Notes: generated by a model from the sequence alone, not told the origin. A stretch of DNA of 64,000 bases from a virus (IMGVR_UViG_3300045922_000503:1-64000), one strand, 5' to 3'. Counted from the first letter of the stretch, positions 1 through 64,000 are shown. Numbers and translations are program-made.

Positions 1-26
1 GCAGCGTTGTTGTTGTTGTTAGCCAT
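1..26 (-). CDS. Start of a small Asn-run protein (runs off left edge)
   Basis: Only the first eight or nine codons are in the window. They read Met-Ala followed by a run of Asn and then Ala, encoded by a GTT/AAC triplet repeat. The start is chosen because the 75 nt upstream are almost identical to those preceding the Met-Thr-Asn-run gene at 204-500, so the two are paralogous cassettes. A nonamer promoter candidate lies at 112-120. The function is unknown and the rest of the gene lies outside the window. Confidence 0.6.
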
Positions 27-98
27 GTTGCGTTCCCGGTGGGGCAAAGCCGGGTCCTCATTCGTTTTCTGCCCCTCGACTGCGAACCATTCGCAGTC
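24..98 (-). repeat. Duplicated 5' leader, copy 1
   Basis: This 75-nt block matches 498-572 at about 70 of 75 positions and covers the start codon and leader of the Asn-run genes. Read on the minus strand it begins with a perfect 9-bp hairpin at 78-98 (stem GACTGCGAA/TTCGCAGTC). The three loop bases are CCA here and TGG in copy 2 on the plus strand, as if the hairpin had flipped. Conservation of the stem while the loop inverts suggests the RNA or DNA hairpin itself matters. Confidence 0.85.
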
Positions 99-111
99 GT
101 ATTCCATAACT

Positions 112-120
112 ATTATGGGC
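112..120 (-). promoter_or_regulatory. GCCCATAAT promoter candidate
   Basis: On the minus strand this reads GCCCATAAT, one base at each end away from the GGCCATAAC element found before many transcription units in the window. It sits 13 nt before the leader hairpin at 78-98 and about 86 nt before the start codon at 26. The same CATAA core and following hairpin recur at 4369, 6098, 28314 and 53683. Confidence 0.45.
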
Positions 121-150
121 ACTTACGGCCCTATTTTAGTGGCGGAAGGC

Positions 151-200
151 TAAGACCACCCGAAGGTGTAGCCCCCTCCCCTTTGCCAGAGGGGAGGGGG
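151..200 (-). terminator. Stem-loop terminator block, copy A
   Basis: An 11-bp perfect stem at 172-182/190-200 (CCCCCTCCCCT against AGGGGAGGGGG, loop TTGCCAG) lies just 3' of the gene ending at 204. A small hairpin with a CGAA loop lies at 156-167. The whole block is repeated with changes at 585-637, after the next minus-strand gene. No long T-run follows, so it could also be an RNA-stabilising 3' structure. Confidence 0.6.
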
Positions 201-203
201 AGT

Positions 204-500
204 TCAGGCCCTGGCGGCCGCCTCGGCCGCCAGGGCGGAGGCTCGGGCGGTGGAGGCCCAGGCCTCCACCTGGGCGGCGGAGGACGCGGCGGCCTGGGCC
301 TCCGCCTCCCGGGCGTGCGCCCGGGTGGCCCGGGCGGCGGCCTGGGCGCACCAGGCGGCCCATCGGGCCCTATCCCGGGCGGAGGAGGCCGTCCGGGCAT
401 GGGCCGCCGCCGCCCGGGCGGCGGAGGCCACCGACCGGACGGCGGCGGCCGCCTCCCGGGGGGCGGAGGAGAAGGAGGTGGAGTTGTTGTTGTTAGTCAT
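204..500 (-). CDS. Asn-run, Ala/Arg-rich 98-aa protein
   Basis: The function is not recognised. The start at 500 is chosen because it gives Met-Thr-Asn-Asn-Asn-Asn-Ser and has the same leader as the partial gene at the left edge. After a Ser-rich head the protein is almost entirely Ala with regularly spaced Arg, His, Glu, Ser and Trp, consistent with one long helix or coiled coil. The coding DNA is extremely GC-rich and self-complementary: it has a 13-bp perfect stem at 208-220/224-236 and a 10-bp stem at 249-258/261-270 with a 2-nt spacer. The composition may be driven as much by these inverted repeats as by the protein. It is followed by a terminator block. It could encode a DNA-binding or structural helix, but that is a guess. 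Confidence 0.55.
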   Translation of the reverse strand: MTNNNNSTSFSSAPREAAAAVRSVASAARAAAAHARTASSARDRARWAAWCAQAAARATRAHAREAEAQAAASSAAQVEAWASTARASALAAEAAARA

Positions 501-572
501 GTTACGTTCCCGGTGGGGCAAAGCCGGGTCCTCATTCGTTGTCTGCCCCTCGACTGCGAATGGTTCGCAGTC
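498..572 (-). repeat. Duplicated 5' leader, copy 2
   Basis: This is the second copy of the 75-nt leader at 24-98, with a hairpin at 552-572 (stem GACTGCGAA/TTCGCAGTC, loop TGG on the plus strand). Unlike copy 1, no GGCCATAAC-type element lies upstream. The minus-strand sequence there instead reads CTACAAGATAT. The two cassettes therefore share leader, gene type and terminator but differ in the promoter. Confidence 0.85.
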
Positions 573-584
573 ATATCTTGTAGC

Positions 585-637
585 TAAGACCGCCCGAAGG
601 CGTAGCCTCCCTCCCCTTCGCCAGAGGGGGAGGGAGG
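585..637 (-). terminator. Stem-loop terminator block, copy B
   Basis: An 11-bp stem at 606-616/627-637 (CCTCCCTCCCC against GGGGAGGGAGG) is preceded by the same TAAGAC-CCGAAGG block as copy A. It lies just 3' of the gene ending at 649, so it marks the end of that minus-strand unit. A second, larger hairpin at 641-706 overlaps the stop codon. Confidence 0.6.
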
Positions 638-648
638 GACCCCCAAGG

Positions 649-1191
649 TCACCCTTCACACACCTGTCTCCAGGTGGATGTGAAGGTCCCCCCCATGACC
701 TTGGGGTCATACACCAGTGCGTTCGCGCACCAGAAGGTGCGCGACGCATTGGTGTCCTCAGGAGCCAGGTGGGGGTCCCACGGCTCCTGAGGGGACACAC
801 CGCCGCAGAAGGCGGTGACCAGGACGTACCGTCCTGGGATCACCTGCCCGCTGCGGCGGTCGCTGGCGGCGAATGCAATCACCGCCAGCAGGGACGATTC
901 GGGGCCCTCCGCCCCGACCGCAACCCGGGAAGCCCGGGCGCGAGCGGTGCGGAGGGCAAACGTGGTGGGCTCGTCCCAGCCCACCACGTCAGTCGCGACA
1001 AGGCCGCTCCGGCCAATGACGCGACCGAAGTCGACGTCAGTGACCATGAACGACCCGTCGCCGGGCAGGAGGAGGCGTTGCATCGCCTCCTCAATCACCT
1101 TGCCCACCTCAGGGTGGGCGATCAAGTGGTCTTTTGTTTTCGGGGGGACCACCATCACCCCGCCGCACCCTGTGCGGTAAAGATCTTGCAT
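649..1191 (-). CDS. Unknown 180-aa protein with hairpin-saturated coding DNA
   Basis: I do not recognise the family. The start at 1191 is chosen because GGAGGG lies 4-9 nt upstream; a longer reading up to 1350 lacks a ribosome-binding site. The protein is mixed alpha/beta in appearance with a Gly-Cys-Gly-Gly near the N-terminus and no membrane segment. Its coding DNA is remarkable for nearly back-to-back stem-loops: a 20-bp near-perfect hairpin at 711-755 with an AGAA loop, a competing roughly 20-bp hairpin at 752-798, a nested cruciform at 904-957, a 12-bp perfect stem at 960-989, and a compound hairpin at 641-706 across the stop codon. It is probably transcribed from the element at 1674. 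Confidence 0.8.
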   Translation of the reverse strand: MQDLYRTGCGGVMVVPPKTKDHLIAHPEVGKVIEEAMQRLLLPGDGSFMVTDVDFGRVIGRSGLVATDVVGWDEPTTFALRTARARASRVAVGAEGPESSLLAVIAFAASDRRSGQVIPGRYVLVTAFCGGVSPQEPWDPHLAPEDTNASRTFWCANALVYDPKVMGGTFTSTWRQVCEG

Positions 1192-1684
1192 TTGCCCTCC
1201 GTGGGCTTTTGCGACCCCATTGTCGCAGTACACGCACTGGGAATCGAACCCAGTCACAGCCGCCAAGGCGTGTAGTTGTCGAGTGCGTACATGATTTGAG
1301 CACGCTTTACCTCTTGCAGCAGGGGCTCGACACCTCCCGTAGAGCTGCAAGGGTTTGCCCTATTGCCGGGCCGGGTTCTCCTTTACCCCTCATGGCGGCA
1401 CGCGGCCACGTCTGGGTGTTGACGCGCCGATCCACGATGGAGATGGGGGGTACACTTCGCGTGCACCGAGCGCTTGTAGCCGCAGGGTCCTCGCTACAAG
1501 CCGAGGCCGGTGTTCAGGGTGTCCGGTCACCCGGGTCATCGAAGATGCGCATGGCGTCTCTTCTCCTCCCTCTGTGTACCTCTTTAGAGGCTCTGGGCTT
1601 GGGACCAGTGCGTGTGCTGACCGTCAGCAACGCAGCCACATTGAGGAGCGAGCAGATCAAGGACCTCGCAAGTGTTATGGCCAC
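1192..1684 (-). other. Long structured leader between promoter and 180-aa gene
   Basis: This 493-nt stretch has no convincing full-length gene. Reading on the minus strand from the promoter candidate at 1674-1682 it contains: a possible 12-codon peptide at 1514-1552 preceded by GGGAGGAGAAG; an 8-bp inverted repeat CTTGTAGC/GCTACAAG at 1473-1500; a closely similar one CTTGCAGC/GCTGCAAG at 1313-1351; a 28-codon open frame at 1307-1393; a 12-codon frame at 1254-1292; and a perfect tRNA-like T-arm at 1237-1253. I could not fold a complete cloverleaf. It may be a regulatory leader or a decayed tRNA region. Confidence 0.4.
1674..1682 (-). promoter_or_regulatory. GGCCATAAC promoter candidate
   Basis: This is an exact GGCCATAAC on the minus strand, ten bases beyond the end of the VWA gene and directed into the leader and the 180-aa gene. 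A GCGAG...CTCGC hairpin follows closely downstream. Confidence 0.5.
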
Positions 1685-3067
1685 TCACGTGCGGGCCTTG
1701 CCCCTGAACTGCTCGAACATCACGCCCCCTGTACCGGCCGCCAGCTTGGCCAGCTCCGGGTTCTTGGACTCCATCGCAAATCCGTGAACCCGGGTACCGG
1801 GGATGTCTGAGGGCTTGACGCCCTTGGCGGAGTTGTCGTCGTCGGTCAGGACGACGACTTCGGGGCGGTAGAGCATGGCCCCGCTGGCGACCTGCTCTTC
1901 TATGAACTTATGGGCAAACTTCACCGCCCCGGCGATGTCAGTACCGCCGCCACTGAAGCTGCCCTTGGTGAAGTCCCGAATGAGGGCGTGCGCCTCCTCG
2001 GGCGTGCTGGCGACGCGGACCCTCGACGAGGACGCGTCAAACACGCTGAGGTAGACCACAGCGTCCCCACTCAGGACCGCCTTCAGCCGGTTCATCACGA
2101 CACCTGTTGCCAGCAGGTGTCGTGATCCAAACATTGACCCGGACCCGTCCAGGGCGATGTAGATCGCCTGCCGGCGCTCTACACGCGTGACGCGCTCCCG
2201 TACCGGCAGCTGACCTGACACCGCCTGGTACAGGAAATAACCCGGGTTCTGCTGACGGGCCGCCCATGCTGTCGCCGGGACCTTTTGCAGTTCGTGCAGC
2301 CCCTTGATCGGGCGCTGACGAACCTCCGACCCCTCTGGGTCGGCCTCCACCTTCCGCTGCCTGCGCACTTGCAGCCTGGTGAAGCGGTCCAGGGTGCGGC
2401 TGACCTCTAGGATCAACCTGGCACCCTCTGGGTCGGCCATCTCCTGCGCGATCTGGGCCTCTTTGAGGTCCGGGTTGTTTTGGTTGGCCGCCCCCGTGGC
2501 CTTTTCCAACATCTCCCGTTCCTCTTCGGTCATGGACTCCACAATGTCCATGACCTCATTGATGTCGGAAGCCGGGTCCGCGGCCTCCGACGAGAAGATG
2601 GGGAGCGGCTGGCCCTCGCCGCTCCCCGAGCCCCCCTTCATCTTGGACAGCATGGCCAGAATGGCCACTGCCTTCTGAAGGGGGGTCGAGCCAGGAGCGG
2701 AGTCGTAGTTGAGCGAGTCAACAAACTCCGTCACCCGGCGGTTGTAGTTTTCCACCGCCATCAGGTGGGCCTTGATGGCGGTGGAATACACTGAGGTTAC
2801 CCCGCCCGACCCCCCGGGGAAGGCTCCCGCGACTGACCGCGGGATCTCCCACCGCGAAGCTGCGGGGTCCAGCTTCGCCTCCACCTCTTCGCGCAGATCG
2901 GCGCGATAGGCGGAGAGGGGGACGGTTTGGCCGCCGGCGGCCATCCGGGCTAGGTCCGTGACTAGGTCACGGCTGTAGCCCTTTAGGCCGACGGCGGCGG
3001 CCGCCTCTTTCATCTCCTCGACCGTGGGGTCGAGGAAGTCCAGAGGCGCTTTAGTCCGCCTTGACAT
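1685..3067 (-). CDS. VWA-domain protein, partner of the adjacent MoxR-type ATPase
   Basis: The 460-aa protein has a C-terminal von Willebrand factor A domain. The metal-ion-dependent adhesion motif is at residues 307-311 (DGSGS), followed by a GGGTD loop and a VVVLTDDD strand. The N-terminal 250 residues are helical and partly acidic. The start at 3067 is set by GGAGG six bases upstream; an ATG 12 bases earlier lacks such a site. VWA proteins of this layout (CobT, ViaA, CoxE-like) work with AAA+ ATPases in metal insertion or complex remodelling, and the next gene upstream is such an ATPase. The coding DNA carries many perfect stems, including 14 bp at 2750-2763/2773-2786 and 13 bp at 2094-2106/2114-2126. 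The substrate is unknown. Confidence 0.88.
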   Translation of the reverse strand: MSRRTKAPLDFLDPTVEEMKEAAAAVGLKGYSRDLVTDLARMAAGGQTVPLSAYRADLREEVEAKLDPAASRWEIPRSVAGAFPGGSGGVTSVYSTAIKAHLMAVENYNRRVTEFVDSLNYDSAPGSTPLQKAVAILAMLSKMKGGSGSGEGQPLPIFSSEAADPASDINEVMDIVESMTEEEREMLEKATGAANQNNPDLKEAQIAQEMADPEGARLILEVSRTLDRFTRLQVRRQRKVEADPEGSEVRQRPIKGLHELQKVPATAWAARQQNPGYFLYQAVSGQLPVRERVTRVERRQAIYIALDGSGSMFGSRHLLATGVVMNRLKAVLSGDAVVYLSVFDASSSRVRVASTPEEAHALIRDFTKGSFSGGGTDIAGAVKFAHKFIEEQVASGAMLYRPEVVVLTDDDNSAKGVKPSDIPGTRVHGFAMESKNPELAKLAAGTGGVMFEQFRGKART

Positions 3068-3151
3068 GCTGTCCTCCATGGTGACAGCTCTCCCGGGAAC
3101 AGCCGGGCCTGTGCGCCTCTTGGGGGGCGCTGCCCCGTCTCGCGATCAGAA

Positions 3152-4276
3152 TCAGATCTTTGTTTCGCTGATCGCGAGCTCCTGCAGGCGAACCGCCTGC
3201 TTCTGTGCTTCCGCCCGGGCGGCGCCCACCCGGGCCTTCAGGTCGTCTGGAAGCGACTTGAAAGTCGCTTCCGTTGCCTGAATGAGCCGCTTGGAAGCCT
3301 GTAGAAGCTTGATTGGAGACCCAGAGTTCTGGGCCTCCTTGCCGGCGGCCAGGAGGCCGTTCACCTCCTGGATCCACCGGGACACTACGCCCTCCGCAGC
3401 GGCCCGCTCCGCGGCGGCGGCGATTTCTTCTTCCACCCCGGCAGCCAGGCTGCCGAGGCCGTCCACGAATCGGAGGGCCAGGAGGTCCTCCTTCCGGGGG
3501 GAGCCATGGCCGTTCATCGCCGCCTGGGCGCGGACCACCCCGGCGGCGTGGACCGCTGTTCGGGGCGACACAGGCCGTCCCCCCTCAGCCCCCGCCTTCG
3601 CGAGTAGCTGGGCGAGGACGGGGGTCATGTCCCCGATCTTTGCCCCGGGGACTGCCTCCAGGAGGCGGAGGTAGTCCCCGGCTTCATACTTCTCCCACTC
3701 CACGCGAAGCTGGAGCGGGAACCTCTCAATCAGGGCATGGGCTGCGGGGCCCATGTCGCTGATATCTTCCGGGTCTTTGTTGGTCAGCCCGACGACGACC
3801 CGGGTCTTCATCGGGAACCGCTGCGCGCCCTTCCGCAGCTCCTTCGCGGTGAGGGTGTCCTTCAGGGCGAGAAGGACACTCGTGGGAGCGTCGAACAGCT
3901 CCTCAAACACCGCCCACTCGGCGTTGAGGAAGGACCTCTCCGGGTGGTACCGAAGTACCTTCTCCGTCTCCAGGGCAGTAAAGTCCAGACCGCCCCAGAG
4001 CGTGGCCTCGTCCATGCCCTCTCCGAAGGATTGGACGAATACGTCTGCTGAGGCGGCGGCCACCCGCCCCAGCCCCACGCTGGTCATCTCGCTCTTGCCG
4101 TGGCCAGCGGGGCCCCACAGCAAGAGGTTCTTCCCGCTGGCGATGGCCAGCGCCAACGCCGACGCGAATGCGTCGGCATAGACGAAACCGGCCGCCTCAA
4201 GGGCGGCCAGGATCGTCTGCCTAAGGTTGGCAGAGGAAGAAGAAGAAGAAGAAGAAGCAGAGATGCGCGCGTTCAT
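3152..4276 (-). CDS. MoxR/CobS-like AAA+ ATPase
   Basis: The 374-aa protein has a Walker A GPAGHGKS at residues 55-62, a Walker B-like acidic stretch (VFEELFD) and a sensor region with TNKDPED followed by an arginine-containing ERF. This order fits the MoxR/CobS branch of AAA+ proteins. Residues 7-15 are Ala followed by a Ser run encoded by a GAA/TTC triplet repeat. AGGGG lies just upstream of the start. It is the first gene of an operon with the VWA gene and is preceded by a promoter element at 4369. Perfect hairpins recur in the coding DNA, for example GGAAGCGACTT/AAGTCGCTTCC at 3249-3272 and an 11-bp stem over the stop codon at 3139-3178. The role (remodelling or metal chelation) is inferred from the family. 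Confidence 0.9.
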   Translation of the reverse strand: MNARISASSSSSSSSANLRQTILAALEAAGFVYADAFASALALAIASGKNLLLWGPAGHGKSEMTSVGLGRVAAASADVFVQSFGEGMDEATLWGGLDFTALETEKVLRYHPERSFLNAEWAVFEELFDAPTSVLLALKDTLTAKELRKGAQRFPMKTRVVVGLTNKDPEDISDMGPAAHALIERFPLQLRVEWEKYEAGDYLRLLEAVPGAKIGDMTPVLAQLLAKAGAEGGRPVSPRTAVHAAGVVRAQAAMNGHGSPRKEDLLALRFVDGLGSLAAGVEEEIAAAAERAAAEGVVSRWIQEVNGLLAAGKEAQNSGSPIKLLQASKRLIQATEATFKSLPDDLKARVGAARAEAQKQAVRLQELAISETKI

Positions 4277-4340
4277 AGCAACCCCTGCCAGCTATTGCCG
4301 CTGGCGAGCGATGGGCAGGCTATTGGTGCCTGCATGAAGA

Positions 4341-4377
4341 CTGGGAGCCATTCCCAGCTGTCAATGTTGTTATGGCC
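4341..4377 (-). promoter_or_regulatory. GGCCATAAC promoter plus leader hairpin
   Basis: The exact nonamer is at 4369-4377. A CTGGG/CCCAG hairpin with an AATGGCT loop lies 11 nt downstream at 4341-4357. This is the same arrangement as at 6098, 19510, 28314 and 53683. It would drive the MoxR-VWA operon. Confidence 0.6.
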
Positions 4378-4433
4378 AACTCCTTGAAACCTAACAGAAA
4401 ACTTCAGTTGATTCCGAAGTTTTCCAGCACGGC

Positions 4434-6050
4434 TCACACGCCCGTGCAGTAGTACAGAGCTTCTCGAAGATCGTAGACGTTCATCTCCGTTCTCCCGCTC
4501 ATGGCCATGCAGGACACCGCCACAGAGAGGATCATCTCTTTATTTCGGCCGAACCGCAGGGCGATCTCGGCCTCCTTCGCAAAGACAGGGTCGCGATCTG
4601 CCTCAGGAAGACCGGGCGCCCGGTGCCCGATGATCTTCCGAGCTTGGCGGACTGCTTCGGCGATCGACGCGCTGGTGCGCAGGCCGAAGTCTCTTGCGTC
4701 GGGTGCCGGGGGCCCATCTGCCGGCATGTGAACCAAGATGGGGCTGGTAGCCGTAGCAGGGGCGCTACAGAACGTTGGGTCTACCTCGTCGAGGGTTACA
4801 GTGTACACGACCAGGGGCCTGTCACTGCGCCTGACATCAGGATCTTGGCGCGTATCCGCAATCCAGCTGTCCCATGCGAGAGGCAGGCTGCCCTTTCCTG
4901 TGGGGGAAGCGGTACCTTCCCCGGATACCTCCTTCGAGAACATGTCCGCTTCGTCCAACAGCAGGATCCCGTGCGCGGCAGCTTCGACCTCTCCGAGGTG
5001 AGCTAACCCCCTTTCCCGCCGCCCGTACATCGCCCGCTTGGTTGCTGTGTAGTGAGGGGCGCGCAGAGGCCGGTGTACCGGGTTCCACTTCCCCCTAAGA
5101 AGCATATCTTGATACTCCTCCAACGTAGGGGGGCTGGTGCAGGAGGGACGGTAGCCCGTCTGCCTGCGTGCCTCAAAGGGCAGACATGCCAGATACCACC
5201 CCAGGTCCTCACCAGAAAGACCTGTTAGAGGGTCCGTTTCCCCGGCCAAGGGTGGCGGGAAGATGCTGGCCATCCTGCTTGCCAGCATGACTCTACCGCA
5301 CCCCCAGTGCCCGCTGAGGATGACGTCGTGTCGCCCGGCGACCGCTACTGCAGCGGCTCTGAGCACCCAAGGGAATAGCCCGACTTTCTTCCCGCTGCCC
5401 GGCGGAATGACACAGATGTCCGCCATGTCTTTCTCATGCAGGAAGGACGTCCGCAAGGACCGCTCTGGCGGGGGGCAGACCGCGGCTAACGCCTCTGGAA
5501 GGCTCTTCAGGTTGTCTACCAGCACCAGATCTGCCATTGCAGTCATCTGGCTGTCGAGCAGTACAGAGGACTTGCGGGGAGAAGGCAGCACGAGCCGTAC
5601 CCGCTCCCCTGTCTCCCTGTGGCGCTGGCGCACCCAGCGAGCCAGTAGGCCGTCACAGCCGCGCATGAAAGCTTCTCCCACCTTATCTATGGCCCCGACG
5701 AAGTAGGTCCTGCTCATCTGGTCCAGGTCGTTAGGGATGATTCCTGCTGCCAGCAGGACTGCCGCTGCTACGGGGAAGCTCAGAACGTCCTCTTCCTTAG
5801 CAGGGACGCTTTCTAGATCCGTATCCGGGTAGGATACGCACGCCTTCAGGTGAAAAGGTCCCGAGAAGCGATGGCCAAAACTGGAGCGCAGAGCGAGCGC
5901 GACTACCTCCGCCAGTTGCTTAGCTGCGTCCTCAGTGTACACCCCTTCTACGCGGAAAGGCTGGATGGCCGGGTCTTGACTCACTTGGATGGGTACCACA
6001 ACCCCAAGGTGGTCAAGGTGAGGAATGACGGCGTTGACGACGGTATTCAT
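4434..6050 (-). CDS. ComM/Mg-chelatase-like ATPase with degenerate Walker A
   Basis: The 538-aa protein follows the ComM/YifB plan: an N-terminal Lon-like domain (about residues 1-200), then a Mg-chelatase AAA+ core. The region RPLRAPHYTATK aligns with the ComM signature RPFRSPHHS, and a clear Walker B (ILLLDEAD) is present. The Walker A position, residues 247-254, reads GHWGCGRV: the catalytic Lys is Arg and the following Ser/Thr is Val. ATP hydrolysis is therefore doubtful. ComM proteins are branch-migration helicases in natural transformation; Mg-chelatase I subunits insert metal into porphyrins. It has its own promoter element at 6098 and is divergent from the fibre gene. Whether it works with the nearby MoxR-VWA pair is inference. 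Confidence 0.82.
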   Translation of the reverse strand: MNTVVNAVIPHLDHLGVVVPIQVSQDPAIQPFRVEGVYTEDAAKQLAEVVALALRSSFGHRFSGPFHLKACVSYPDTDLESVPAKEEDVLSFPVAAAVLLAAGIIPNDLDQMSRTYFVGAIDKVGEAFMRGCDGLLARWVRQRHRETGERVRLVLPSPRKSSVLLDSQMTAMADLVLVDNLKSLPEALAAVCPPPERSLRTSFLHEKDMADICVIPPGSGKKVGLFPWVLRAAAVAVAGRHDVILSGHWGCGRVMLASRMASIFPPPLAGETDPLTGLSGEDLGWYLACLPFEARRQTGYRPSCTSPPTLEEYQDMLLRGKWNPVHRPLRAPHYTATKRAMYGRRERGLAHLGEVEAAAHGILLLDEADMFSKEVSGEGTASPTGKGSLPLAWDSWIADTRQDPDVRRSDRPLVVYTVTLDEVDPTFCSAPATATSPILVHMPADGPPAPDARDFGLRTSASIAEAVRQARKIIGHRAPGLPEADRDPVFAKEAEIALRFGRNKEMILSVAVSCMAMSGRTEMNVYDLREALYYCTGV

Positions 6051-6068
6051 GCTGATCTCCTTACGCGG

Positions 6069-6106
6069 CTGCCGGGCGATTCCAGCAGGGCGCTCTTGTT
6101 ATGGCC
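6069..6106 (-). promoter_or_regulatory. GGCCATAAC promoter plus leader hairpin
   Basis: The exact nonamer is at 6098-6106. A 7-bp hairpin (CTGCTGG/CCGGCAG with one G-U pair, loop starting AAT) lies at 6069-6088. The start of the ComM-like gene lies 48 nt downstream of the nonamer. Confidence 0.6.
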
Positions 6107-6169
6107 TGCTCCGTTGACCACGGCCCCCTTGCGTGGCATGGTTCAGCAAGATTTCTCCACCGAGGTGGC

Positions 6170-7687
6170 ATGCCGGGCACGAACTTCACCTTCCGTTTCG
6201 ATGTAGACGCTCCTCCGGCCCCGGCTCCGGTCGTCGCAGGAGTCTCATCGTTCTGGGGAGAGTTCGAGGGCTTCGTTTCGCTGCCGGAGTCCAATGATGC
6301 CCAAGGTGGCGTCCGCGATGGAGACACCGCGGTCGTAGACGAGGGCAGTGGCGTCATCGTGACCGTCAAGAACGACGCGAGCGCAGACACCTGGGTGGCG
6401 AAGGAGGTTTCCCTGGGCTCCATGTCCGATCTTACGTCACCGGCAATTGGAGGCGTGCCTGTCATTCAGGACGGAGCCGTGGCCAGGCTCTCTGCCGGCA
6501 GCACCATCCTCACCTACCAGTACCAGGATGAAGAGTGGGTGACACTGGACCCTGTCCCTCGAGTGTGGACAGCAGACGAGGGGGACTTCCCGGATGCTGA
6601 GTGGCCGGTACGGCATGGGGACGTAGGATTCGTGTTCCTCGACGACGCGGAAGGCCTGGTGGCACTTCGGCACGCGGACCCCACGTGGGACATCCTTTTC
6701 GGGGTCGTCAGCTCGACTGCCGGCCTGGCGGCGCTGGAGGACTACGAAAAGATCCCCTACGGCAGCTTCGCCTTGGTGAGCGGGGGGAGCGTGTTTTCTT
6801 TCGACGACCCATGGAACCTGTATGGCTGGGACGGGGACGACTGGGCTCTCATCTCTGAGCCCCCTGCAGGTCCGACGACAAATGTCTGGGCGCTGTCCAC
6901 CCCGTACGAGATTCCTGTAGGCGCGGAGGAAGGCGATGTAGGCTTCTATGGCTCTCTGGGGATGGTACTGCGGTCGCTGTCGCTTCCAGGTGGAGGGTCG
7001 GAGATGATCTGGCTCCCTAAAGAGGTAGACAACGGTACTCCGGTAGTGCGCGCGTACTTGCGAGGCACGGAGGCGACGGGATCATACGCTGCTCAGGGGC
7101 TGGCGGCGGTGACGGCGGGAGGAGGGACGATCACCCCAAATGTAGCCGGGTCAGGCATGACACGGTTCGATTCCAGCTCCGGGGCATCGAGATCGGCTTA
7201 CGCTCAGGTCGTCACGTCTGGAGGCTGGGTGAGCGGCTCCACCAGGGTGTACGTGGTGGGGAAAGTGCGCGCAGCCTCTACCGCCGCCGGCACCGTGGCT
7301 GCCGCGCTCTTTCCTTACTGGTTCAGGAGAACTGGAGGGCCAGACGAGCTCATCATCATGCAGCGGGGCAGTACAGGGCCTGTGTACGCACGGGACGCGC
7401 AGACTGCACTGCCCATCATTGGGAGCCCATCCGGGCCAAATTTGCAGGTCAGGAACGGAGGGTCGGTCTGGGCGGCGCTGGCTGGGTCTGCTGAAGTCGT
7501 GCAGGTCGTCGATTCGGCCCAGGCAGGCGCTTGCGCGGTCTGGCGCAACGGATCCCTGTATCTGACGTCCCGACGCTCGCCTAACGGGGCGGTGTCGGAT
7601 CTTATCGCCGCTGGGGTAATTCATGGGTCGGACGCGAGCGGCGCCTCTCAACTCGACATCGGTGACTGGTTCTTCATCACCTGGTGA
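6170..7687 (+). CDS. Probable tail fibre or virion surface protein
   Basis: The start at 6170 is preferred because GAGGTGG precedes it; an in-frame ATG at 6101 lies inside the promoter element of the opposite strand. The 505-aa product is rich in Gly, Val, Ser, Asp and Trp with short beta-strand-like repeats. Segments of the form GD-x(2)-F/V-V/L-D-x-G/A recur in the first 270 residues. The C-terminal third resembles a Ser/Gly-rich adhesin-like beta domain. There is no signal peptide. Its place directly before the membrane peptide and the amidase fits a fibre followed by lysis genes. No specific receptor can be inferred. Confidence 0.6.
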   Translation: MPGTNFTFRFDVDAPPAPAPVVAGVSSFWGEFEGFVSLPESNDAQGGVRDGDTAVVDEGSGVIVTVKNDASADTWVAKEVSLGSMSDLTSPAIGGVPVIQDGAVARLSAGSTILTYQYQDEEWVTLDPVPRVWTADEGDFPDAEWPVRHGDVGFVFLDDAEGLVALRHADPTWDILFGVVSSTAGLAALEDYEKIPYGSFALVSGGSVFSFDDPWNLYGWDGDDWALISEPPAGPTTNVWALSTPYEIPVGAEEGDVGFYGSLGMVLRSLSLPGGGSEMIWLPKEVDNGTPVVRAYLRGTEATGSYAAQGLAAVTAGGGTITPNVAGSGMTRFDSSSGASRSAYAQVVTSGGWVSGSTRVYVVGKVRAASTAAGTVAAALFPYWFRRTGGPDELIIMQRGSTGPVYARDAQTALPIIGSPSGPNLQVRNGGSVWAALAGSAEVVQVVDSAQAGACAVWRNGSLYLTSRRSPNGAVSDLIAAGVIHGSDASGASQLDIGDWFFITW

Positions 7688-7690
7688 GTC

Positions 7691-7828
7691 ATGGAGCAGG
7701 GACAGCAGTACAGCCCGCTATGCCTGGTGGTTGCAGTAGCCGCATCGTGGTGTTTCGTCTCCCTGATCCACATCAGGGAGTGGGCACTTCCAGGAGGACG
7801 AAATGAGAGAATCAGAGGTCGCTACTGA
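7691..7828 (+). CDS. 45-aa single-span membrane protein, holin or spanin candidate
   Basis: The short frame starts three bases after the fibre gene stop and overlaps the amidase start by 26 nt. Residues 8-27 form one hydrophobic segment (Leu, Val, Ala, Trp, Phe-rich) followed by Ile-His-Ile-Arg-Glu and a basic tail with six Arg. This is a plausible N-out, C-in membrane anchor. A GGTGAG sequence just upstream is a weak ribosome-binding site. The position next to the endolysin suggests a lysis role, but small phage membrane proteins diverge too much for sequence alone to prove it. Confidence 0.45.
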   Translation: MEQGQQYSPLCLVVAVAASWCFVSLIHIREWALPGGRNERIRGRY

Positions 7829-8552
7829 GATCAAAGTCCAGGGGCTGACGGAGGCCCACGGGCTTCTGTGGCAGGCGTACACAAGGCCCTCCTCGCTATC
7901 CCCTGCCTTGGTGAACGGCGTGCGGGTGCACTGTGGGATGACCCCCCTCCCTGGGGCATCACTTCCCAGTGCCAACGCGCTGGCAGAGCACATGCAGCGC
8001 CTTTGGGGAGAGATGGCAGAAGCAAGAGGCTGGCGCCACGTGCCCCTGAAGAAGAACTTCAACCCTCGCCGGAGAGCCAGTGGCCATGAGGCAGGCCAGG
8101 TGATCTGGCATTGGACAGGAGGGGCTGGGGACGCAGTCAGGCTGGGCAACTTCTGGAACGGCGGAGATCGACAGGCCAGCTCCCACGCAGGCGTCGACGA
8201 GCACGGTGTGTGTTGGTACATTCACCCCCTGTGGACCACTTGGCATGTGCCTGGGCACAACAGCTGGTCCATTGGCGTGGACATCTGCGCCCCTCCAAAG
8301 GTCACTCAGCGCAAGGCAGCAGAGGCAAGGGGCATCTACGTTGGCGACTTGGACAGCAAGTGGCTGAAGCTGGACCCTCGTATTGCAGAAGAGGCAGGGA
8401 AGTTCCGAAAGATCCTGGATGTGGCCTGCCCACAGTCTCTGTCTCCATCTACGCACAGGTGGCTCACGCCTAAGTCGCGCCCAGAAGAGCTGCTCCCCTG
8501 GGAGCCAGACATGCTGCGGGCAGGGGCCATTGACGCGACAGGAAGCCCTTGA
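7803..8552 (+). CDS. N-acetylmuramoyl-L-alanine amidase (Amidase_2/PGRP fold), endolysin
   Basis: The 249-aa protein is preceded by AGGAGG. Amidase_2 features appear in order: WHWTGG with a zinc-ligand candidate His103; a SSHAGVDEHG segment equivalent to the family SSHYVI-DG; TTWHVPGHNSWSIGVD with His148 and the family Asn; and a C-terminal STHRW (His218) before a Pro-rich turn, matching the conserved GHRD-type ligand. It should cleave the amide bond between muramic acid and L-Ala in peptidoglycan at lysis. There is no signal peptide, so release needs a holin or equivalent; the 45-aa membrane peptide is the obvious candidate. The N-terminal 90 residues are of unknown role and could bind the cell wall. 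Confidence 0.88.
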   Translation: MRESEVATEIKVQGLTEAHGLLWQAYTRPSSLSPALVNGVRVHCGMTPLPGASLPSANALAEHMQRLWGEMAEARGWRHVPLKKNFNPRRRASGHEAGQVIWHWTGGAGDAVRLGNFWNGGDRQASSHAGVDEHGVCWYIHPLWTTWHVPGHNSWSIGVDICAPPKVTQRKAAEARGIYVGDLDSKWLKLDPRIAEEAGKFRKILDVACPQSLSPSTHRWLTPKSRPEELLPWEPDMLRAGAIDATGSP

Positions 8553-8647
8553 CCTGGTGTTCTCAGGGTGGCGCTGCCGGCATTCACCTCGCGCTCTCCG
8601 GCCCGGTCGAGCTCCGGACCTCGTAAGGTTTCACATCCCAGGTGCGA

Positions 8648-8690
8648 TACGAACCATTCGTAAGCGCCTGTAATCAATACTGTTATGGCC
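8648..8690 (-). promoter_or_regulatory. Orphan minus-strand GGCCATAAC plus hairpin
   Basis: An exact GGCCATAAC on the minus strand is at 8682-8690, followed by a TACGAA/TTCGTA hairpin at 8648-8662 with the AATGG-type loop seen in other leaders. No minus-strand gene follows within 2.5 kb. It would therefore transcribe antisense to the amidase gene, make a small RNA, or act as an operator for the divergent element at 8724. Confidence 0.45.
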
Positions 8691-8723
8691 ATCTGTTACC
8701 CGTCAACTCCCCTAGACGTGGCT

Positions 8724-8758
8724 GGCCATAACATGGGTGCACAGGGAATGGACCCTGT
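8724..8758 (+). promoter_or_regulatory. GGCCATAAC promoter plus leader hairpin
   Basis: The exact nonamer is at 8724-8732. An ACAGGG/CCCTGT hairpin with loop AATGGA follows at 8741-8758. The gene starts at 8780. This is one of the cleanest examples of the promoter-hairpin arrangement. Confidence 0.65.
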
Positions 8759-8779
8759 TCTCGCTGCAGAGGCGCCATC

Positions 8780-9502
8780 ATGAGTACGCGGAAGCCCCAG
8801 TCCCCTCCCCCCGCACCGTTCCCCGTCCGTCAAGGGTCGGGGAAGTTTCCCCCCCTTGTGGCCAACTCTCTGGTGGTGGCCACCCGGCTTCTTCGCGAAG
8901 CAGGGTGGCTCCCTTTCGAGTGGGACAAGGTTTACCCGGGGGAAAGTCCGGAGGAGGCGCATGCCTCCGGCGCGAGGGCATTCCGTCAGGGGAGCCTGAC
9001 CCTGACCTTCGACCCCCGGAGGCCGATCCACCCGTGGACCCTGCACGTGGCCCCCGTACAGGGCCGGTCGTGGGTTCACTTGGTTCAACAGCACCCCTGG
9101 GGACCCGACTCCCCTTCGGTCGCGGGGCTGCTGAGCCTGCCCGCAGCGGCATGGGACTACGCTGACGACGCCCAGGTGCATGAGCGCCTGAGGCTGGCGG
9201 GGTACGAGGTCGTGCCTTCTGCCGTTGAGGGCATCACCCAGTGGCGGGGGTGTCTGCCCGGGACAGGGCAGATGGTTCAGATCGTTCAGGACCGCCCCGC
9301 GGACGACCCGCAGTGCCCTCTGCAGGGATACTGGGAGCTCCACTGCCTCGTCCTCGACAAGAGGACGCTGGAAGTCCGGGGCTTCCCGCTGGCTGAGTCC
9401 AGGAAGGGGCTCGGCCCCTTCATGAGCATGTCTTACTCAGGCCGGGTCGGAGACCTGGTCGTAACCGACGCCACCGTTGGCGTCATGCTGGGAGTGGTCT
9501 AA
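8780..9502 (+). CDS. Unknown 240-aa protein
   Basis: I do not recognise a family. The N-terminus is Pro/Ser-rich, then a mixed alpha/beta protein with many Trp and Pro residues and no membrane segment. It overlaps the exonuclease start in TAATG, so the two are translationally coupled. The coding DNA contains several perfect short hairpins: 9349-9367, 9404-9420 (AAGGGGC/GCCCCTT with a 3-base loop), 9467-9484, 9253-9272 and 8948-8970. The pattern resembles the minus-strand genes at 204-4276. Expression is presumably from the element at 8724. Confidence 0.8.
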   Translation: MSTRKPQSPPPAPFPVRQGSGKFPPLVANSLVVATRLLREAGWLPFEWDKVYPGESPEEAHASGARAFRQGSLTLTFDPRRPIHPWTLHVAPVQGRSWVHLVQQHPWGPDSPSVAGLLSLPAAAWDYADDAQVHERLRLAGYEVVPSAVEGITQWRGCLPGTGQMVQIVQDRPADDPQCPLQGYWELHCLVLDKRTLEVRGFPLAESRKGLGPFMSMSYSGRVGDLVVTDATVGVMLGVV

Positions 9503-11124
9503 TGACTGCCATCTATAGCAAGATCAAAGAGCAGGCACTCGCGGCCACGAAGCGTCTCGCCCTCTCCAGCGTCCTGGCTGCTGGGGCAGGCAACGAAATG
9601 GCTCTGGAGGTCGCGGCCAGTGCCTTCAATATCCGGACGGGGCCTGAGCAGGCGTCGTCCTGGGGACTTCTGCTACGGCTTGGCACGAGGCTGCGTAAGT
9701 CGTCCTCCACCGTCTCCTATGAAGTCAGGCTGTTCTGTAGGGACGCCAATTTCTGGGGAAAGGGGGCGAAAGAGCCGGTCCCGGCGTACGTTCTGCTGAC
9801 AGCGGTGGACCGGCAGGCAGACCAGCACTACCCGCTGGTTAGGCAGAAGATCCGGGCGTCCTCCATTGACGACGCGGTAGGGCAGGCGCTTCAGAGGGTC
9901 CAGTCCAAGAGGACCCAGGGGCACACGGTCTGGTCCCTGCTGGAGAATCCTTCAGAAGGAATGAATCTCCTGCCCTGGTGGGCGGGAACCATGGATTCTC
10001 CGCCTGCCCCCAGAGACTCAGAGGATCGCCGGCAGGCCGCAGCATCGTGCCAGGTGGAACAGGCGTACGCCTCCCTGCCTCCCATCGATGACTTCCCTGC
10101 GGAGGAATCCAAGCCATCCGCAAACCTTCTTCTCCCCTTTACGGACGAGGTGAAGGCCGAACCTCCTCCTCCTGACTACTGGGGCGGGCCCATCTGGACG
10201 CGCGTCAACTCCATCCTCGATGCGCGGAGGACCCAGCCAGCGAGGCTGCCAATTATTCTGGTCGTCGACACAGAGACCACGGGTCTCGACGCCACGGAGT
10301 CAGTGGTGACTGAACTGGGAGTCGCCGTATACAGCCTCGCACCCGAGCATGACCGCTGTTCTGGGCTGCTGATGCAGATGAGCACGATGATGGGAGGGGC
10401 GCTTACATCCTCTAAGTTCGTGCCAGCCGACGTGGACACGACTGCACCAGTCACAGGCATCTCGTCTGAGGGGTTCATTCCTGCAGCGAGATGGACAGGT
10501 TCGCAGGGATGGATGGAAGAGCGGGTCTTGAGCCTCTTCTCTCATGAAGACGTGGTTGCGGTCCTCGCCCACAACGCCGCCTTCGACCGGGCGTTCGTCG
10601 ACCCTCTGCTCCCTGAAGAGATCAGAGAGGACGGCAAGCGCCCCCTGCTGTGGATTGACACAGCGTTCACGCGCCCTTGGGGCAAGGCACAGTTCATGGG
10701 AGACAGGACCAATCTCCGTGACTTGGTCCTGTCCCACAAGCTGGGCATCTCCAGCGCACACAGGGCGCTGGCGGACGTGGATATGATCACCCGGGTTCTC
10801 GACCTCTACACGGAGGATGAGTATGGGGACCCCACAAGGGTCGACCTTATCGACTGCCTCTGGAAGGAGAGTCAGCACCTGTGGTGGGACCCTAACGACC
10901 CCGCTGTGCAAGTCGTGGTTCACGTGTCGTACGAAAGCAGGGACGTGCCCAAGGGACTGGGGCTTCAGTGGGACCCGGAAAACAAGAACTGGCGCAAGAT
11001 CTGCCGTCAGTCGGACGTCAAGGCCATCCGGGACAGGATTCACCACCCGGATAAGGTCTTCTACGAGATCTTGGGCGTGAAGGAGGCTATCGCTCTCCGC
11101 AACAAGGCGCTCATCCGCCGATGA
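9502..11124 (+). CDS. DnaQ-like DEDDh 3'-5' exonuclease
   Basis: In this 540-aa protein the exonuclease domain occupies roughly residues 250-430. Exo I is DTETTG with Asp256 and Glu258. Exo II is in AHNAAFD. Exo IIIepsilon is the SAHRALADVDM segment with the His-x4-Asp of the DEDDh class. The N-terminal 230 residues are not recognised and include a Glu/Pro-rich linker. The C-terminal 80 residues, with a WDPENKNWRK stretch, are a small accessory domain. It could proofread for a phage polymerase encoded elsewhere, or process DNA ends. It is coupled to the preceding gene and ends exactly at the convergent portal gene. Confidence 0.9.
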   Translation: MTAIYSKIKEQALAATKRLALSSVLAAGAGNEMALEVAASAFNIRTGPEQASSWGLLLRLGTRLRKSSSTVSYEVRLFCRDANFWGKGAKEPVPAYVLLTAVDRQADQHYPLVRQKIRASSIDDAVGQALQRVQSKRTQGHTVWSLLENPSEGMNLLPWWAGTMDSPPAPRDSEDRRQAAASCQVEQAYASLPPIDDFPAEESKPSANLLLPFTDEVKAEPPPPDYWGGPIWTRVNSILDARRTQPARLPIILVVDTETTGLDATESVVTELGVAVYSLAPEHDRCSGLLMQMSTMMGGALTSSKFVPADVDTTAPVTGISSEGFIPAARWTGSQGWMEERVLSLFSHEDVVAVLAHNAAFDRAFVDPLLPEEIREDGKRPLLWIDTAFTRPWGKAQFMGDRTNLRDLVLSHKLGISSAHRALADVDMITRVLDLYTEDEYGDPTRVDLIDCLWKESQHLWWDPNDPAVQVVVHVSYESRDVPKGLGLQWDPENKNWRKICRQSDVKAIRDRIHHPDKVFYEILGVKEAIALRNKALIRR

Positions 11125-13455
11125 CTAGATCCCACCCCCTCCTCCTCCAAGGAGGGGGTCTCGGATCCCTGCGCGCTGCTCAGGCATATCTGCCTGACGC
11201 TGCGCCTTGGCGCCATCCAGCATTGACCTCAGCTCCTGCAGGATGGCAGGGTCAATGGCGGCGTCGTTCTTAGCTACCGCGAACGCCTCTTCCCACCTGT
11301 TCACGGGGATCTGCGAGAAGGATGCCACGAGGTCTTCCAGCGTCATCTCCTGCGCGGCCTCGGGGTTCTCCTCCACGGCCTCCTCCTCCTGTCCATCGCC
11401 CTGCAGAGTGAAGTTGGCAACGTTCTCCGCGATTCTGGATTCCAGGTCGAGGGGGCCTCCCTCGGCGGCAGGAGTAGGAGGAGGGACAGGCTGAGGCCCG
11501 GCTCCATGCATGCTTGGGTCCACAGGCGCGTGCATCGTCCTTTCCACCATGCTCTGGGCACGCCGGAGCTCGGGTGCGTTGGGGCCGAGGAACTGCATCA
11601 TCCTGTTGGGGTCTGCACCCAGGAACGTGATCATGTCGTGGTCCCGCCGGACAGCAAGCGCGTTCTGGACTGCCTGTCCCAGCTCTGCCAGGGCTGCAAT
11701 CCCTGCACCCCGGCCCTGTGCCTGCGCCTGAGCCTTCATGATGTTAGCTTGATTCTCTGCCTCGAGGTCGGCTCGCTTCTTCTGGATCTTGTTGTTGAAG
11801 TCGATGTCGTCCTCGATGGCCTTCTTCTCCGCCTCGTGATTGATGCGGAGCTCCGCGTGCAGGCGACTCATAGAGAGCTGCCCTGCGCTGACCATGGAAG
11901 AGAGCGCTCCCACGAATGCCAAGTCGTCTCCGATGCGCAGATCCGCCATGTCCAGCAGGTAGTTGCCCGGCTCCTCGCAGTAGATGCTGATGTGGTCGCT
12001 TACCCACTGAGCAAGTTCCTTGAGTCCGGTCTGCATCTCCTGCAGCAGCGCCAGCACCTGCTTGATGGAGACGTTGGATCCACTGTAGCTCATGCCCCCG
12101 AATAGGAACTCTACAGGGCACCCCAGAGATGCGCAGATCATCTCCATGGTGGCCCGGATCTCCTGGTGAACAGTCAAGGCCTTGCCCTCTCCTCCGACGG
12201 TGTGAGAGCCCACAGGGAAGGGCATGACCCCGCGGTAGTTCGGGTCACTGCTGTGGCGCTTCACCACGTCGGCGATTACTGGCATGTAGTTGCTGACGTT
12301 GATGTTGTCCCACAGCGTCGTACCCCCTGGGGAGGGGGCAGGGAAGAGGATGGTCAACGGGTTGAGCCCCTGAGCCGCAGTGGCTTGAGAGGACTTTTCG
12401 TAGATGCGTAGAAGCCACGTCTCCTTGAAGCTCGCCACCATGTCGGGGATAGGGAGTCCGTGAATGCCATGGGAAGGAAAGGGAGAGGTCCAGATAAAGA
12501 CCTCTTCGTCCCGAAGACGCATGACGCGTCCGCCAGTGCCATCAGTAACTAAGGCATGGCCGGCGGGGCTCAGCACAGCTTCGAGGTACTCCTGTCGGTA
12601 ACCCAGGAACATCTCGTGGTCGTACCTGGCGTAGTACTCGATCATCTCTACTTCGGAGTCAGGGATCCGGTAGTAGAGTCGGACGGCCCCGGTGAACTGG
12701 TTGCGGAGGGACCTGATGCAGTTCATGTCCAGCACGACAGGCTTGATGCGGTACTTGTCGTGACTGATGATCATGTCCCTGATGGGCGCGTCGAATGTCT
12801 TCTGACAGGAGGGGGTATCGCAGGAAAATACCTTCGCCCGGAGGTAGCCATCTACCAGCTGAAAGCTGCCAGGGCGCAGGTCGTTAGGGGTGCCACAGTG
12901 GGGACATGTGCACTGCTTGACGAAGGGCCTCTGAATCAGCGCCACCGCAGCAGAGTACATGCAGGCGGTCGCTGCAAATTGCTTCAAGAAGCTCCTGAGC
13001 TTGATGGTCTTGTCCAGGTAGTTGGCCCATTGCGTCGCGCCGTCGTCTCCCCCGATAGCGATGACCCCTGGCTGACGGGCACCTGCTGCATGATTTCCAC
13101 CGGTGGCCTTCTTGACTGCGTCAGACGTGTCGGCAGCGTTGCGGACGAGGACTTCGGTGACAGGCAGCGTGGAGAAGTTGCGGACGTAGGTCTTGTGAGC
13201 GGGGGATGTGCAGGCCAGGTACCGGCAGAGCTCGTAGACCTCGTGGGGCTTGGAGGGCAGCTTTGTATCGGTGAGGTCCAGCCACTGGTTGGGGATGTAC
13301 GTGCTCAGCGCGCTGCTGCCCGCCGCTCCTGTGATCCCTGTTACTCCCGCCAGCCCCGCTACGTCGTCGGCAGCAGTCATGCCCCGGCCGGTGTTGCCGG
13401 AGACTGGCAGAGGCGGCTTCGTCAGTGGGGGAGGGGGAGGAAGCGGAGTGGGCAT
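11125..13455 (-). CDS. Portal protein with a zinc-ribbon insertion
   Basis: The 776-aa product has a Pro-rich N-terminus and a long alpha/beta core. Its portal-like features are a segment ending in SLGCPVEFLFGG, then a Ser/Asn-rich stretch and a long helix, and a Gln/Glu-rich C-terminal tail. Portals of this kind form the dodecameric ring at one capsid vertex. About residues 185-225 contain C-x-C-x2-C and C-x4-C pairs about 30 residues apart, which look like a zinc ribbon inserted in the wing domain; this is not usual for portals. GGAGAC lies upstream of the start. The gene converges on the exonuclease gene with no gap. Terminase and capsid genes were not seen in this window. Confidence 0.75.
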   Translation of the reverse strand: MPTPLPPPPPLTKPPLPVSGNTGRGMTAADDVAGLAGVTGITGAAGSSALSTYIPNQWLDLTDTKLPSKPHEVYELCRYLACTSPAHKTYVRNFSTLPVTEVLVRNAADTSDAVKKATGGNHAAGARQPGVIAIGGDDGATQWANYLDKTIKLRSFLKQFAATACMYSAAVALIQRPFVKQCTCPHCGTPNDLRPGSFQLVDGYLRAKVFSCDTPSCQKTFDAPIRDMIISHDKYRIKPVVLDMNCIRSLRNQFTGAVRLYYRIPDSEVEMIEYYARYDHEMFLGYRQEYLEAVLSPAGHALVTDGTGGRVMRLRDEEVFIWTSPFPSHGIHGLPIPDMVASFKETWLLRIYEKSSQATAAQGLNPLTILFPAPSPGGTTLWDNINVSNYMPVIADVVKRHSSDPNYRGVMPFPVGSHTVGGEGKALTVHQEIRATMEMICASLGCPVEFLFGGMSYSGSNVSIKQVLALLQEMQTGLKELAQWVSDHISIYCEEPGNYLLDMADLRIGDDLAFVGALSSMVSAGQLSMSRLHAELRINHEAEKKAIEDDIDFNNKIQKKRADLEAENQANIMKAQAQAQGRGAGIAALAELGQAVQNALAVRRDHDMITFLGADPNRMMQFLGPNAPELRRAQSMVERTMHAPVDPSMHGAGPQPVPPPTPAAEGGPLDLESRIAENVANFTLQGDGQEEEAVEENPEAAQEMTLEDLVASFSQIPVNRWEEAFAVAKNDAAIDPAILQELRSMLDGAKAQRQADMPEQRAGIRDPLLGGGGGGI

Positions 13456-13534
13456 GGTGTCTCCTGGCCACGGGAGTGCAGGTGTCGTGGATACGCGGAC
13501 GACGCTACTTTATGCGTGCCGGCATGTCCACGGT

Positions 13535-13543
13535 GGCCATAAC
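13535..13543 (+). promoter_or_regulatory. Orphan plus-strand GGCCATAAC
   Basis: The exact nonamer is in plus orientation between two minus-strand genes. A 15-bp terminator-like hairpin starts 22 nt downstream. The next plus gene is over 1.2 kb away. It would therefore give only a very short RNA, or it acts as an operator for the portal gene on the other strand. Confidence 0.4.
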
Positions 13544-13565
13544 AGCCGTGCCCAGACATAGGTCA

Positions 13566-13612
13566 CCGCCCTGCGCTCTGGAGAGAGGGACAGAGCGCAG
13601 GGCGGCTTCCTT
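13566..13612. terminator. 15-bp perfect hairpin, probable terminator
   Basis: CCGCCCTGCGCTCTG at 13566-13580 pairs perfectly with 13591-13605 across a 10-base purine loop. CTTCCTTT follows on the plus strand. It lies downstream of the minus-strand gene ending at 13716 and upstream of the portal gene, so it probably separates those units. It may also end the short plus transcript from 13535. Confidence 0.65.
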
Positions 13613-13715
13613 TGGGCCAGGTGCTTAGAGGCTCAGCGGGGGGTGTAAATCCGCGGCCTCGCCCTGGGTGTACGCCCCATACAGAATCTGACCCGGGACG
13701 TCAAGGGCGCAGACG

Positions 13716-14546
13716 TTACAGGAGTCGACGCTCCAGCTCACGCAACGCGTCCTGCACAGAAGGGCGCGGAACGTGCTCCGGTGCCGTCCAGCGGCGGCAC
13801 GCCACGACCGAGGAAGACTCGTCCAGCCGAACCTCATACATCGCGTCGGTCGCGTCCTTCCCCACCGCGAGACCTGCAGGGAGGTCTCGCACAAAGGCTT
13901 CCGGGATGGCGTCCGGTCGCCACTCACCTACCCTGACACGCACCTTACCATCTTCGCCGGGCAGGAGCCGGGCCGGCAGCCAGTCTCCACCGTTGTTCCA
14001 GCGCAGAGCTACCGGTATGTCGGCGAGGTAGATGCGACCGCCGAGCAGATCATGCTCCAACGCATCGCTGGTCCCGCACGCCAGCGTGACGAAGTCGTCG
14101 TTCAGACTCCTGTCGGTCGAGTACACGAACCGCCGGAGCAGACCCGCTACAAGCGCTGCATCGCCTACATCGGTAAGCCACAGGCGAGCCAGCGTCAGCA
14201 GGTGGTCCCATGCCCGGACATGGACGCGGGCATCCGCCTCGGACAACGCAGATGCATGGACATCCAGGAACCTGAGCAAGGCGCGCCGCGCGGTGCCCGT
14301 GCGACCGGCCCGAAGAAAGAGGCGGCTCTCAGCCAGCAAGGATTCGGCTGCAGGCGCTAGCCCTACCTGCGCCCCGCACACCGCACCTGCGCGATCCGTA
14401 GCCATCGCGGGGGAACCCTCAGGACGGGACCGCGGCAACTGATAGGCACCATGTGGAGACCGGCTGACCATCTTCTCACGCCTGACGTCTGTTCCCGGTC
14501 GCTCCTGCAGATCCGCAGGGGCACCATACATCTTCCCTGCGCGCAC
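13716..14546 (-). CDS. Unknown 276-aa protein
   Basis: The family is not recognised. The GTG at 14546 is chosen because AGGGGG lies 4 nt upstream. Alternatives are the ATG codons at 14531, 14471 and 14405, which have weaker sites. The first 70 residues are Arg-rich and low in order. The body is helical and Leu/Ala/Arg-rich (RALLRFLDVHAS, WDHLLTLARLWL), followed by a beta-rich end. There is no membrane segment and no catalytic motif I can name. It ends before the hairpin at 13566-13605. Confidence 0.7.
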   Translation of the reverse strand: MRAGKMYGAPADLQERPGTDVRREKMVSRSPHGAYQLPRSRPEGSPAMATDRAGAVCGAQVGLAPAAESLLAESRLFLRAGRTGTARRALLRFLDVHASALSEADARVHVRAWDHLLTLARLWLTDVGDAALVAGLLRRFVYSTDRSLNDDFVTLACGTSDALEHDLLGGRIYLADIPVALRWNNGGDWLPARLLPGEDGKVRVRVGEWRPDAIPEAFVRDLPAGLAVGKDATDAMYEVRLDESSSVVACRRWTAPEHVPRPSVQDALRELERRLL

Positions 14547-14702
14547 GTCGACCCCCTACCGTCGACAGCCAAGTTCGCATGGGCCCCTGAGCACTGGAGG
14601 CTGCGCCGTAGTCCTTTGTTCCATATCTTCAACAAAGAGTTGCAGTAGCCGCAACTGCCCTGGTCTCAGGGACTTAGCAGGGAGTCCCCCTCAGGACGCA
14701 GG

Positions 14703-14726
14703 AAGGACGACTGACGAGTCGCCCTT
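14703..14726 (+). other. Hairpin upstream of the reductase gene
   Basis: CGACT/AGTCG with a GACG loop is extended by AAGG/CCTT across one mismatch and followed by CGTTCTT. It lies 60 nt before the ribonucleotide reductase start. I looked for a cobalamin riboswitch here because the enzyme needs B12, and did not find its conserved boxes. The remaining 14547-14787 interval shows only a small GTTGC/GCAAC inverted repeat. Confidence 0.35.
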
Positions 14727-14787
14727 CGTTCTTCATACTGAACTTCCCGCCCACGATATCCGTGGGCCCTCTCACCCCAAGGACCGC

Positions 14788-17700
14788 ATGTCTCCGATTG
14801 TCTTCACCGGCGAAGCTGCTCCCTCTCCTGCTCACGACACGAACTACAACTTGGAAGGCGGGAAATCCGCTCCCATTCAGATGGACCCGGCCGCGCTGGC
14901 CACTGAGTACGCATTTCAAGAAGTGGGGGTACTGGAGCACTCCACGGGCACGACGGCCTTCGTGTGGGCCCCTGAGCACTGGTCCACCAACGCGGTCAGC
15001 ATCCTCGCGAACAAGTACATGAGGAAGACCGGCGTTCCCGCCAGCGGGGACAGCGTCGTAGATGAGGATGCAGAGCACCCCCTGTCCCGATCCCACCTCA
15101 CCCAGGTCAGCTCGACCAAGGCGGTCCCCGCATGGCTTCTCCCGAGGAAGCCAGCCCCAGGAGCGGCCCTGGGCAGAGAGACGCATGCCCATCAGGTATT
15201 CCACCGTCTGGCTGGCTGCTGGACCTACTGGGGCTGGCTTGAGGGTCGGTTCTCCACGGAGCAGGACGCGTGGGACTTCTACCGCAGCATCTACGCGGAT
15301 CTCTACCACCAGAAGGCTGCACCCAACTCCCCGCAGTGGTTCAATACGGGTCTCCACTGGGCCTACGGCATCACAGGGCCTGCTCAAGGGCACTGGTTCA
15401 TCAACGCCAAGGGGGAGGCAGAGAAGTCCAAGGACGCCTACAGCCGCCCACAGCCCCACGCCTGCTTCATTCAGGCCGTCAGCGATGACCTGACGGGGGA
15501 GGGAGGCATCATGGGCCTCTGGCAGCGGGAGGCCCTGGTGTTCAAGTTTGGCTCAGGCACAGGCTCCAACTTCTCGTCCATCCGCGCCAAGGGGGAGAAG
15601 CTCTCTGGCGGGGGAACGAGCTCTGGCCTGATGAGCTTCCTCAAGATCGGGGACACCGTAGGGGGAGCTATCAAGAGTGGAGGGACGACACGCCGGGCGG
15701 CCAAGATGGTCTGCGTGGACGTGGACCACCCGGAGATTGAGGACTTCATCGTCTGGAAGGCCCGAGAGGAGATGAAGGCGGCATCGCTTCATGTGGGCGC
15801 AGCTGCCCTTGTGGACTTCTCCAAGGCCATCCACTTGGCCAACAGGCTGCTGTCTGAGGGCCCCGCACGACCAGACGCAGACCAGCTGCTTCGAGACATG
15901 CTCAAGCACTGGTCCACCAGGGTGCATCCCAAGGTGTGGGACAGGTTCCTGTCCTTTGTCACGGCCGGCGGCGACCCGGTGACCTTCGCCAACATGATCT
16001 CCGACATGGAGATGAGCGTCGACTGGCAGGGAGAGGCTTACGAGACGGTCTCAGGTCAGAACGCCAACAACTCCGTTCGGGTCTCGGACGAGTTCATGCA
16101 GGCTGCCGCGGAGCTACGACCCTGGCACCTGACTGCCAGGACCACCGGGGAGACCATGAAGACGGTGGACGCCCGGGGGCTGTGGGACAGCATCTGTGAG
16201 TCGGCGTGGGCGTGCGCAGACCCCGGTCTACAGTTCGACGACACCATCAACTCCTGGAACACGCTGCCTTGGGAGGGACGAATCAACGCGTCCAACCCAT
16301 GCTCGGAGTACATGTTCCTGGACGACACCGCATGCAACCTAGCGTCCCTCAACCTCGTCGCGTTCGCAGCGCGCGAGCCTGGGAAGAAGGCGAGGGCCTT
16401 CAACCTCCTGGCGTTTGCAGACGCATGTGAGCGGTGGACTCAGGTCCTTGACACCAGCGTGACCATGGCGCAGTTCCCGTCCCGCCAGATGGCCATCAAC
16501 TCTGCCCGCTACCGGACTCTGGGCCTCGGCTACGCCAACCTAGGCGGTCTGCTCATGCGCATGGGCATCGCCTACGACAGCGATGACGGTCGCCACCTCG
16601 CTGCCCTCATCACAGGAACGCTGCAGATGTCGGCCATCAGGGCCAGTCATCGGACAGCGAACACGGACTCGATTCACCCCGCCGCCAAGGCAGCAGCCTA
16701 TGCACCGGACCAGCCGGAAGACCGGCAGGGGCGCAACATCCGGGATACGGCAGTGATCATGCTCCGGCATCTTGACCTCTTCCAGTCAGTTCTCGATGTC
16801 GAGCAGCACACCACAGGCCAGAGGCGTGTCATCGACGCTCACGTCCGGGAGATCAGCCGCCGGACCAGCGGCGTGGTGTCCGCTGTCCAGAGCGGGGACG
16901 ATCTATTCAACAACGCTCAGCTGTCTGTTCTCGCACCCACGGGCACCATCAGTCTGCTCATGGACTGCGACACCACAGGCATCGAGCCTGACTTCGCACT
17001 GGTGAAGTACAAGTCCCTCGCCGGCGGCGGCGGGATGACCATCGTCAACGCGTCTGTGCCGGAAGGGCTTATCGCCCTGGGGTACAAAGACGTCGGAGAG
17101 AAGGCAGACCAGATCCTGTCAGGCAAGCACCGCCTCGACGAAATTCTGGACCCTGCCCACGTCCCCGTCTTCGCAGTGGCGGCGAGCAACGACCCGAGCC
17201 CTGGGGCAGTCGTGTCGCCCTCTGGCCACGTCCAGATGATGGCTGTCTGTCAGCCCTTCATCAGTGGCGCCATCTCCAAGACCGTCAACCTCCCCACGGG
17301 CGCCACGGTTCAGGACGTCAGCTCCGTTTACCGGGAGGCATGGGCGTCTGGAGTCAAAGCTATCGCGCTCTATGTCGATGGCTCTAAGCTCAGCCAGCCG
17401 CTCAACGGTTCTCTGCACGGGCCTGACGAAATTCCTGAGCTTCCTCGCTTCAACGAGGAAAGCGAGACCCAGCGCATGCGTTCCATCCTCTCAGGCTCCA
17501 CACGGCAGGAGTGGAAGTACGCGCCGGAGGAGCCACCCGAGTACCCTGCAGCAGAGGAGTACGAGTCGGCCGGCGGCTGGTCATCTCTCAGTCGCGGGCA
17601 GCGCCAGCGGCTTCCCAACCTCCGGGAGAGCATTACGCAGCGGGCACAGATCAACGGGGACTCCATCCACGTGACGGCGTCCTTCGACCCGTCCACCGGC

Positions 17701-18135
17701 AACCTGGCGGAGGTCTTCGCCAGCATGTACGGAGCAGGGAGCTCGATCAGCGGGCTCCTCGACGTGGTGGCCAAGCTGGCCTCCGTGGCGATGCAGCATG
17801 GAACGCCGGCGCAGGATGTCATCGACGTGCTGAAGGGGACGAAGTTCTCTCCTGCTGGCTTTGTGGCGCACCACGAAGCCATCAGGTCTGCGACGTCCGT
17901 GACGGACTTCATCGGCCGCCACCTTGAGTACCTGATTGACCGCCGAGAGAGGACAGATAACCTCCCGACTTCGCAAGAGAAAGTAGAGTTCTTTACCGAT
18001 TCTGCTCCCGCGGCGCCTGTGCCTACCTCGGGCCTCACCGGGTCGATCTGCTCTTCATGCGGAGGCTCTCGAATGATCCGCGCCGGCTCGTGTGAGACGT
18101 GTCTGGACTGCGGATCGACGTCGGGCTGCGGGTGA
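14788..18135 (+). CDS. nrdJ: Class II (adenosylcobalamin-dependent) ribonucleotide reductase
   Basis: This is a 1115-aa reductase of the NrdJ type. Diagnostic features are the finger-loop motif NPCSE at about residues 503-507 with the thiyl-radical Cys, the strand FGSGTGSNFSSIRAKGE, the loop APTGTISLLMDCDTTGIEP followed by DFALVKYK, and a Cys-rich C-terminal tail. Cys1088, 1091, 1102, 1105, 1108 and 1114 form CxxCG and CxxCGSTSGCG, the shuttle and zinc motifs seen in B12-dependent enzymes. It converts ribonucleotides to deoxyribonucleotides without a separate radical subunit and without oxygen. AAGGA lies upstream of the start. No B12 riboswitch was seen. It stands alone between two minus-strand or separately promoted units. 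Confidence 0.96.
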   Translation: MSPIVFTGEAAPSPAHDTNYNLEGGKSAPIQMDPAALATEYAFQEVGVLEHSTGTTAFVWAPEHWSTNAVSILANKYMRKTGVPASGDSVVDEDAEHPLSRSHLTQVSSTKAVPAWLLPRKPAPGAALGRETHAHQVFHRLAGCWTYWGWLEGRFSTEQDAWDFYRSIYADLYHQKAAPNSPQWFNTGLHWAYGITGPAQGHWFINAKGEAEKSKDAYSRPQPHACFIQAVSDDLTGEGGIMGLWQREALVFKFGSGTGSNFSSIRAKGEKLSGGGTSSGLMSFLKIGDTVGGAIKSGGTTRRAAKMVCVDVDHPEIEDFIVWKAREEMKAASLHVGAAALVDFSKAIHLANRLLSEGPARPDADQLLRDMLKHWSTRVHPKVWDRFLSFVTAGGDPVTFANMISDMEMSVDWQGEAYETVSGQNANNSVRVSDEFMQAAAELRPWHLTARTTGETMKTVDARGLWDSICESAWACADPGLQFDDTINSWNTLPWEGRINASNPCSEYMFLDDTACNLASLNLVAFAAREPGKKARAFNLLAFADACERWTQVLDTSVTMAQFPSRQMAINSARYRTLGLGYANLGGLLMRMGIAYDSDDGRHLAALITGTLQMSAIRASHRTANTDSIHPAAKAAAYAPDQPEDRQGRNIRDTAVIMLRHLDLFQSVLDVEQHTTGQRRVIDAHVREISRRTSGVVSAVQSGDDLFNNAQLSVLAPTGTISLLMDCDTTGIEPDFALVKYKSLAGGGGMTIVNASVPEGLIALGYKDVGEKADQILSGKHRLDEILDPAHVPVFAVAASNDPSPGAVVSPSGHVQMMAVCQPFISGAISKTVNLPTGATVQDVSSVYREAWASGVKAIALYVDGSKLSQPLNGSLHGPDEIPELPRFNEESETQRMRSILSGSTRQEWKYAPEEPPEYPAAEEYESAGGWSSLSRGQRQRLPNLRESITQRAQINGDSIHVTASFDPSTGNLAEVFASMYGAGSSISGLLDVVAKLASVAMQHGTPAQDVIDVLKGTKFSPAGFVAHHEAIRSATSVTDFIGRHLEYLIDRRERTDNLPTSQEKVEFFTDSAPAAPVPTSGLTGSICSSCGGSRMIRAGSCETCLDCGSTSGCG

Positions 18136-18228
18136 GCTAAGGCAGATTTCCCTACGCCTACCTGACGGTCGATTCCGACTGAGGGCGCGTAAGCTCCCGA
18201 CTCTACAACACAAAACTCAACTCTTTAC

Positions 18229-18296
18229 CAGCACCGCGTGGCTTCCGAAGCACCCTGACACTTGAAGGGTGCGGCAGGCAGTCACGCGGTGCTGCT
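18229..18296 (+). terminator. Nested double-hairpin terminator
   Basis: An outer 12-bp perfect stem CAGCACCGCGTG (18229-18240) pairs with 18283-18294. It encloses a 7-bp hairpin GCACCCT/AGGGTGC at 18250-18272. CTTTAG follows. It lies between the reductase and the next promoter, so it should end the reductase transcript. Confidence 0.6.
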
Positions 18297-18318
18297 TTAG
18301 CCGTTGGTCGTCGCCTCC

Positions 18319-18327
18319 GGCCATAAC
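18319..18327 (+). promoter_or_regulatory. GGCCATAAC promoter candidate
   Basis: This exact nonamer lies 26 nt before the ATG at 18354. There is no leader hairpin here, only CCGGAGG as ribosome-binding site, so the hairpin is not obligatory. Confidence 0.6.
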
Positions 18328-18353
18328 ACCCGTGTCCCAACCCCGGAGGTTTC

Positions 18354-19496
18354 ATGGAGGACAGGTTGACGTTCGACCAAGTGGAGCAGGCACTATGCTC
18401 TGAGAAGTGGGCATTCCATGTGCGTGGGATGGAGAAGATCACCAAGGAGTGGAACAAGCGCTCGGGCGGTAAGCTCTCGCCTGAGAAGTTTCTGGACATC
18501 GTCTCGCAGGAGATGAAACTTGTCCGCTGCCGCATGGAGGAAGAAGAGCAATACCAGTCTTGTGGGGCTACTGAGGGCCTGGGGTGGCACAATCTGTTCT
18601 TGGAGCGGATGTTCCGGTTCTGCGGGTACACGCTCATGGAGGCAGCGGAGCCGTGGGTATCTGAGGGCGCAATGGAACTTGGCGGCGCGTGGCCGCACTT
18701 CCAGATCGTAGCCCATTCAGGAGGTCTGGTCCTGTGTCATCCAGGCAGGATGGCGTTCCATGAGCTAGGCCACGCGCTCACCTGCCGACCTGCTGACGGA
18801 AGAGGAGCAGGGTGGAACAGTACTTCGTTGACTCCGCATGCGAACGGCCCACGCGCAGAAAAGCGTGCACTCCAGACAGAGGCGCAGGCCTCGTCCATGG
18901 AGTCCCTGCTTCTCTGCCTGGTCGCACTGGGTGATGCCAAAGCCCTGTTTAGGAGCACGAAGGCGCCAGTAGAGCTGGTCTCCTCGTCCCCGCTCAGGGC
19001 GTTCGTGGTCAAAGAGTCGCGGGATACCCAGGCGCCTTGGGTACACCGCGAGATGGACCAGCACGTAGACAGATGGCAGTCGGTGCTTGCGTTCCTCTAC
19101 CTGTACGCAGCCTACCTCGATGGGTCGCCCCTGCTGGCCAGGTGCTTGTGGGCGCTGGGTCTCAGCGGAGCGTCTAACGAGGACCACAGCACTGGCGAAG
19201 ACGTCGTCGTGCGAGACCCTTCTCTGCAAGGCGGGATGAGGTTGGTCGGGAACTACCGATGGGCATGGCCTCAGGCTCTCGACAGGGGGGTGTCCAGCCC
19301 GCCCATGACGCTCAAGAGGGCGCTGCCCCCGCCGGTGTATCAGGTCTTCCTGTCAGGGGAAGAATGGGATACGTTCATCGACCGCACCTGTGTAGACGCG
19401 TGGTGGAGGGGCAGTGCAAAAGACAGGCAGCCCTTCGCGTTCAGGGCCTGCTACCAGTACACTGGTAGCCCGCTGCTGAACCACCCGTGGGGGTAA
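18354..19496 (+). CDS. Putative zinc metallopeptidase (HExxH)
   Basis: The 380-aa protein carries FHELGHALTC with HELGH at residues 136-140, the gluzincin-type zinc site. A downstream acidic stretch (TEAQASSMES, about residues 174-183) could supply the third ligand. A strongly helical segment (LAFLYLYAAYL) follows, possibly buried rather than membrane-spanning. GGAGG precedes the start. The rest does not match a family I know. A protease acting on host or virion proteins is plausible. It is the only gene between its promoter and the next promoter at 19510, so it is probably a separate unit. Confidence 0.65.
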   Translation: MEDRLTFDQVEQALCSEKWAFHVRGMEKITKEWNKRSGGKLSPEKFLDIVSQEMKLVRCRMEEEEQYQSCGATEGLGWHNLFLERMFRFCGYTLMEAAEPWVSEGAMELGGAWPHFQIVAHSGGLVLCHPGRMAFHELGHALTCRPADGRGAGWNSTSLTPHANGPRAEKRALQTEAQASSMESLLLCLVALGDAKALFRSTKAPVELVSSSPLRAFVVKESRDTQAPWVHREMDQHVDRWQSVLAFLYLYAAYLDGSPLLARCLWALGLSGASNEDHSTGEDVVVRDPSLQGGMRLVGNYRWAWPQALDRGVSSPPMTLKRALPPPVYQVFLSGEEWDTFIDRTCVDAWWRGSAKDRQPFAFRACYQYTGSPLLNHPWG

Positions 19497-19509
19497 CCGA
19501 TTCAGAGCG

Positions 19510-19586
19510 GGCCATAACAAGTGCGACGCAGATGGGCTGCGTCCGACGTCAAGGGCAGTTTCTGCCCAGCCAATGCGCAAAGCGCA
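19510..19586 (+). promoter_or_regulatory. GGCCATAAC promoter with triple-hairpin leader
   Basis: The exact nonamer is at 19510-19518. Three perfect hairpins follow: GACGCAG/CTGCGTC with loop ATGGG at 19525-19543, GGGCAG/CTGCCC at 19554-19568, and TGCGC/GCGCA at 19574-19586. The first coding start is at 19603 with GGAGA upstream. This drives the operon 19603-23804. Confidence 0.6.
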
Positions 19587-19602
19587 CTACCCCCTGGAGA
19601 CC

Positions 19603-20133
19603 ATGACAGAGAACAAGCCTTTCCACCCCAGCGACATCCACGAGTCGCTCGAGGTTCCTTTCCCACCCTTCAATGTGCCCAGGGTGGTCGAGTTCCACGG
19701 GGCAGTCCCCCTGACTCCACCCATCGATGACTGCAAAGAGATCTATATCTACACGGTGGAGGGCCTGCCGGGGCTGCTGATGGTCTACGCTCCTGAGGGC
19801 GAAACGGCAGACCCGTGGATCCTTCTGGGGCCGGGCGCGGAGTCTCTAGCAAAGGCTCCCAGTCCGTGGGACCTGCCTCACATTGCGTTCTCCCATATGA
19901 AGCGTGCCTTGGCAGATACAATGGCGCAGGCGCTCAACTTGTCCTTCAGCCACCTGTCGCTCATGGAGGACGTAGGCAACGATCGAAGGAACTCAAGGGT
20001 TCTTGGTCACGCGGCGGAGGCCCTGTTTGATGTTGCATGGGCTCACTTCGTCCTCCAAGTGTCCGAAAAGCCGAGTGAGAAGCCCACCGCCCCACAAGAG
20101 ACCGGTGACACCGACAAGGGGGGGCCATGTTGA
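19603..20133 (+). CDS. Unknown 176-aa protein, paralogue of 21219-21755
   Basis: The start at 19603 has CTGGAGA upstream; an earlier ATG at 19573 lies inside a leader hairpin. The N-terminal half is beta-rich with YIYTVEGLPGLLMVY, which matches IIYNVEGRPGIVFAY in the gene at 21219. The following helix pattern is also shared. The family is unknown. It overlaps the next gene by 7 nt, showing tight operon packing. Confidence 0.75.
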   Translation: MTENKPFHPSDIHESLEVPFPPFNVPRVVEFHGAVPLTPPIDDCKEIYIYTVEGLPGLLMVYAPEGETADPWILLGPGAESLAKAPSPWDLPHIAFSHMKRALADTMAQALNLSFSHLSLMEDVGNDRRNSRVLGHAAEALFDVAWAHFVLQVSEKPSEKPTAPQETGDTDKGGPC

Positions 20134-20567
20134 TCTCCATGCATCCCGCGCTCCACGACGAGGAGTGGAGCAAGTTGGAGCTGGACGTAGAGACTATCGT
20201 GGTCAAAAGACTGACCCTTCGCAGGTGCAAGCTCGTCGAGTTGGATAACTGGGAAGGCGTCTACGGTCCATTGGAGCCAGCGCACCGAGGATTCGCCCAC
20301 TCATCCCCCGTCTTTGGGCTCAATGCAGTCTGGATCGTTCTCATCCCTGAAGTCCAGGAGGTGAGAGGTCGCTACCGGGTCACGGCATGGTGTGCAGGCT
20401 GCCTAGTCCAGCCTGCGTTCGCCACGGTTGACGCAGAGGACCCCGTTCTGCCCGCTCCTAAGAACTTCTGCGTGTCCACGACTCCGACATCTGCGCTTGA
20501 CTCTCTTGCCAGAGCGGCGCACCGAGACGTCCTCATCGGGAATGCCGTCGTCGAGGCGACAGCGTAG
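20127..20567 (+). CDS. Unknown 146-aa protein
   Basis: Overlapping start and GGGGG upstream fit translational coupling to the previous gene. It is soluble in appearance with a WCAGC segment that holds two of its four Cys residues. No family is recognised. Confidence 0.75.
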   Translation: MLISMHPALHDEEWSKLELDVETIVVKRLTLRRCKLVELDNWEGVYGPLEPAHRGFAHSSPVFGLNAVWIVLIPEVQEVRGRYRVTAWCAGCLVQPAFATVDAEDPVLPAPKNFCVSTTPTSALDSLARAAHRDVLIGNAVVEATA

Positions 20568-20690
20568 CCCGGAACGCAGCCTGCATCTCCTGGAGCGCAC
20601 TCTGCTGGCGGCTGCCAGCTGCTTGCGCTCCTTTTGTCTACTTCCGCCGCCATGCCTCGCGGTGTGCGGCCTCTTACCCAGAGAACCTAC

Positions 20691-21125
20691 ATGTCCTACA
20701 TCGACGACAACCTGATGCCTCTTGAGACTGTCCAGGCCCGGGCAACCCTTCACTGGGTACGCTTCCTCCTCCCTGTCTTCCTTCTGGGGATGGCGGTCTT
20801 GCTCCACGCTGCCGAGTATCCTGTCCCGGCGCTTTACCTGGCCAGCTTTCTGGCCTTGGGGTACAGGGTGATGGAAACGTGGACCACTGAAATGGCGGCC
20901 ACGACCAAGAGGATCCTCGGCAAGAAGGGGGTCATTGCCCGCAGGGCGTTGGATATGAACATCTCCAAGCTGGAGAGCGTGGAAGTTCACCAGAGCATCC
21001 TGGGTCGGATCCTAGGCTACGGGACGCTGGAGTTTCGAGGTGCTGGGTCCGGGAAGTCCCGGATGACGTGCATCTCCAATCCGACAGCCTTCAAGAAGGC
21101 TGTCTACGCCCAGATGCAAGACTGA
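20691..21125 (+). CDS. Membrane protein with bacterial PH (bPH2) domain
   Basis: The 144-aa protein has two hydrophobic segments (about residues 22-40 and 45-60) followed by a bacterial pleckstrin-homology-like domain. The hallmark is in TKRILGKKGVIARRALDMN, then ISKLESVEVHQSILGRILGYGTLEF, which matches the YdbT/YdbS pattern of TNRRVI, a KIESV strand and a GRxLGYG turn. The start at 20691 is preceded by GAGAAC; the longer reading from 20634 adds a Ser/Pro-rich leader without a clear site. It presumably sits in the host inner membrane. The role in phage is unknown. Confidence 0.82.
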   Translation: MSYIDDNLMPLETVQARATLHWVRFLLPVFLLGMAVLLHAAEYPVPALYLASFLALGYRVMETWTTEMAATTKRILGKKGVIARRALDMNISKLESVEVHQSILGRILGYGTLEFRGAGSGKSRMTCISNPTAFKKAVYAQMQD

Positions 21126-21218
21126 CCGTCCCGAAGGGGCAGGCTCGCCCACCAGGAGGGACCCCCTACGTCGATTTTACCAACGGCACCTCGGCAGGTA
21201 CCCGCACCATGGCGCAAC

Positions 21219-21755
21219 ATGGAAGATCGCCCTTACCACCCCCCCGACTCTACGACATCCATCGAGATCAAGACGGACACCCAAGCGTCCCCTGCAGGAG
21301 AAGAGACGCTGCGGCTGATTCCTGTCCACAGCCCTGCACTGCCGGCTGACTCCATCATCTACAACGTGGAGGGCCGCCCAGGCATCGTCTTCGCGTACTT
21401 CAAGCGGCTCACTACGGAGCAGGAACCTTGGCACATCTTTGAGACGGCCCCGGACCACGGCAACGTCGTCGTCGCGTCAGGGGCTACTCCCAAGGCTGCC
21501 TATGATCTTGCGCTGGAGTCGACCACTCGATTCGTCGCCAAGTCCGTCAGGGACGTCATGGTGTCACACCGAGTGCTCTCCGCGCTGACGAGCTCAGAAG
21601 ACGAACTGCACCGACAAGTCGAGTTCGGGTCCAAAGCCGTGACGGCGGTCTCACAAGTTGTGATGTCTGCAGCGATGCAAGCTGTGGCCAGAAGGATGGA
21701 CACCGTTGCTCGAAAAGCATCGAGCCCTGACGACCAAGAGGACGACCGTGACTGA
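21219..21755 (+). CDS. Unknown 178-aa protein, paralogue of 19603-20133
   Basis: It shares the NVEGRPGIVFAY core and the following helix layout with the 19603 gene, so the operon holds a diverged gene duplication. The C-terminus is acidic (DDQEDDRD). Its stop overlaps the GTG start of the next gene. The function is unknown. Confidence 0.75.
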   Translation: MEDRPYHPPDSTTSIEIKTDTQASPAGEETLRLIPVHSPALPADSIIYNVEGRPGIVFAYFKRLTTEQEPWHIFETAPDHGNVVVASGATPKAAYDLALESTTRFVAKSVRDVMVSHRVLSALTSSEDELHRQVEFGSKAVTAVSQVVMSAAMQAVARRMDTVARKASSPDDQEDDRD

Positions 21756-22383
21756 GCAGCACCCTGCACTACGAGAACCAAGAAACATGGAGGATTCCGT
21801 GAGCACCCATGTCGATCTTTCCCTTTTCTCTACGGAAGCGCGTCTGGAGACGCTCATGTCCGCCAAAGAAGCCGAGGTCTCTGCCGAGTTCGTGCAGCAC
21901 CCCCGTTTCTTCTGGGTACCGGGGATGTGGGTAGAGCTGAAAGACCGGACGCTACAAGACCGTCTTCCGCTGACTGGGACTGTGGGGCTCCTGCGAGACG
22001 ACGGCGTCACCCGTGAGCTGTGGAGTGCACCGCCCCCGCACAAGAAGGCAGAGGTGCTGGTCACAGACGACCACCTCTCGGAGTTCTACATCCCCAACCC
22101 GGTCGTCTCCTACACATCAGCCAAGGCATGCGCCGACGTCGTGGAGAAGGTATGGGGTGTCACAGGGGTCTTCGCTCGACCAGTTGAGGTGCTACCCCCA
22201 GGCATCACCTGGCTCAACCGGACCGCGTCCACCCCCGCGGAGATCAGATACGCTCTCCTCGTCCCGGAGTTCGCGTCGAACAAGACGAAGAAGAGGTGGC
22301 AGAGGGTGTTCCCCTCCCGACCCGAGGACTTGGCTGGGACGGTGTCGGAGTTGTATCTCCGTGCCCTTGAAGAGGCACCATGA
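21748..22383 (+). CDS. Unknown 211-aa protein
   Basis: A GTG start at 21748 is favoured because AGAGGAC lies just upstream and it overlaps the previous stop. An ATG at 21787 is the alternative. The protein is mixed alpha/beta with a WVPGMWVEL beta segment and a basic KTKKRWQR stretch near the end. No family is recognised. Confidence 0.7.
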   Translation: MTEQHPALREPRNMEDSVSTHVDLSLFSTEARLETLMSAKEAEVSAEFVQHPRFFWVPGMWVELKDRTLQDRLPLTGTVGLLRDDGVTRELWSAPPPHKKAEVLVTDDHLSEFYIPNPVVSYTSAKACADVVEKVWGVTGVFARPVEVLPPGITWLNRTASTPAEIRYALLVPEFASNKTKKRWQRVFPSRPEDLAGTVSELYLRALEEAP

Positions 22384-22429
22384 CAGCGCAGGCCGACCGG
22401 GCATGTCGCCCGTACTCTCTGGAGGCATC

Positions 22430-23212
22430 ATGATAGAACTACGCAAGGGAGAGGAAGCCCGGCATCCCACTCAGAACGAGTGCCCGGGTTGGCCGCGCGA
22501 GGAGGTGACAACCCACACCGCCATGGGAGGGGACTGGACTGCTGAGGCGTACGTCGAGGTCCATGCCGAGTACTCTCCCTGGCCCATGGATGACGACGAA
22601 CTAACAGGATTTGGGCTGGCGTTGCTTCCTCGTAAGTTTCAGCTGACACCGGATACGCTCTCTGCAGATACCCCATTCGCCACCTTCGACGCGAAGACGG
22701 GCTCGCAGGTGATCTCGCAGTTCCGCGATTGTTCTTTCCCCGGGGATGACGGCCCCAGGGAAGAGGGGGAGAGACCGTGTGATAGGTACGCGCTCTCGGT
22801 AGTCCACTACTACGGGAGCCAGAGTTGGTTCTGGTTCGTCACAGACACCAAGTACGTGGGCGCCAAAGACGAGCGAGTCGCTGCAGCTCAGCGCATCTGC
22901 TCCGGGGAGTCAGGGGACTTCATCGTCACCGTATGGAGGGGCGCCACAGTGAGGCCCCCGAAGGGAAAGAGTCTCCATGTTCTGGTCACTGAGGATTCCA
23001 CTCTCGCCCTGATTGACGGTGCTCACGCGGACCAGGACATCCTCCAAGTGGCGGCAGAGTTGGCGCCCCTGACCCCTCCTACCGTGCCTGAGATCTTGGA
23101 GGCAATCCAACGGGACATCCATCAAGCCGAAGAACATAAGCAGCGGCTCGACCGCGCTGCGTTCGCGTTTTCCCGGGATCCCGGCACCAATGGAGAAGTC
23201 TATGACTCGTGA
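22430..23212 (+). CDS. Unknown 260-aa protein
   Basis: The ATG at 22430 is preceded by GGAGG at ideal spacing. A longer open frame upstream is an overlap artefact. The product is acidic with many Trp and Tyr (SQSWFWFVTD) and a C-terminal helix. No family is recognised. It overlaps the next gene. Confidence 0.8.
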   Translation: MIELRKGEEARHPTQNECPGWPREEVTTHTAMGGDWTAEAYVEVHAEYSPWPMDDDELTGFGLALLPRKFQLTPDTLSADTPFATFDAKTGSQVISQFRDCSFPGDDGPREEGERPCDRYALSVVHYYGSQSWFWFVTDTKYVGAKDERVAAAQRICSGESGDFIVTVWRGATVRPPKGKSLHVLVTEDSTLALIDGAHADQDILQVAAELAPLTPPTVPEILEAIQRDIHQAEEHKQRLDRAAFAFSRDPGTNGEVYDS

Positions 23213-23804
23213 CAAGTCCTTGTGCACGACTAGGCAGGACCTCTGCAGTGAGGTGACCGCCCTGATGGCTTCCTTTCAGACCTACCTCGACATACATGGA
23301 CCCAAGGGCGCGTTCCTGCACGCGCTAGACGGTACCCCACCTCTGTCGTTGTCCAAGTTACTGGGTGTGGTGGACGTAGCTCCCCTTGTGAAGGTCGCCG
23401 GAATGATCGACTTGCACGCCTCTTCTGTGCGGTGGCAAGACGTGACGGCGGTGGTGGGCGACCGAGGGCCGTCGGAGGGGTTCGACCGATGGTTTACCGC
23501 CAAGATGAAGGAAGGGCACAAGTTTGCCCTTCGCGTCTACGAGCTCCAGCCCGACGGAGAACCCGCGGCCAGTGGGGTGGCGGCTGGGTTTCTCCGGTTC
23601 AGCCTGTTCGTCAGCTTCTCCGCCGACCTCAAGAATCAGATCATGGAGTGGGCGGTGTGGGCCGTCGCTGCCGACAGGCTCCTTGGCCGAGTAGAGAGGG
23701 CGTTCGATTACAGCAGCGCCACTGCGACGTCTGAGACGTCCAGCATCGACATCTGCCGCATGCTGGAGGAGGTGGTAGAGATGGCTGGCCGCCAGGAATT
23801 CTGA
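23202..23804 (+). CDS. Unknown 200-aa protein, last gene of the operon
   Basis: The start at 23202 has GGAG 8 nt upstream; an ATG at 23190 is possible. The product is helical with Cys near the N-terminus and a conserved-looking FDRWFTAKM segment. It may have one weak membrane-prone stretch (LRFSLFVSFSA). A strong terminator follows immediately. Confidence 0.75.
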   Translation: MTRDKSLCTTRQDLCSEVTALMASFQTYLDIHGPKGAFLHALDGTPPLSLSKLLGVVDVAPLVKVAGMIDLHASSVRWQDVTAVVGDRGPSEGFDRWFTAKMKEGHKFALRVYELQPDGEPAASGVAAGFLRFSLFVSFSADLKNQIMEWAVWAVAADRLLGRVERAFDYSSATATSETSSIDICRMLEEVVEMAGRQEF

Positions 23805-23809
23805 CATCA

Positions 23810-23858
23810 GGCCTACCCCGGCCCATACCATCAAGGGGGCCGGGGTAGGCCAGTTTTC
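23810..23858 (+). terminator. Intrinsic terminator
   Basis: A perfect 15-bp stem GGCCTACCCCGGCCC (23810-23824) pairs with 23837-23851 and is followed by AGTTTTCCC. It ends the 19603-23804 operon. Confidence 0.9.
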
Positions 23859-23966
23859 CCGCTGACCTACACTCGTGCGTAGGTAGAGCCACGTGCCCCC
23901 GGTGTGCAGGAGAGGAGCACGCGTCTCTGCTGCAGGCACGCTACTCATTCAGGGCAGGTCTCGCAA

Positions 23967-24014
23967 CTAAGAGAAGGCGCTGCTGCGCCGCCGGCTGGCG
24001 CCGGCCTCTCTTAG
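23967..24014 (-). terminator. Hairpin over the stop codon of the minus-strand operon
   Basis: CTAAGAGA (23967-23974) pairs with TCTCTTAG (24007-24014), enclosing GGCGC/GCGCC and a GCCGGC repeat. It overlaps the stop codon of the gene at 24011. It probably terminates or stabilises the minus-strand transcript. Confidence 0.55.
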
Positions 24015-25207
24015 CCCACCAGGAGGTGCTCTGAAACCTGCCGGGCTAGTGCCCTCAGGTTGAGCATGTCTTGAACGAACGAACTACATCTCTGGAGGCA
24101 GGGGTCCTTGTCGACAAGGGCGACTTCGTTCCGACATAGGACGTGCACCAGCTGCGCCCAAGGGCTCTGGTCATCTTCCCACCCTTCTTCGCGCAGCAGG
24201 GCTCTGAGGATGGTCCTGGCCATCTGCTCAGTCTCCCTGTCGTGGGCTGACATGCGGTCAAGCGACTTGTCCAGACTCCGATAGAAGTTGATTGAGTACA
24301 CCACATCGAAGAGGATACGGAATAAAGCAGCCACCGCCCCACGTGCCACCCCCAAGCTGTCTGGTCGGATGATTCGGTCGCCGGGGAGTGGGCTTTCTCT
24401 AGGCGCGCCAAAGCTCAAGGTCACTGAGCCGCTTCTGACGAGTCCCCCTCGAATCCTTGTCCACGGATACGCCTGAAGGCTGGAGCATAAAGTCTCGTCC
24501 ACGTGTGGAGTCCAGTCGTCGGCGCGAAACTGCATCAACAGCCCCAGCTCGGAGCAAAGGTACCCACTTGCGTACTTTTGCCGCCGGAAGACGAACGGTG
24601 AGTCCCACAGGCGAAGCGTCTTCGGTACGTCCCCTGATTGGTACGGGATCAAGAAGGAGTAGACAGATTTCCACAGATCTCCCCCTCCGACATTTACCCT
24701 GGTGGGGTTCTCCCCGGAAGGCATCGCAGCCAGCGTGGTGGCTGTACACGCGTCTGCTGCGATGAAACAGGAGAAGACGGTGACGTCCTGATGCCGTACC
24801 GCGACGTTGATGACGACCCCGGAGGACACGGCGATTCTGGACCAGTCGCCCTTCTTCTTGTCCGGGTGCAGATCTACGTGGTAGGCAAAGTCACGGGCCC
24901 ATGAAGAGGAGTTTACCATCTCCAGCAGCCGAGAGGACAAGGCCTTTCCAGAGCGAACGGTTACCTTTCCAGGTTCTCCAGCCAGTACCACCCCTTCGTC
25001 TGTCAGGCTTAGGTACTCCAGCTCGACCAGTAGCTTCCTCAGCGCCGCATGGCTCAGGTGCGGCGCTGAAGAGGCTGACCGAGAAGCAGCCTGCTCCTCT
25101 ACAGCCTTCTCTGCGTCAAGGTGAGTGGCGTGCCTGTAGTGGCCCATGGAGAACCCGTAGCCTTCGGCAGGGGCGGGCGGCGTGTATTGCTGGATCATGT
25201 CAATCAT
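24011..25207 (-). CDS. Unknown 398-aa protein
   Basis: GGAGG lies 7 nt before the start and the start overlaps the previous stop in ATGA, so translation is coupled. The product is mixed alpha/beta, with a WARDFAYHVDLHPDKKKGDW segment and a C-terminal helical region with several Cys. No family is recognised. It is the third gene of a three-gene minus-strand operon. Confidence 0.8.
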   Translation of the reverse strand: MIDMIQQYTPPAPAEGYGFSMGHYRHATHLDAEKAVEEQAASRSASSAPHLSHAALRKLLVELEYLSLTDEGVVLAGEPGKVTVRSGKALSSRLLEMVNSSSWARDFAYHVDLHPDKKKGDWSRIAVSSGVVINVAVRHQDVTVFSCFIAADACTATTLAAMPSGENPTRVNVGGGDLWKSVYSFLIPYQSGDVPKTLRLWDSPFVFRRQKYASGYLCSELGLLMQFRADDWTPHVDETLCSSLQAYPWTRIRGGLVRSGSVTLSFGAPRESPLPGDRIIRPDSLGVARGAVAALFRILFDVVYSINFYRSLDKSLDRMSAHDRETEQMARTILRALLREEGWEDDQSPWAQLVHVLCRNEVALVDKDPCLQRCSSFVQDMLNLRALARQVSEHLLVG

Positions 25208-26208
25208 TCTTCCACCTCCTGCGCCATGCGGGCCCGCCGCTCCCGGTACTCAAGGTAGCTCCGGTTGTCCTCCACGTAGGTGTAGACCTTCCTAGGGGTG
25301 CGAGCCCAGAATAGTCCCATCTTCGTCGGCCAGGGGAGGCTGAGAGCGCCTAGGAGTCGCTTATCCCGGTAGCTCTGCGCATCCAGGATGTTCAGGTCAA
25401 TCTGGTCGATGCGCCGGAAGCCTGCCTGGTTCCAAGGTTCTGAGAACAGGGTGCTGATGTCCCAATCGTCCTTCAGCAGGTGCCAGCCCCTCTCCTTTGC
25501 ACCGATCATCCTCCGAAGCTGCAGGATGCACATGGCGTGGGCAAAGTCCCTCCTCTGCTGGTCGTTTTCGAGCTGCCAGAACAGCTCCCATCCTCTGGGG
25601 CTTACCTTGTGGGACCAGTGCCAGCGAGTCTGAAGGTCGGCTTCTTCAATGCAGAGGGTGGCAAGGCTGCGGTCTGCCTCTTCCAGCCTGGGGAGCCAGG
25701 TCCCATCCGCCGCACAGTACTCCTCCCAGTACACCTCGCCGTTCGACACGTCCCGCAAGGCCGTGAGAACGGTCTCCAGAGGAAGAAGAGGCACAGGGAC
25801 GCAGAAGAACTCCAGCCCGTCCATCACGGTGTAGTTGCCCGGGTCCTGGTACCGAAGGTTGTTGTCCCCGTAGTTGGTGAACCCTACCACCAGTCTCATA
25901 TTCTGTACGTGGCCGCGGGACCACGGGGCGTGCGGGATAGGAACGTTCACAGCGGCGGCGAACGTTCCTCCGTCCTCGAAGTAGGAGTCCTCACTGCTTG
26001 CGGTCGGGAATCTCCCGAACCCTGGGGCCAAGTGCGCGTTACCTCCCGTGGGGTGGAAGTAGATGTCATGGTCCCACACCCCGCCAACGCGGGCACCGGC
26101 CGGGCGGCCATCAGGGCCTGCCTCCAGGAGCCGCAGCCGGCTGTAGTCCATCCGGTCGGTATCACGGATGCGTGGGAATACGGCCTGAGGCAAATCTTGG
26201 TACTTCAT
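25204..26208 (-). CDS. Unknown 334-aa protein
   Basis: The start at 26208 follows GAGGG; a longer reading to 26256 overlaps the previous gene further without a site. It is rich in Trp, Tyr and Asp, soluble in appearance, with a C-terminal basic helix. No family is recognised. It overlaps both neighbours, fitting a co-translated complex with them. Confidence 0.8.
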   Translation of the reverse strand: MKYQDLPQAVFPRIRDTDRMDYSRLRLLEAGPDGRPAGARVGGVWDHDIYFHPTGGNAHLAPGFGRFPTASSEDSYFEDGGTFAAAVNVPIPHAPWSRGHVQNMRLVVGFTNYGDNNLRYQDPGNYTVMDGLEFFCVPVPLLPLETVLTALRDVSNGEVYWEEYCAADGTWLPRLEEADRSLATLCIEEADLQTRWHWSHKVSPRGWELFWQLENDQQRRDFAHAMCILQLRRMIGAKERGWHLLKDDWDISTLFSEPWNQAGFRRIDQIDLNILDAQSYRDKRLLGALSLPWPTKMGLFWARTPRKVYTYVEDNRSYLEYRERRARMAQEVEE

Positions 26209-28264
26209 CGCTGCCCTCTGCTTCTGGGTCGAGGTTGCCGAACAGGGTCCCGTCAACGCAGAATGCGTCCCGGACCCAAGGTAGTTCAGGGTGATCTGCT
26301 GCGCCCACGGTCAGCACCAGATTCTTCACCAAGGTGCTTACCGCCCCGTCAAGGGCGCTGTAGTCCACCAGGGCCTTACTGGGGCCCCTGCTCGCTGCGG
26401 GTACCTTGACCCGGGCAGACGCGATTTCAATGTACCCAGGGGACGAAACCTGCGCGTTAGGCCCGACAACATCGGCCCCAACCAACTGCAGCAGTCTGGA
26501 TCTGTACCCCCCGGCCACCGCGGCGACGAGGTCTCCCACGGCTCCTGAGCTCTGCACCATCACATTGCCCTCAACGAAATCGTCAGGGCACCCATCCTCG
26601 TGCCTGAGGGGGGGAGCGCCAGGAGAGCGTGCCTCTTCCGCGGCGGCGATGGCGTCGTAGTAGAGCACCTGGATATCAATGTTCGCGCTCTCCCACGCGG
26701 CATCATCGCAGTCCTGCCACTGCATGGAGAGATAGAGCCAGAGCAGAACGTCCTGGCTCGACAGCCGGGCGAGAGACGAGATGAGAACCAGGTTGGCGCC
26801 TGCCACGCTATCCAGCAATGGCGCGTTGGGTACTTTCATCTCTTCTGTAGGTTGAAGCCGGGGGCCCTGGCGGAAGATAATCCTGCGGTCCTCTCCGTCA
26901 GAGTCCAGCCATCCCGCCAGCTGCAGCATGGCAATGCCCAGGTTCTCGTCGGTCATCCTCCTTTTCAACTTCTCCTCTTCCGTCAGGGTTTCCCTCAGAC
27001 TGGCGAAGAAGTCGTCCCCCACGCATGTGCCAAGAGGCGCTATGACGATGGAGTGCAAGGCCTCGGTCGCCGCGACCAAGTGAGGGTGCGTGGCGTGAGC
27101 ACGCGCCAAGGACGCATGCGTATGGTAGGCCAGAGACGCCAAGGTAATGAGGCGAAAGGCCCAGGGCACGTTCTGATACCTGCCGGACAGAGGGGCGAAG
27201 ACCGGGCAGGTGGCGCGCACTGCAGCGGTGGATCCTCTACCGTAGGTGAATGGAGACAGAGGAAAGTTCAGGTCTCTGACGGGCTTCACTGCCAGGTAGA
27301 CCTCGTCCATGACCTCGTTTACTGCCTCAGGTAGGCGCTCGGCCATCACCCGGGCGCACTCCAAGTAGGGAGCGTCCCTCCAGCGGGCGCTATCCTGGTC
27401 TGGCCCTTGAAATCGGTAAGGATTCCGTGCCCCAGCCGTGCGGATGTGAGAACCACTGGGCCCGACACCGCTTTCGAGCCCACGCACTGGCATGCGCAGG
27501 TACTCGACGTAGTTGGAGATGGCTGCTGCTTGGTACGGGCACAGCAGTGCCTCTTTCAGCAGGGTAGGCAAATCCTTCTGGGGCTTGGCAAACTGGTTAG
27601 CCAGACGAGCCGCCACGGCCACGCACACGTCGAGGAACATAGCCCAGAAGCCAGGAGACAAGTACACCGGGACGTTGTCCCATCTGCCGGCCTTGACCGT
27701 CCCCGACACGGCCCCCGTCTGCGCTGCTGCAGACTGAAGAGCGCTCGACAGCGCCCGCAGCCGGGACTCTGCACCGGCCCGAGACGTGGCTGGGTCGCTC
27801 CACAGCTGCTCGACGAACCGGCTCAAGGCGTTCTTTTCCGCGTCTCGGGAGATGAACTCCTGAACTAGAGCCCGTAGGTCAGCAAGGCTGACGCTGACCT
27901 CCGGGCCTAGCGAAGTGGGGGCTTCGGTCAGTGGGGTAGAGGGGTCGGCTATGTGGAGAGAGATGCAGACCGCGGTCGTGGCCAAATTGGAAATCATGCG
28001 GTCTGCTGCGTCATCGCACTCGCTGCGATCGAGGCTGCTCTTCTTCAGGAAGGCCCTCTGTCGATGACACAGCGCGGCTTCTGGGCCGATCTCAGCCGCA
28101 ACAGCCAGAAAGGTGGACCACCCCGACTCGAGGAACTTGGCGAAGTTGGGGGATGCCGCCCTGTTGGCTGCGCTGAGGAGGTAGAGCAGCGGCGAAAGAA
28201 GCTCTCGATGTTCTGGACCCCTGAGCGGCACCGGGATGTTCTTGGCGTTATGTCGGGTAGTCAT
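26162..28264 (-). CDS. Unknown 700-aa, mostly helical protein
   Basis: It is preceded by GAGGACACCAC and a promoter element at 28314. The product is largely alpha-helical with many Ala and Leu, a possible hydrophobic stretch at about residues 200-220 (SPGFWAMFLDVCVAVAARL) and no motif I can name. It is the first gene of the operon 28264-24011. Virion or host-takeover roles are both possible. Confidence 0.8.
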   Translation of the reverse strand: MTTRHNAKNIPVPLRGPEHRELLSPLLYLLSAANRAASPNFAKFLESGWSTFLAVAAEIGPEAALCHRQRAFLKKSSLDRSECDDAADRMISNLATTAVCISLHIADPSTPLTEAPTSLGPEVSVSLADLRALVQEFISRDAEKNALSRFVEQLWSDPATSRAGAESRLRALSSALQSAAAQTGAVSGTVKAGRWDNVPVYLSPGFWAMFLDVCVAVAARLANQFAKPQKDLPTLLKEALLCPYQAAAISNYVEYLRMPVRGLESGVGPSGSHIRTAGARNPYRFQGPDQDSARWRDAPYLECARVMAERLPEAVNEVMDEVYLAVKPVRDLNFPLSPFTYGRGSTAAVRATCPVFAPLSGRYQNVPWAFRLITLASLAYHTHASLARAHATHPHLVAATEALHSIVIAPLGTCVGDDFFASLRETLTEEEKLKRRMTDENLGIAMLQLAGWLDSDGEDRRIIFRQGPRLQPTEEMKVPNAPLLDSVAGANLVLISSLARLSSQDVLLWLYLSMQWQDCDDAAWESANIDIQVLYYDAIAAAEEARSPGAPPLRHEDGCPDDFVEGNVMVQSSGAVGDLVAAVAGGYRSRLLQLVGADVVGPNAQVSSPGYIEIASARVKVPAASRGPSKALVDYSALDGAVSTLVKNLVLTVGAADHPELPWVRDAFCVDGTLFGNLDPEAEGSDEVPRFASGRIPTHP

Positions 28265-28291
28265 GTGGTGTCCTCTGAGATTTGCACTAAC

Positions 28292-28322
28292 GCAGGCTGA
28301 TCCCTGCAGCCGTGTTATGGCC
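28292..28322 (-). promoter_or_regulatory. GGCCATAAC promoter plus leader hairpin
   Basis: The exact nonamer is at 28314-28322. A GCAGG/CCTGC hairpin follows at 28292-28307. It drives the three-gene minus operon. The adjoining 28325-28365 stretch has imperfect GTGGACTAGGG repeats of unknown meaning. Confidence 0.6.
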
Positions 28323-28410
28323 GGGAGTGGACTAGGGGTGGGCTAGAGGGTGGACTAGGGGGGGCGGGGTTTGGTAACGTGCAGTGGTACTCGTCTCTGT
28401 GAGGAGATCC

Positions 28411-29208
28411 ATGCAGCCTTCATCTCATCTCTACTGTCTCGCCAAGCTCTCTGCCCAAGGGATGCCACCCAGCTTCCCTAGTCGTATTGAAGCTGCGGAA
28501 AGGGCGGGGGACGCCCACTTGGGGCGACTTCAAGAGCGGCTGGAAAAGGCCAGGGATACCCGGGATAACACGCCAATCGGCCTCATGGATTGGGGAGTAG
28601 GGGCAGTTACCGGGGGAGCGGCAGGGGCCGGGATAGGGGCTTGGGCTCCTATCAACAGATGGGCACCTGTCTCGCTGGCAGGCGCGGCCATTGGATCTGT
28701 AGGGGGAAGTTACCTCCAGTCGAAGGCAATCAAGTCGTTGCGACGTCGTAACGCCGAAAGAGCCGAGATAGACCTCGCCGCGGCAGTACGTGCCAGAGAC
28801 GACATGAGAGCAGGGGTTGTCAGGCCGGACGGGTCCTACGACGAGTCCGCTTTGGATAACTTTCCCATGTCTTCCTACACGTTGGACGAGAGACGCCGGA
28901 AGCTTCAAATAGGCGACGTAAACGCGATAAACTACGGTCATCTTGGGGGATCGGTATTAGGCGCAACAGGCGCGGTAGTCGGGGCAGCTGTGGGCGCGGC
29001 AGCAAAGCCAGCTTCACATTTCCCCCGGGGGAGAGCAGCGCTAGCTTTAGGCAGTGCTGGTGCGCTCTTAGGGGGAGCGGTGGGGGAAGCTGCAATGGTG
29101 GACGCGACCCGTAGAACGAACCTGAGAGAGCGCATCCGCCCTTCGAACCCGTATTATGGGTATGCGGCCGACACGTTTGCTGATGGGACAACCTCTTCCC
29201 CTCAGTAG
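28411..29208 (+). CDS. Glycine-zipper protein with N-terminal KLS signature, 265 aa
   Basis: GAGGAGAT precedes the start. The N-terminus reads LYCLAKLS (residues 7-14), the signature shared by many proteins of this cluster. Two Gly/Ala-rich segments (about residues 62-100 and 180-225) have repeated GxxxG spacing typical of glycine-zipper membrane helices. They flank a basic, helical middle. A 55-bp DNA segment at 28802-28856 is identical in the next gene. It is probably a virion or ejection protein acting at membranes; this is inferred from composition and context. Confidence 0.75.
   Translation: MQPSSHLYCLAKLSAQGMPPSFPSRIEAAERAGDAHLGRLQERLEKARDTRDNTPIGLMDWGVGAVTGGAAGAGIGAWAPINRWAPVSLAGAAIGSVGGSYLQSKAIKSLRRRNAERAEIDLAAAVRARDDMRAGVVRPDGSYDESALDNFPMSSYTLDERRRKLQIGDVNAINYGHLGGSVLGATGAVVGAAVGAAAKPASHFPRGRAALALGSAGALLGGAVGEAAMVDATRRTNLRERIRPSNPYYGYAADTFADGTTSSPQ
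28802..28856 (+). repeat. 55-bp exact repeat, copy 1
   Basis: It is identical to 29691-29745, in the same reading frame of two paralogous neighbours. It encodes a peptide containing MRAGVVRPDGSYDES. Flanking DNA is clearly diverged. Confidence 0.95.
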
Positions 29209-29305
29209 ATCGACCTTACCGGCGTCGTAGGCCCACAGGGACGGGTTGGACAAGACACGGCGTCGAGGATAAACAGGAGACGCGCCCGCCATTCACGAGG
29301 ATAGG

Positions 29306-30100
29306 ATGCTCCGGTCAACTCAACTCTACTGCTTCAGCAAGCTCTCCAACTCAGACGAGCCGACTATCCTCCCAAGCCGTATCGCGCTCGCGGAACGGGT
29401 TGGGGGGGCTGGCTTGAGGCACGCTCAAGCGCTGTTGGAGGAAGCCCAGCGTAGCGAAGCCGCGGGGGTACGCGGCTTGGGGCACTGGGCGGCAGGAGCT
29501 CTGGGAGGCGGAGCCATGGGGGCAGGAGTGGGGGCCCTCTTTCGCAGGGCCCCTGCTGCCTCCTTGGCCGGGGCAGCAATCGGAGCCGTAGGGGGCGGGG
29601 TCATGCAATCGCGCGCGTCCAACTCCATGCTCCGACAGAGAGTCGAACGAGCTAATGCCAACGCGGCGGCGGCGGCGCGCGCATTGGATAACATGAGAGC
29701 AGGGGTTGTCAGGCCGGACGGGTCCTACGACGAGTCCGCTTTGGACAGGCTTCCCGTTCTCGCTCTCACTGCCGAAGAAAATGCTCGCTTTGAAGCTTCA
29801 AAACGGGCGCTCATAAGGGACTCCGCAGTCTACGGGGGGGCAGCAGCGAGTCCGGTGCTTGCGACAGTTGGTGCGGCGCTGGGGGCCGGAGGGGCCCCTT
29901 TGCCTGGTTTCACGCGAGGCAGGACAGCTCTGATCGGGGCGGCGCTGGGAGCAGGGGTGGGCGCAGCGATGGGGGCAGAATCAGTGTCTAGGGCAACCAG
30001 AAACATGCTCAACCATTGGGACAGAACTCCCGTCGCATCGTTCGGAGACCTCTCCGATGCCCTCGCCCGCGCCCTCCATGAGCAGGTCATTCCTAAGTAG
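29306..30100 (+). CDS. Glycine-zipper protein with KLS signature, paralogue of previous gene
   Basis: The 264-aa protein starts with LYCFSKLS at residues 7-14. It has the same order of Gly-rich segment, basic helix, conserved MRAGVVRPDGSYDES block and second Gly-rich segment as the 28411 gene. This points to tandem duplication, with the shared block kept identical at DNA level by recent recombination or strong constraint. The ribosome-binding region is GAGGATAGG. Membrane association is expected; function is unknown. Confidence 0.75.
   Translation: MLRSTQLYCFSKLSNSDEPTILPSRIALAERVGGAGLRHAQALLEEAQRSEAAGVRGLGHWAAGALGGGAMGAGVGALFRRAPAASLAGAAIGAVGGGVMQSRASNSMLRQRVERANANAAAAARALDNMRAGVVRPDGSYDESALDRLPVLALTAEENARFEASKRALIRDSAVYGGAAASPVLATVGAALGAGGAPLPGFTRGRTALIGAALGAGVGAAMGAESVSRATRNMLNHWDRTPVASFGDLSDALARALHEQVIPK
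29691..29745 (+). repeat. 55-bp exact repeat, copy 2
   Basis: Second copy of the segment at 28802-28856. Confidence 0.95.
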
Positions 30101-30192
30101 TTCGGGCCTGCCCCGGGGCGCGTAGCTTGTCGGAATGGACGGGGCTAGCGCCGTAGGGTAGAACAGAGTCGACCCCCCTGTGAGGAACTACG

Positions 30193-31095
30193 ATGCTCCA
30201 CCGATCTACTCGTGCGTTCGCTCTCCGAAAGCTCTCTGCACATCCAGGCGAGTCGGCACCGGTATCAATGGGGGCCGTCAGATACGCTGCCGCTTTCCCT
30301 GACGAGTTCAACAGCACGAAGCCGGGGTACGAAGCGGTGCAGGAGGCTACAGCAGGAGACCCGCTTCGGTACGCGCTCGCCGCCCAATTGAGGGACGCCA
30401 ACCAGCGCGCCGCCGCGCACCTGCAGAACATGTCTCCCCCCAAGATGCCAAACGGTACGGACCTGGGGCTGGGAGGAGCGAGCGGAGCCATGCTCGGCGC
30501 CGCGCTCGGGTCTCGGTTCCGAGGTACACTGGGCGGGGTAGCTCTAGGCGCTGGCGTGGGGGCTCTTGGCGGAGTCGGGGCGGTGGCTGCAAGCTACGGA
30601 GCGCAGCGTGCTCTGGCTTCGGGATCTACGCGGCGGCTGCAGCAAGGGTTGGATCGAGGAGTACAGAACATCTCTGCCAACCCGACCATCCCTGGGGGGG
30701 TCGACCCCTCCAGGCTGGACAGCACACAGTCCTTGGCAGACGAGGACATTCGGGCCATCAACGCGAGCCACCGCATGGCTACGGGGCTGAGGTCCGCGAC
30801 CGGCGCTGCCACGATGTCCGCGCTGGCATCGGGAGCGATCAACATGGCGCTGGCACCCTCCGGAGAGCGCCTTGCTCGTCTGGGCGCGGCATCCCCCTAC
30901 ATCGCTGGTGCGGCTGCGCTGGGAGGCGCTCTCAGTGGGGTGATGGGGTCACGTGGGCTGTTGGACCGTGATCAGTGGGCAAAGACTTACGGGCAGAGGG
31001 CGGACTTGGCGAAGGGTAGGTTCGACTCGGTAAGGCAGCAGCTTGATGCCGCTCGACAGGCGCAGGCAGTGGACCCCCAGGCTGCATATCTCTGA
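30193..31095 (+). CDS. Glycine-zipper protein with KLS signature, 300 aa
   Basis: The N-terminus has AFALRKLS (residues 8-15). Two or three Gly/Ala-rich membrane-prone segments lie at about residues 95-135 and 195-255. GTGAGGAA precedes the start. It is similar in design to the two genes before it, but with little sequence identity beyond the signature and Gly zippers. A virion or ejection role is inferred. Confidence 0.75.
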   Translation: MLHRSTRAFALRKLSAHPGESAPVSMGAVRYAAAFPDEFNSTKPGYEAVQEATAGDPLRYALAAQLRDANQRAAAHLQNMSPPKMPNGTDLGLGGASGAMLGAALGSRFRGTLGGVALGAGVGALGGVGAVAASYGAQRALASGSTRRLQQGLDRGVQNISANPTIPGGVDPSRLDSTQSLADEDIRAINASHRMATGLRSATGAATMSALASGAINMALAPSGERLARLGAASPYIAGAAALGGALSGVMGSRGLLDRDQWAKTYGQRADLAKGRFDSVRQQLDAARQAQAVDPQAAYL

Positions 31096-31122
31096 CATCA
31101 TAAGGAGCTCTCGCGGTGACGT

Positions 31123-31154
31123 GGCCATAATGCCTGTGCAGGGATAGGCCCTGC
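31123..31154 (+). promoter_or_regulatory. GGCCATAAT promoter plus leader hairpin
   Basis: GGCCATAAT is at 31123-31131. A GCAGGG/CCCTGC hairpin with loop ATAGG follows 6 nt later at 31138-31154. It lies 40 nt before the gene at 31173 and inserts a small non-virion-type unit in the signature cluster. Confidence 0.6.
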
Positions 31155-31172
31155 CGCAGACAAAGGCCGAAG

Positions 31173-31457
31173 ATGAAAGCCAGAGACATCAAAGCGAAGA
31201 GAACGGGGGAGGTCGTCAAGATCGGGCCGCTCGGGAAAGACGACGGTTCCGTGGTCGCGCACATCAAAACGACCATGTACGTCTACTGTGGGCATGGCAG
31301 TAGCCCATCGGAGGCCCTCACGGACTTGGCGAAAGTCATCGAGGACTCAGGAGGGCGTAGCTGGCAACAGGATGGCGTGCTGGAGATAGCAGCAGACATC
31401 CGGGACCTGGCTCACAATCTGCAGAAGGAGGAAGAGGAGCCATGCCCAGTCCTCTGA
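31173..31457 (+). CDS. Unknown 94-aa protein
   Basis: A small soluble protein with a basic start, a beta-rich centre and a Glu-rich end. No family is recognised. Expressed from the promoter at 31123, apparently with the next gene. Confidence 0.65.
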   Translation: MKARDIKAKRTGEVVKIGPLGKDDGSVVAHIKTTMYVYCGHGSSPSEALTDLAKVIEDSGGRSWQQDGVLEIAADIRDLAHNLQKEEEEPCPVL

Positions 31458-31550
31458 GGCTGAGGCAGAGGCAGAGGCAGTAGAGTTCATCACGCCGCTC
31501 ACCAGCCTTCTAGGCGAAGGCGGCCCTTACCAAGACGACGAGGATGCACA

Positions 31551-31958
31551 ATGATCAAGGTCAAGGTCTTGTACCCGGACGGATGGAAGAAGACGTACTG
31601 CGAGTACCACGGGGATGACTGGGGCACAAAGAAGAAGGAGATGCAGCGGCGGGCCAACGACATCAAGCTGCTGTTCTCCAAGCTGGACAGGCACAGTGCC
31701 ACCCAGCGCCCACAGGAGATAGATGTGCAGGTCCGTCTCCTAGTCGGCGGGCCTGCAGTAGACGGCGACGTGATTGCTGAGGTTTTCCGCGGCGGCAAGA
31801 CTCGGATCGCCACCCTGACTGTCATGGCTTCCAAGGATAGGAGATCGCCTGACTCGCTTCTGTTCCAGGGACAGGACCAGGTAAATCAGTGGTTCTCCCG
31901 GGACAAGATGACAGACGAGCGTTGGCAGGAGTGGCTCGCCAAGAAGCTATCGTCTTGA
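31551..31958 (+). CDS. Unknown 135-aa protein
   Basis: A basic, Lys/Asp-rich protein with a beta-strand-like start and a helical, Trp-containing end. GAGGATG lies just upstream of the start. No family is recognised. It lacks the N-terminal signature and Gly zippers of its neighbours, so it is probably a separately regulated gene. Confidence 0.7.
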   Translation: MIKVKVLYPDGWKKTYCEYHGDDWGTKKKEMQRRANDIKLLFSKLDRHSATQRPQEIDVQVRLLVGGPAVDGDVIAEVFRGGKTRIATLTVMASKDRRSPDSLLFQGQDQVNQWFSRDKMTDERWQEWLAKKLSS

Positions 31959-32040
31959 CGAGCAGGTCGAGGCAGCATCGCCATTGGCAGGCTGCGGATG
32001 ACCGTGTATCTTAGGCTGCGAACCTCTGCCGGAGACGGTC

Positions 32041-33027
32041 ATGCGCCTAGTCGCCAGATACGCTGTCCAGAAGCTGTCATCCTCGTTCCTCGCAGATATC
32101 GAGGGGGAGAGGTCTGCCATCCTTCGCGAACTCCGCCGGCCTCCAAGCGTAGGGAGATCGGCCTATGACCGCGAGTACGACGACTTCGACTTCCCCAATA
32201 GGGACACAAGGTACGACGTTGAGGACATGATGGTCCGGCGGCATAGCTACAATGACCACATCGACGCGCTGGGCAAAATCATTCGCATGGAGCGGAAGTT
32301 CACCCCAGGGGCGCCCGATGCCTACGCAACCTTGGAGCAGTTGCGCGAGGCGCAAGACTCTCTGCGCGAGGCGGACCAGGATTATCGGGTTGGCTACCAC
32401 CAGACTGGAGACGGAATCCGTCGCGACCTTGACATTGACCCTGAAGAGTTCGGCCGCATTCGCGCGGGCATGGGTCGTCTTGATGACGACGAACAGGCCC
32501 GGCATTGGTCGTCGATCCAGCCAAGCAAGGCGCATAGTCTAGAAATGCGTCACGCGCAGGCGGTGCAAGCAAGAGCCGTGCCCTCTGGGGTAGCGACCGG
32601 AATCCTAGCGGGCATGGTGGCTGCCCCATCTCTTGCCCACCTTGGGTCATTGGTGGGGAATAGCCCTCGCACCCGGGCGATCGGCAAGGGTATCGGCGCA
32701 GGGCTAGGCGCAGGGCTAGGCCTTCTGGCAGGTCACGTAGACTATCGAAGTACTGTGAACAAGGCCGCCCAAATCCGCGAAACGGCAGACAGAGACCGCC
32801 AAGAGCGAGAGACCAGAAACTACCGGCTGGCCTCTATGCTCAGGGACCGCAGTGGCGCAGCGGACCTGGCCGCAGCTCCCGGCAAGATTCTGCGTGTCGA
32901 TCGAGAGCCAGATCACGACATCGACATGATCATGGGGCATCGGATGTTGCCGGGACGTCGGTTCCTCTTCGACAACCAGAACGGCCTACTCTCGACCGTC
33001 GACGCTATTCGCCTACGAGAAGACTGA
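32041..33027 (+). CDS. KLS-signature protein with central glycine zipper, 328 aa
   Basis: The N-terminus has RYAVQKLSSS (residues 6-15). The first 170 residues are charged and helical (many Arg, Asp, Glu). Then two Gly-rich segments (about residues 183-205 and 217-238) look membrane-prone. The C-terminus is again charged. CGGAGA precedes the start. Like its neighbours, it is probably an internal virion or ejection protein. Confidence 0.75.
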   Translation: MRLVARYAVQKLSSSFLADIEGERSAILRELRRPPSVGRSAYDREYDDFDFPNRDTRYDVEDMMVRRHSYNDHIDALGKIIRMERKFTPGAPDAYATLEQLREAQDSLREADQDYRVGYHQTGDGIRRDLDIDPEEFGRIRAGMGRLDDDEQARHWSSIQPSKAHSLEMRHAQAVQARAVPSGVATGILAGMVAAPSLAHLGSLVGNSPRTRAIGKGIGAGLGAGLGLLAGHVDYRSTVNKAAQIRETADRDRQERETRNYRLASMLRDRSGAADLAAAPGKILRVDREPDHDIDMIMGHRMLPGRRFLFDNQNGLLSTVDAIRLRED

Positions 33028-33042
33028 TCCCAGGGAGATCAC

Positions 33043-34050
33043 ATGGCATTCCATCGAAATGACCAACGTCGGGAGGGGCTCAAGATGTCCCCCTCTGCGT
33101 ATCAAAAGTACATAGGTGCTCAGTCCAACGCAGTCACCGCGGCCTCCCTTACCGGGTCGATCGGAAGTTTCGTGCTGAACCGGCTCGCCGCCGCCGCCAC
33201 CGCGGGCAGGTCTGGGACTCCAGAAATGCCGCGTTACCAGGATATGCACCCTCCCGTGCGTATCCCTATGTCTCGCCCCGGCGACGCGGCCCTCGACTCG
33301 TTCAAGCAGGTGGATGCATTCAACCAAAGACGTCTCAGAGAGTTGACGCTTGATAAATCGATCGCCCTCAGCAACACCCCTGATCCGTTGAGGGTAATGG
33401 CGCAGCGGGCAGGGTTCGGCAGCATGGACCCCGGCGTGCTGCACCTTGAAAAGGTCGACGGGGGCGCATTCGCCAGCAATATTCATAGGCTGAGAGGTCA
33501 GCCGACAGTCGGGGTGATGGGATACCCAAGTGTAGGGACCCTCGCTCACGAGCTTGGGCATGCCACTCAGGTGCACCCAGGGGCTGTCAACGCATTCAGA
33601 AGGAACGTGTTGCTGCCTCTCATGGGCATCAAAAATATCGACCGTTCCGGGTACCTGCAGACTGGGTCATCGATCCTAGCGGCTCTTGCTGGTGCGAGCA
33701 AGAAGGAAGACTCAAAGGATAGAACGACAGCTCTGGCTATCGCAGGGCTTCTTCATGCCCCTGTTCTTGCCACGCAGGCAGAGGAGATCGCCGCAGATGT
33801 ACATGCCACCAGGATAGTGGGAGGTACACTGAAGACACCCTCAGGTCGCGCTGCTTTTGCTCGGTACCTTCGCCACCGGGCCCCAAGCGCGGCTACCTAC
33901 GCTGCTATTACTGCGGCGCCTTTTCTCTCTTACGGGATGGGCCGTCTTCTGTCACCGGACCCTAAGAAGTACCAAGACTTGAAGGACAAGGAAGAGCCTC
34001 TCAACCAGCAAGACGACTCCTGGGACCCGGATCTTCCATGGGTAACCTAG
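33043..34050 (+). CDS. Membrane-associated zinc metalloprotease
   Basis: The 335-aa protein has HELGHATQ with HELGH at residues 169-173, and a downstream EEIAAD at 247-252 that fits the third zinc ligand of M48-like gluzincins. Hydrophobic segments at about residues 30-52 and 283-303 suggest membrane anchoring on both sides of the catalytic core. GGGAGAT precedes the start. It sits among the signature proteins, so it may process them or open the host envelope during entry. The catalytic motif is directly visible; the substrate is inferred. Confidence 0.8.
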   Translation: MAFHRNDQRREGLKMSPSAYQKYIGAQSNAVTAASLTGSIGSFVLNRLAAAATAGRSGTPEMPRYQDMHPPVRIPMSRPGDAALDSFKQVDAFNQRRLRELTLDKSIALSNTPDPLRVMAQRAGFGSMDPGVLHLEKVDGGAFASNIHRLRGQPTVGVMGYPSVGTLAHELGHATQVHPGAVNAFRRNVLLPLMGIKNIDRSGYLQTGSSILAALAGASKKEDSKDRTTALAIAGLLHAPVLATQAEEIAADVHATRIVGGTLKTPSGRAAFARYLRHRAPSAATYAAITAAPFLSYGMGRLLSPDPKKYQDLKDKEEPLNQQDDSWDPDLPWVT

Positions 34051-34115
34051 CCAAGACCTCCGCGATGACGCGCGTATGCGCGTCTTCTGACTTCCCATTC
34101 CTACGGAGAGCGAAC

Positions 34116-35015
34116 ATGAACTACGACTACTGCCGCAGTTATCTACTTCAGAAGATCTCAGCTGACGCCGGTACTCGGGCTATCGCCCGTGGAGAGCTGG
34201 GCCCCCTGAGCCAGAGCTACGTGGAGGCGCTACGGGGCAGCCGACTTGACCTTCGGCGTTTGGGTATCCAAGGTAGCCCCCTAGACGTGCAAGCGGCGGG
34301 GGCCGTCGAAAATGCTAGAGCCGTTGACCTCCATCCCAACGTTTGGAAACGCAAGAACCGTCCTGATCCCAGCTCCACTCGGGGGCAGACGGGGTATTCG
34401 CTTTTCGGGACCAAGTATCCGCATGTAGACCCCCTTAGCGTAAGGGGGACGTCAATCGGTCACGGCTCAATACAGGCTCTCCCAGGCGCTATGCCCGTCA
34501 ACGCGGTCTCAACTCCACAGCGAGAGGCTCTTATTGCGGCTAATCGCCAAACGACCAAGGACTTGGTAAACCGAGTGAACGTACTGGAGACGCGGAGATA
34601 TTCCGGATTGGAGAGGGAAAGGGAGGGGTGGATCACCACCCTGGCTGAAGCAAATGCAAAGCGCAGGCTGGATCTTGGGGACAGCTTCAAGCCCCTGGGC
34701 CCTCAGCCCCTGAACGCCAGAGACCTTCCTAACCATAAGCTTCCTCCTTATCTTACAGGGGGTAACATGGCGGATGAGTTCATCCCCCGGAACAGGCCCG
34801 GGGACTGGAGGATATTTGCTCCCTTCCCAGATCTCTCTGCGGGTTCCCCCCCGGCATCGGGGGCCGCAGCAGACGCAGTAGACGCGGTCACTCCTGGTCT
34901 TGACGCCGCTCAGTCGGCAGGACGGCTCAAAAGAATGCAGAGACTCCGTCGCGTTGGCGGAGCTGCGGCCGCAGCCGCCCTCCTAGGGGGAGGACTGTAC
35001 GCGCTGACTAGATGA
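34116..35015 (+). CDS. KIS-signature protein with C-terminal membrane segment, 299 aa
   Basis: The start at 34116 has GGAGAGCG upstream. The N-terminus SYLLQKISA (residues 8-16) matches the cluster signature with Ile in place of Leu. The body is basic and low in recognisable motifs. The last 20 residues (GGAAAAAALLGGGLYAL) form one Ala/Gly-rich membrane-prone helix. A virion role is inferred from the shared layout. Confidence 0.75.
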   Translation: MNYDYCRSYLLQKISADAGTRAIARGELGPLSQSYVEALRGSRLDLRRLGIQGSPLDVQAAGAVENARAVDLHPNVWKRKNRPDPSSTRGQTGYSLFGTKYPHVDPLSVRGTSIGHGSIQALPGAMPVNAVSTPQREALIAANRQTTKDLVNRVNVLETRRYSGLEREREGWITTLAEANAKRRLDLGDSFKPLGPQPLNARDLPNHKLPPYLTGGNMADEFIPRNRPGDWRIFAPFPDLSAGSPPASGAAADAVDAVTPGLDAAQSAGRLKRMQRLRRVGGAAAAAALLGGGLYALTR

Positions 35016-35081
35016 CCCCTGTAGCGCCTCGTCGCCAGGTGCTGTATGAAGGTTGCCACCCCGTCTCGGACAGGAGAGGAC

Positions 35082-38000
35082 ATGGCACCCCCCTACGACA
35101 TCGACGACTTCGAGAACACCGCTGCTGACCCCAACGCGGGGTGGGAAGGAGGCCCTCCTGTAGGCATGGAGAAGGTCTCCAGGACGGAGCGAGACAACTA
35201 CCCGAGGTCTGCCCCATCCGCGATGCTGTCCGACCGCCCCATGACCCCCCAGGAAGAGGAGCGGCGGCGCATCATGAGGTCCCTTGAGGACCCTCGCGAC
35301 ATGGCGAGAGACGTCGTGAACAAGACCGTCTCCGCGCTGGACCGAACGTTCGCAGACCCCATCTCCGGCGGTCGGTACCGGGTAGAGCGCGTGGGAGATC
35401 TCATCGTAGAGGACATCCCTGACCCTTGGGACCACGCCGCCGTTGCTGACACCATCGCCAGGGACGGGACCTACGGGCCGCTCGTCAAGGGCAGATTCCG
35501 CATCCTCGACACCAAGGAGACGGACGCCGACGGGAACCCCAAGGTGGTCAAGGAGCAGGTCATCAACCTGGCCCGAGTGCCCACGCCAACGGCAGACCGG
35601 GCCTACGTGGTAGGCGGAAAGAAGCGGGCCATGATGAGCCAGTTCCGGCGACTCCCCGGCGTGTTTACCCGGACCAACGCTAAGGGGGAGACGGAGCTCG
35701 AGGCCAACCTGGACCCGTCGACTTCGTCTCAGCTCCCCAGCTTCAAGGTGGTCTTGGACCGAACGACCAATGACACAGCCACCCCGTTCAAGATGCGCAT
35801 CGGGACCATGAAGTCCGGGGACGCGTGGCAGGTGGCCAAGCTCCTGGGAGCTGACGCGAAGGACCTGAAGGAGGCCGTGGGGGAGGAGACGGCGGCCAAG
35901 ATCCTCAAGACGGACTCCAAGGATCGTTACGAGCGCGAGATGCGCAAGCTGTACGGTAAGATCCATGCTGCCGACCGCGGGGGCATGGGCAAGACCAACG
36001 CCAAGCACCTACCTCTGGGGGAGATCGAGGCTGACCTCATGAAACAGTTCACCACGTCCTACATCTCCCCGGAGGTCAGCAAGATGACCTTGGGGAAAGA
36101 GACGGACCGCGTGGACAAAGACGTGCTTCTCACTGGGTTCCGACGTCTCCAGGCTGTGGCGTCCGGTGATGAAGAAGAAGACGACCGTGAGTCGCTCGCG
36201 CTGAAGCAGGTCATGGGGCCAGCCGACCTGATCGCGGAGTCCGTAGGCCGGTCCTCAACGGTGGAGAAGAACCGGCGCGCCATGTCGTCTAAGCTGAGGG
36301 CGCTGACTTTCAACAAGGACGCCAACCCGAACCTGGCGCAAATCGTCGGGCCACGCTTTCGCAAGGCCATCGAGGCAAAGACCTCCACCTCGATGGAGCA
36401 GCGGACTCTGGACTCCACGACCCCTATCGACACCATCGCCCAGGCTACTACGACCACCATCCTGGGAGCAGGCGCCATCGGCAGCGAGCAGGCCATTCCT
36501 GATGAAGCCAAGCTGCTGAACAGTGGCGGCTTCGGTTTCCTGGACCCTCTTCACACGCCGGAGAGCGCGCGGTCGGGCGTGGTGCTTCACAAGCCCATGA
36601 GGACCGGGGTCAAGACAGTCGAGACGGGGAGAGCCTCTCAGCCGACGATCAACGTCTTGACGTCCGAGTTCCTCGACCGGAGCGGGAAGCCACTGGAGCT
36701 CTCCTCTGCGGAGGTGAAGGGCAAGCCCATTGGGCTCTTCGACCAATACGACCGGGGCGAAGACGGGAAAATCAAGCCTAAGAACCTCCCCGGCGGCGTG
36801 GTCAAGGCACTGGTGGACGGTCAGGTCAAGCTGGTTGACCCCAAAGAGATCAGCGTGTGGGCCCAGGACGCTGGGCAGGCGTTTGACATCAACTCCAGCC
36901 TCATCCCTTTCGCCAACTCCATCTCCGGCGGGCGCGTCGGCTACTCCAGCAAGCAGACTCAACAATCACTGCCCCTGAAGTACCGGGAAGCGCCGTTGGT
37001 GCAGGTCCGCGCTCCTGGTTCCGCCAACTCGATGGAGGCCCTGCTGGGAGAAGAGGCAGGCGCGGTCAACTCTCCTGTAGACGGCACCATCGTCGACATA
37101 GTGGACACGCCCAAGAAGAGGACGGTGACCATCAAGCCGAAAGATGGGGGCAAGGACATCACCCTCTCCGTCCCCCACAACATCGCCATGCCTGGTGGCT
37201 CGCTGATGGACAGTGAGATGAAGGTCAAGCAGGGTGACTCCGTCTCAAGGGGGCAGCTCATCGCGGACTCTACCTTTACCAAGGATGGAGTCATGGCTGC
37301 AGGGACGAACCTGCGGGTCGCCTACCTCCCCTACTACACGTCGACCTTCGAGGACGCCATCGTCCTCAGCAAGTCGGCGGCTGACAAACTCACGTCCCTT
37401 CACATGTACGAAGAGAAGGTGAGGGGCAAGGGCGTGGATCTGGGCAAGAGCCTGTACGTAACTCGCACAGGTACTCCGCTGTCCAAGGAGGAGGACGATA
37501 GCATTGGGGACGACGGAATCGTCAAGGTGGGGACGCGCGTCAAGCCAGGGCAGCTGCTGGTCGCCGGCTCTCGCTCTCAAGCCATGACCGGGTCTGACAT
37601 TGAGACCGCGGCTGCACTGCTGGGTCTATACGGGACCAAGAACAAGCGAGGCGTCACCACCCGAGTCGCGGAGTTTGAGCAGCGCTGGGATCACCCCGTC
37701 GAAGGGACAGTGAAGCGGGTGGAGCCCATCGTGAAGGGAGGCAAGACGGTAGGAGCCACGGTCTACGTCGAGGCGGAGGAGCCCTTCGAGGTGGGAGACA
37801 AGATCTTCGGCCGCCACGGGAACAAGGGCATCGTCACAGAGATCATTCCTGACGATAAGATGCCCAGGACGAAGGACGGCAAGGCCATGGACGTGCTGCT
37901 GAACCCGGCCGGTGTCGTGGGGCGAATCAACCCGTCTCAGAACTTCGAGAACTTTCTCGGGAAGGTCGCGGAGAAGAAGGGGTCTCCCGAGGTTGTCGAC

Positions 38001-41000
38001 AACTGGAAGTACCAGGACAACTGGCAGCATGTGAAAGACACCCTCGAGAAGGAAGGCGTGGCCGACGCCGAGGACCTCATCGACCCTGTCACAGGACGGG
38101 TGCTGAAGTCTGTTGGCTTCGGCAACCAGTACATCCTGAAGGCCAAGCAACAGGTGGAGCATAAGTCCTTGGCACGCGGCGTGGGGACGTTCTCTGAGTC
38201 AGGCAGCGTGGTGAAGGGTGACGACGGCGCACAGGCGCTGGGCGAGCTCGGAGTCTACGCGCTCCTGGCGCAGGACGCCCGTGAGTTCCTGCGGGACGCC
38301 CAGCTCAACAAGTCCGAGGACCGCCCCGAAGTGTGGGATGCTCTTCGGCGGGGGTCTCCCATCCCGCCGGCGGTGCAGCCACCTGAGCAGTTCCAACGCT
38401 TCCAGGACTACCTCACCGCCGCCGGCGTTGTCATGGAGCGCAAGGGTGACAAGATGAAGCTCACCCGCCCCGTGACCGATGATGAGGTCAAGGCTACGGC
38501 GCAGACGTTCGGGAAGGACAACGTCCTGACGGAGCCTTGGAAAACGGTTCGGGTCAAAGCCAAGGACAGCGCGGAAGACGGGGTGTCCCGCACCGAAATC
38601 ATGGAGAAAGGAGGGCTATTCGACCCGGACGCTACGGCCGGGTTCCAAGGGACGAAGTGGTCCAGGTTCAGCCTCTCCACGCCCATCCCCAACCCGACTT
38701 ACGAGCAGCCCATCATGGACCTGCTCGGCATGAGCGCCAAAGAATACGAGGATCTCCGTACAGGCGTCCGAGCGGTCGAGGTAGACGGGAAGAAGCTTAC
38801 AGGAGCACGTGCCGTCGACACCCTGCTGAGCAAAGTGAACGTCGACGCCATCGAGGCAGAGACAAAGACTATCTTGGAGCAGAGCAAGGACAAGTCTGAG
38901 AGAAACCGGGCGTACCGGCTCGCCAGAAACATCAAGATGCTCAAGGAGAACAACCTTGACCCGCAGAAGGCGTACATGCGGCAGGAGGTCCTCGTGCTGC
39001 CTGCCCGGATGAGGGGAGTCTCAAAGGACGAATCCACCGGCGATCTGGTCATCGGGGACATCAACTACCTCTACCGGGACATTGCCCTTACTGAGAAGGC
39101 TCTTCGGGATGCCAAGGCTCAGAATCTCCCGGACACGATCATCAGTGAGCTGGAAACGGGGCTCTACGAGGGGGTCCGGGCGCTCAACCAGGTGCAGAAG
39201 TCCGAGCCGCTCAGTCCCGGCTCGACCTACCAGGGCATCTTTGGCATTCTCGCAGGCCGGATCCCGACTGGCGACGGCGGAGAGGTGTCAGACGTCAAGT
39301 CCAGCTTCGCCAAGAAGAACCTACTGGAGCGCCGGCAGGTCATGAGCGCCCGGACCGTCCTGACGCCCAAGGATGACTTGGATATGGACGAGGTAGGTGT
39401 CCCCCGGCGGGTGGCCGCCGCGGTCTTTGAGCCTTTGCTCGAAGCGGAGTTCCACCGGAACCACGACATGCAGTCGACTCGTGGGCGGGAGGAATTCAAG
39501 CAGTTCCGGGATAGACTGCAGGAGTACAAGGCGACCAACACGCCCGACGAGATGATCGACAGGTACCTGGACCGGGTAGTGGCGGACAGGTACGTCGCTG
39601 TGAAGCGGGACCCTGCTCTTCACATGTTCAGCTTTCAAGGGTTCAAGCCCGTGCTCAGCCGGGAGAAGACTGTCAACTTGAACCCCCTCGTGTACGCTGG
39701 CTTCAATGCGGATAACGACGGCGACTCCGTACTTGGTCGGGTGACTTTGTTCATCGGAGACGGCGGCGAAGTCGAGCCTACGACTATGGACATCTCCTGC
39801 TTCCCCCATGTGCCGGGGTCAGAGCGCGTGTCTGAGAAGGGGACGCGGGTCTACGACGTTCCTGCTGGCATCCGGGTGCCTGCTATCCACCCGGATGGAA
39901 CCGAAGTGCTGGCAGAGGTCACAGAGTGGTCTGTCCACGAGGACGTGGACACCTACTTCGTGCGGTTGGCGTCAGGCCGGTCCATGATTGTGTCCGGAGA
40001 CCATAGCCTGTGCACTCTCAGCCTGGACACCATGCAGGTGGAGAAGACTCGGCCCCAGGATGCAGTGGGTCGTGCGGTGCCCGTGCAGGTGCAGTACGAT
40101 TGCGCCAACGGCGCAGAGGAGCACCCGGCGTTCGGTGCGCCGTCGTTCCTTCGCACGGATGAGGACACCGGGTGGCTGATCGGTATCATTCTGTCGCAGG
40201 GATGGATTGGGGCGGACGCCAGAGGGCGGCCTCACCGCATCCAGCTGCCGTGGCACGACGCACAGGCGCCTTCTATCCAGGGTGTCCACGACGACATCAA
40301 GCGTATCGTGAGCACGTACACCCTGAACGCGTTCACCTTCCAGGATGTCAGATGGGCACCACGGGCAGCAGCGGCGAGGCTGGGCGGGTCCAGGGCATTG
40401 ATCCTGGAACCCGACCTGGCGGCTGCGGTGGCTGACGCCGTCCAGTGGCAGCCCGAGGACAGCGCGCGCGGGTATCGCTTGGCCCCGTGGGTGTTTACAG
40501 CTTCACGCTCCTTCCGGCGAGGTCTGCTGTCGGGCATCTTCGACGGCCGGGGGGGCGTCCCCCACGGCGCCCACCGGAAGGATGCAACCAGCCTGCTGAT
40601 CACGATCCCGCCGGACTACCCCGACGCTCCAGGCCTTGCCCGGGACGTCGCGCTCCTCGCGGAGTCACTGGGTGCGGGGGCAACGATGACCAACAATGCC
40701 CGGGGTCAGTACCTGGTCACAATGGCCAACGTCGCCCCAGTCCTCCGCCCACGCCACCCGGAGACGAAGGAACGCGTCGATGTCATTCTGGCGTACAGCC
40801 GAAAGATTCTGGGCGATGCAGACCCCGTTCGCATTCCTGTGCCATCATCCGTCCGTAAGGACCTGATCCACGCTCTGTCCTCCTTGGGGGCTACATCCCC
40901 CCGACGACGAAAGAACGAAGAGGTGTCTGCCGCGGCAGCTATTTGGTACTGGGCGGTCAAGAACCGCACAGCGCAGGGGGGGTGGCCGACCCGGAAGTTT

Positions 41001-43313
41001 CTGGCCGAGCTGTTGGAGTTCTTGCTGGAGCACGCCCAGGAGGACCAGACTGCCCTGCTGAGAGACGCGACCAGGTGGTGTGAGTCGGTGCACCAGTCGT
41101 CTGTCTCATGGGACGAAGTGGTTGAAGTGAAGAGCCTCAACCAGAAGACGACCATGTACGACCTCACTGTTCCCGGGCCGTACACCTTCGCCATGGCGAC
41201 AGGTGCCTACGTATGGGACACGCTGGCCATTTACGCGCCGGTGAGCCCGGAAGCCAACCGGGAGATCCGGGACAAGATGCTGCCCAGCAAGAACCTGTTC
41301 TCTCATGCCAGCCACCAGGTTGAGCACGGTATCAGTCACGAGGCCATCCTGGGCCTCGCGCGCATGACGAAGCCGCCGACGGGAGACATGAGCAAGCCCA
41401 AAGCGAAGTTTGCCAGCGTCGCGGAGGCGGAAAAGGCATTCAACGCCAACGAGATCGATGTTACCGATCCCATCTCTATTGGCGGGCAGAACACGACGCT
41501 TGGGAGGGCGCTTATCAACGCGGCTCTGCCGGCGGGCACCACCTTGGAGAGCCTGCAGGCGGCTGGGGTCATCTCCGCGCAGGGAGACTTCGGCATCGAC
41601 AAGAAGAGCGTGGGGAATATCAACCGCTGGCTCGCTGTTGAGCATCCCAACGCCTATTCCCAGGTGGCCAACACGCTGCGAAAGACTGGGCAGAAGTACG
41701 CCACCCTCACCGGCTCCTCCATCCGGCTCGACGACCTCAAGCCCATCGTGAAGCAGGAGCGGGAAGAGGCTGAACAGGCCATCTTCAAAGCCGTGGCGGA
41801 GATCAACAAGGAGACTGCCCCCAACTCCAAGGAGAGGAAGGACCGAACGGCAGGCGTGTTCTCAGAGTGGATCAACAAGGTCAACGCGTCCGCTAAGCCA
41901 GTCATTCATGCCGCCACGGATAACGTCAACGTCGAGCTGACGGTCACCGGCGCTCGCATCAAGCCTACCCAGCTTCAGCAGGTCATCCAAGCCCCTATGG
42001 CAATGACGGACACCAAGGGGGACGTCATTCCTTCGCCAGTGATGCGCTCATACTCAGAAGGGCTGGATGGCGGTGGGTATATGGCATCCCTGCCTGGAGC
42101 CCGGTCCGGCACGGTCGCGAAGGTCCAGCAGGTGCAGGAGCCCGGCTACCTCACCAAGCAGGTCGTCAACACCGTCATCGACCAGACGGTAGCAGAAGAG
42201 GACTGCGGCACCACCCGAGGGGTGGAAGTTGACCTGAGCAGGCCCAGCCAGGACACAACGAATCGCTACCTCGCTCGCGATGTGCAGGTCGGAGGGACCA
42301 CGTACCCCAGAAACACGCTCCTGACGGAACAGCTCACGTCTGAGATCAGTCGACAGAGCTCTGGCGTTGCCAAGGTGCTCGTCCGGTCCCCGCTCACGTG
42401 CCAGACCAGGGGAGGGGGCGTCTGCCAGAAATGTACAGGTACCTTGCCCGGCGGTAAGGCGATGCCTGTGGGACACAACTTCGGCATCACTTCCGCTCAG
42501 GCCATTGGGGAGCGCTCCACGCAGATGATGCTGAGCCTCTTCCACGAGGGCGGAGTCTTCAACCCTAACGCGGGCACTGGCGCCCGCGATGTCTACAAGC
42601 AGGCGTCTGCTTTTCTTCGGATGCCCAAGGGGATGAACGGGATGGAGGCAGTGGTGAGCGACCGGGACGCTACGGTCACGATGGTCAAGGAGAACAAGTC
42701 CAAGGGAGGCATTGACGTTCACTTCGACTCTGGGCGCCCCATGTTCTTCAAGAACGAAGTGAAGTCTCCATCCGGCGGCGACATTCGAGACTTCCTCTCC
42801 GTGGGCAAGAAGGTGACCAAGGGGGAAATCCTGACTGAAGGCGTCGCCAACCCCAAGGTCTTGTTGGAGGCTACAGGAGACATGGGGAGGGTGCAGAACT
42901 ACATCGTCGACAACCTCGGGGAGCTCTACGCTGGCACGGGGGTCAAGCGACGAAACGTAGAAGCGCTGGTCCGGGGCATCACGGGCACCGTAGAGGTGAC
43001 GAGTGCTGGACGTAGCAACTACATGCCTGGCCAGCGTATCTCTGCGGTCGAAGCGGAGGACATGGCGGCAAAGGACCGTCAATTCAAGTTCAAGCCTGTT
43101 CTCATGGGAGTCGACGTGGCCCCTAAGGAGGCACGAGAGGACTTCCTGGCTCACCTCAACTTCAACGACATCCGCCGGCAGTTGGTCACGGGGGCAGCCA
43201 TCGGCGCGGAGAGCGATCTGCACGGAACTAACCCTATCCCGGGGCTCTTCTATGGTGTAGAGTTCAATCGGCAGTTCCAGTTCGGGCCTGCCTCCACTGA
43301 CGGAACCTACTGA
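35082..43313 (+). CDS. Fused beta-beta' RNA polymerase with intein
   Basis: The product is 2743 aa; the start at 35082 has AGGAGAGG upstream. The beta half includes GQLIADS, the AGTNLRVAYLPYYTSTFEDA segment and EVGDKIFGRHGNKG (about residues 905-916). The beta' half includes a rudder/zipper-like FAKKNLLERRQVMSARTV, the metal-binding loop NADNDGD at 1542-1548 (bacterial form NADFDGD), CQTRGGGVCQKC zinc-like cysteines and the trigger-loop segment SAQAIGERSTQMM (about 2471). An intein interrupts the catalytic loop. Alpha, omega and sigma equivalents are not visible. It may read the GGCCATAAC promoters or be packaged in the virion: residues 30-33 (EKVS) only weakly resemble the cluster signature. 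Multisubunit-type phage polymerases are usually split; a single-chain fusion is notable. Confidence 0.95.
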   Translation: MAPPYDIDDFENTAADPNAGWEGGPPVGMEKVSRTERDNYPRSAPSAMLSDRPMTPQEEERRRIMRSLEDPRDMARDVVNKTVSALDRTFADPISGGRYRVERVGDLIVEDIPDPWDHAAVADTIARDGTYGPLVKGRFRILDTKETDADGNPKVVKEQVINLARVPTPTADRAYVVGGKKRAMMSQFRRLPGVFTRTNAKGETELEANLDPSTSSQLPSFKVVLDRTTNDTATPFKMRIGTMKSGDAWQVAKLLGADAKDLKEAVGEETAAKILKTDSKDRYEREMRKLYGKIHAADRGGMGKTNAKHLPLGEIEADLMKQFTTSYISPEVSKMTLGKETDRVDKDVLLTGFRRLQAVASGDEEEDDRESLALKQVMGPADLIAESVGRSSTVEKNRRAMSSKLRALTFNKDANPNLAQIVGPRFRKAIEAKTSTSMEQRTLDSTTPIDTIAQATTTTILGAGAIGSEQAIPDEAKLLNSGGFGFLDPLHTPESARSGVVLHKPMRTGVKTVETGRASQPTINVLTSEFLDRSGKPLELSSAEVKGKPIGLFDQYDRGEDGKIKPKNLPGGVVKALVDGQVKLVDPKEISVWAQDAGQAFDINSSLIPFANSISGGRVGYSSKQTQQSLPLKYREAPLVQVRAPGSANSMEALLGEEAGAVNSPVDGTIVDIVDTPKKRTVTIKPKDGGKDITLSVPHNIAMPGGSLMDSEMKVKQGDSVSRGQLIADSTFTKDGVMAAGTNLRVAYLPYYTSTFEDAIVLSKSAADKLTSLHMYEEKVRGKGVDLGKSLYVTRTGTPLSKEEDDSIGDDGIVKVGTRVKPGQLLVAGSRSQAMTGSDIETAAALLGLYGTKNKRGVTTRVAEFEQRWDHPVEGTVKRVEPIVKGGKTVGATVYVEAEEPFEVGDKIFGRHGNKGIVTEIIPDDKMPRTKDGKAMDVLLNPAGVVGRINPSQNFENFLGKVAEKKGSPEVVDNWKYQDNWQHVKDTLEKEGVADAEDLIDPVTGRVLKSVGFGNQYILKAKQQVEHKSLARGVGTFSESGSVVKGDDGAQALGELGVYALLAQDAREFLRDAQLNKSEDRPEVWDALRRGSPIPPAVQPPEQFQRFQDYLTAAGVVMERKGDKMKLTRPVTDDEVKATAQTFGKDNVLTEPWKTVRVKAKDSAEDGVSRTEIMEKGGLFDPDATAGFQGTKWSRFSLSTPIPNPTYEQPIMDLLGMSAKEYEDLRTGVRAVEVDGKKLTGARAVDTLLSKVNVDAIEAETKTILEQSKDKSERNRAYRLARNIKMLKENNLDPQKAYMRQEVLVLPARMRGVSKDESTGDLVIGDINYLYRDIALTEKALRDAKAQNLPDTIISELETGLYEGVRALNQVQKSEPLSPGSTYQGIFGILAGRIPTGDGGEVSDVKSSFAKKNLLERRQVMSARTVLTPKDDLDMDEVGVPRRVAAAVFEPLLEAEFHRNHDMQSTRGREEFKQFRDRLQEYKATNTPDEMIDRYLDRVVADRYVAVKRDPALHMFSFQGFKPVLSREKTVNLNPLVYAGFNADNDGDSVLGRVTLFIGDGGEVEPTTMDISCFPHVPGSERVSEKGTRVYDVPAGIRVPAIHPDGTEVLAEVTEWSVHEDVDTYFVRLASGRSMIVSGDHSLCTLSLDTMQVEKTRPQDAVGRAVPVQVQYDCANGAEEHPAFGAPSFLRTDEDTGWLIGIILSQGWIGADARGRPHRIQLPWHDAQAPSIQGVHDDIKRIVSTYTLNAFTFQDVRWAPRAAAARLGGSRALILEPDLAAAVADAVQWQPEDSARGYRLAPWVFTASRSFRRGLLSGIFDGRGGVPHGAHRKDATSLLITIPPDYPDAPGLARDVALLAESLGAGATMTNNARGQYLVTMANVAPVLRPRHPETKERVDVILAYSRKILGDADPVRIPVPSSVRKDLIHALSSLGATSPRRRKNEEVSAAAAIWYWAVKNRTAQGGWPTRKFLAELLEFLLEHAQEDQTALLRDATRWCESVHQSSVSWDEVVEVKSLNQKTTMYDLTVPGPYTFAMATGAYVWDTLAIYAPVSPEANREIRDKMLPSKNLFSHASHQVEHGISHEAILGLARMTKPPTGDMSKPKAKFASVAEAEKAFNANEIDVTDPISIGGQNTTLGRALINAALPAGTTLESLQAAGVISAQGDFGIDKKSVGNINRWLAVEHPNAYSQVANTLRKTGQKYATLTGSSIRLDDLKPIVKQEREEAEQAIFKAVAEINKETAPNSKERKDRTAGVFSEWINKVNASAKPVIHAATDNVNVELTVTGARIKPTQLQQVIQAPMAMTDTKGDVIPSPVMRSYSEGLDGGGYMASLPGARSGTVAKVQQVQEPGYLTKQVVNTVIDQTVAEEDCGTTRGVEVDLSRPSQDTTNRYLARDVQVGGTTYPRNTLLTEQLTSEISRQSSGVAKVLVRSPLTCQTRGGGVCQKCTGTLPGGKAMPVGHNFGITSAQAIGERSTQMMLSLFHEGGVFNPNAGTGARDVYKQASAFLRMPKGMNGMEAVVSDRDATVTMVKENKSKGGIDVHFDSGRPMFFKNEVKSPSGGDIRDFLSVGKKVTKGEILTEGVANPKVLLEATGDMGRVQNYIVDNLGELYAGTGVKRRNVEALVRGITGTVEVTSAGRSNYMPGQRISAVEAEDMAAKDRQFKFKPVLMGVDVAPKEAREDFLAHLNFNDIRRQLVTGAAIGAESDLHGTNPIPGLFYGVEFNRQFQFGPASTDGTY
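39726..41219 (+). other. Intein with LAGLIDADG endonuclease in the polymerase active site
   Basis: The intein is 498 residues (1549-2046 of the polymerase), inserted exactly between NADNDGD and TLAIYAPVS, the halves of the conserved beta' catalytic loop. It starts with Ser (SVLG, block A). Block B is VSGDHSLCT with the usual His. Block F is MYDLTVPGPYTF. It ends in Trp-Asp before Thr+1, whereas inteins normally end in His-Asn. Two LAGLIDADG-like helices are visible: WLIGIILSQGWIG and RGLLSGIFDGRGG; the first has Gln where the catalytic acid is expected. Splicing must work for an active polymerase, so the unusual C-terminus probably still supports it. Boundaries are inferred from the extein alignment. 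Confidence 0.88.
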
Positions 43314-43330
43314 CCCGCAAGGAAATCACG

Positions 43331-43966
43331 ATGGGCCCCTGTCTTCGGCGCTATTCCATCCAGAAGGTTTCGTCCTTTCAGGACGCAGCGGGGCTCGGCG
43401 TAGTGGGGGCTGGTGTTGGCGCCCTGTCTGCAGCCAGCTTGCCTTCGGAAACCAACCGTCTTGCAGCGAGCACCCGCGCTGAGTGGCAGCGGGCATCACA
43501 GAGTTTGGATGGCCTGAGGTCAAGCTACTACAGGGATCTGGCAGAGCACGAAAGGGTGAAGCCAGCCGCCCTTCGAGCTTACGAGGACAAGCTCACACAG
43601 GCCACTAGTGATCTCGACGCAGCCAGGCCGCGGGCCATGCAGGAAATCAAGAGGCTGGAGGGGTTCGCATTCTCTCCTAAAGAGAGGGCTCGACGTCTCG
43701 AGGGGATATCAAAAGCTCGGGGCGAAATAGGCGACCTAGTCGCCAGGCAACGCGCTGCAGAAAAGTCCCTGAGGGACGCACGGCTGGCTTTCGATGGTAC
43801 AGAGGCTGTTCTTGCCTCCCGAAAGATGGCGATTCCTACCGCCGAAGCGGCGGTTGAACAGGCTGCGCAAGCGATGCAAAGGTCTCAAATGGCAAGGCGC
43901 GTACGGATCGCCGCTACCGCAGGCAGCACTGGTGCTGCTGTCGGCGCCCTTGGGTTTTCACTATGA
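43331..43966 (+). CDS. KVS-signature protein, coiled-coil, 211 aa
   Basis: The N-terminus RRYSIQKVSS (residues 6-15) fits the cluster signature. A Gly/Ala segment follows (about residues 20-35), then a long charged helix likely to form a coiled coil, and a C-terminal Ala/Gly helix (residues 190-211). AAGGAAAT precedes the start. It is directly downstream of the polymerase with a 17-nt gap, so it is probably co-expressed. Confidence 0.75.
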   Translation: MGPCLRRYSIQKVSSFQDAAGLGVVGAGVGALSAASLPSETNRLAASTRAEWQRASQSLDGLRSSYYRDLAEHERVKPAALRAYEDKLTQATSDLDAARPRAMQEIKRLEGFAFSPKERARRLEGISKARGEIGDLVARQRAAEKSLRDARLAFDGTEAVLASRKMAIPTAEAAVEQAAQAMQRSQMARRVRIAATAGSTGAAVGALGFSL

Positions 43967-43975
43967 CGGTGGCCG

Positions 43976-44230
43976 ATGACCCCCTGTCTACGAGTTTATG
44001 TCATGACCAAGCTCTCCGGCCCGGACGATATCGCTTGGAACGCCATGTCCGGAGCGGTTCTTGGCATGGGCGGCGGACACCGAATCGCACAGGAGGTAGT
44101 GAATCGGATGGGCGCAGACCCGCTCACGCCTTCATTTGCCCGTCGAGCTTCTAGGATTCGCGCAGCAGGGTCGACGCTAGGAGCGCTTGGGCTCGGGGTC
44201 GTGGGGGCAGGAGTGGGGGTGCGCGCATGA
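43976..44230 (+). CDS. KLS-signature small membrane protein, 84 aa
   Basis: The N-terminus VYVMTKLSG (residues 7-15), a short basic middle and a C-terminal Gly-zipper helix (about residues 64-84) reproduce the cluster design in minimal form. It overlaps the next gene by ATGA, so the two are coupled. Virion membrane-active role inferred. Confidence 0.7.
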   Translation: MTPCLRVYVMTKLSGPDDIAWNAMSGAVLGMGGGHRIAQEVVNRMGADPLTPSFARRASRIRAAGSTLGALGLGVVGAGVGVRA

Positions 44231-44952
44231 GCAATGACACAGACGCCTTCATCGCCTCCGTTCTGCTCCCTACGGGCTTGGCTACATCGACAGGATCGGT
44301 GGGAGGCGCTCTACTCGGAGGAAAGGCTATGGACGCGCTGGCGCGACGCGTCCTTCCCGAAGTCGGAAAAGCAGCTAACGCAGTCACTGCCCAGGTGGAT
44401 GACATCCGGTCGCGCCTGCGGTCCGTAGGCAGCGTGATGGATGATACTGCCAGCGGGCTGGAGTCGTTGTCTCGAGGGGCGGCCAGAGCTCAGCAGGCCG
44501 CGGCGCCGGTGGTGACTGCCATTCACAGACTCCGCGGGAGTGCCCCTCCTGCTCCGGTCCCCTCGTTTGACCCTGCCGTAGACGCTCTTAGGGCTGCCCG
44601 TGCGCAGGTTGGGGGGTACGACGCAGCATTGGGTGCCGCACAGCGCGCCTTGGAGGACACCTTCAGTTCCGAGTCGTTGGGGAGACTCGGTCGCCGGTCT
44701 GTGGTGGGAGGGCGTATTGTCGGGGGAGTCGTTGGGGCGGGCGCGCTGGGGGTGCCGGTAGCCTCCGTCGCTACCGGTCTCTATTTTCTACGGGCCCTAA
44801 GGGATGCCTCTGCCGGATCAGGGAGTCTATCTAATGCAGGCGTGGAGAAAGCCTCTTCCACGGCGCTAACCCGACACATGCTGCGCAAGATGTCCTTCAG
44901 CCCCAAGGAGCGAATCACATGGGGGCGTGGGGAGGGCTACTTTCGGGCCTGA
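44227..44952 (+). CDS. Glycine-zipper protein sharing a DNA patch with 48413 gene, 241 aa
   Basis: It lacks the N-terminal signature but carries LRKMSFS near the C-terminus (about residues 219-225). Gly/Ala-rich segments lie at the N-terminus and at about residues 160-180. A 53-bp stretch (44506-44558), encoding [15 protein letters not shown], is repeated with one mismatch in the gene at 48413. Because it starts inside the previous gene's stop, the two may form one functional unit that supplies the signature in trans. That is inference. Confidence 0.7.
   Translation: MSNDTDAFIASVLLPTGLATSTGSVGGALLGGKAMDALARRVLPEVGKAANAVTAQVDDIRSRLRSVGSVMDDTASGLESLSRGAARAQQAAAPVVTAIHRLRGSAPPAPVPSFDPAVDALRAARAQVGGYDAALGAAQRALEDTFSSESLGRLGRRSVVGGRIVGGVVGAGALGVPVASVATGLYFLRALRDASAGSGSLSNAGVEKASSTALTRHMLRKMSFSPKERITWGRGEGYFRA
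44506..44558 (+). repeat. 53-bp near-exact repeat, copy 1
   Basis: It matches 48764-48816 with a single T/C difference and in the same reading frame, although the host genes are otherwise different. Confidence 0.93.
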
Positions 44953-45088
44953 CCTTACCTACGTGATGGACTACCTGAGGTAGCGCAGTGAGCGCGGTCA
45001 GCGCAGGTTGTCATCCGCATCTCGAAGTAGTATCCTATCCTAGCGGGTCCCTACTTCTCTTCCATCCGTCACGAGCGAGCTAGGTCAC

Positions 45089-45466
45089 ATGACTCCTTCT
45101 CTCCGTCTCTACACGTTTCAGAAGATGTCGCTCTCCCACGACGTGGTAACTGGAGGATCGATTGGGGGATCGATTGGGCTGGTCGGCGGCGGCCTCGGCG
45201 GGGCACTAATCGGGCAGATCGGGGTGGCCGAGGCTAGAGATAGGTTGCAGCGCAGCGCAGACGAGCTTGCACGGGTAAAAGCTTCTCCTGTCCCTTCTTT
45301 TGCGGCACTAGACTGGGCAAAGAAGGAGCTTATGGACTCTGAAGACTGGCTGAAAACAGCCCGTAGGTATCGACGGGCCGGCATCGGCGCCGCTGGCATT
45401 GGCGCTGGACTCGTGGGCGCCGGCGTGGGCGCCCTAGCGGGCGCCCTTTCTAGGAAAACCCCATGA
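45089..45466 (+). CDS. KMS-signature membrane protein, 125 aa
   Basis: The N-terminus LYTFQKMSLS (residues 7-16) is followed by a Gly/Ile-rich hydrophobic segment (about 22-45), a charged helix and a C-terminal Gly-zipper (about 97-120). The gene overlaps the helicase start in ATGA. Upstream (45028-45045) there is a TATCCTATCCTAG stretch that could be a late promoter. Confidence 0.75.
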   Translation: MTPSLRLYTFQKMSLSHDVVTGGSIGGSIGLVGGGLGGALIGQIGVAEARDRLQRSADELARVKASPVPSFAALDWAKKELMDSEDWLKTARRYRRAGIGAAGIGAGLVGAGVGALAGALSRKTP

Positions 45467-47016
45467 CCTCTGCACTCCAGCGCCACATCCTGGCCAAGCT
45501 CTCCGAGGTGGTCACCGATCTGCAGCCTCATCAGTTGAGAGTTCGGGAGCGCCTTCGTGAGTCCCCAGGGTTGGTCATCGCCCATGGTCTAGGGTCAGGA
45601 AAGACGCTTTCCGCCTTAGCCATCGCGGATGATGTAGGGGGGGACGCCACCTTTATCGTCCCGGCGTCCTTGAAGTCGAACCTGGATAAGGAAAGGCGCA
45701 GGCACCTGCAGGACGAGAACTTCATCGCGGCTATAGACTCACTGCAGCGCACAGGTTTGCAGCGGGGGGACAACCTCCCTGGAGGAGATGTCCTTGTCGT
45801 CGATGAGGCTCACCGCATCCGGGAGCAAGGGGAGGCTCAATCGGCGCTGCGCCGCCGTAGGAGAGACTACCGCAAGGCTGCACTCCTGACCGCCACTCCT
45901 GTGTTCAATCGACCGTCCGACATCGCACCGTTGGTCAACATCGCCGCAGGGTCGCGAATCCTCCCAGAAGGCCAGGAGTTCGACGCGCAGTATGTTAGGG
46001 AGGAGGTCGTCAAGCCTTCTCTTTGGGGTAAAATAAGAGGCGTCGCGCCCGGCACCCGCAAGACCCTGACCAACAGGCAAGATCTCCGGCAGAGGCTTCG
46101 GCAGTGGGTGGACTACCACGCCAACTCGACGGAAGGTTTCCCGGAGCGGGTGGATGAGGAGGTGCTGGTGCCACTGACAGGCAAGCAGCGACAGACCTAC
46201 GACGCCGTCATGGGGCAAGCACCAGCCTGGGTGCAGTACAAGGTCAGAAGTGGGCTTCCGCCATCGAAATCAGAAGCGAAGCAGCTGAACGCATTCCTAT
46301 CTGCAGCGAGACAGACAGCCACATCCGAGTTCGGCTTCAACACGGGTCTGACAGCTGTCGAGGCCGCGCAGCGGTCCGGGAAGATTACGGCAGCAGTCAA
46401 CCGGCTGCAGAAGCAGATCCAAGACGACCCCACTCACAAGTCCGTCATCTACAGCAACTTCCTGGACGCCGGCCTAGAGCCCACCGCCGCCGCGCTAGAC
46501 CAAGCTGGTATTCCTTTTGCCCGGTTCACGGGGAAGGAGAAGCCCAAAGATCGGGATGCTGCAATCAAGGCGTACAACGAAGGAAGGGTCGCAGCCTTGC
46601 TGGTGTCCAGCGCAGGAGGCGAGGGCCTGGACCTCAAGGGAACTCGCTCTATCAAGGTGCTGGAGCCCCACTGGAATGATCCTAAGCTGGACCAGGTGAT
46701 CGGCCGAGGCATCCGGTTCGGTAGCCACGCGCACCTACCGGAGGACCAACGAAACGTGGTGGTAGAGCGGTACCTGTCCCGCAACCCCGATACGCTCGGG
46801 ACTCGAACGGGCAGGTTCTTCCATGGGATCGGGAAGGCGGTCGGCCTCACGTCTGGGGAGTACCGAGGGCCTTTGACTGTTGATCAGTACCTCAGTCAGC
46901 TGAGCGCGGAGAAGAAGGCACTGACAGATGACTTGACTAGCATTCTGGCCGAAGGCACGTCAGACTACGAAAGGTACCGTGCCGCCCGGGCCGCCGTCGA
47001 GAGGGTGTCGCCGTGA
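45463..47016 (+). CDS. SNF2-like superfamily 2 helicase carrying the KLS signature
   Basis: The 517-aa product has an N-terminal HILAKLSEV (residues 8-16) that matches the tag of the membrane proteins, then a complete SF2 core: Q-like QPHQ, motif I GLGSGKT (42-48), motif II DEAH (114-117), motif III TATP (143-146) and motif VI QVIGRGIR (about 411-418). The spacing fits SNF2/DEAD-like translocases. No nuclease or methylase domain is fused. It should move along double-stranded DNA. The shared tag and location suggest it is packaged and injected, as reported for DarB of phage P1. That is inference; nothing in the sequence excludes a role in replication. Confidence 0.9.
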   Translation: MTSALQRHILAKLSEVVTDLQPHQLRVRERLRESPGLVIAHGLGSGKTLSALAIADDVGGDATFIVPASLKSNLDKERRRHLQDENFIAAIDSLQRTGLQRGDNLPGGDVLVVDEAHRIREQGEAQSALRRRRRDYRKAALLTATPVFNRPSDIAPLVNIAAGSRILPEGQEFDAQYVREEVVKPSLWGKIRGVAPGTRKTLTNRQDLRQRLRQWVDYHANSTEGFPERVDEEVLVPLTGKQRQTYDAVMGQAPAWVQYKVRSGLPPSKSEAKQLNAFLSAARQTATSEFGFNTGLTAVEAAQRSGKITAAVNRLQKQIQDDPTHKSVIYSNFLDAGLEPTAAALDQAGIPFARFTGKEKPKDRDAAIKAYNEGRVAALLVSSAGGEGLDLKGTRSIKVLEPHWNDPKLDQVIGRGIRFGSHAHLPEDQRNVVVERYLSRNPDTLGTRTGRFFHGIGKAVGLTSGEYRGPLTVDQYLSQLSAEKKALTDDLTSILAEGTSDYERYRAARAAVERVSP

Positions 47017-47408
47017 CCATGAGCAACGTCAGCATGTCCTACGCGCTGGAAAAGCTATCCAGAATCGGTAACTACGGGATCAACTGGGAGAAGGAGGCAA
47101 ACCGTCTGGCAGCGGATGAGGCTGCAGCAAGGAGAGTCAGTCTCTGGCTGAAAGCGAATAATGCACTCCCGTTCGAGGTCAAGATGAAGGGAGCGGCCCC
47201 GACGCCCAGTAGCGTTGCGCCGCAACTCCCACCGGCTGCTGTGCGGTCGAGGTGGGGGCGGTTTGGGGCTATCGGGGCCGGTGTAGGGTTGCTGGGTGCA
47301 GCGGGCGCCGGTGGGTATGCAGTCGGGGGTAAGCACGGGTACGGCAGGGCTGAACAGGACATCTACGACGCCATCACGCAGCAGCAGTCTCGACAGTACT
47401 CAGGGTGA
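47013..47408 (+). CDS. KLS-signature small membrane protein, 131 aa
   Basis: A GTG start overlaps the helicase stop. SYALEKLSR (residues 9-17) is the signature. A charged helix follows, then a Pro-rich linker and a C-terminal Gly-zipper (about residues 88-110) ending in a basic tail. The ATG two codons downstream is an alternative start. Co-translated with the helicase. Confidence 0.7.
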   Translation: MTMSNVSMSYALEKLSRIGNYGINWEKEANRLAADEAAARRVSLWLKANNALPFEVKMKGAAPTPSSVAPQLPPAAVRSRWGRFGAIGAGVGLLGAAGAGGYAVGGKHGYGRAEQDIYDAITQQQSRQYSG

Positions 47409-47417
47409 CCGGCCGTG

Positions 47418-47882
47418 ATGAAGGTATCCCATAGATGCGCCCTGCGGAAGCTGTCCGCTCTGTACCGAAACGGGCAGCCTCTGTCGCTAGAGCAGGGTAA
47501 ACAGTGGACAGACCTGGACGTCGATGCGCTAGAGCGGAAGATGGTGGCGGAGGGCAGGCCTCCATTTACAGAGGAACAGCGGCGACGAGCATCGCCCCGT
47601 CGCACCCGCTCCGTGCCTCAGCCTCCTGTGGTATCGACAGCTTCGCCTTTGCAAGATACAGTAGCACCGACACGGGCTGCACCAGCGCCCGTTTCAGTTA
47701 CGGCTCCTCCGGCGGCTGTTCCCACCCCAGGTACGATGGCACCCCCTACTCCCCAGTCAGCGGGAACCGCGACTGCTAGTCGAGTCTCTCCCCACATGCC
47801 AGGTAGGTGGAGACCCTACGCAGCTGCAGGAGCGCTCGGGTTAGGAGCTGGGTATCTAGGCGGACGATTGGTAGGAGGATGA
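47418..47882 (+). CDS. KLS-signature small protein with Pro/Ala linker, 154 aa
   Basis: CALRKLSAL (residues 7-15) is the signature. A charged segment follows, then a Pro/Ala/Thr-rich linker of about 70 residues and a C-terminal Gly-zipper helix (about residues 132-153). A GTG codon immediately upstream is an alternative start. Same design as its neighbours. Confidence 0.7.
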   Translation: MKVSHRCALRKLSALYRNGQPLSLEQGKQWTDLDVDALERKMVAEGRPPFTEEQRRRASPRRTRSVPQPPVVSTASPLQDTVAPTRAAPAPVSVTAPPAAVPTPGTMAPPTPQSAGTATASRVSPHMPGRWRPYAAAGALGLGAGYLGGRLVGG

Positions 47883-47941
47883 CACAATGAACCCTCGTAG
47901 CCGATGCGCCCTAGCAACAGATCTTTCCCCCAAGAGGCCAC

Positions 47942-48403
47942 ATGGCAATGAACTCGTCTCTTAGACTCTACGCCCTATCGAAGGTTTCTTCTCTCTCGGA
48001 GGCAGCTACCTATGGGGGTGTAGGCCTTCATGCTGGCGTTTTGGGAGGCGCTGCGCTCGGATACGCATCACCGGAGAGCGCCAAGGCACGGGCAGGTCTG
48101 AAGGCTGAACGTGCCGCCAACGCCGCAGCTTTGGCCGCGGGCCCGACGGACGATAGACTGCTCCAGAAGGGCCTAGCTATGACCTTCGACAAGAACGCGC
48201 CCGGTGCCCTAACCGATAAAATGGTAGACGCTCTCTATAACCCTGCGTCTAGTCAGGTTGACCTCCGTCGTGTCGACCGGCTATTGGATACGAACAACGC
48301 GGCTCAAGCGTACCGTAGGGTGTACGGCCAGATGGGCAGATATGGGGCGGCAGGGGCTCTGGGGCTTGGAGCTCTTGGGGCAGGCGTCGGGCTTTTCTCG
48401 TAA
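47942..48403 (+). CDS. KVS-signature small membrane protein, 153 aa
   Basis: GAGG precedes the start. LYALSKVSS (residues 9-17) is the signature. A Gly/Ala helix lies at about residues 23-42, a charged helix follows, and a C-terminal Gly-zipper (about residues 132-152) closes the protein. Role inferred as for the cluster. Confidence 0.75.
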   Translation: MAMNSSLRLYALSKVSSLSEAATYGGVGLHAGVLGGAALGYASPESAKARAGLKAERAANAAALAAGPTDDRLLQKGLAMTFDKNAPGALTDKMVDALYNPASSQVDLRRVDRLLDTNNAAQAYRRVYGQMGRYGAAGALGLGALGAGVGLFS

Positions 48404-48412
48404 AGGTGGGAC

Positions 48413-49306
<894 letters not shown>

Positions 49307-49469
49307 CCCGGTAGCACCCATGGGTACCGCGTCCCAACGCTGAAACCGTCGTACGTGTCAAAGAAGCAACCTGCCCCGAATACGTCGGCCTGCGCAAGAG
49401 GGTACTTGGCAGGCCGGCGGTAACGTGACATCATCACGAGAGTCAGCACCCACCTCTGAGAGCGACACC

Positions 49470-50204
49470 ATGAATGCACGGTCCTGTTTGATCAAGCTGG
49501 CCTCGGAAAGCGAGGAAGAGGAGCGGCGGCGCCGCCTCCGAGCCGCCGCCAATATGACCAAGGACGTAGCTGTTCCCACCGCGGTAGGTGCAGGAGCAGG
49601 TCTACTGGCTGGCGCAGTCGGAGGCAGCGCCATTGGAGCTGGCATGGGGGCCCTAAGCGTGGGAGGCCTGGGGTATGGAGTTCGCCAGGCCCTCCGAAAT
49701 AGCCCGAACCCCCAAGCCGCCAGCATCCTATCCGCTATCCCTCGTCGTACCCTAGCGGTCGGCACAGCACTGGGCGCCTTGGCTGGTGGCGCTGGAGGAG
49801 CACTTATGGGGGCTCAGACACTCCTGCCGCTGGGCGCCTTGGCAGGCGCAGGCGTGGGCGGTCTCAACGTCGCCAACAAAGCCGCGACGGGCCAGTACAA
49901 GGGGTCTTCCCCGGGGTACGTGGAGTACAATGGGTACGAAGAGCCTCCCAGTGTCCTCGGAGGTACGGCACGCGGCGCCTTGGGAGGCGCAGCCATCGGC
50001 GCCGGAGTCGGGGCAGCACTGCTAGGTGCACGAGGTCTTGCGCGTAGGTTCGGGGGTGAATCTGTCCGCGAAATGGCAGAGCTTTCGCGCCTCTCGAACC
50101 CAGCAAGACCCGTCCTAGGGATCTCCACTCTGGGGTTCGCTACCCCGGGCGCGATCTACGGCGGAGTCTCCGCCTCGCGTGATCGACGGCGGAGAGGGTA
50201 CTGA
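49470..50204 (+). CDS. Glycine-zipper protein with variant signature, 244 aa
   Basis: The start at 49470 gives SCLIKLASESEEEE, a shortened form of the signature (K-L-A-S at residues 9-12). GAGAGCG lies upstream. Several Gly/Ala helices follow (about residues 35-70, 90-125, 160-185). The 163-nt gap before it contains GGTAACGTG, also present before the first gene of the cluster at 28370. Membrane-active virion role inferred. Confidence 0.7.
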   Translation: MNARSCLIKLASESEEEERRRRLRAAANMTKDVAVPTAVGAGAGLLAGAVGGSAIGAGMGALSVGGLGYGVRQALRNSPNPQAASILSAIPRRTLAVGTALGALAGGAGGALMGAQTLLPLGALAGAGVGGLNVANKAATGQYKGSSPGYVEYNGYEEPPSVLGGTARGALGGAAIGAGVGAALLGARGLARRFGGESVREMAELSRLSNPARPVLGISTLGFATPGAIYGGVSASRDRRRRGY

Positions 50205-50984
50205 ATGAAGCGGTCCTCCGCGCTACCTCCTGACCATCCTGAGTACTCGAGTGCAGGAGCCCGACTCTCCAAGGGCGGTGCGCTCGTAGGTTCGGGACTA
50301 GGGATGGTAGGCGGGTTAGGTATTGGGGCGTTGTCCAACCGAATCGGAGGATTCTCTAAAGTTCCTGCCCGACTCAACCTGGCCGCGTCTACCGCAGTCG
50401 GGACTCTGGCAGCGGGGGGATCCGGCGGGGCACATGGGTACATGGCCGGGCAGTTGGGCTCGGCTGCGTTTCCAGATGCCTCCCTCTTTGACCAGGCCGT
50501 AGTAGGCCGTGCTACCATTGGAGCAGCCAAGTCTACCGGGCTGGGCCCTGTTTTCGCTGCTATTGGAGGGGCTGTAGGTGCGCTACGAGGCGCAGCGGAT
50601 GCCGGGGCTACCCACCTGGTTGAGAAGTTCTCTCAGGAGATGGAGGGGACTCCTGCCCTCGACAGCCCGGACGCCGTGGAAGAAGAAGCCCCTAAATGGA
50701 AGATTCGCATGCCCTCCCCTGCGGCACAGGGGGTGCGATCCGGGTCGACGCTGGGGGCCTTGGCCGGCGCAGGAATCATGGGGGTCGTAGGCGCTCGACG
50801 CCACGGCATGGAGGCTCCTTTGTGGGCTGCCTTTGACACATTCAGGGGTGGGGTCGCTGGGGGAGCTCTTGGAGGCATTGCAGGCGGAGTGGTCGGCGGG
50901 ATACGTGGCAAGCAGTCGTCCGCGGCTCGTACGGCTCTGGAAATCGCAGCTGACTTTACGAGGCGCAGGCAGACGGGGGTGTAA
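50205..50984 (+). CDS. Multi-span glycine-zipper protein, 259 aa
   Basis: It starts directly after the previous stop with GGAGAGGG upstream. There are four or five Gly/Ala-rich hydrophobic segments. A central VEKFSQEME resembles an internal version of the signature. It is a paralogue of the next gene (shared FPDASLFDQAVVGRA-like and following hydrophobic layout). It has no N-terminal signature. Confidence 0.7.
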   Translation: MKRSSALPPDHPEYSSAGARLSKGGALVGSGLGMVGGLGIGALSNRIGGFSKVPARLNLAASTAVGTLAAGGSGGAHGYMAGQLGSAAFPDASLFDQAVVGRATIGAAKSTGLGPVFAAIGGAVGALRGAADAGATHLVEKFSQEMEGTPALDSPDAVEEEAPKWKIRMPSPAAQGVRSGSTLGALAGAGIMGVVGARRHGMEAPLWAAFDTFRGGVAGGALGGIAGGVVGGIRGKQSSAARTALEIAADFTRRRQTGV

Positions 50985-51508
50985 TGGCGACCTCTCGCAG
51001 CCGCCCTATCGCCCCTCCGCCCCCCGCACCGGCGACTCCTCATGAGGTTGGGATGCAGCTGGCGTGGAGTGGTGCCACCCAGGGCGCGGGAGGGGGGGCA
51101 ATGGCTCTGCCCACTGCAGCTAGACTGTCATTCTCTACAGGCTGGCTGCCTAAGACTCAAAAGGGCAGGTCGTTGGCTGCTACTGGGCTGATGGGGGTAG
51201 GCGGATTGCTGGGGACCGCCCAAGGGTACCTGGGGGGGCAGATCGGAGCGAGAATCGCCCCAAACGCTAACATTCGGGACCAGTCGACCTTGGGGCACGC
51301 GGCTCTGTACGCGGCTCCCTTTGCCCTATTGCCCCCCGTAGCGATAGCCGCCGGGGTAGCAGGAGCGGTGGCGGGGGTCGGTACAGGGTTGGCGGCCGAG
51401 GCGTATGCGGACCCACAGATCGAAAAGGTATCGCAGGCCCCTCGCACGTCTGATGTGCTGAGAGGCTGGTGCGTCTACTCACTGGCCATTGGGGCGGGTC
51501 AGCAGTAA
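50984..51508 (+). CDS. Multi-span glycine-zipper protein, 174 aa
   Basis: Its start overlaps the previous stop in TAATG. Hydrophobic Gly/Ala segments are in the same order as in the 50205 product, and IEKVSQAP near the C-terminus matches VEKFSQEM there. Tandem duplication is likely. Its 3' end overlaps a small minus-strand frame by 10 nt. Confidence 0.7.
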   Translation: MATSRSRPIAPPPPAPATPHEVGMQLAWSGATQGAGGGAMALPTAARLSFSTGWLPKTQKGRSLAATGLMGVGGLLGTAQGYLGGQIGARIAPNANIRDQSTLGHAALYAAPFALLPPVAIAAGVAGAVAGVGTGLAAEAYADPQIEKVSQAPRTSDVLRGWCVYSLAIGAGQQ

Positions 51509-51705
51509 TCCGTACCGGGCGCTGCGTCCTCGATCTCTTTGTCCCAGAGGGCAGGCTTCTCCTGCTCGGGGGTCGTCTTGGCGGCGGGAAGACGGATCTG
51601 TCGAGCTGCGGCGGCAGCATCGCCGGAGGGTGGGGGCAATGGAATCACGGACAGGAGGGCCTGAACAGCGGGGTGGCAGGTAGCGTTCTCTGCGTTGGTA
51701 GGCAC
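51499..51705 (-). CDS. Possible 68-aa acidic protein on the opposite strand
   Basis: A GTG start at 51705 has AGAGG 6-10 nt upstream. The product is acidic towards the C-terminus (Glu/Asp/Lys-rich) with an Ala-rich centre. It lies in the 575-nt gap between two plus-strand genes, immediately after another minus-strand frame. No family is recognised. A plus-strand frame over the same bases exists but looks less protein-like. Confidence 0.42.
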   Translation of the reverse strand: MPTNAENATCHPAVQALLSVIPLPPPSGDAAAAARQIRLPAAKTTPEQEKPALWDKEIEDAAPGTDYC

Positions 51706-51714
51706 GGTAGCCTC

Positions 51715-51954
51715 TCAGGAAAGACTCAAGATGTAAGCGTGGACGACTGGCCAGGCTCCAACCTTGATGGTGATAGGGGGTTGGGATGATGGGTGGCGCT
51801 CTACCACCCACTGCCCGTCGGGAAGGTCAGGATCTGGGGAGGTCAAGCACCCGACTACGTAGGTACTATCAGGCGATTTCCATCCAGGACGGCTCACCGT
51901 CTTCGACCATGCCCGCGCAGTGAAGAACTCAAGAGGGGTAGGTACTGCAGTCAT
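51715..51954 (-). CDS. Possible 79-aa protein on the opposite strand
   Basis: An ATG at 51954 without a strong ribosome-binding site gives a protein with VVERHPSSQPPITIKVGAWP near the end. A TTG-started longer form to 52005 is possible. Ten bases separate it from the next minus-strand frame, so they may be an operon. A GGACATAAG element at 51992 could be a weak relative of the promoter motif. No family is recognised. Confidence 0.4.
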   Translation of the reverse strand: MTAVPTPLEFFTARAWSKTVSRPGWKSPDSTYVVGCLTSPDPDLPDGQWVVERHPSSQPPITIKVGAWPVVHAYILSLS

Positions 51955-51991
51955 TCGATGTCCAGGGGCAGAGGAAAGAGGTATCGCAGCC

Positions 51992-52000
51992 CTTATGTCC
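51992..52000 (-). promoter_or_regulatory. Weak GGCCATAAC-like element (GGACATAAG)
   Basis: Two mismatches from the consensus, minus orientation, about 38 nt before the possible start at 51954. It is listed because it would explain a minus-strand unit in this gap. Confidence 0.25.
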
Positions 52001-52083
52001 AACAACGAGGAACTTGTCCACGCCTGTCCCTCGTGCTACCCTCAGGAGAGGCGCCCCCGCCACCTCAGACAAGCAGAGGCCAC

Positions 52084-52887
52084 ATGCGTCCCTACTACAA
52101 GAGATCTTCCCTTCAAGAAGTTGCCGACCTGGCGCAACAAAAGTCCGTGCTCCCTCTAGGCCTCATCGGGGCCGGAGCAGGCGGGCTGGCAGGTCTTGGA
52201 CTAGGAAGCCTCGTTGGCAAAGCAATTGGAAGGCGGGTCAGCCCTGTGACGCATACGCTTATGGCGCTGGGCGCGGCAGGGTCGGGCGCGAGCGTTGGTG
52301 TAGACTGGGCTAACCGGAATGCTATCGCAGATGCTCGCGACCAGGTCATTGGCCGGATGAGTGACGACGATCTGTCGAGGGCAAGGTCACTGATGGCCCT
52401 CGAGCATGCGTACACTACGGGGAGGATGGGAGTAGACGCAACGGACAGGTACGAGCGTATGTACGAGGAACTCCCTGTCGACCCGTACGACGGGCCAATC
52501 AACGCGCGGGGAGCGCGCGCAGCTATGCTCGGGGCCCAGGCATTGGGGGCGGCTGGTCTAGTCGGAGCCATCAACCCGTTCGGGGCACAAGGCGTTAGAA
52601 GGGCGGCGGCACCATTGGCAGCAGCGCTCGGCGTGACCGGTATCGGTCTGATGAGAGACCCTTCCGGTAGACTCCCGAAGGGAGACAGGGACCATATGCG
52701 TAAGATGGGCCCTATGGTTATTGGCGGCGGTCCCGGCAATCGCGTGGCACCGCCGCTCCGGTCTACTCAGACTGCATTTGATGCGGCGGACAACGAGTTC
52801 AACCTGCGGAATGCTCTGCGAGGTCTATCCAAGCAGTCGTCAGCTCCTCTCCTTCGCCGCGGAGCCGACTATCTCTACTGGGGCTAA
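52084..52887 (+). CDS. Glycine-zipper protein, last gene of the cluster, 267 aa
   Basis: GCAGAGG precedes the start. The N-terminus (KRSSLQEVADLAQQKS) has only a loose relation to the signature. Gly/Ala-rich segments lie at about residues 22-48, 58-75 and 145-185. It has a basic C-terminus with LSKQSSAPLL near the end. It is followed at once by a terminator. The upstream sequence (52030) has GCTACCCTCAGG, somewhat like the TATCCTA stretch before the 45089 gene. Confidence 0.7.
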   Translation: MRPYYKRSSLQEVADLAQQKSVLPLGLIGAGAGGLAGLGLGSLVGKAIGRRVSPVTHTLMALGAAGSGASVGVDWANRNAIADARDQVIGRMSDDDLSRARSLMALEHAYTTGRMGVDATDRYERMYEELPVDPYDGPINARGARAAMLGAQALGAAGLVGAINPFGAQGVRRAAAPLAAALGVTGIGLMRDPSGRLPKGDRDHMRKMGPMVIGGGPGNRVAPPLRSTQTAFDAADNEFNLRNALRGLSKQSSAPLLRRGADYLYWG

Positions 52888-52891
52888 AACA

Positions 52892-52916
52892 AGGCCCCGC
52901 TGCTACAGCGGGGCCT
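52892..52916. terminator. Bidirectional terminator between convergent genes
   Basis: An 11-bp perfect stem AGGCCCCGCTG/CAGCGGGGCCT has a CTA loop, and the stop codon of the plus gene is 5 nt upstream. The minus gene ends at 52963. Confidence 0.8.
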
Positions 52917-52962
52917 CCCTCACGCGCCTAGACGCGCAATCACCGGCGGCGCGGTCTTCCAA

Positions 52963-53634
52963 TCAGGCACGTACCTCCGAGGAGACAGCCTCCTGACTCA
53001 CGGCCCGGGCGATGTCCTCCCACATTTCGTCGATCAAGCTCAGCCGAGCACGCTCAGCTGCCCTGCGGAAGTAGCCCTCATGCGCCATACGGAGTCTCCG
53101 TACGTGGTCCTTATCCCCTGTTGCCCCGCACACGCGGTGGAACAGGGCGTCGTCTTTGCCCCCACAGGAGCCCCGCAGCAGCCGTAAAGCGTCCTCTTTT
53201 ACTCGACGTTCTACGCCCGCCGCTACGGCAGCCACGACTACCTGGTCCTCCTCTTCCCGACTCAGGGAAAGGCCCATCGCTGCAAGCGTGTTCCGACAGG
53301 CGAGAGCGCCCCATCGGTCCCACGCCTGGGAAGCCATGCTCTTGGGGACAGGCCCGTCATGGCTATGATCTTTCCACGCCTGCTCCGGGTTGTTGGAGCA
53401 GAAGTTGGACCAGTGGGGGTTTCCAAAGGTCATACCCCACGCCCTGTCGCTGGGGACCAAAGGCGTTTCCCCTGCAAGCACCACCGTCCAAGGACGGTAG
53501 TACACCTCCTCCCTTTCGGGGGAGATAACCACCCTTGCTGCCGGAAAGGCAGTCTTCACGACTGCCACTGCGGCGCTGGCGTCAAAGCTCTTCACTTCCT
53601 TCTCCAGAACGACGATGCGCGTAACTGCCACCAT
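52963..53634 (-). CDS. Unknown 223-aa protein
   Basis: GGAGAT precedes the start. A beta-alpha N-terminal half with a WTVVLAGETPLVP strand is followed by a helical C-terminal half rich in Arg and Glu. Cys residues are scattered. No family is recognised. It has its own promoter with leader hairpin at 53656-53691 and is flanked by plus-strand structural genes, so it is probably expressed at another time. A few perfect hairpins occur in the coding DNA (for example ACCGTCC/GGACGGT near 53490). Confidence 0.75.
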   Translation of the reverse strand: MVAVTRIVVLEKEVKSFDASAAVAVVKTAFPAARVVISPEREEVYYRPWTVVLAGETPLVPSDRAWGMTFGNPHWSNFCSNNPEQAWKDHSHDGPVPKSMASQAWDRWGALACRNTLAAMGLSLSREEEDQVVVAAVAAGVERRVKEDALRLLRGSCGGKDDALFHRVCGATGDKDHVRRLRMAHEGYFRRAAERARLSLIDEMWEDIARAVSQEAVSSEVRA

Positions 53635-53655
53635 GACGGATCTCCTGTGCTTTTG

Positions 53656-53691
53656 GGAACCTCCATGGTTCCTCCTGGTTATGTTATGGCC
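53656..53691 (-). promoter_or_regulatory. GGCCATAAC promoter plus leader hairpin
   Basis: The exact nonamer is at 53683-53691. A GGAACC/GGTTCC hairpin with loop ATGGA follows at 53656-53672. The gene starts at 53634. Confidence 0.65.
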
Positions 53692-53716
53692 GCGTAAGTA
53701 CTTCAGAAGACTAACA

Positions 53717-53762
53717 AAACCTGCCTCTGCGGAGGACGATTATCCTACACAGAGGCAGGTTT
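53717..53762 (-). terminator. Minus-strand intrinsic terminator
   Basis: A 13-bp perfect stem AAACCTGCCTCTG/CAGAGGCAGGTTT is followed on the minus strand by TTTTGTTAG. No annotated minus gene lies immediately upstream, which implies a small transcription unit between 53763 and 53960. Confidence 0.75.
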
Positions 53763-53782
53763 GCCGATGTCGTCTTTGCCCC

Positions 53783-53890
53783 TCAGACGCCATGCCCCCG
53801 TCCGTTAGAAACTTCTCGGCGGTATCCCTTAGACTCGGGTCCGCCTCTTCGACGCACCCTCCCCAGCCGTCTGCGTAGTAGCCCGGACAT
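53783..53890 (-). CDS. Possible 35-aa Arg-rich peptide
   Basis: The frame sits between a GGCCATAGC element at 53952 and the terminator at 53717. The peptide is strongly basic (LLRRRLGRVRRRGG). Its ribosome-binding site (AGAGGAGCG) is 14 nt or more from the ATG, which is far. The same interval could instead carry a non-coding RNA. Confidence 0.28.
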   Translation of the reverse strand: MSGLLRRRLGRVRRRGGPESKGYRREVSNGRGHGV

Positions 53891-53951
53891 GCTCGTTGCT
53901 CGTGCGCTCCTCTGGGTGTAGATGGAGGTAGACTACCTGCCCCCCGCCGTG

Positions 53952-53960
53952 GCTATGGCC
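53952..53960 (-). promoter_or_regulatory. GGCCATAGC promoter candidate
   Basis: One mismatch from the consensus, minus orientation. It is paired with a terminator 190 nt downstream. Confidence 0.35.
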
Positions 53961-53980
53961 ATTCTCAGCAGGAGACGCCC

Positions 53981-55675
53981 GTGAGAACCAGAATCAGAGT
54001 GGCTAAGATCCTAGACGTCGACCCGGCGAAGTTCACCGCTACGATTCAGTACTTGGGCTCCGAGGGTGTGGTGGGAGATGTCCCCATCAGTTCCCCCTTC
54101 CTCGACATCGAGGGAGGGGCGCACAGCGGGGGGATGCCGAGGGCTGGATCCTTCTACTTGGTCGTGTTTCCGGAGAACGCTTCTCAGCCGGTGGTGTGGG
54201 GAGGATACCCGCTCCCCACCCCCGATGTCGGGCAGGCAGAGGGGATGGAAGACCGCGAAAGCGCCGCAGGCCCCCGAGACGACTTCTCCAGCTCCAGGGC
54301 TTTCATGGCTCCAGGGGACCAAGGCCTGTTCGGGTATGATGGAGCCAAGGTGGCACTCAGGTCTTCTGGCGTGCTAGAGCTATTCATGGATGAGATGTGC
54401 TGGACCCGGTACTTCATGGACCAGCACGCCATCCGGAGCATGGCCCGAGCGGTGATGCACTCCGGATGGTGGGGAGCTGTCGAGGGCTTCGTCCTCGACG
54501 ACAACCTGGCGGAAGACGCAGAAGGGGCGCCCACGGGGGCGAGAGTCATCATCAAGAACAGGACTCAGGGCGCAGCGCACGTTCTCATGGAGGCAGGGTC
54601 CATCCCGGACGAGGCTGGCGTGCAGCTCGCTGGCGTACCCGTACAGGATCAGGGGACTCTGTCCGAGGTTTGCATGCGTCTTCTGGTGTACGACCAGGAG
54701 ACCGCTGACGCCTACCATGACATGGGGCAGTTCCCGCCGGCTGAGCAGGCTCGGGTCATGATCAAGGTCGACCAGGAGGGCAACTCCCAGGTGCGCCTCA
54801 TGGGCATGCTTGACCTCATGGTGAAGAGGCTCCTGCTCTCTGTAGAGGAACGCGTCGTGGCTGAAGTGCACGGGGCCACGCAGATGATTCTCAACGGGTT
54901 GGACATTGAGTCATCCGCGGATGCCCGTGTCGTTTCCGACACCGGCATCCTTCTCAAGAGCCGGGGGGACGTCCGCATCAGGGCGAGGCGCTTCATCGTC
55001 GAGGCGCTCAACGACATCATCGCAACAGAGGGTGCCTGGGGCGTGGACGCCGGGGGAGCAGTGAGCATCGCCGGCGCCAGCGGGCTCAACCTGCGCTCGG
55101 GCCGGGATCTGACGGTCACTGCAGCAGGAGACCGTGCGGACTCCACGGCAGGGCGCCTCGATGTGCTGGTGTCAGGCCAGGGGCCGCCGTCGTGGAAGAC
55201 TACAGACACCCCTACGCACAGGACTAGGCTCAGAGAGGGCAAGATGGTGCTGGAGACTCACAAGGGCTCCGTGGAAATGAAGCTCAACCCCTCCGGGTCT
55301 CCGGCCGCGCCGCCCCTATCCGCCATCCGCATCGTCGGGGATCCGACCCAGCCACACCTGTTAGGGCGTGTTGAGGTCTTGGCCGGCATCCTGGGCACGG
55401 GGCTCGTCGCAGATGTCTCCGGCCTCGTCAGCGTCGGCAACGTTGCCGGAGGCGTACTCATTGACCCTACAGGTCGGGTGCAGCTGGGACTCAGACAAGG
55501 CGTGGTGGGGAACGTCGTGACCAGCACCAGCCATCTGGACTACATGACTGGGCTTCCGCTGAGAGGTGCCCCCGAGGTCGTAGTGGTCAGTGCTCTTCCG
55601 GGCATCCCTGCACCCGGCGTCCCGGTAGTCCCGCCGCTCCCCTTCATCCCTACTCCTGACCTGATCGGCGCATGA
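53981..55675 (+). CDS. Baseplate spike (gpV/gp5-like) protein
   Basis: A GTG start has AGGAGAC upstream. The first 90 residues look like the OB-fold domain of phage baseplate hub and spike proteins (beta-rich, with a Gly/Pro-rich SSPFLDIEGGAH turn). The rest is a long beta-helix-like region with repeated short Gly/Asp/Val units and ends in a Pro/Val-rich tail. Such proteins form the central spike under the tail tube. Length 564 aa. It begins the structural run up to 63570 and overlaps the next gene in ATGA. Confidence 0.7.
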   Translation: MRTRIRVAKILDVDPAKFTATIQYLGSEGVVGDVPISSPFLDIEGGAHSGGMPRAGSFYLVVFPENASQPVVWGGYPLPTPDVGQAEGMEDRESAAGPRDDFSSSRAFMAPGDQGLFGYDGAKVALRSSGVLELFMDEMCWTRYFMDQHAIRSMARAVMHSGWWGAVEGFVLDDNLAEDAEGAPTGARVIIKNRTQGAAHVLMEAGSIPDEAGVQLAGVPVQDQGTLSEVCMRLLVYDQETADAYHDMGQFPPAEQARVMIKVDQEGNSQVRLMGMLDLMVKRLLLSVEERVVAEVHGATQMILNGLDIESSADARVVSDTGILLKSRGDVRIRARRFIVEALNDIIATEGAWGVDAGGAVSIAGASGLNLRSGRDLTVTAAGDRADSTAGRLDVLVSGQGPPSWKTTDTPTHRTRLREGKMVLETHKGSVEMKLNPSGSPAAPPLSAIRIVGDPTQPHLLGRVEVLAGILGTGLVADVSGLVSVGNVAGGVLIDPTGRVQLGLRQGVVGNVVTSTSHLDYMTGLPLRGAPEVVVVSALPGIPAPGVPVVPPLPFIPTPDLIGA

Positions 55676-58600
55676 CAGCACCACTTCGATGGGATCAGGC
55701 CGGCGGTGACATCGGCAACCCAGCTGCCCTGCGGGCCGTCATCGGCGGCCTGCAACAGGCGAGGGACGCGCTTGAAGCGTCCCGCATCCCTGCTCAGATT
55801 GTCGCCACGCTGGCAGAGGTGCAGTACTGGCTCGACCTTGCCATGACGCTGGCCTCGGGGCAGCGGGTCATAGGCATTGCACTGGGTCAGATCCTGATCG
55901 ACCTCGTTCGGCCCTACCTCAGCGACGGTGCGTACATCCTGGCTCACACCAATGTCGCGGATGTCATTCAGCAGCGGGGACTCAGGACTCTGTTGCAGCA
56001 CGGGCAGGATCCCTTTGCAACCGCAGGGGACCCGCCGCCCTACGCAGGCGATGTGTTCACAGACCCGCAGTCCCGCCTTCTTGCTGGCGTGCGTGGCAGT
56101 TTCTCCTTCGCTCGACAGGTGCGTCGCGTCTCATCTCCCTTGGCACGCAACCCTGTTGTCCAGGAGATCCTGACCACCCTAGCCGGAGAGCCACAGCAGA
56201 ACTTTGACACCTGGCTGCAGGACTTTCTGAACGCGTTCTACGACGAAGCTGACCCCCTGCGCCCGGTGCTGTACGAGAGCACTGGTCCTCTGACTCCCGG
56301 GCAGAGATTCGAGGTTGGTCCCCCGGAGTTCGGCGGGTATATCTTCACCGTGGAGACAACGGACCCTACTGTGCTGTTTCGCACACTCGGGCAACTGAGG
56401 GACTTGTTCCGGACGAGCTCCCCGTCTTTTGTCAACCCGATCTCCATCATTCCGCTGGGGGAGGACGAGGAGTACGACTGGAGGCGGGACCTTGCGAACT
56501 TCGCCATGTTCAGAGGGCCAGCAAGAGAGCGAATCCGCATGGTGAGCTCCACGCCGGACTTCCAGCGCCTCTCCACCGCCGACCTGATGCCGCTGGTCGA
56601 CAGATTCGCCAACCTGCTCAACATCGCGGCTGGATTCGTCGGACCTCCGCTGCTGGTCAACGTCAACCTCGACTCCATCATCCAGAGTCTGACAGAAACG
56701 TACCTGCGCATCCTTCGTATGCTCGACCTGATCATCAGCACCCTGACGCAGCTTCAAATGCTGCTGTCTGTGCCAGGGGTCAGCATGCTTCGGATCCCGC
56801 TCTCCCGCGCCAGCCTCGACAACTTCGTCGCCGACATCTACCGAGCGTCAAGCACCAGAGACGATCTAGTCCGAGTCGAGGCAACTCCTCCGCTGTTCCG
56901 TGAAGGGGCCGTAGACGACCCTACCGTTGAGAACCCTACCGAGTTGGCAATCGCCGGTATGCCAGTCGCGTTCGCCAACAGGGCTGTCGACAACTTCCGT
57001 CGCACCTGGGCCCGAGGGACGCTCATCCGGGACCGCCGTGTAGAGCAGGTCCACGGGTCCTATGTGGGCCGGGGCACCATCATGCGACGAAGCGAGGCCC
57101 AACGCATTGCAGCTGCCGTGCCCGAGTTTCGGTTCGGGCCCGTCCACAACCTGCTCGTGGGGGGTTTGGGAGTCTTCTACCAGCGAGGCCCCCTGTCTCA
57201 GTTCCTTGACGGCCTCTTCAACAGAAGCCGGCGCGGGGGAGGTACGGAAGAGGACCCAGCTTCACCTGAAGACATTGTCGACGAGCTTCGGCAAGTGCAG
57301 TCCGCGCTGTCCTCCGCAGTCACTGCTTCTATCCCCCGGCTTAGCGCGGCCCCGACAGCTCCTGCAGGGTCGCGGGCCAGCGTGGCGGCAGCGCGGGGGC
57401 CTGGCAGGGATTCCTTCAGGCTCGATGACCAAGAGACAGACAGGTTCTCCGACTCGGGCCGCGCCGCCGGCGCGGAGGACGGAGCGGCAGCAGCACAGTT
57501 ATCCTCCCCTTTGGGGGTGGTGTCGAGGCCTGCCGTAGACACGGCAGTCTCGGGGGCAGGCACTGGCTTCAGGCGTTGGGGAGCTGTGGCGGTAGACGCT
57601 GCCTCAGGGGCAGACCCCGGCACAGACGCCAACGTGGTCGTTGCGGGGTCTTGGCGACGAGTCGGCAGGATGCTGCCTGAGCGCCCAGATCTTGAGGTTC
57701 CGGCTGTCACTGGAGACGGCCCCCCTCTCGGGGCTCCGGGAGGACCCGACGACGTTCCTGCGTCGGGGCGGGTCGCGTCGCGCCTGTGGAAACACAGCGC
57801 TGTCTCTCAGGTCATCAGCGTGACCGGGGCCAGCTTGGACGGCCCGGTGCTGACCTGCCCTGGGTTTGGCCCTGCGTTCAGTATGCCGGACAACCCTGGC
57901 GCGGGGGATTACCTTTTGGCGGTAGATCTGCGGCTTCGTATTGAGGCGACAGCGGAAGAAGTCCGCGTCCGTACGTCGTTGGTCAAGGTGCTTGGCGCCG
58001 ATCGGTACCTGCTGTCCCACTGCCCGCCCTCTCCCCCTCTCGCCACGCTGCTCGGGATCACAGTCGTCGAGCGGGCCGACAACTTCCACCCCGCAGACGA
58101 GTACCTGGAGGTCGACGCAAGCGGTATGTCTCCAGACGACGTGCTGGCGGTCTCCGCGTGCGGCCGAAAGGTTCCTCGACCTGGCTTTGCCACCGCCGCT
58201 GCCGCAGAAGATGATCGAATCGGCGTGCTCTCCGCTTCCATCATCGTGGGGACGTACGTCGCCGCAACTTCTCCGGCACTTCCTTCTTCAATGACAGGCC
58301 CCTTGGGAGTGCTGGCAGGGCCAGTGAACTCCCCCACGCAGTCTCTGTCGACATCTTGGGCGACGGGGTCCAAGGTCCGAAGCTGGTCACCAGACGGAGA
58401 GCCATCCCCCAGCACAGACCGGCGCATCGCTGCCTCGCAGACGCCTATCACGCAGTGGCGGTTCTCTGGAAACTGGGCAAGCGCCATGGCAGTGCTTCCC
58501 CTGGCGGGAGGAGTGGTCCTTGGAGCTGGATCTCCCGCCGTGAACGCGCTGGTCTATGCCCCCTCGAACCCGGCCACTGGCAACCTCTCCACGCTCGGGG

Positions 58601-59595
58601 CGGTAGTAACTGTTCGGGTGGGCGGGGAGACAACGTGGTCTGGTCCTCTTGGGGAAGCGCTGGACGTAGTCCCCCGGACGTCGCATGGGTTCGCTGCGGA
58701 GGACCCGGTGACAGTCCTTCAGTGGAAGAGCAGTCTGCCCTTCGACCTTGCAGGGGCGACCGCTACGGTATGGCTGCCGTCGCGAGACGCCCTGACAGCC
58801 ACCCCAGGCGCACTCCTCGCCGTCGTGTCGGCCGAGGTAGGGGTGGAGGTCGAGGAGTTTCGCTCGAGCCAGACTAACCAGGCCGCGTGGGAGCGGCTCC
58901 CCTCTACGGTCACGGTAGGGGCGGTGCCTCCGACCCCAGAAGCGGCTGTCGCCGCCGGGGCTGCCCACAGGCACGCAGACCGGCTCTGGGTGCCAGCTGG
59001 CGGCCTTCGAGGTACAGACGTGTTTGCCGGGTCCCCTGCAGGCAATGGCCGGAGATGGTCCGTGTGCGTCCGGTCCCCAGCGCACTCCGCATCATGGCCG
59101 GCAGGCACCCACAGGGTCCTGACCTTGCAGGACAGCTACGTGGACGTGCAGATCCCTCAGCAGGGAGCCCCTGTCTTCCGCCTAGGAGTTGATGAGAGCG
59201 CGGTCTTGTTCCAGGAGATGGAAGTGCCGCTTCGCCCACAGGACTACCTGCACGTAGGCGTTCGCACAGGCCTGGCAGATCAGGGCCAGTACCGCTGGGG
59301 CCTGTTCCTGATGGTGTCAGACCGCACAGACCCGGAGGATGAAGACGCGAACGTTCTCTGGCAGGCGGAGGTGCTGTCGGACGAGACGCAGAGCGAGCCT
59401 ATCCTCTCAAGAGCGTGCGAGGGCGGTTCCGTCCTGATGGGAGCGCTGTACCCTCTGGGGGAGGACCCGGACGTCAGTGGACACCCTGCCACCTCGCTGG
59501 TATCGTCAGACGCGACGCCGGCACTCTCTCATAGCAGCCGGTCTGCCCTTAGCTGGGTCGTCTACGCAACCCGTACTGTGATCCTCGAGGACTGA
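55672..59595 (+). CDS. Very large tail or baseplate protein, 1307 aa
   Basis: The N-terminal 500 residues are helical with hydrophobic patches (LNIAAGFVGPPLLVNVNLDSI, LRMLDLIISTLTQLQMLL). Residues 530-680 form an Ala/Ser/Arg-rich linker of low complexity. The C-terminal 600 residues are beta-rich and adhesin-like with many Val, Gly and Ser. It has no enzyme motif that I can name. The position between the spike and further structural genes suggests a baseplate wedge or tail-side protein. Confidence 0.7.
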   Translation: MTAPLRWDQAGGDIGNPAALRAVIGGLQQARDALEASRIPAQIVATLAEVQYWLDLAMTLASGQRVIGIALGQILIDLVRPYLSDGAYILAHTNVADVIQQRGLRTLLQHGQDPFATAGDPPPYAGDVFTDPQSRLLAGVRGSFSFARQVRRVSSPLARNPVVQEILTTLAGEPQQNFDTWLQDFLNAFYDEADPLRPVLYESTGPLTPGQRFEVGPPEFGGYIFTVETTDPTVLFRTLGQLRDLFRTSSPSFVNPISIIPLGEDEEYDWRRDLANFAMFRGPARERIRMVSSTPDFQRLSTADLMPLVDRFANLLNIAAGFVGPPLLVNVNLDSIIQSLTETYLRILRMLDLIISTLTQLQMLLSVPGVSMLRIPLSRASLDNFVADIYRASSTRDDLVRVEATPPLFREGAVDDPTVENPTELAIAGMPVAFANRAVDNFRRTWARGTLIRDRRVEQVHGSYVGRGTIMRRSEAQRIAAAVPEFRFGPVHNLLVGGLGVFYQRGPLSQFLDGLFNRSRRGGGTEEDPASPEDIVDELRQVQSALSSAVTASIPRLSAAPTAPAGSRASVAAARGPGRDSFRLDDQETDRFSDSGRAAGAEDGAAAAQLSSPLGVVSRPAVDTAVSGAGTGFRRWGAVAVDAASGADPGTDANVVVAGSWRRVGRMLPERPDLEVPAVTGDGPPLGAPGGPDDVPASGRVASRLWKHSAVSQVISVTGASLDGPVLTCPGFGPAFSMPDNPGAGDYLLAVDLRLRIEATAEEVRVRTSLVKVLGADRYLLSHCPPSPPLATLLGITVVERADNFHPADEYLEVDASGMSPDDVLAVSACGRKVPRPGFATAAAAEDDRIGVLSASIIVGTYVAATSPALPSSMTGPLGVLAGPVNSPTQSLSTSWATGSKVRSWSPDGEPSPSTDRRIAASQTPITQWRFSGNWASAMAVLPLAGGVVLGAGSPAVNALVYAPSNPATGNLSTLGAVVTVRVGGETTWSGPLGEALDVVPRTSHGFAAEDPVTVLQWKSSLPFDLAGATATVWLPSRDALTATPGALLAVVSAEVGVEVEEFRSSQTNQAAWERLPSTVTVGAVPPTPEAAVAAGAAHRHADRLWVPAGGLRGTDVFAGSPAGNGRRWSVCVRSPAHSASWPAGTHRVLTLQDSYVDVQIPQQGAPVFRLGVDESAVLFQEMEVPLRPQDYLHVGVRTGLADQGQYRWGLFLMVSDRTDPEDEDANVLWQAEVLSDETQSEPILSRACEGGSVLMGALYPLGEDPDVSGHPATSLVSSDATPALSHSSRSALSWVVYATRTVILED

Positions 59596-59597
59596 CA

Positions 59598-61856
59598 ATG
59601 CTCAGGCTCCGTGACTACGCCGCATCCTTTCTCCCCCGCACGAAGACGTCTCAGTACCACCGCGTCGACATGGGGGAGAGCGTCGAATCCTGGGGGCAAA
59701 GGGCGGGGGAATCGCTCCGACGCCAGCACCCGTGGACGGGCAAGTACGATGTTCGGGTCGAGATTACGACCACGGACGACGTGGCCAACGCCATCGGGTA
59801 CTTCTACCTTCTGCCCCGGCAGATCCCCCCGAATATGATCGGCATGGACACCCTGCCATCCGTGCGGGTGCCCATCATCATCGCAGACCGCAAACTTCTC
59901 CCTCTGGACACCTACATTCACCAAGAGACGTTCCTTCCGCTCAGTGAAGACCGGGTGCGCTCGATTCTGTCCACTGGTGACATCTTCATGCCGGTCACCC
60001 ACCACGAGGTCGAGCAGATCCGCGACGCAGAGCTCGGCCTGCGCGGGGTATCTTCCTCTTCCGTCTTCGGAGGAGCGGGCGGCATGCTGCTGGGGCACTC
60101 CGTCAAGTCGGCGTCCGTGAGCATGGAGACCGCCGAGCGGCTTGGAATGGGGCACTTGCTGGCCTGGGCGCGAGAGCTTCCATCCAGCCACGTGCTCAAC
60201 GACGTCCTGACGCCGGAGGAGGCGGGCAACCCATGGGTCCGCGCGCAGGTGCACGCCAAGACAAGCTCGGCGGCTCAGAACATTCCTTTCTCCGCAGAAG
60301 ACAGCATTCGGGTCTGGGCGCGCAACGCCAACAGCCCCAGCCGGATGCAGCCGCTGCTGGAGAAGATGAGCCAGCTTCGTGGCTATGAGGTCCGGCGCTC
60401 TGGCGTCGACGGAGTGATGTCGTACCGGCCCATCTGGGCAGTGTCCCCAGTCGACGGCAAAGCGGGCTACGGGGACTGGACCAAGACCTCCATGGCCCGA
60501 CTTTCCGAGTTGGTCGGACCCAGCTCGCTGGAGCGCGCCCTACCCGTGCTGGCGGAAATCGGCCAGACCACCATCCCGTGCCCTGAATCGGACACGACTA
60601 CCCCCCTGCGTGACCTCACTGTTCAGCTGCTGCAGCACGAGCGCGACGCGGACCTCTGGCTCAAGACGTCGGCGGTAGCCATTCCCGAATCCTCTATCCG
60701 CCGGGGAGACGTAGTCCTGTTCGAGGAGGGAGAGTCGAAGTTCTTTCCCGGCATCAAGATCAGCCAGGTGTTCGGCAACGGGACGTCAGGCGCGACTTAC
60801 GTCCTAGACGTCTCGACAGAGACCCCTGTCCTACGTGAGGCCCACAGTACACTGCGCCCGCTGCTGGTTGCTGGCACAGCCAAGCTCTCCGCCATTCACG
60901 CCCCAGCCGGCACCCTTCTAGGTTACAGAAAGGACACGGGTGAGTTGGTAGCAGCTTTCCTGGACCCCCGCGTGATGACCAAGACATCGTCAGGAGCCAC
61001 GGCAGCCCTGAAGGACGGCGCTGGGTCTGTGACTCTGACAGGCCCCAGTAGTGGAGTCATTCAGGCAGGAGGTTGGACGCTGCACGTTGATGACGTCTGT
61101 GACGTGGTGTCTGTCCCGTCGACCAAGACGTCGGCCTTCGCGGACAAGTACCAAGGGCTGACGCATGCGCTGGCCCGCGCGAAGTCCTCTGCGGCACTGC
61201 TCGCCGAGGTACAGCCAAAGCTGCGCTTCATGACCTTCAACGCGAAGGACGGCACGTTCAACTTCGACACCGACCTGCCCCTAGAGTACCTCTCTCGCGG
61301 AAGCGTGAAGGGGTCCAGTGCCCCCGAAGCAGCGGCGACGCTGCTCTGTATGGGCATGGGCGCGCACGATGCCCTGGCCTGCGTCAAGCTCGCTGCCGAA
61401 GAAGGCAGGAGCCTTTTCCGGTTCTCAGACGCCCCCCTGCGAGCGCAGGAGGTTCTGCGGAATGGCGACGCGGCCCTTCGAGCGGTCATCGAGACAGCCG
61501 AGAGCGTGGCGGAGAAAATCAGCATGGCTCGGGGCGCTGCTACGTCGGCTACTCTTCAAGCTCTGGCCGTCATGGCGACCTATGACAGCAGCGTGCTCGC
61601 GAAGACGAGCTCCACCGGCTCTGGAACGTCACTGGACGTATTGTTGTCTCTGGACTTCCTGAGCAGGGACAACATTCTGAAGTTCGCCAACTTTCTGCCT
61701 ATCATCGAGCAGTGCCAGGGGTACCTCTGCGCCCTGCGCATCGCCAGTCGACTTGGCCTTGACGAAGTCTCCGAATCAGCGTGTACCAGTGCCATTGACT
61801 CCATGGAGCCCATCATCTTCGGGCTCAGGTCGATTAGGCACGTACTTCGGAGCTGA
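59598..61856 (+). CDS. 752-aa structural protein with seven Lys-Thr-Ser motifs
   Basis: GAGGACTGACA precedes the start. KTS occurs at residues about 16, 221, 296, 356, 462, 510 and 669, usually after a small or hydrophobic residue and followed by Ser, Ala, Met or Gln. The spacing is uneven but the recurrence is conspicuous and recalls the K-hydrophobic-S of the cluster signature. These could be proteolytic processing sites during virion maturation or exposed loops in a repeat protein. The fold is unknown; the C-terminus is Leu/Ala-rich and helical. Confidence 0.7.
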   Translation: MLRLRDYAASFLPRTKTSQYHRVDMGESVESWGQRAGESLRRQHPWTGKYDVRVEITTTDDVANAIGYFYLLPRQIPPNMIGMDTLPSVRVPIIIADRKLLPLDTYIHQETFLPLSEDRVRSILSTGDIFMPVTHHEVEQIRDAELGLRGVSSSSVFGGAGGMLLGHSVKSASVSMETAERLGMGHLLAWARELPSSHVLNDVLTPEEAGNPWVRAQVHAKTSSAAQNIPFSAEDSIRVWARNANSPSRMQPLLEKMSQLRGYEVRRSGVDGVMSYRPIWAVSPVDGKAGYGDWTKTSMARLSELVGPSSLERALPVLAEIGQTTIPCPESDTTTPLRDLTVQLLQHERDADLWLKTSAVAIPESSIRRGDVVLFEEGESKFFPGIKISQVFGNGTSGATYVLDVSTETPVLREAHSTLRPLLVAGTAKLSAIHAPAGTLLGYRKDTGELVAAFLDPRVMTKTSSGATAALKDGAGSVTLTGPSSGVIQAGGWTLHVDDVCDVVSVPSTKTSAFADKYQGLTHALARAKSSAALLAEVQPKLRFMTFNAKDGTFNFDTDLPLEYLSRGSVKGSSAPEAAATLLCMGMGAHDALACVKLAAEEGRSLFRFSDAPLRAQEVLRNGDAALRAVIETAESVAEKISMARGAATSATLQALAVMATYDSSVLAKTSSTGSGTSLDVLLSLDFLSRDNILKFANFLPIIEQCQGYLCALRIASRLGLDEVSESACTSAIDSMEPIIFGLRSIRHVLRS

Positions 61857-61858
61857 GG

Positions 61859-62986
61859 ATGGCGAGATCCGCAGGGACGCCCTTTCACATTCAGGTCAAG
61901 GCGCTGCTCTACCGAGGGGAGAGCGACGAGGCCATCGAAGCGGTCTTTCGGCACACCGTTGGCACCGCCATGACGACCTTCATCATGACTGAAGTAGCTG
62001 ATCTTCGTCGGTGGGGCCGGGTGCCTAACCACATCGAGGCGCAGCAGGGCGCGCCCGCTACATGGCCCAAGGTCAGTGCGCTGGACGCCCGCCAGTTTGT
62101 GGACGTGGCTGACCCAGAGCTCCGCCCTTGGCAGTACGCCTACAGATACAACCTGCCTCATTGGGCTACCGCTGCAGGCAAAGCGCAGTGGGGTAGAGCG
62201 AGCCAGCTGTGGGCCAATTCAGACGTGAGGCAGCTTCTGTGCACGCTGCTGCTGTGCAGGGATGTGGACGACAGCAAGGCACTGGCCACCGCCAAGCTCT
62301 ACTACCCGTACGTGATGTCGCGGTACAATAAGGCCGACGTCTCTGCATTCCGGACGCTGTACTGGGACTTCTCCGGCTGGAGCATGTCTACGCTTCTCTC
62401 GTTCTTGGAAGTCGACGCTGACTTCAAAGGGGCGCGGTACGCGGTCGCCCTGGGGAAGGAAGCAGCGCTTTTCGCCTTGGGGCTCATCTCCTTGGACATG
62501 CGGCATGAGCAGATGTTCCAAGCGGTGCGCAACCACTCCTACCTCCATCTCACCAAGATGGCGGTGCTGGACGACAGGTTCAACCCTCGGGACTACAAGG
62601 AGATGTACGCTGTCTTCCAGTCTGCGGTGCAGTACCTGGACGGCAAGATGGACAATGACGAGTTGCCGTTCGAGGAATACGTGAGCAACATGAAGCTCAT
62701 CGAGGAGGAGGACTTTGCATCCTTGGACGAGATCGTAGCGGGCGCCAGCCGTGGCGCTGACCAAGAGCTTGTCCTGTTGGCGAGGCGCAACGGTCGCTTG
62801 ACGGAGTCCGATGCCGCCTACCACATGATCGCAATTGAAAAGGGCGCGTGGCCGGACCGCCACAGGCAGCACGTCCGTTCTCTTCTGTCTCTTGACGACG
62901 AGCCTGAAGACACAGCAGACGTACCGTTGGCCACTCCGGTTCGGAAGGCTAAGAAAATGGGTACCAAGAGAAGGAGCGCAGGATGA
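61859..62986 (+). CDS. Unknown 375-aa protein in the structural run
   Basis: GAGG overlaps the start region. The product is helical with many Tyr, Trp and Arg, and ends in a Lys/Arg-rich tail (KAKKMGTKRRSAG) that could bind DNA. No family is recognised. It overlaps the next gene in ATGA. Confidence 0.7.
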   Translation: MARSAGTPFHIQVKALLYRGESDEAIEAVFRHTVGTAMTTFIMTEVADLRRWGRVPNHIEAQQGAPATWPKVSALDARQFVDVADPELRPWQYAYRYNLPHWATAAGKAQWGRASQLWANSDVRQLLCTLLLCRDVDDSKALATAKLYYPYVMSRYNKADVSAFRTLYWDFSGWSMSTLLSFLEVDADFKGARYAVALGKEAALFALGLISLDMRHEQMFQAVRNHSYLHLTKMAVLDDRFNPRDYKEMYAVFQSAVQYLDGKMDNDELPFEEYVSNMKLIEEEDFASLDEIVAGASRGADQELVLLARRNGRLTESDAAYHMIAIEKGAWPDRHRQHVRSLLSLDDEPEDTADVPLATPVRKAKKMGTKRRSAG

Positions 62987-63570
62987 GCGGAATCATACTG
63001 GACAGGACAGGCGCTACGTCCACGGGCCTGAGGAGTGCAGAGGAGATGTCAAATCTCTTCAACGCAGGGAGTGACATCCTGGATTACCGCCCGGACCTGG
63101 CAGCCAGCGTCGTGCAGGTGGACGACAGGTTCGTCGCCACGGGGGCGATGGCGAACCTGTCGATGAGCGTGTGGGTGGAGGGCGAGGCTGACGTGTTCAT
63201 CCAGTTCTTCCCCAAGGATCGAGTCAAGCAGTTCTCCTTCCGTTTGGAGACCTTTGCGAGGGACAGCGACCGCATCGCCCAAGAGGTTCTGGTCAACGCC
63301 ATGGGACGGGAAGCCCGGGCGGTCGCGGACTTCTTCCCTGCCTCGGTAGGGCACATGAGGGAAGCTGTTGGGGCGCGGGGGCTCAACGGCGGCAGGGCTG
63401 CGAGGCACCAGGGGATGGACCTCCATCAGGTCACAGTCCTCGGGTTGTTTCGTCGGCTGAACACGAAGTCGCTGGCGACGGGTAACAGCCGGTGGGCCGA
63501 GGTGACGCTGGAGTTCATCCAGCGTCACGACCGCCTAGCCGGAGAGCTCCAACAGCGCGTTGGTCAGTGA
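62983..63570 (+). CDS. Unknown 195-aa protein, end of the structural run
   Basis: It begins with a beta-rich half and has a basic, helical C-terminal half with HHQ/HQ and RRLN segments. GCAGGATG supplies the start context. Its 3' end overlaps the convergent minus-strand gene by 36 nt. No family is recognised. Confidence 0.7.
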   Translation: MSGIILDRTGATSTGLRSAEEMSNLFNAGSDILDYRPDLAASVVQVDDRFVATGAMANLSMSVWVEGEADVFIQFFPKDRVKQFSFRLETFARDSDRIAQEVLVNAMGREARAVADFFPASVGHMREAVGARGLNGGRAARHQGMDLHQVTVLGLFRRLNTKSLATGNSRWAEVTLEFIQRHDRLAGELQQRVGQ

Positions 63571-64000
63571 CCTCCTGCCGTTCGGGCAGGACGCGCAGTT
63601 GGCCTGCGCGTAGCAGGACCACGTCCCCAAGGTGCCCCTGACAGCGGCCTTGACGCCCTCCCTGGCGGGGGAATCGACCCGCATGTCCTGGTTTTCTTTC
63701 ACCAGAGTCATGAGGGTGCTCAGCGCCTGCCCCACGGAGCAGCTCACCGGAAACTGCCTGTTGGGGCCTGTCGCCGCATACTCTGCCAGCAGCGACGACG
63801 CAGCGCCCAGATCCAGGTTGAACCCGAGGGCGCGCTCCGCGTCCTCCAGGAAAAGGTCCCTGCCCCTGCTACACTCCAGGCAGCTGCTCATGGACCGGCA
63901 GGCGTCTTCCTCCCCTGGCAAAAGAGTAAGTCCTGCGTTCAATCTGCTGCCGTCTGGGCAGCCAGGGAAGAACACCCGGTTTTGCCCGTGCTGGATGGAA
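63535..64000 (-). CDS. Cys-rich protein, 5' end beyond the window
   Basis: The frame is open to the right edge; a GTG at 63975 lacks a ribosome-binding site, so the gene is probably longer. At least 150 residues are visible. Eight Cys residues are spread in PGCPDG, SSCLECS, VSCSVG and CYAQANCASCPNG, which fits zinc binding or disulfide bonds. No family is recognised. Short perfect hairpins (for example ACGCGCAG/CTGCGCGT near 63590) occur in the coding DNA. Confidence 0.65.
   Translation of the reverse strand, partial: SIQHGQNRVFFPGCPDGSRLNAGLTLLPGEEDACRSMSSCLECSRGRDLFLEDAERALGFNLDLGAASSLLAEYAATGPNRQFPVSCSVGQALSTLMTLVKENQDMRVDSPAREGVKAAVRGTLGTWSCYAQANCASCPNGRRSLTNALLELSG

Follow-up and report, generated by a model that had tools for sequence, protein, structure and literature searches.

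Why are the genes at one end of a viral contig filled with hairpins? The question is raised by the first 4.4 kb of a 64,000-nt window, the whole stretch of DNA that was analysed. A preliminary description of this locus had reported long inverted repeats throughout four genes and proposed that folding inside them is selected. All of the stems that it listed are present, each at its stated position or displaced by no more than a few bases (Table 1). The window is itself taken from a virus record of 99,249 bp, of which it makes up the first 64 kb; a fused RNA polymerase of 2755 aa and a large ribonucleotide reductase are encoded in this record.

Perfect stems of at least 9 bp with a loop of 3-20 nt number 22 within positions 1-4400, compared with 0.54 expected (maximum 3) from 200 dinucleotide shuffles. 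The remainder of the record (~95 kb) holds 20 such stems, where dinucleotide shuffles predict 8.7. Genes can also be shuffled synonymously, keeping the protein and either its codon usage or its dinucleotides. Such shuffles yield 0.2-0.5 stems for gene 649-1191, which has 4; 0.5-0.7 for gene 1685-3067, which has 7; and 0.3 for gene 3152-4276, which has 3 (p = 0.003 in each case, the floor at 300 shuffles). Equal numbers of stems are therefore not reproduced for these three genes. The fourth gene of the preliminary description, the Ala-rich ORF 204-500, does not belong with them by stem count (p 0.17-0.53, codon shuffles). The reductase and polymerase genes, sampled parts of which had been described as free of the feature, do have stem counts that match expectation under the same synonymous shuffles, as do about 20 further phage genes.

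The spacers share the excess with the genes. Stem density falls abruptly near 4424, and the next gene (4434-6050), which encodes a Mg-chelatase-like ATPase, has an ordinary stem count. The excess is real and larger than first noted, and it includes the spacers.

Table 1. Features of the structured region, with positions in the window and, where given, strand.
Feature	Position	Strand	Remarks
RNA-structure island, whole	1..4424	-	right boundary near 4424; left boundary is the contig end
Spacer repeat copy 2	9..202 (9-102 + 149-202)	-	downstream of ORF 204-500
Ala-rich 98-aa ORF	204..500	-	fold z -3.6
Spacer repeat copy 1	483..636 (483-576 + 583-636)	-	between gene 649-1191 and ORF 204-500
phrog_23674-family protein gene (180 aa)	649..1191	-	structure-saturated CDS; PHROG match 1.3e-12
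tRNA-like minihelix	1228..1275	-	read from sequence; 7-bp acceptor-like stem and T-arm CTGGGTTCGATTCCCAG
Twister (type P1) ribozyme candidate	1564..1647	-	same strand as genes; spacer from vWA to phrog_23674 gene
vWA-domain protein gene	1685..3067	-	structure-saturated CDS; Pfam VWA_2 1.6e-6
MoxR-type AAA+ ATPase gene	3152..4276	-	structure-saturated CDS; Pfam bpMoxR PF20030 1.1e-13, AAA_5
Stem, 13 bp	208-236
Stem, 12 bp, one mismatch	711-755		encloses 9 bp stem 723-744
Stem, 11 bp	756-792		core of reported 752-798
Stem, 13 bp, one mismatch	904-957
Stem, 12 bp	960-989
Stem, 13 bp	2094-2126
Stem, 10 bp	2528-2555
Stem, 10 bp	2600-2627
Stem, 14 bp	2750-2786
Stem, 11 bp	3139-3178		across MoxR stop and spacer
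Stem, 10 bp	3249-3272
Stem, 8 bp	4158-4177

The genes concerned form a cassette, consisting of a phrog_23674 protein, a vWA protein and a MoxR ATPase, together with small accessory ORFs. The MoxR protein scores 51.2 bits against PF20030, where the Pfam gathering cut-off is 27, and carries the Walker A motif GPAGHGKS, which places it among the bpMoxR/MoxR AAA+ ATPases. The adjoining vWA gene encodes the metal-site motif DxSxS as a conserved DGSGSM, so that the two form a MoxR-vWA pair. An AF2 model of the vWA protein (pLDDT 84.7) matches the fold of vWA domains and of NorD from NorQD. The AF2 model of the phrog_23674 protein (pLDDT 92.8) has no fold match in the PDB, and PADLOC gives no match for the window proteins. 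Scanning with Pfam and PHROGs, which covered some of the cassette genes up to the contig end at the left, found no beta-propeller component.

Two spacers of the cassette are copies of a direct repeat, 89-93% identical. Copy 1 contains hairpins, among them a UUCG-tetraloop hairpin at 591-602, and a possible pseudoknot ahead of the start codon. Copy 2 lies upstream of a further ORF (MANNNNNAA...) that is truncated by the contig end. The UUCG hairpin reads CGCC-UUCG-GGCG in copy 1 and CACC-UUCG-GGUG in copy 2, a compensatory two-sided change.

Homologous cassettes can be found in other genomes. When genomes of bacteria and archaea are scanned, 20 homologs of the MoxR protein come up; identities of homologs to the protein are 41-58%. 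Most of the 20 are in MAGs of Patescibacteria, tiny uncultured bacteria; the others are in Elusimicrobia, Spartobacteria and one contig labelled Methanosarcinales. A vWA gene is adjacent to MoxR in nearly all of these loci, and a phrog_23674-like gene is near most cassettes (homologs at 15 MAG loci). Because this MoxR occurs in only 5 of the 287 Patescibacteria genomes that were sampled, the compact cassette is sporadic and has probably spread horizontally. Searches of phages and IMG/VR for close viral relatives, using the vWA, MoxR and phrog_23674 proteins, the RNA polymerase and the spacer pattern, found none; the only viral relative recovered is L010, whose MoxR is 45% identical and which lacks the stems. 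Relatives sought through the ribonucleotide reductase proved distant and without the cassette.

Structure can be compared among these loci by a fold z, which sets the local folding energy in 90-nt windows against synonymous codon shuffles. In the window, MoxR reaches -12.3 on the sense strand and -9.7 on the antisense strand, and the sense values for the vWA and phrog_23674 genes are -10.6 and -11.1. Averaged over the window and about 18 MAG loci, the fold z is -7.0 for MoxR, -8.0 for vWA and -6.4 for phrog_23674, and the excess over synonymous shuffles is seen in nearly all of about 20 MAG contigs. By comparison, the flanking ORFs at the MAG loci (n=73) have a median of -1.2, with clear host genes near 0; AAA_5 paralogue loci from the same genomes (19 loci) have a mean of -0.8, and other genes of this phage a mean of about -1.8. 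The fold excess is a property of the cassette, not of the surrounding genome.

Sliding windows delimit islands of about 5-6 kb, spacers included, with abrupt ends in most loci. Genome compaction, one of the purposes suggested in the preliminary description, is not supported, as the same islands are found in bacterial chromosomes. The cassette proteins do not require the structure, since L010 (fold z -2.1) and the genes of GAP32-type jumbo phages are unstructured.

The spacers of several cassettes contain candidate self-cleaving ribozymes. The twister candidate of the phage matches Rfam RF03160 at 37.1 bits, below the gathering score of 67.2, with an E-value of 1.8e-4 for the whole window against all families. 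The alignment is full-length and includes the conserved core (GGUCCCAAGCCC, UAAA and GAGGGA), and it is the only twister match in the 99 kb record. A tRNA-like minihelix just upstream of gene 649-1191, recognised from its sequence, has a weak mascRNA-like Rfam score and is not called as a tRNA by ARAGORN; it could possibly be a processing site.

In relatives, the ribozymes are type III hammerheads (RF00008), with the CUGANGA...GAAA core kept and three stems varying in concert. One lies between MoxR and vWA in L051, both spacers of L046 contain them, and others are near the cassette in L042, L045 and L058. The L058 hammerhead is above the gathering score (48.5 bits), and five more, at 36.8-45.7 bits, are below it. 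A search of 11 MAG genomes places 6 of 7 hammerhead matches at the cassette. Hammerheads also occur elsewhere in Patescibacteria (25 of 287 genomes), some of them in unstructured surroundings, and ribozymes are recognised in some cassettes but not in every one. Since several other hammerhead loci are unstructured, the presence of a ribozyme is not by itself a sign of an island.

Single genes lie between direct repeats in the window and also in L041, L042, L046, L049 and L051. The repeat around vWA in L041 is 98% identical over 181 nt, and the repeats of L046 contain the hammerheads. Because the spacers hold ribozymes, in many cases inside direct repeats on both sides of a single gene, cleavage probably divides the transcript into single-gene RNAs. 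A covarying leader is also found directly upstream of MoxR in most loci. Its model, built from 13 loci, recovered the leader in the held-out loci L067 and L053; the motif has no Rfam match, and this type-B leader is absent in the phage.

Csx3 is a CRISPR-associated protein family. A second, divergent island (L117/L122), located by its hammerhead only and then shown to be structured, encodes a further bpMoxR ATPase and a protein in which a phrog_23674 domain is fused to AAA-Csx3. On one side its structured genes are bordered by FtsW- and MurG-type genes, on the other by different genes, all of these neighbours being unstructured.

The favoured explanation, which stands about an even chance of being right, is that a mobile MoxR-vWA cassette, serving in conflict or as a chaperone, forms an RNA-structure island and is expressed as armoured, ribozyme-trimmed single-gene mRNAs. 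The cassette transcript would be selected for folding throughout, in coding and spacer parts alike, and the long transcript would fold during synthesis. Ribozymes in the spacers (twister-like in the phage, type III hammerhead in relatives) would then cut it into single-gene RNAs carrying 5'-hydroxyl and 2',3'-cyclic-phosphate ends. Such ends, along with hairpin-rich bodies, may slow attack by RNases. These could come from the host, be set free during infection, or belong to the conflict or chaperone system. An infected cell is one setting in which armouring would be of advantage; a system that itself works by cleaving RNA would be another. Nuclease resistance is the reading of the folding preferred here, by inference. 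The Csx3 fusion and the kinship to bpMoxR may point to a role in conflict; the literature on jumbo-phage MoxR-vWA pairs points to virion assembly (PMC7824862).

Alternatively, the folded transcript could itself be a functional RNA, a structural or guide-like part of a ribonucleoprotein with the MoxR, vWA and phrog_23674 proteins, rRNA-like in its GC content and dense pairing. This is unlikely but has several points in its favour. The structure spans coding and non-coding parts alike, the MoxR leader is conserved, and in most loci the islands are GC-rich relative to host or flanks, as stable RNAs are in AT-rich genomes. A functional fold should keep its architecture, however, and individual stems are poorly conserved. 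Two-sided changes at predicted pairs keep pairing in 363 of 806 cases (45.0%), a small excess over the 322 (40.0%) expected (p 0.002). A hairpin at the Walker A motif is common to the window and L043, and one at V-L-L-A-L-K-D-T to the window and L049. Some individual stems thus coincide, but their conservation is weak overall. What relatives keep is the amount of structure, while the individual stems mostly turn over; the former bears out the conservation of stems to which the preliminary description had looked, the latter only weakly.

Folding might also be caused at the level of DNA, through template switching in replication or through cruciforms or single-strand folding that are then kept. 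The stems of the phage are indeed nearly perfect and strand-symmetric: sense and antisense excesses are about equal (-8.4/-8.2, -7.4/-6.7 and -14.6/-15.1 kcal/mol per 90-nt window). Mismatches inside stems, G.U in 22 cases and A.C in 13 over all loci, lean only slightly towards G.U and are not decisive. With equal strands and so slight a lean, the phage by itself cannot tell RNA from DNA. In relatives, on the other hand, the fold excess is larger on the sense strand for 17 of 18 MoxR, 16 of 18 vWA and all 15 phrog_23674-like genes (Wilcoxon p below 1e-4, to be taken as indicative since the loci are related), a bias that is absent from host genes. Because of this sense bias, RNA folding rather than DNA folding is probably under selection in the gene family, a conclusion carried by the relatives.

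Further evidence against a DNA-level cause, which is quite improbable, comes from the adjacent genes on the same replicon, which have no stems, and from the proteins. A few stems do have one conserved and one variable arm, such as 2750-2786 and 2094-2126. Overall, protein-level conservation of stem arms and of the rest is 0.465 and 0.480, 0.419 and 0.443, and 0.316 and 0.406. Since the protein stretches encoded by the arms show no clearly lower conservation, the stems arose mainly through synonymous choice. Insertion of palindromic elements as a source of the stems is rejected, as arms fall equally on conserved residues. The proposal that folding inside the genes is selected is therefore upheld, and the sense bias, the ribozymes, the covarying leader and the host genes without excess indicate that in the gene family selection acts on RNA.

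Cleavage and ligation could instead turn the transcripts into circular coding RNAs, as in a mobile RNA of retrozyme or viroid type that returns to DNA through a reverse transcriptase acting in trans. The direct repeats around single genes, as in L041, those with hammerheads in L046, and the sporadic distribution (5 of 287 genomes) would suit such an element. The phage record encodes no reverse transcriptase (RVT_1) or integrase, though, and the cassettes have a fixed multi-gene content, often beside the same TrmB-type regulator, which makes this very unlikely.

An integron-like array, with each gene and repeat as a recombining cassette and the hairpins as attC-type sites, is barely credible: gene-plus-repeat units are present, but 13 spacers have no attC-like R''-R' core, the phage record has no tyrosine integrase, and stems fill the coding sequences. 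Despite the high GC3 and the position at a contig end, an artefact of composition or assembly has next to no probability: codon- and dinucleotide-preserving controls do not reproduce the excess, the ORFs are intact, and the same feature occurs in independent assemblies, whose loci refute it.

Pervasive folding of coding RNA, conserved in amount but not in position, is known as genome-scale ordered RNA structure (GORS) in RNA viruses. The structure of the cassette is like GORS in both respects. The difference is that the folded genes are encoded in DNA, both in a dsDNA phage and in bacterial chromosomes, and that the structure is limited to one sharply bordered cassette.

Several components have precedents of their own. 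Hammerheads flank single genes in prophages, where cutting into single-gene mRNAs was proposed in 2011 (PMC3088659). The likeness lies in self-cleaving ribozymes in spacers around individual genes and in the idea of processing; folded coding sequences were not noticed there, whereas here genes and spacers make up one structured island, and the ribozyme in the phage spacer is twister-like. Adjacent MoxR and vWA genes are shared with RavA-ViaA, NorQ-NorD and the jumbo-phage MoxR-vWA pairs (PMC7824862), with the vWA model matching NorD, and the MoxR of the window matches the bpMoxR of conflict systems (PMC7159879). Unlike these systems, the cassette has a phrog_23674 partner and no beta-propeller among its scanned genes; a literature search found no report of RNA structure or ribozymes for them. 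Retrozymes and other ribozyme-bearing circular RNAs (PMC4918200, PMC7761336) likewise have hammerhead direct repeats flanking a structured RNA. The present cassette differs in its multiple protein-coding genes and in the phage record's lack of a reverse transcriptase.

No report of folded-gene islands was found in the literature searched, and the combination of such an island with ribozymes and this cassette appears to be new. The islands could tentatively be regarded as a new kind of element in phage and bacterial DNA, sharply bounded, in which a whole multi-gene operon is selected as a pervasively folded, ribozyme-trimmed RNA, so that protein-coding genes yield, in their RNA, a second functional product.

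To our knowledge, pervasive folding of coding RNA is known from RNA viruses and not from genes of DNA phages or bacterial chromosomes. Here one cassette alone shows the folding, which is maintained in hosts that differ in GC and goes together with self-cleaving ribozymes. This suggests that selection acts on the mRNA of the gene set and not on its proteins alone. What self-cleaving ribozymes do in bacteria has long been an open question. If the messages are indeed armoured, these ribozymes would be tied to a concrete function, the making of RNase-resistant single-gene messages, and fold excess over synonymous shuffles would be a signature for finding further systems.

The island extends beyond the left end of the virus record. 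An additional open reading frame, beginning MANNNNNAA, is truncated there by the contig end, and it is preceded by the same spacer repeat that precedes ORF 204-500. At the other side, the ChlI-like gene has an ordinary stem count and a fold z of -3.5.

A covarying leader RNA motif, type B, is found just 5' of MoxR in the locus listed below and 14 other loci. It has no match in Rfam. A second kind of leader, type A, is present in L041, L043, L046, L049, L051 and L057. One of the related contigs, L059 (QMVM01000243.1), is labelled Methanosarcinales and holds a Patescibacteria-type cassette with a TrmB-type neighbour; the label may reflect mis-binning of the contig.

Features in the window and in related loci
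Feature	Position	Description
ORF starting MANNNNNAA	window 1-26	truncated
Mg-chelatase ChlI-like ATPase	window 4434-6050	immediately upstream of island
2755-aa single ORF	window 35046-43313	matches RNA polymerase beta-type subunits
Type B leader	L042:3834-3950
Rfam tmRNA match	L010:11008-11083 (phage contig)	374-position model covered in just 76 bases
Genes adjoining hammerheads	L120:2167-5042, L116:1-1368	moderately structured
Second structured island	L117:4152-10501, L122:51-3512	MoxR, Csx3-phrog_23674 fusion, hammerhead

The polymerase similarity spans the length of the 2755-aa frame, whose nearest match is Vibrio phage D69/D181 (~27% identity).

The L120 genes include one for a DUF350 protein. 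The host of the second island, which was located via its hammerhead, is a different Patescibacteria genome.
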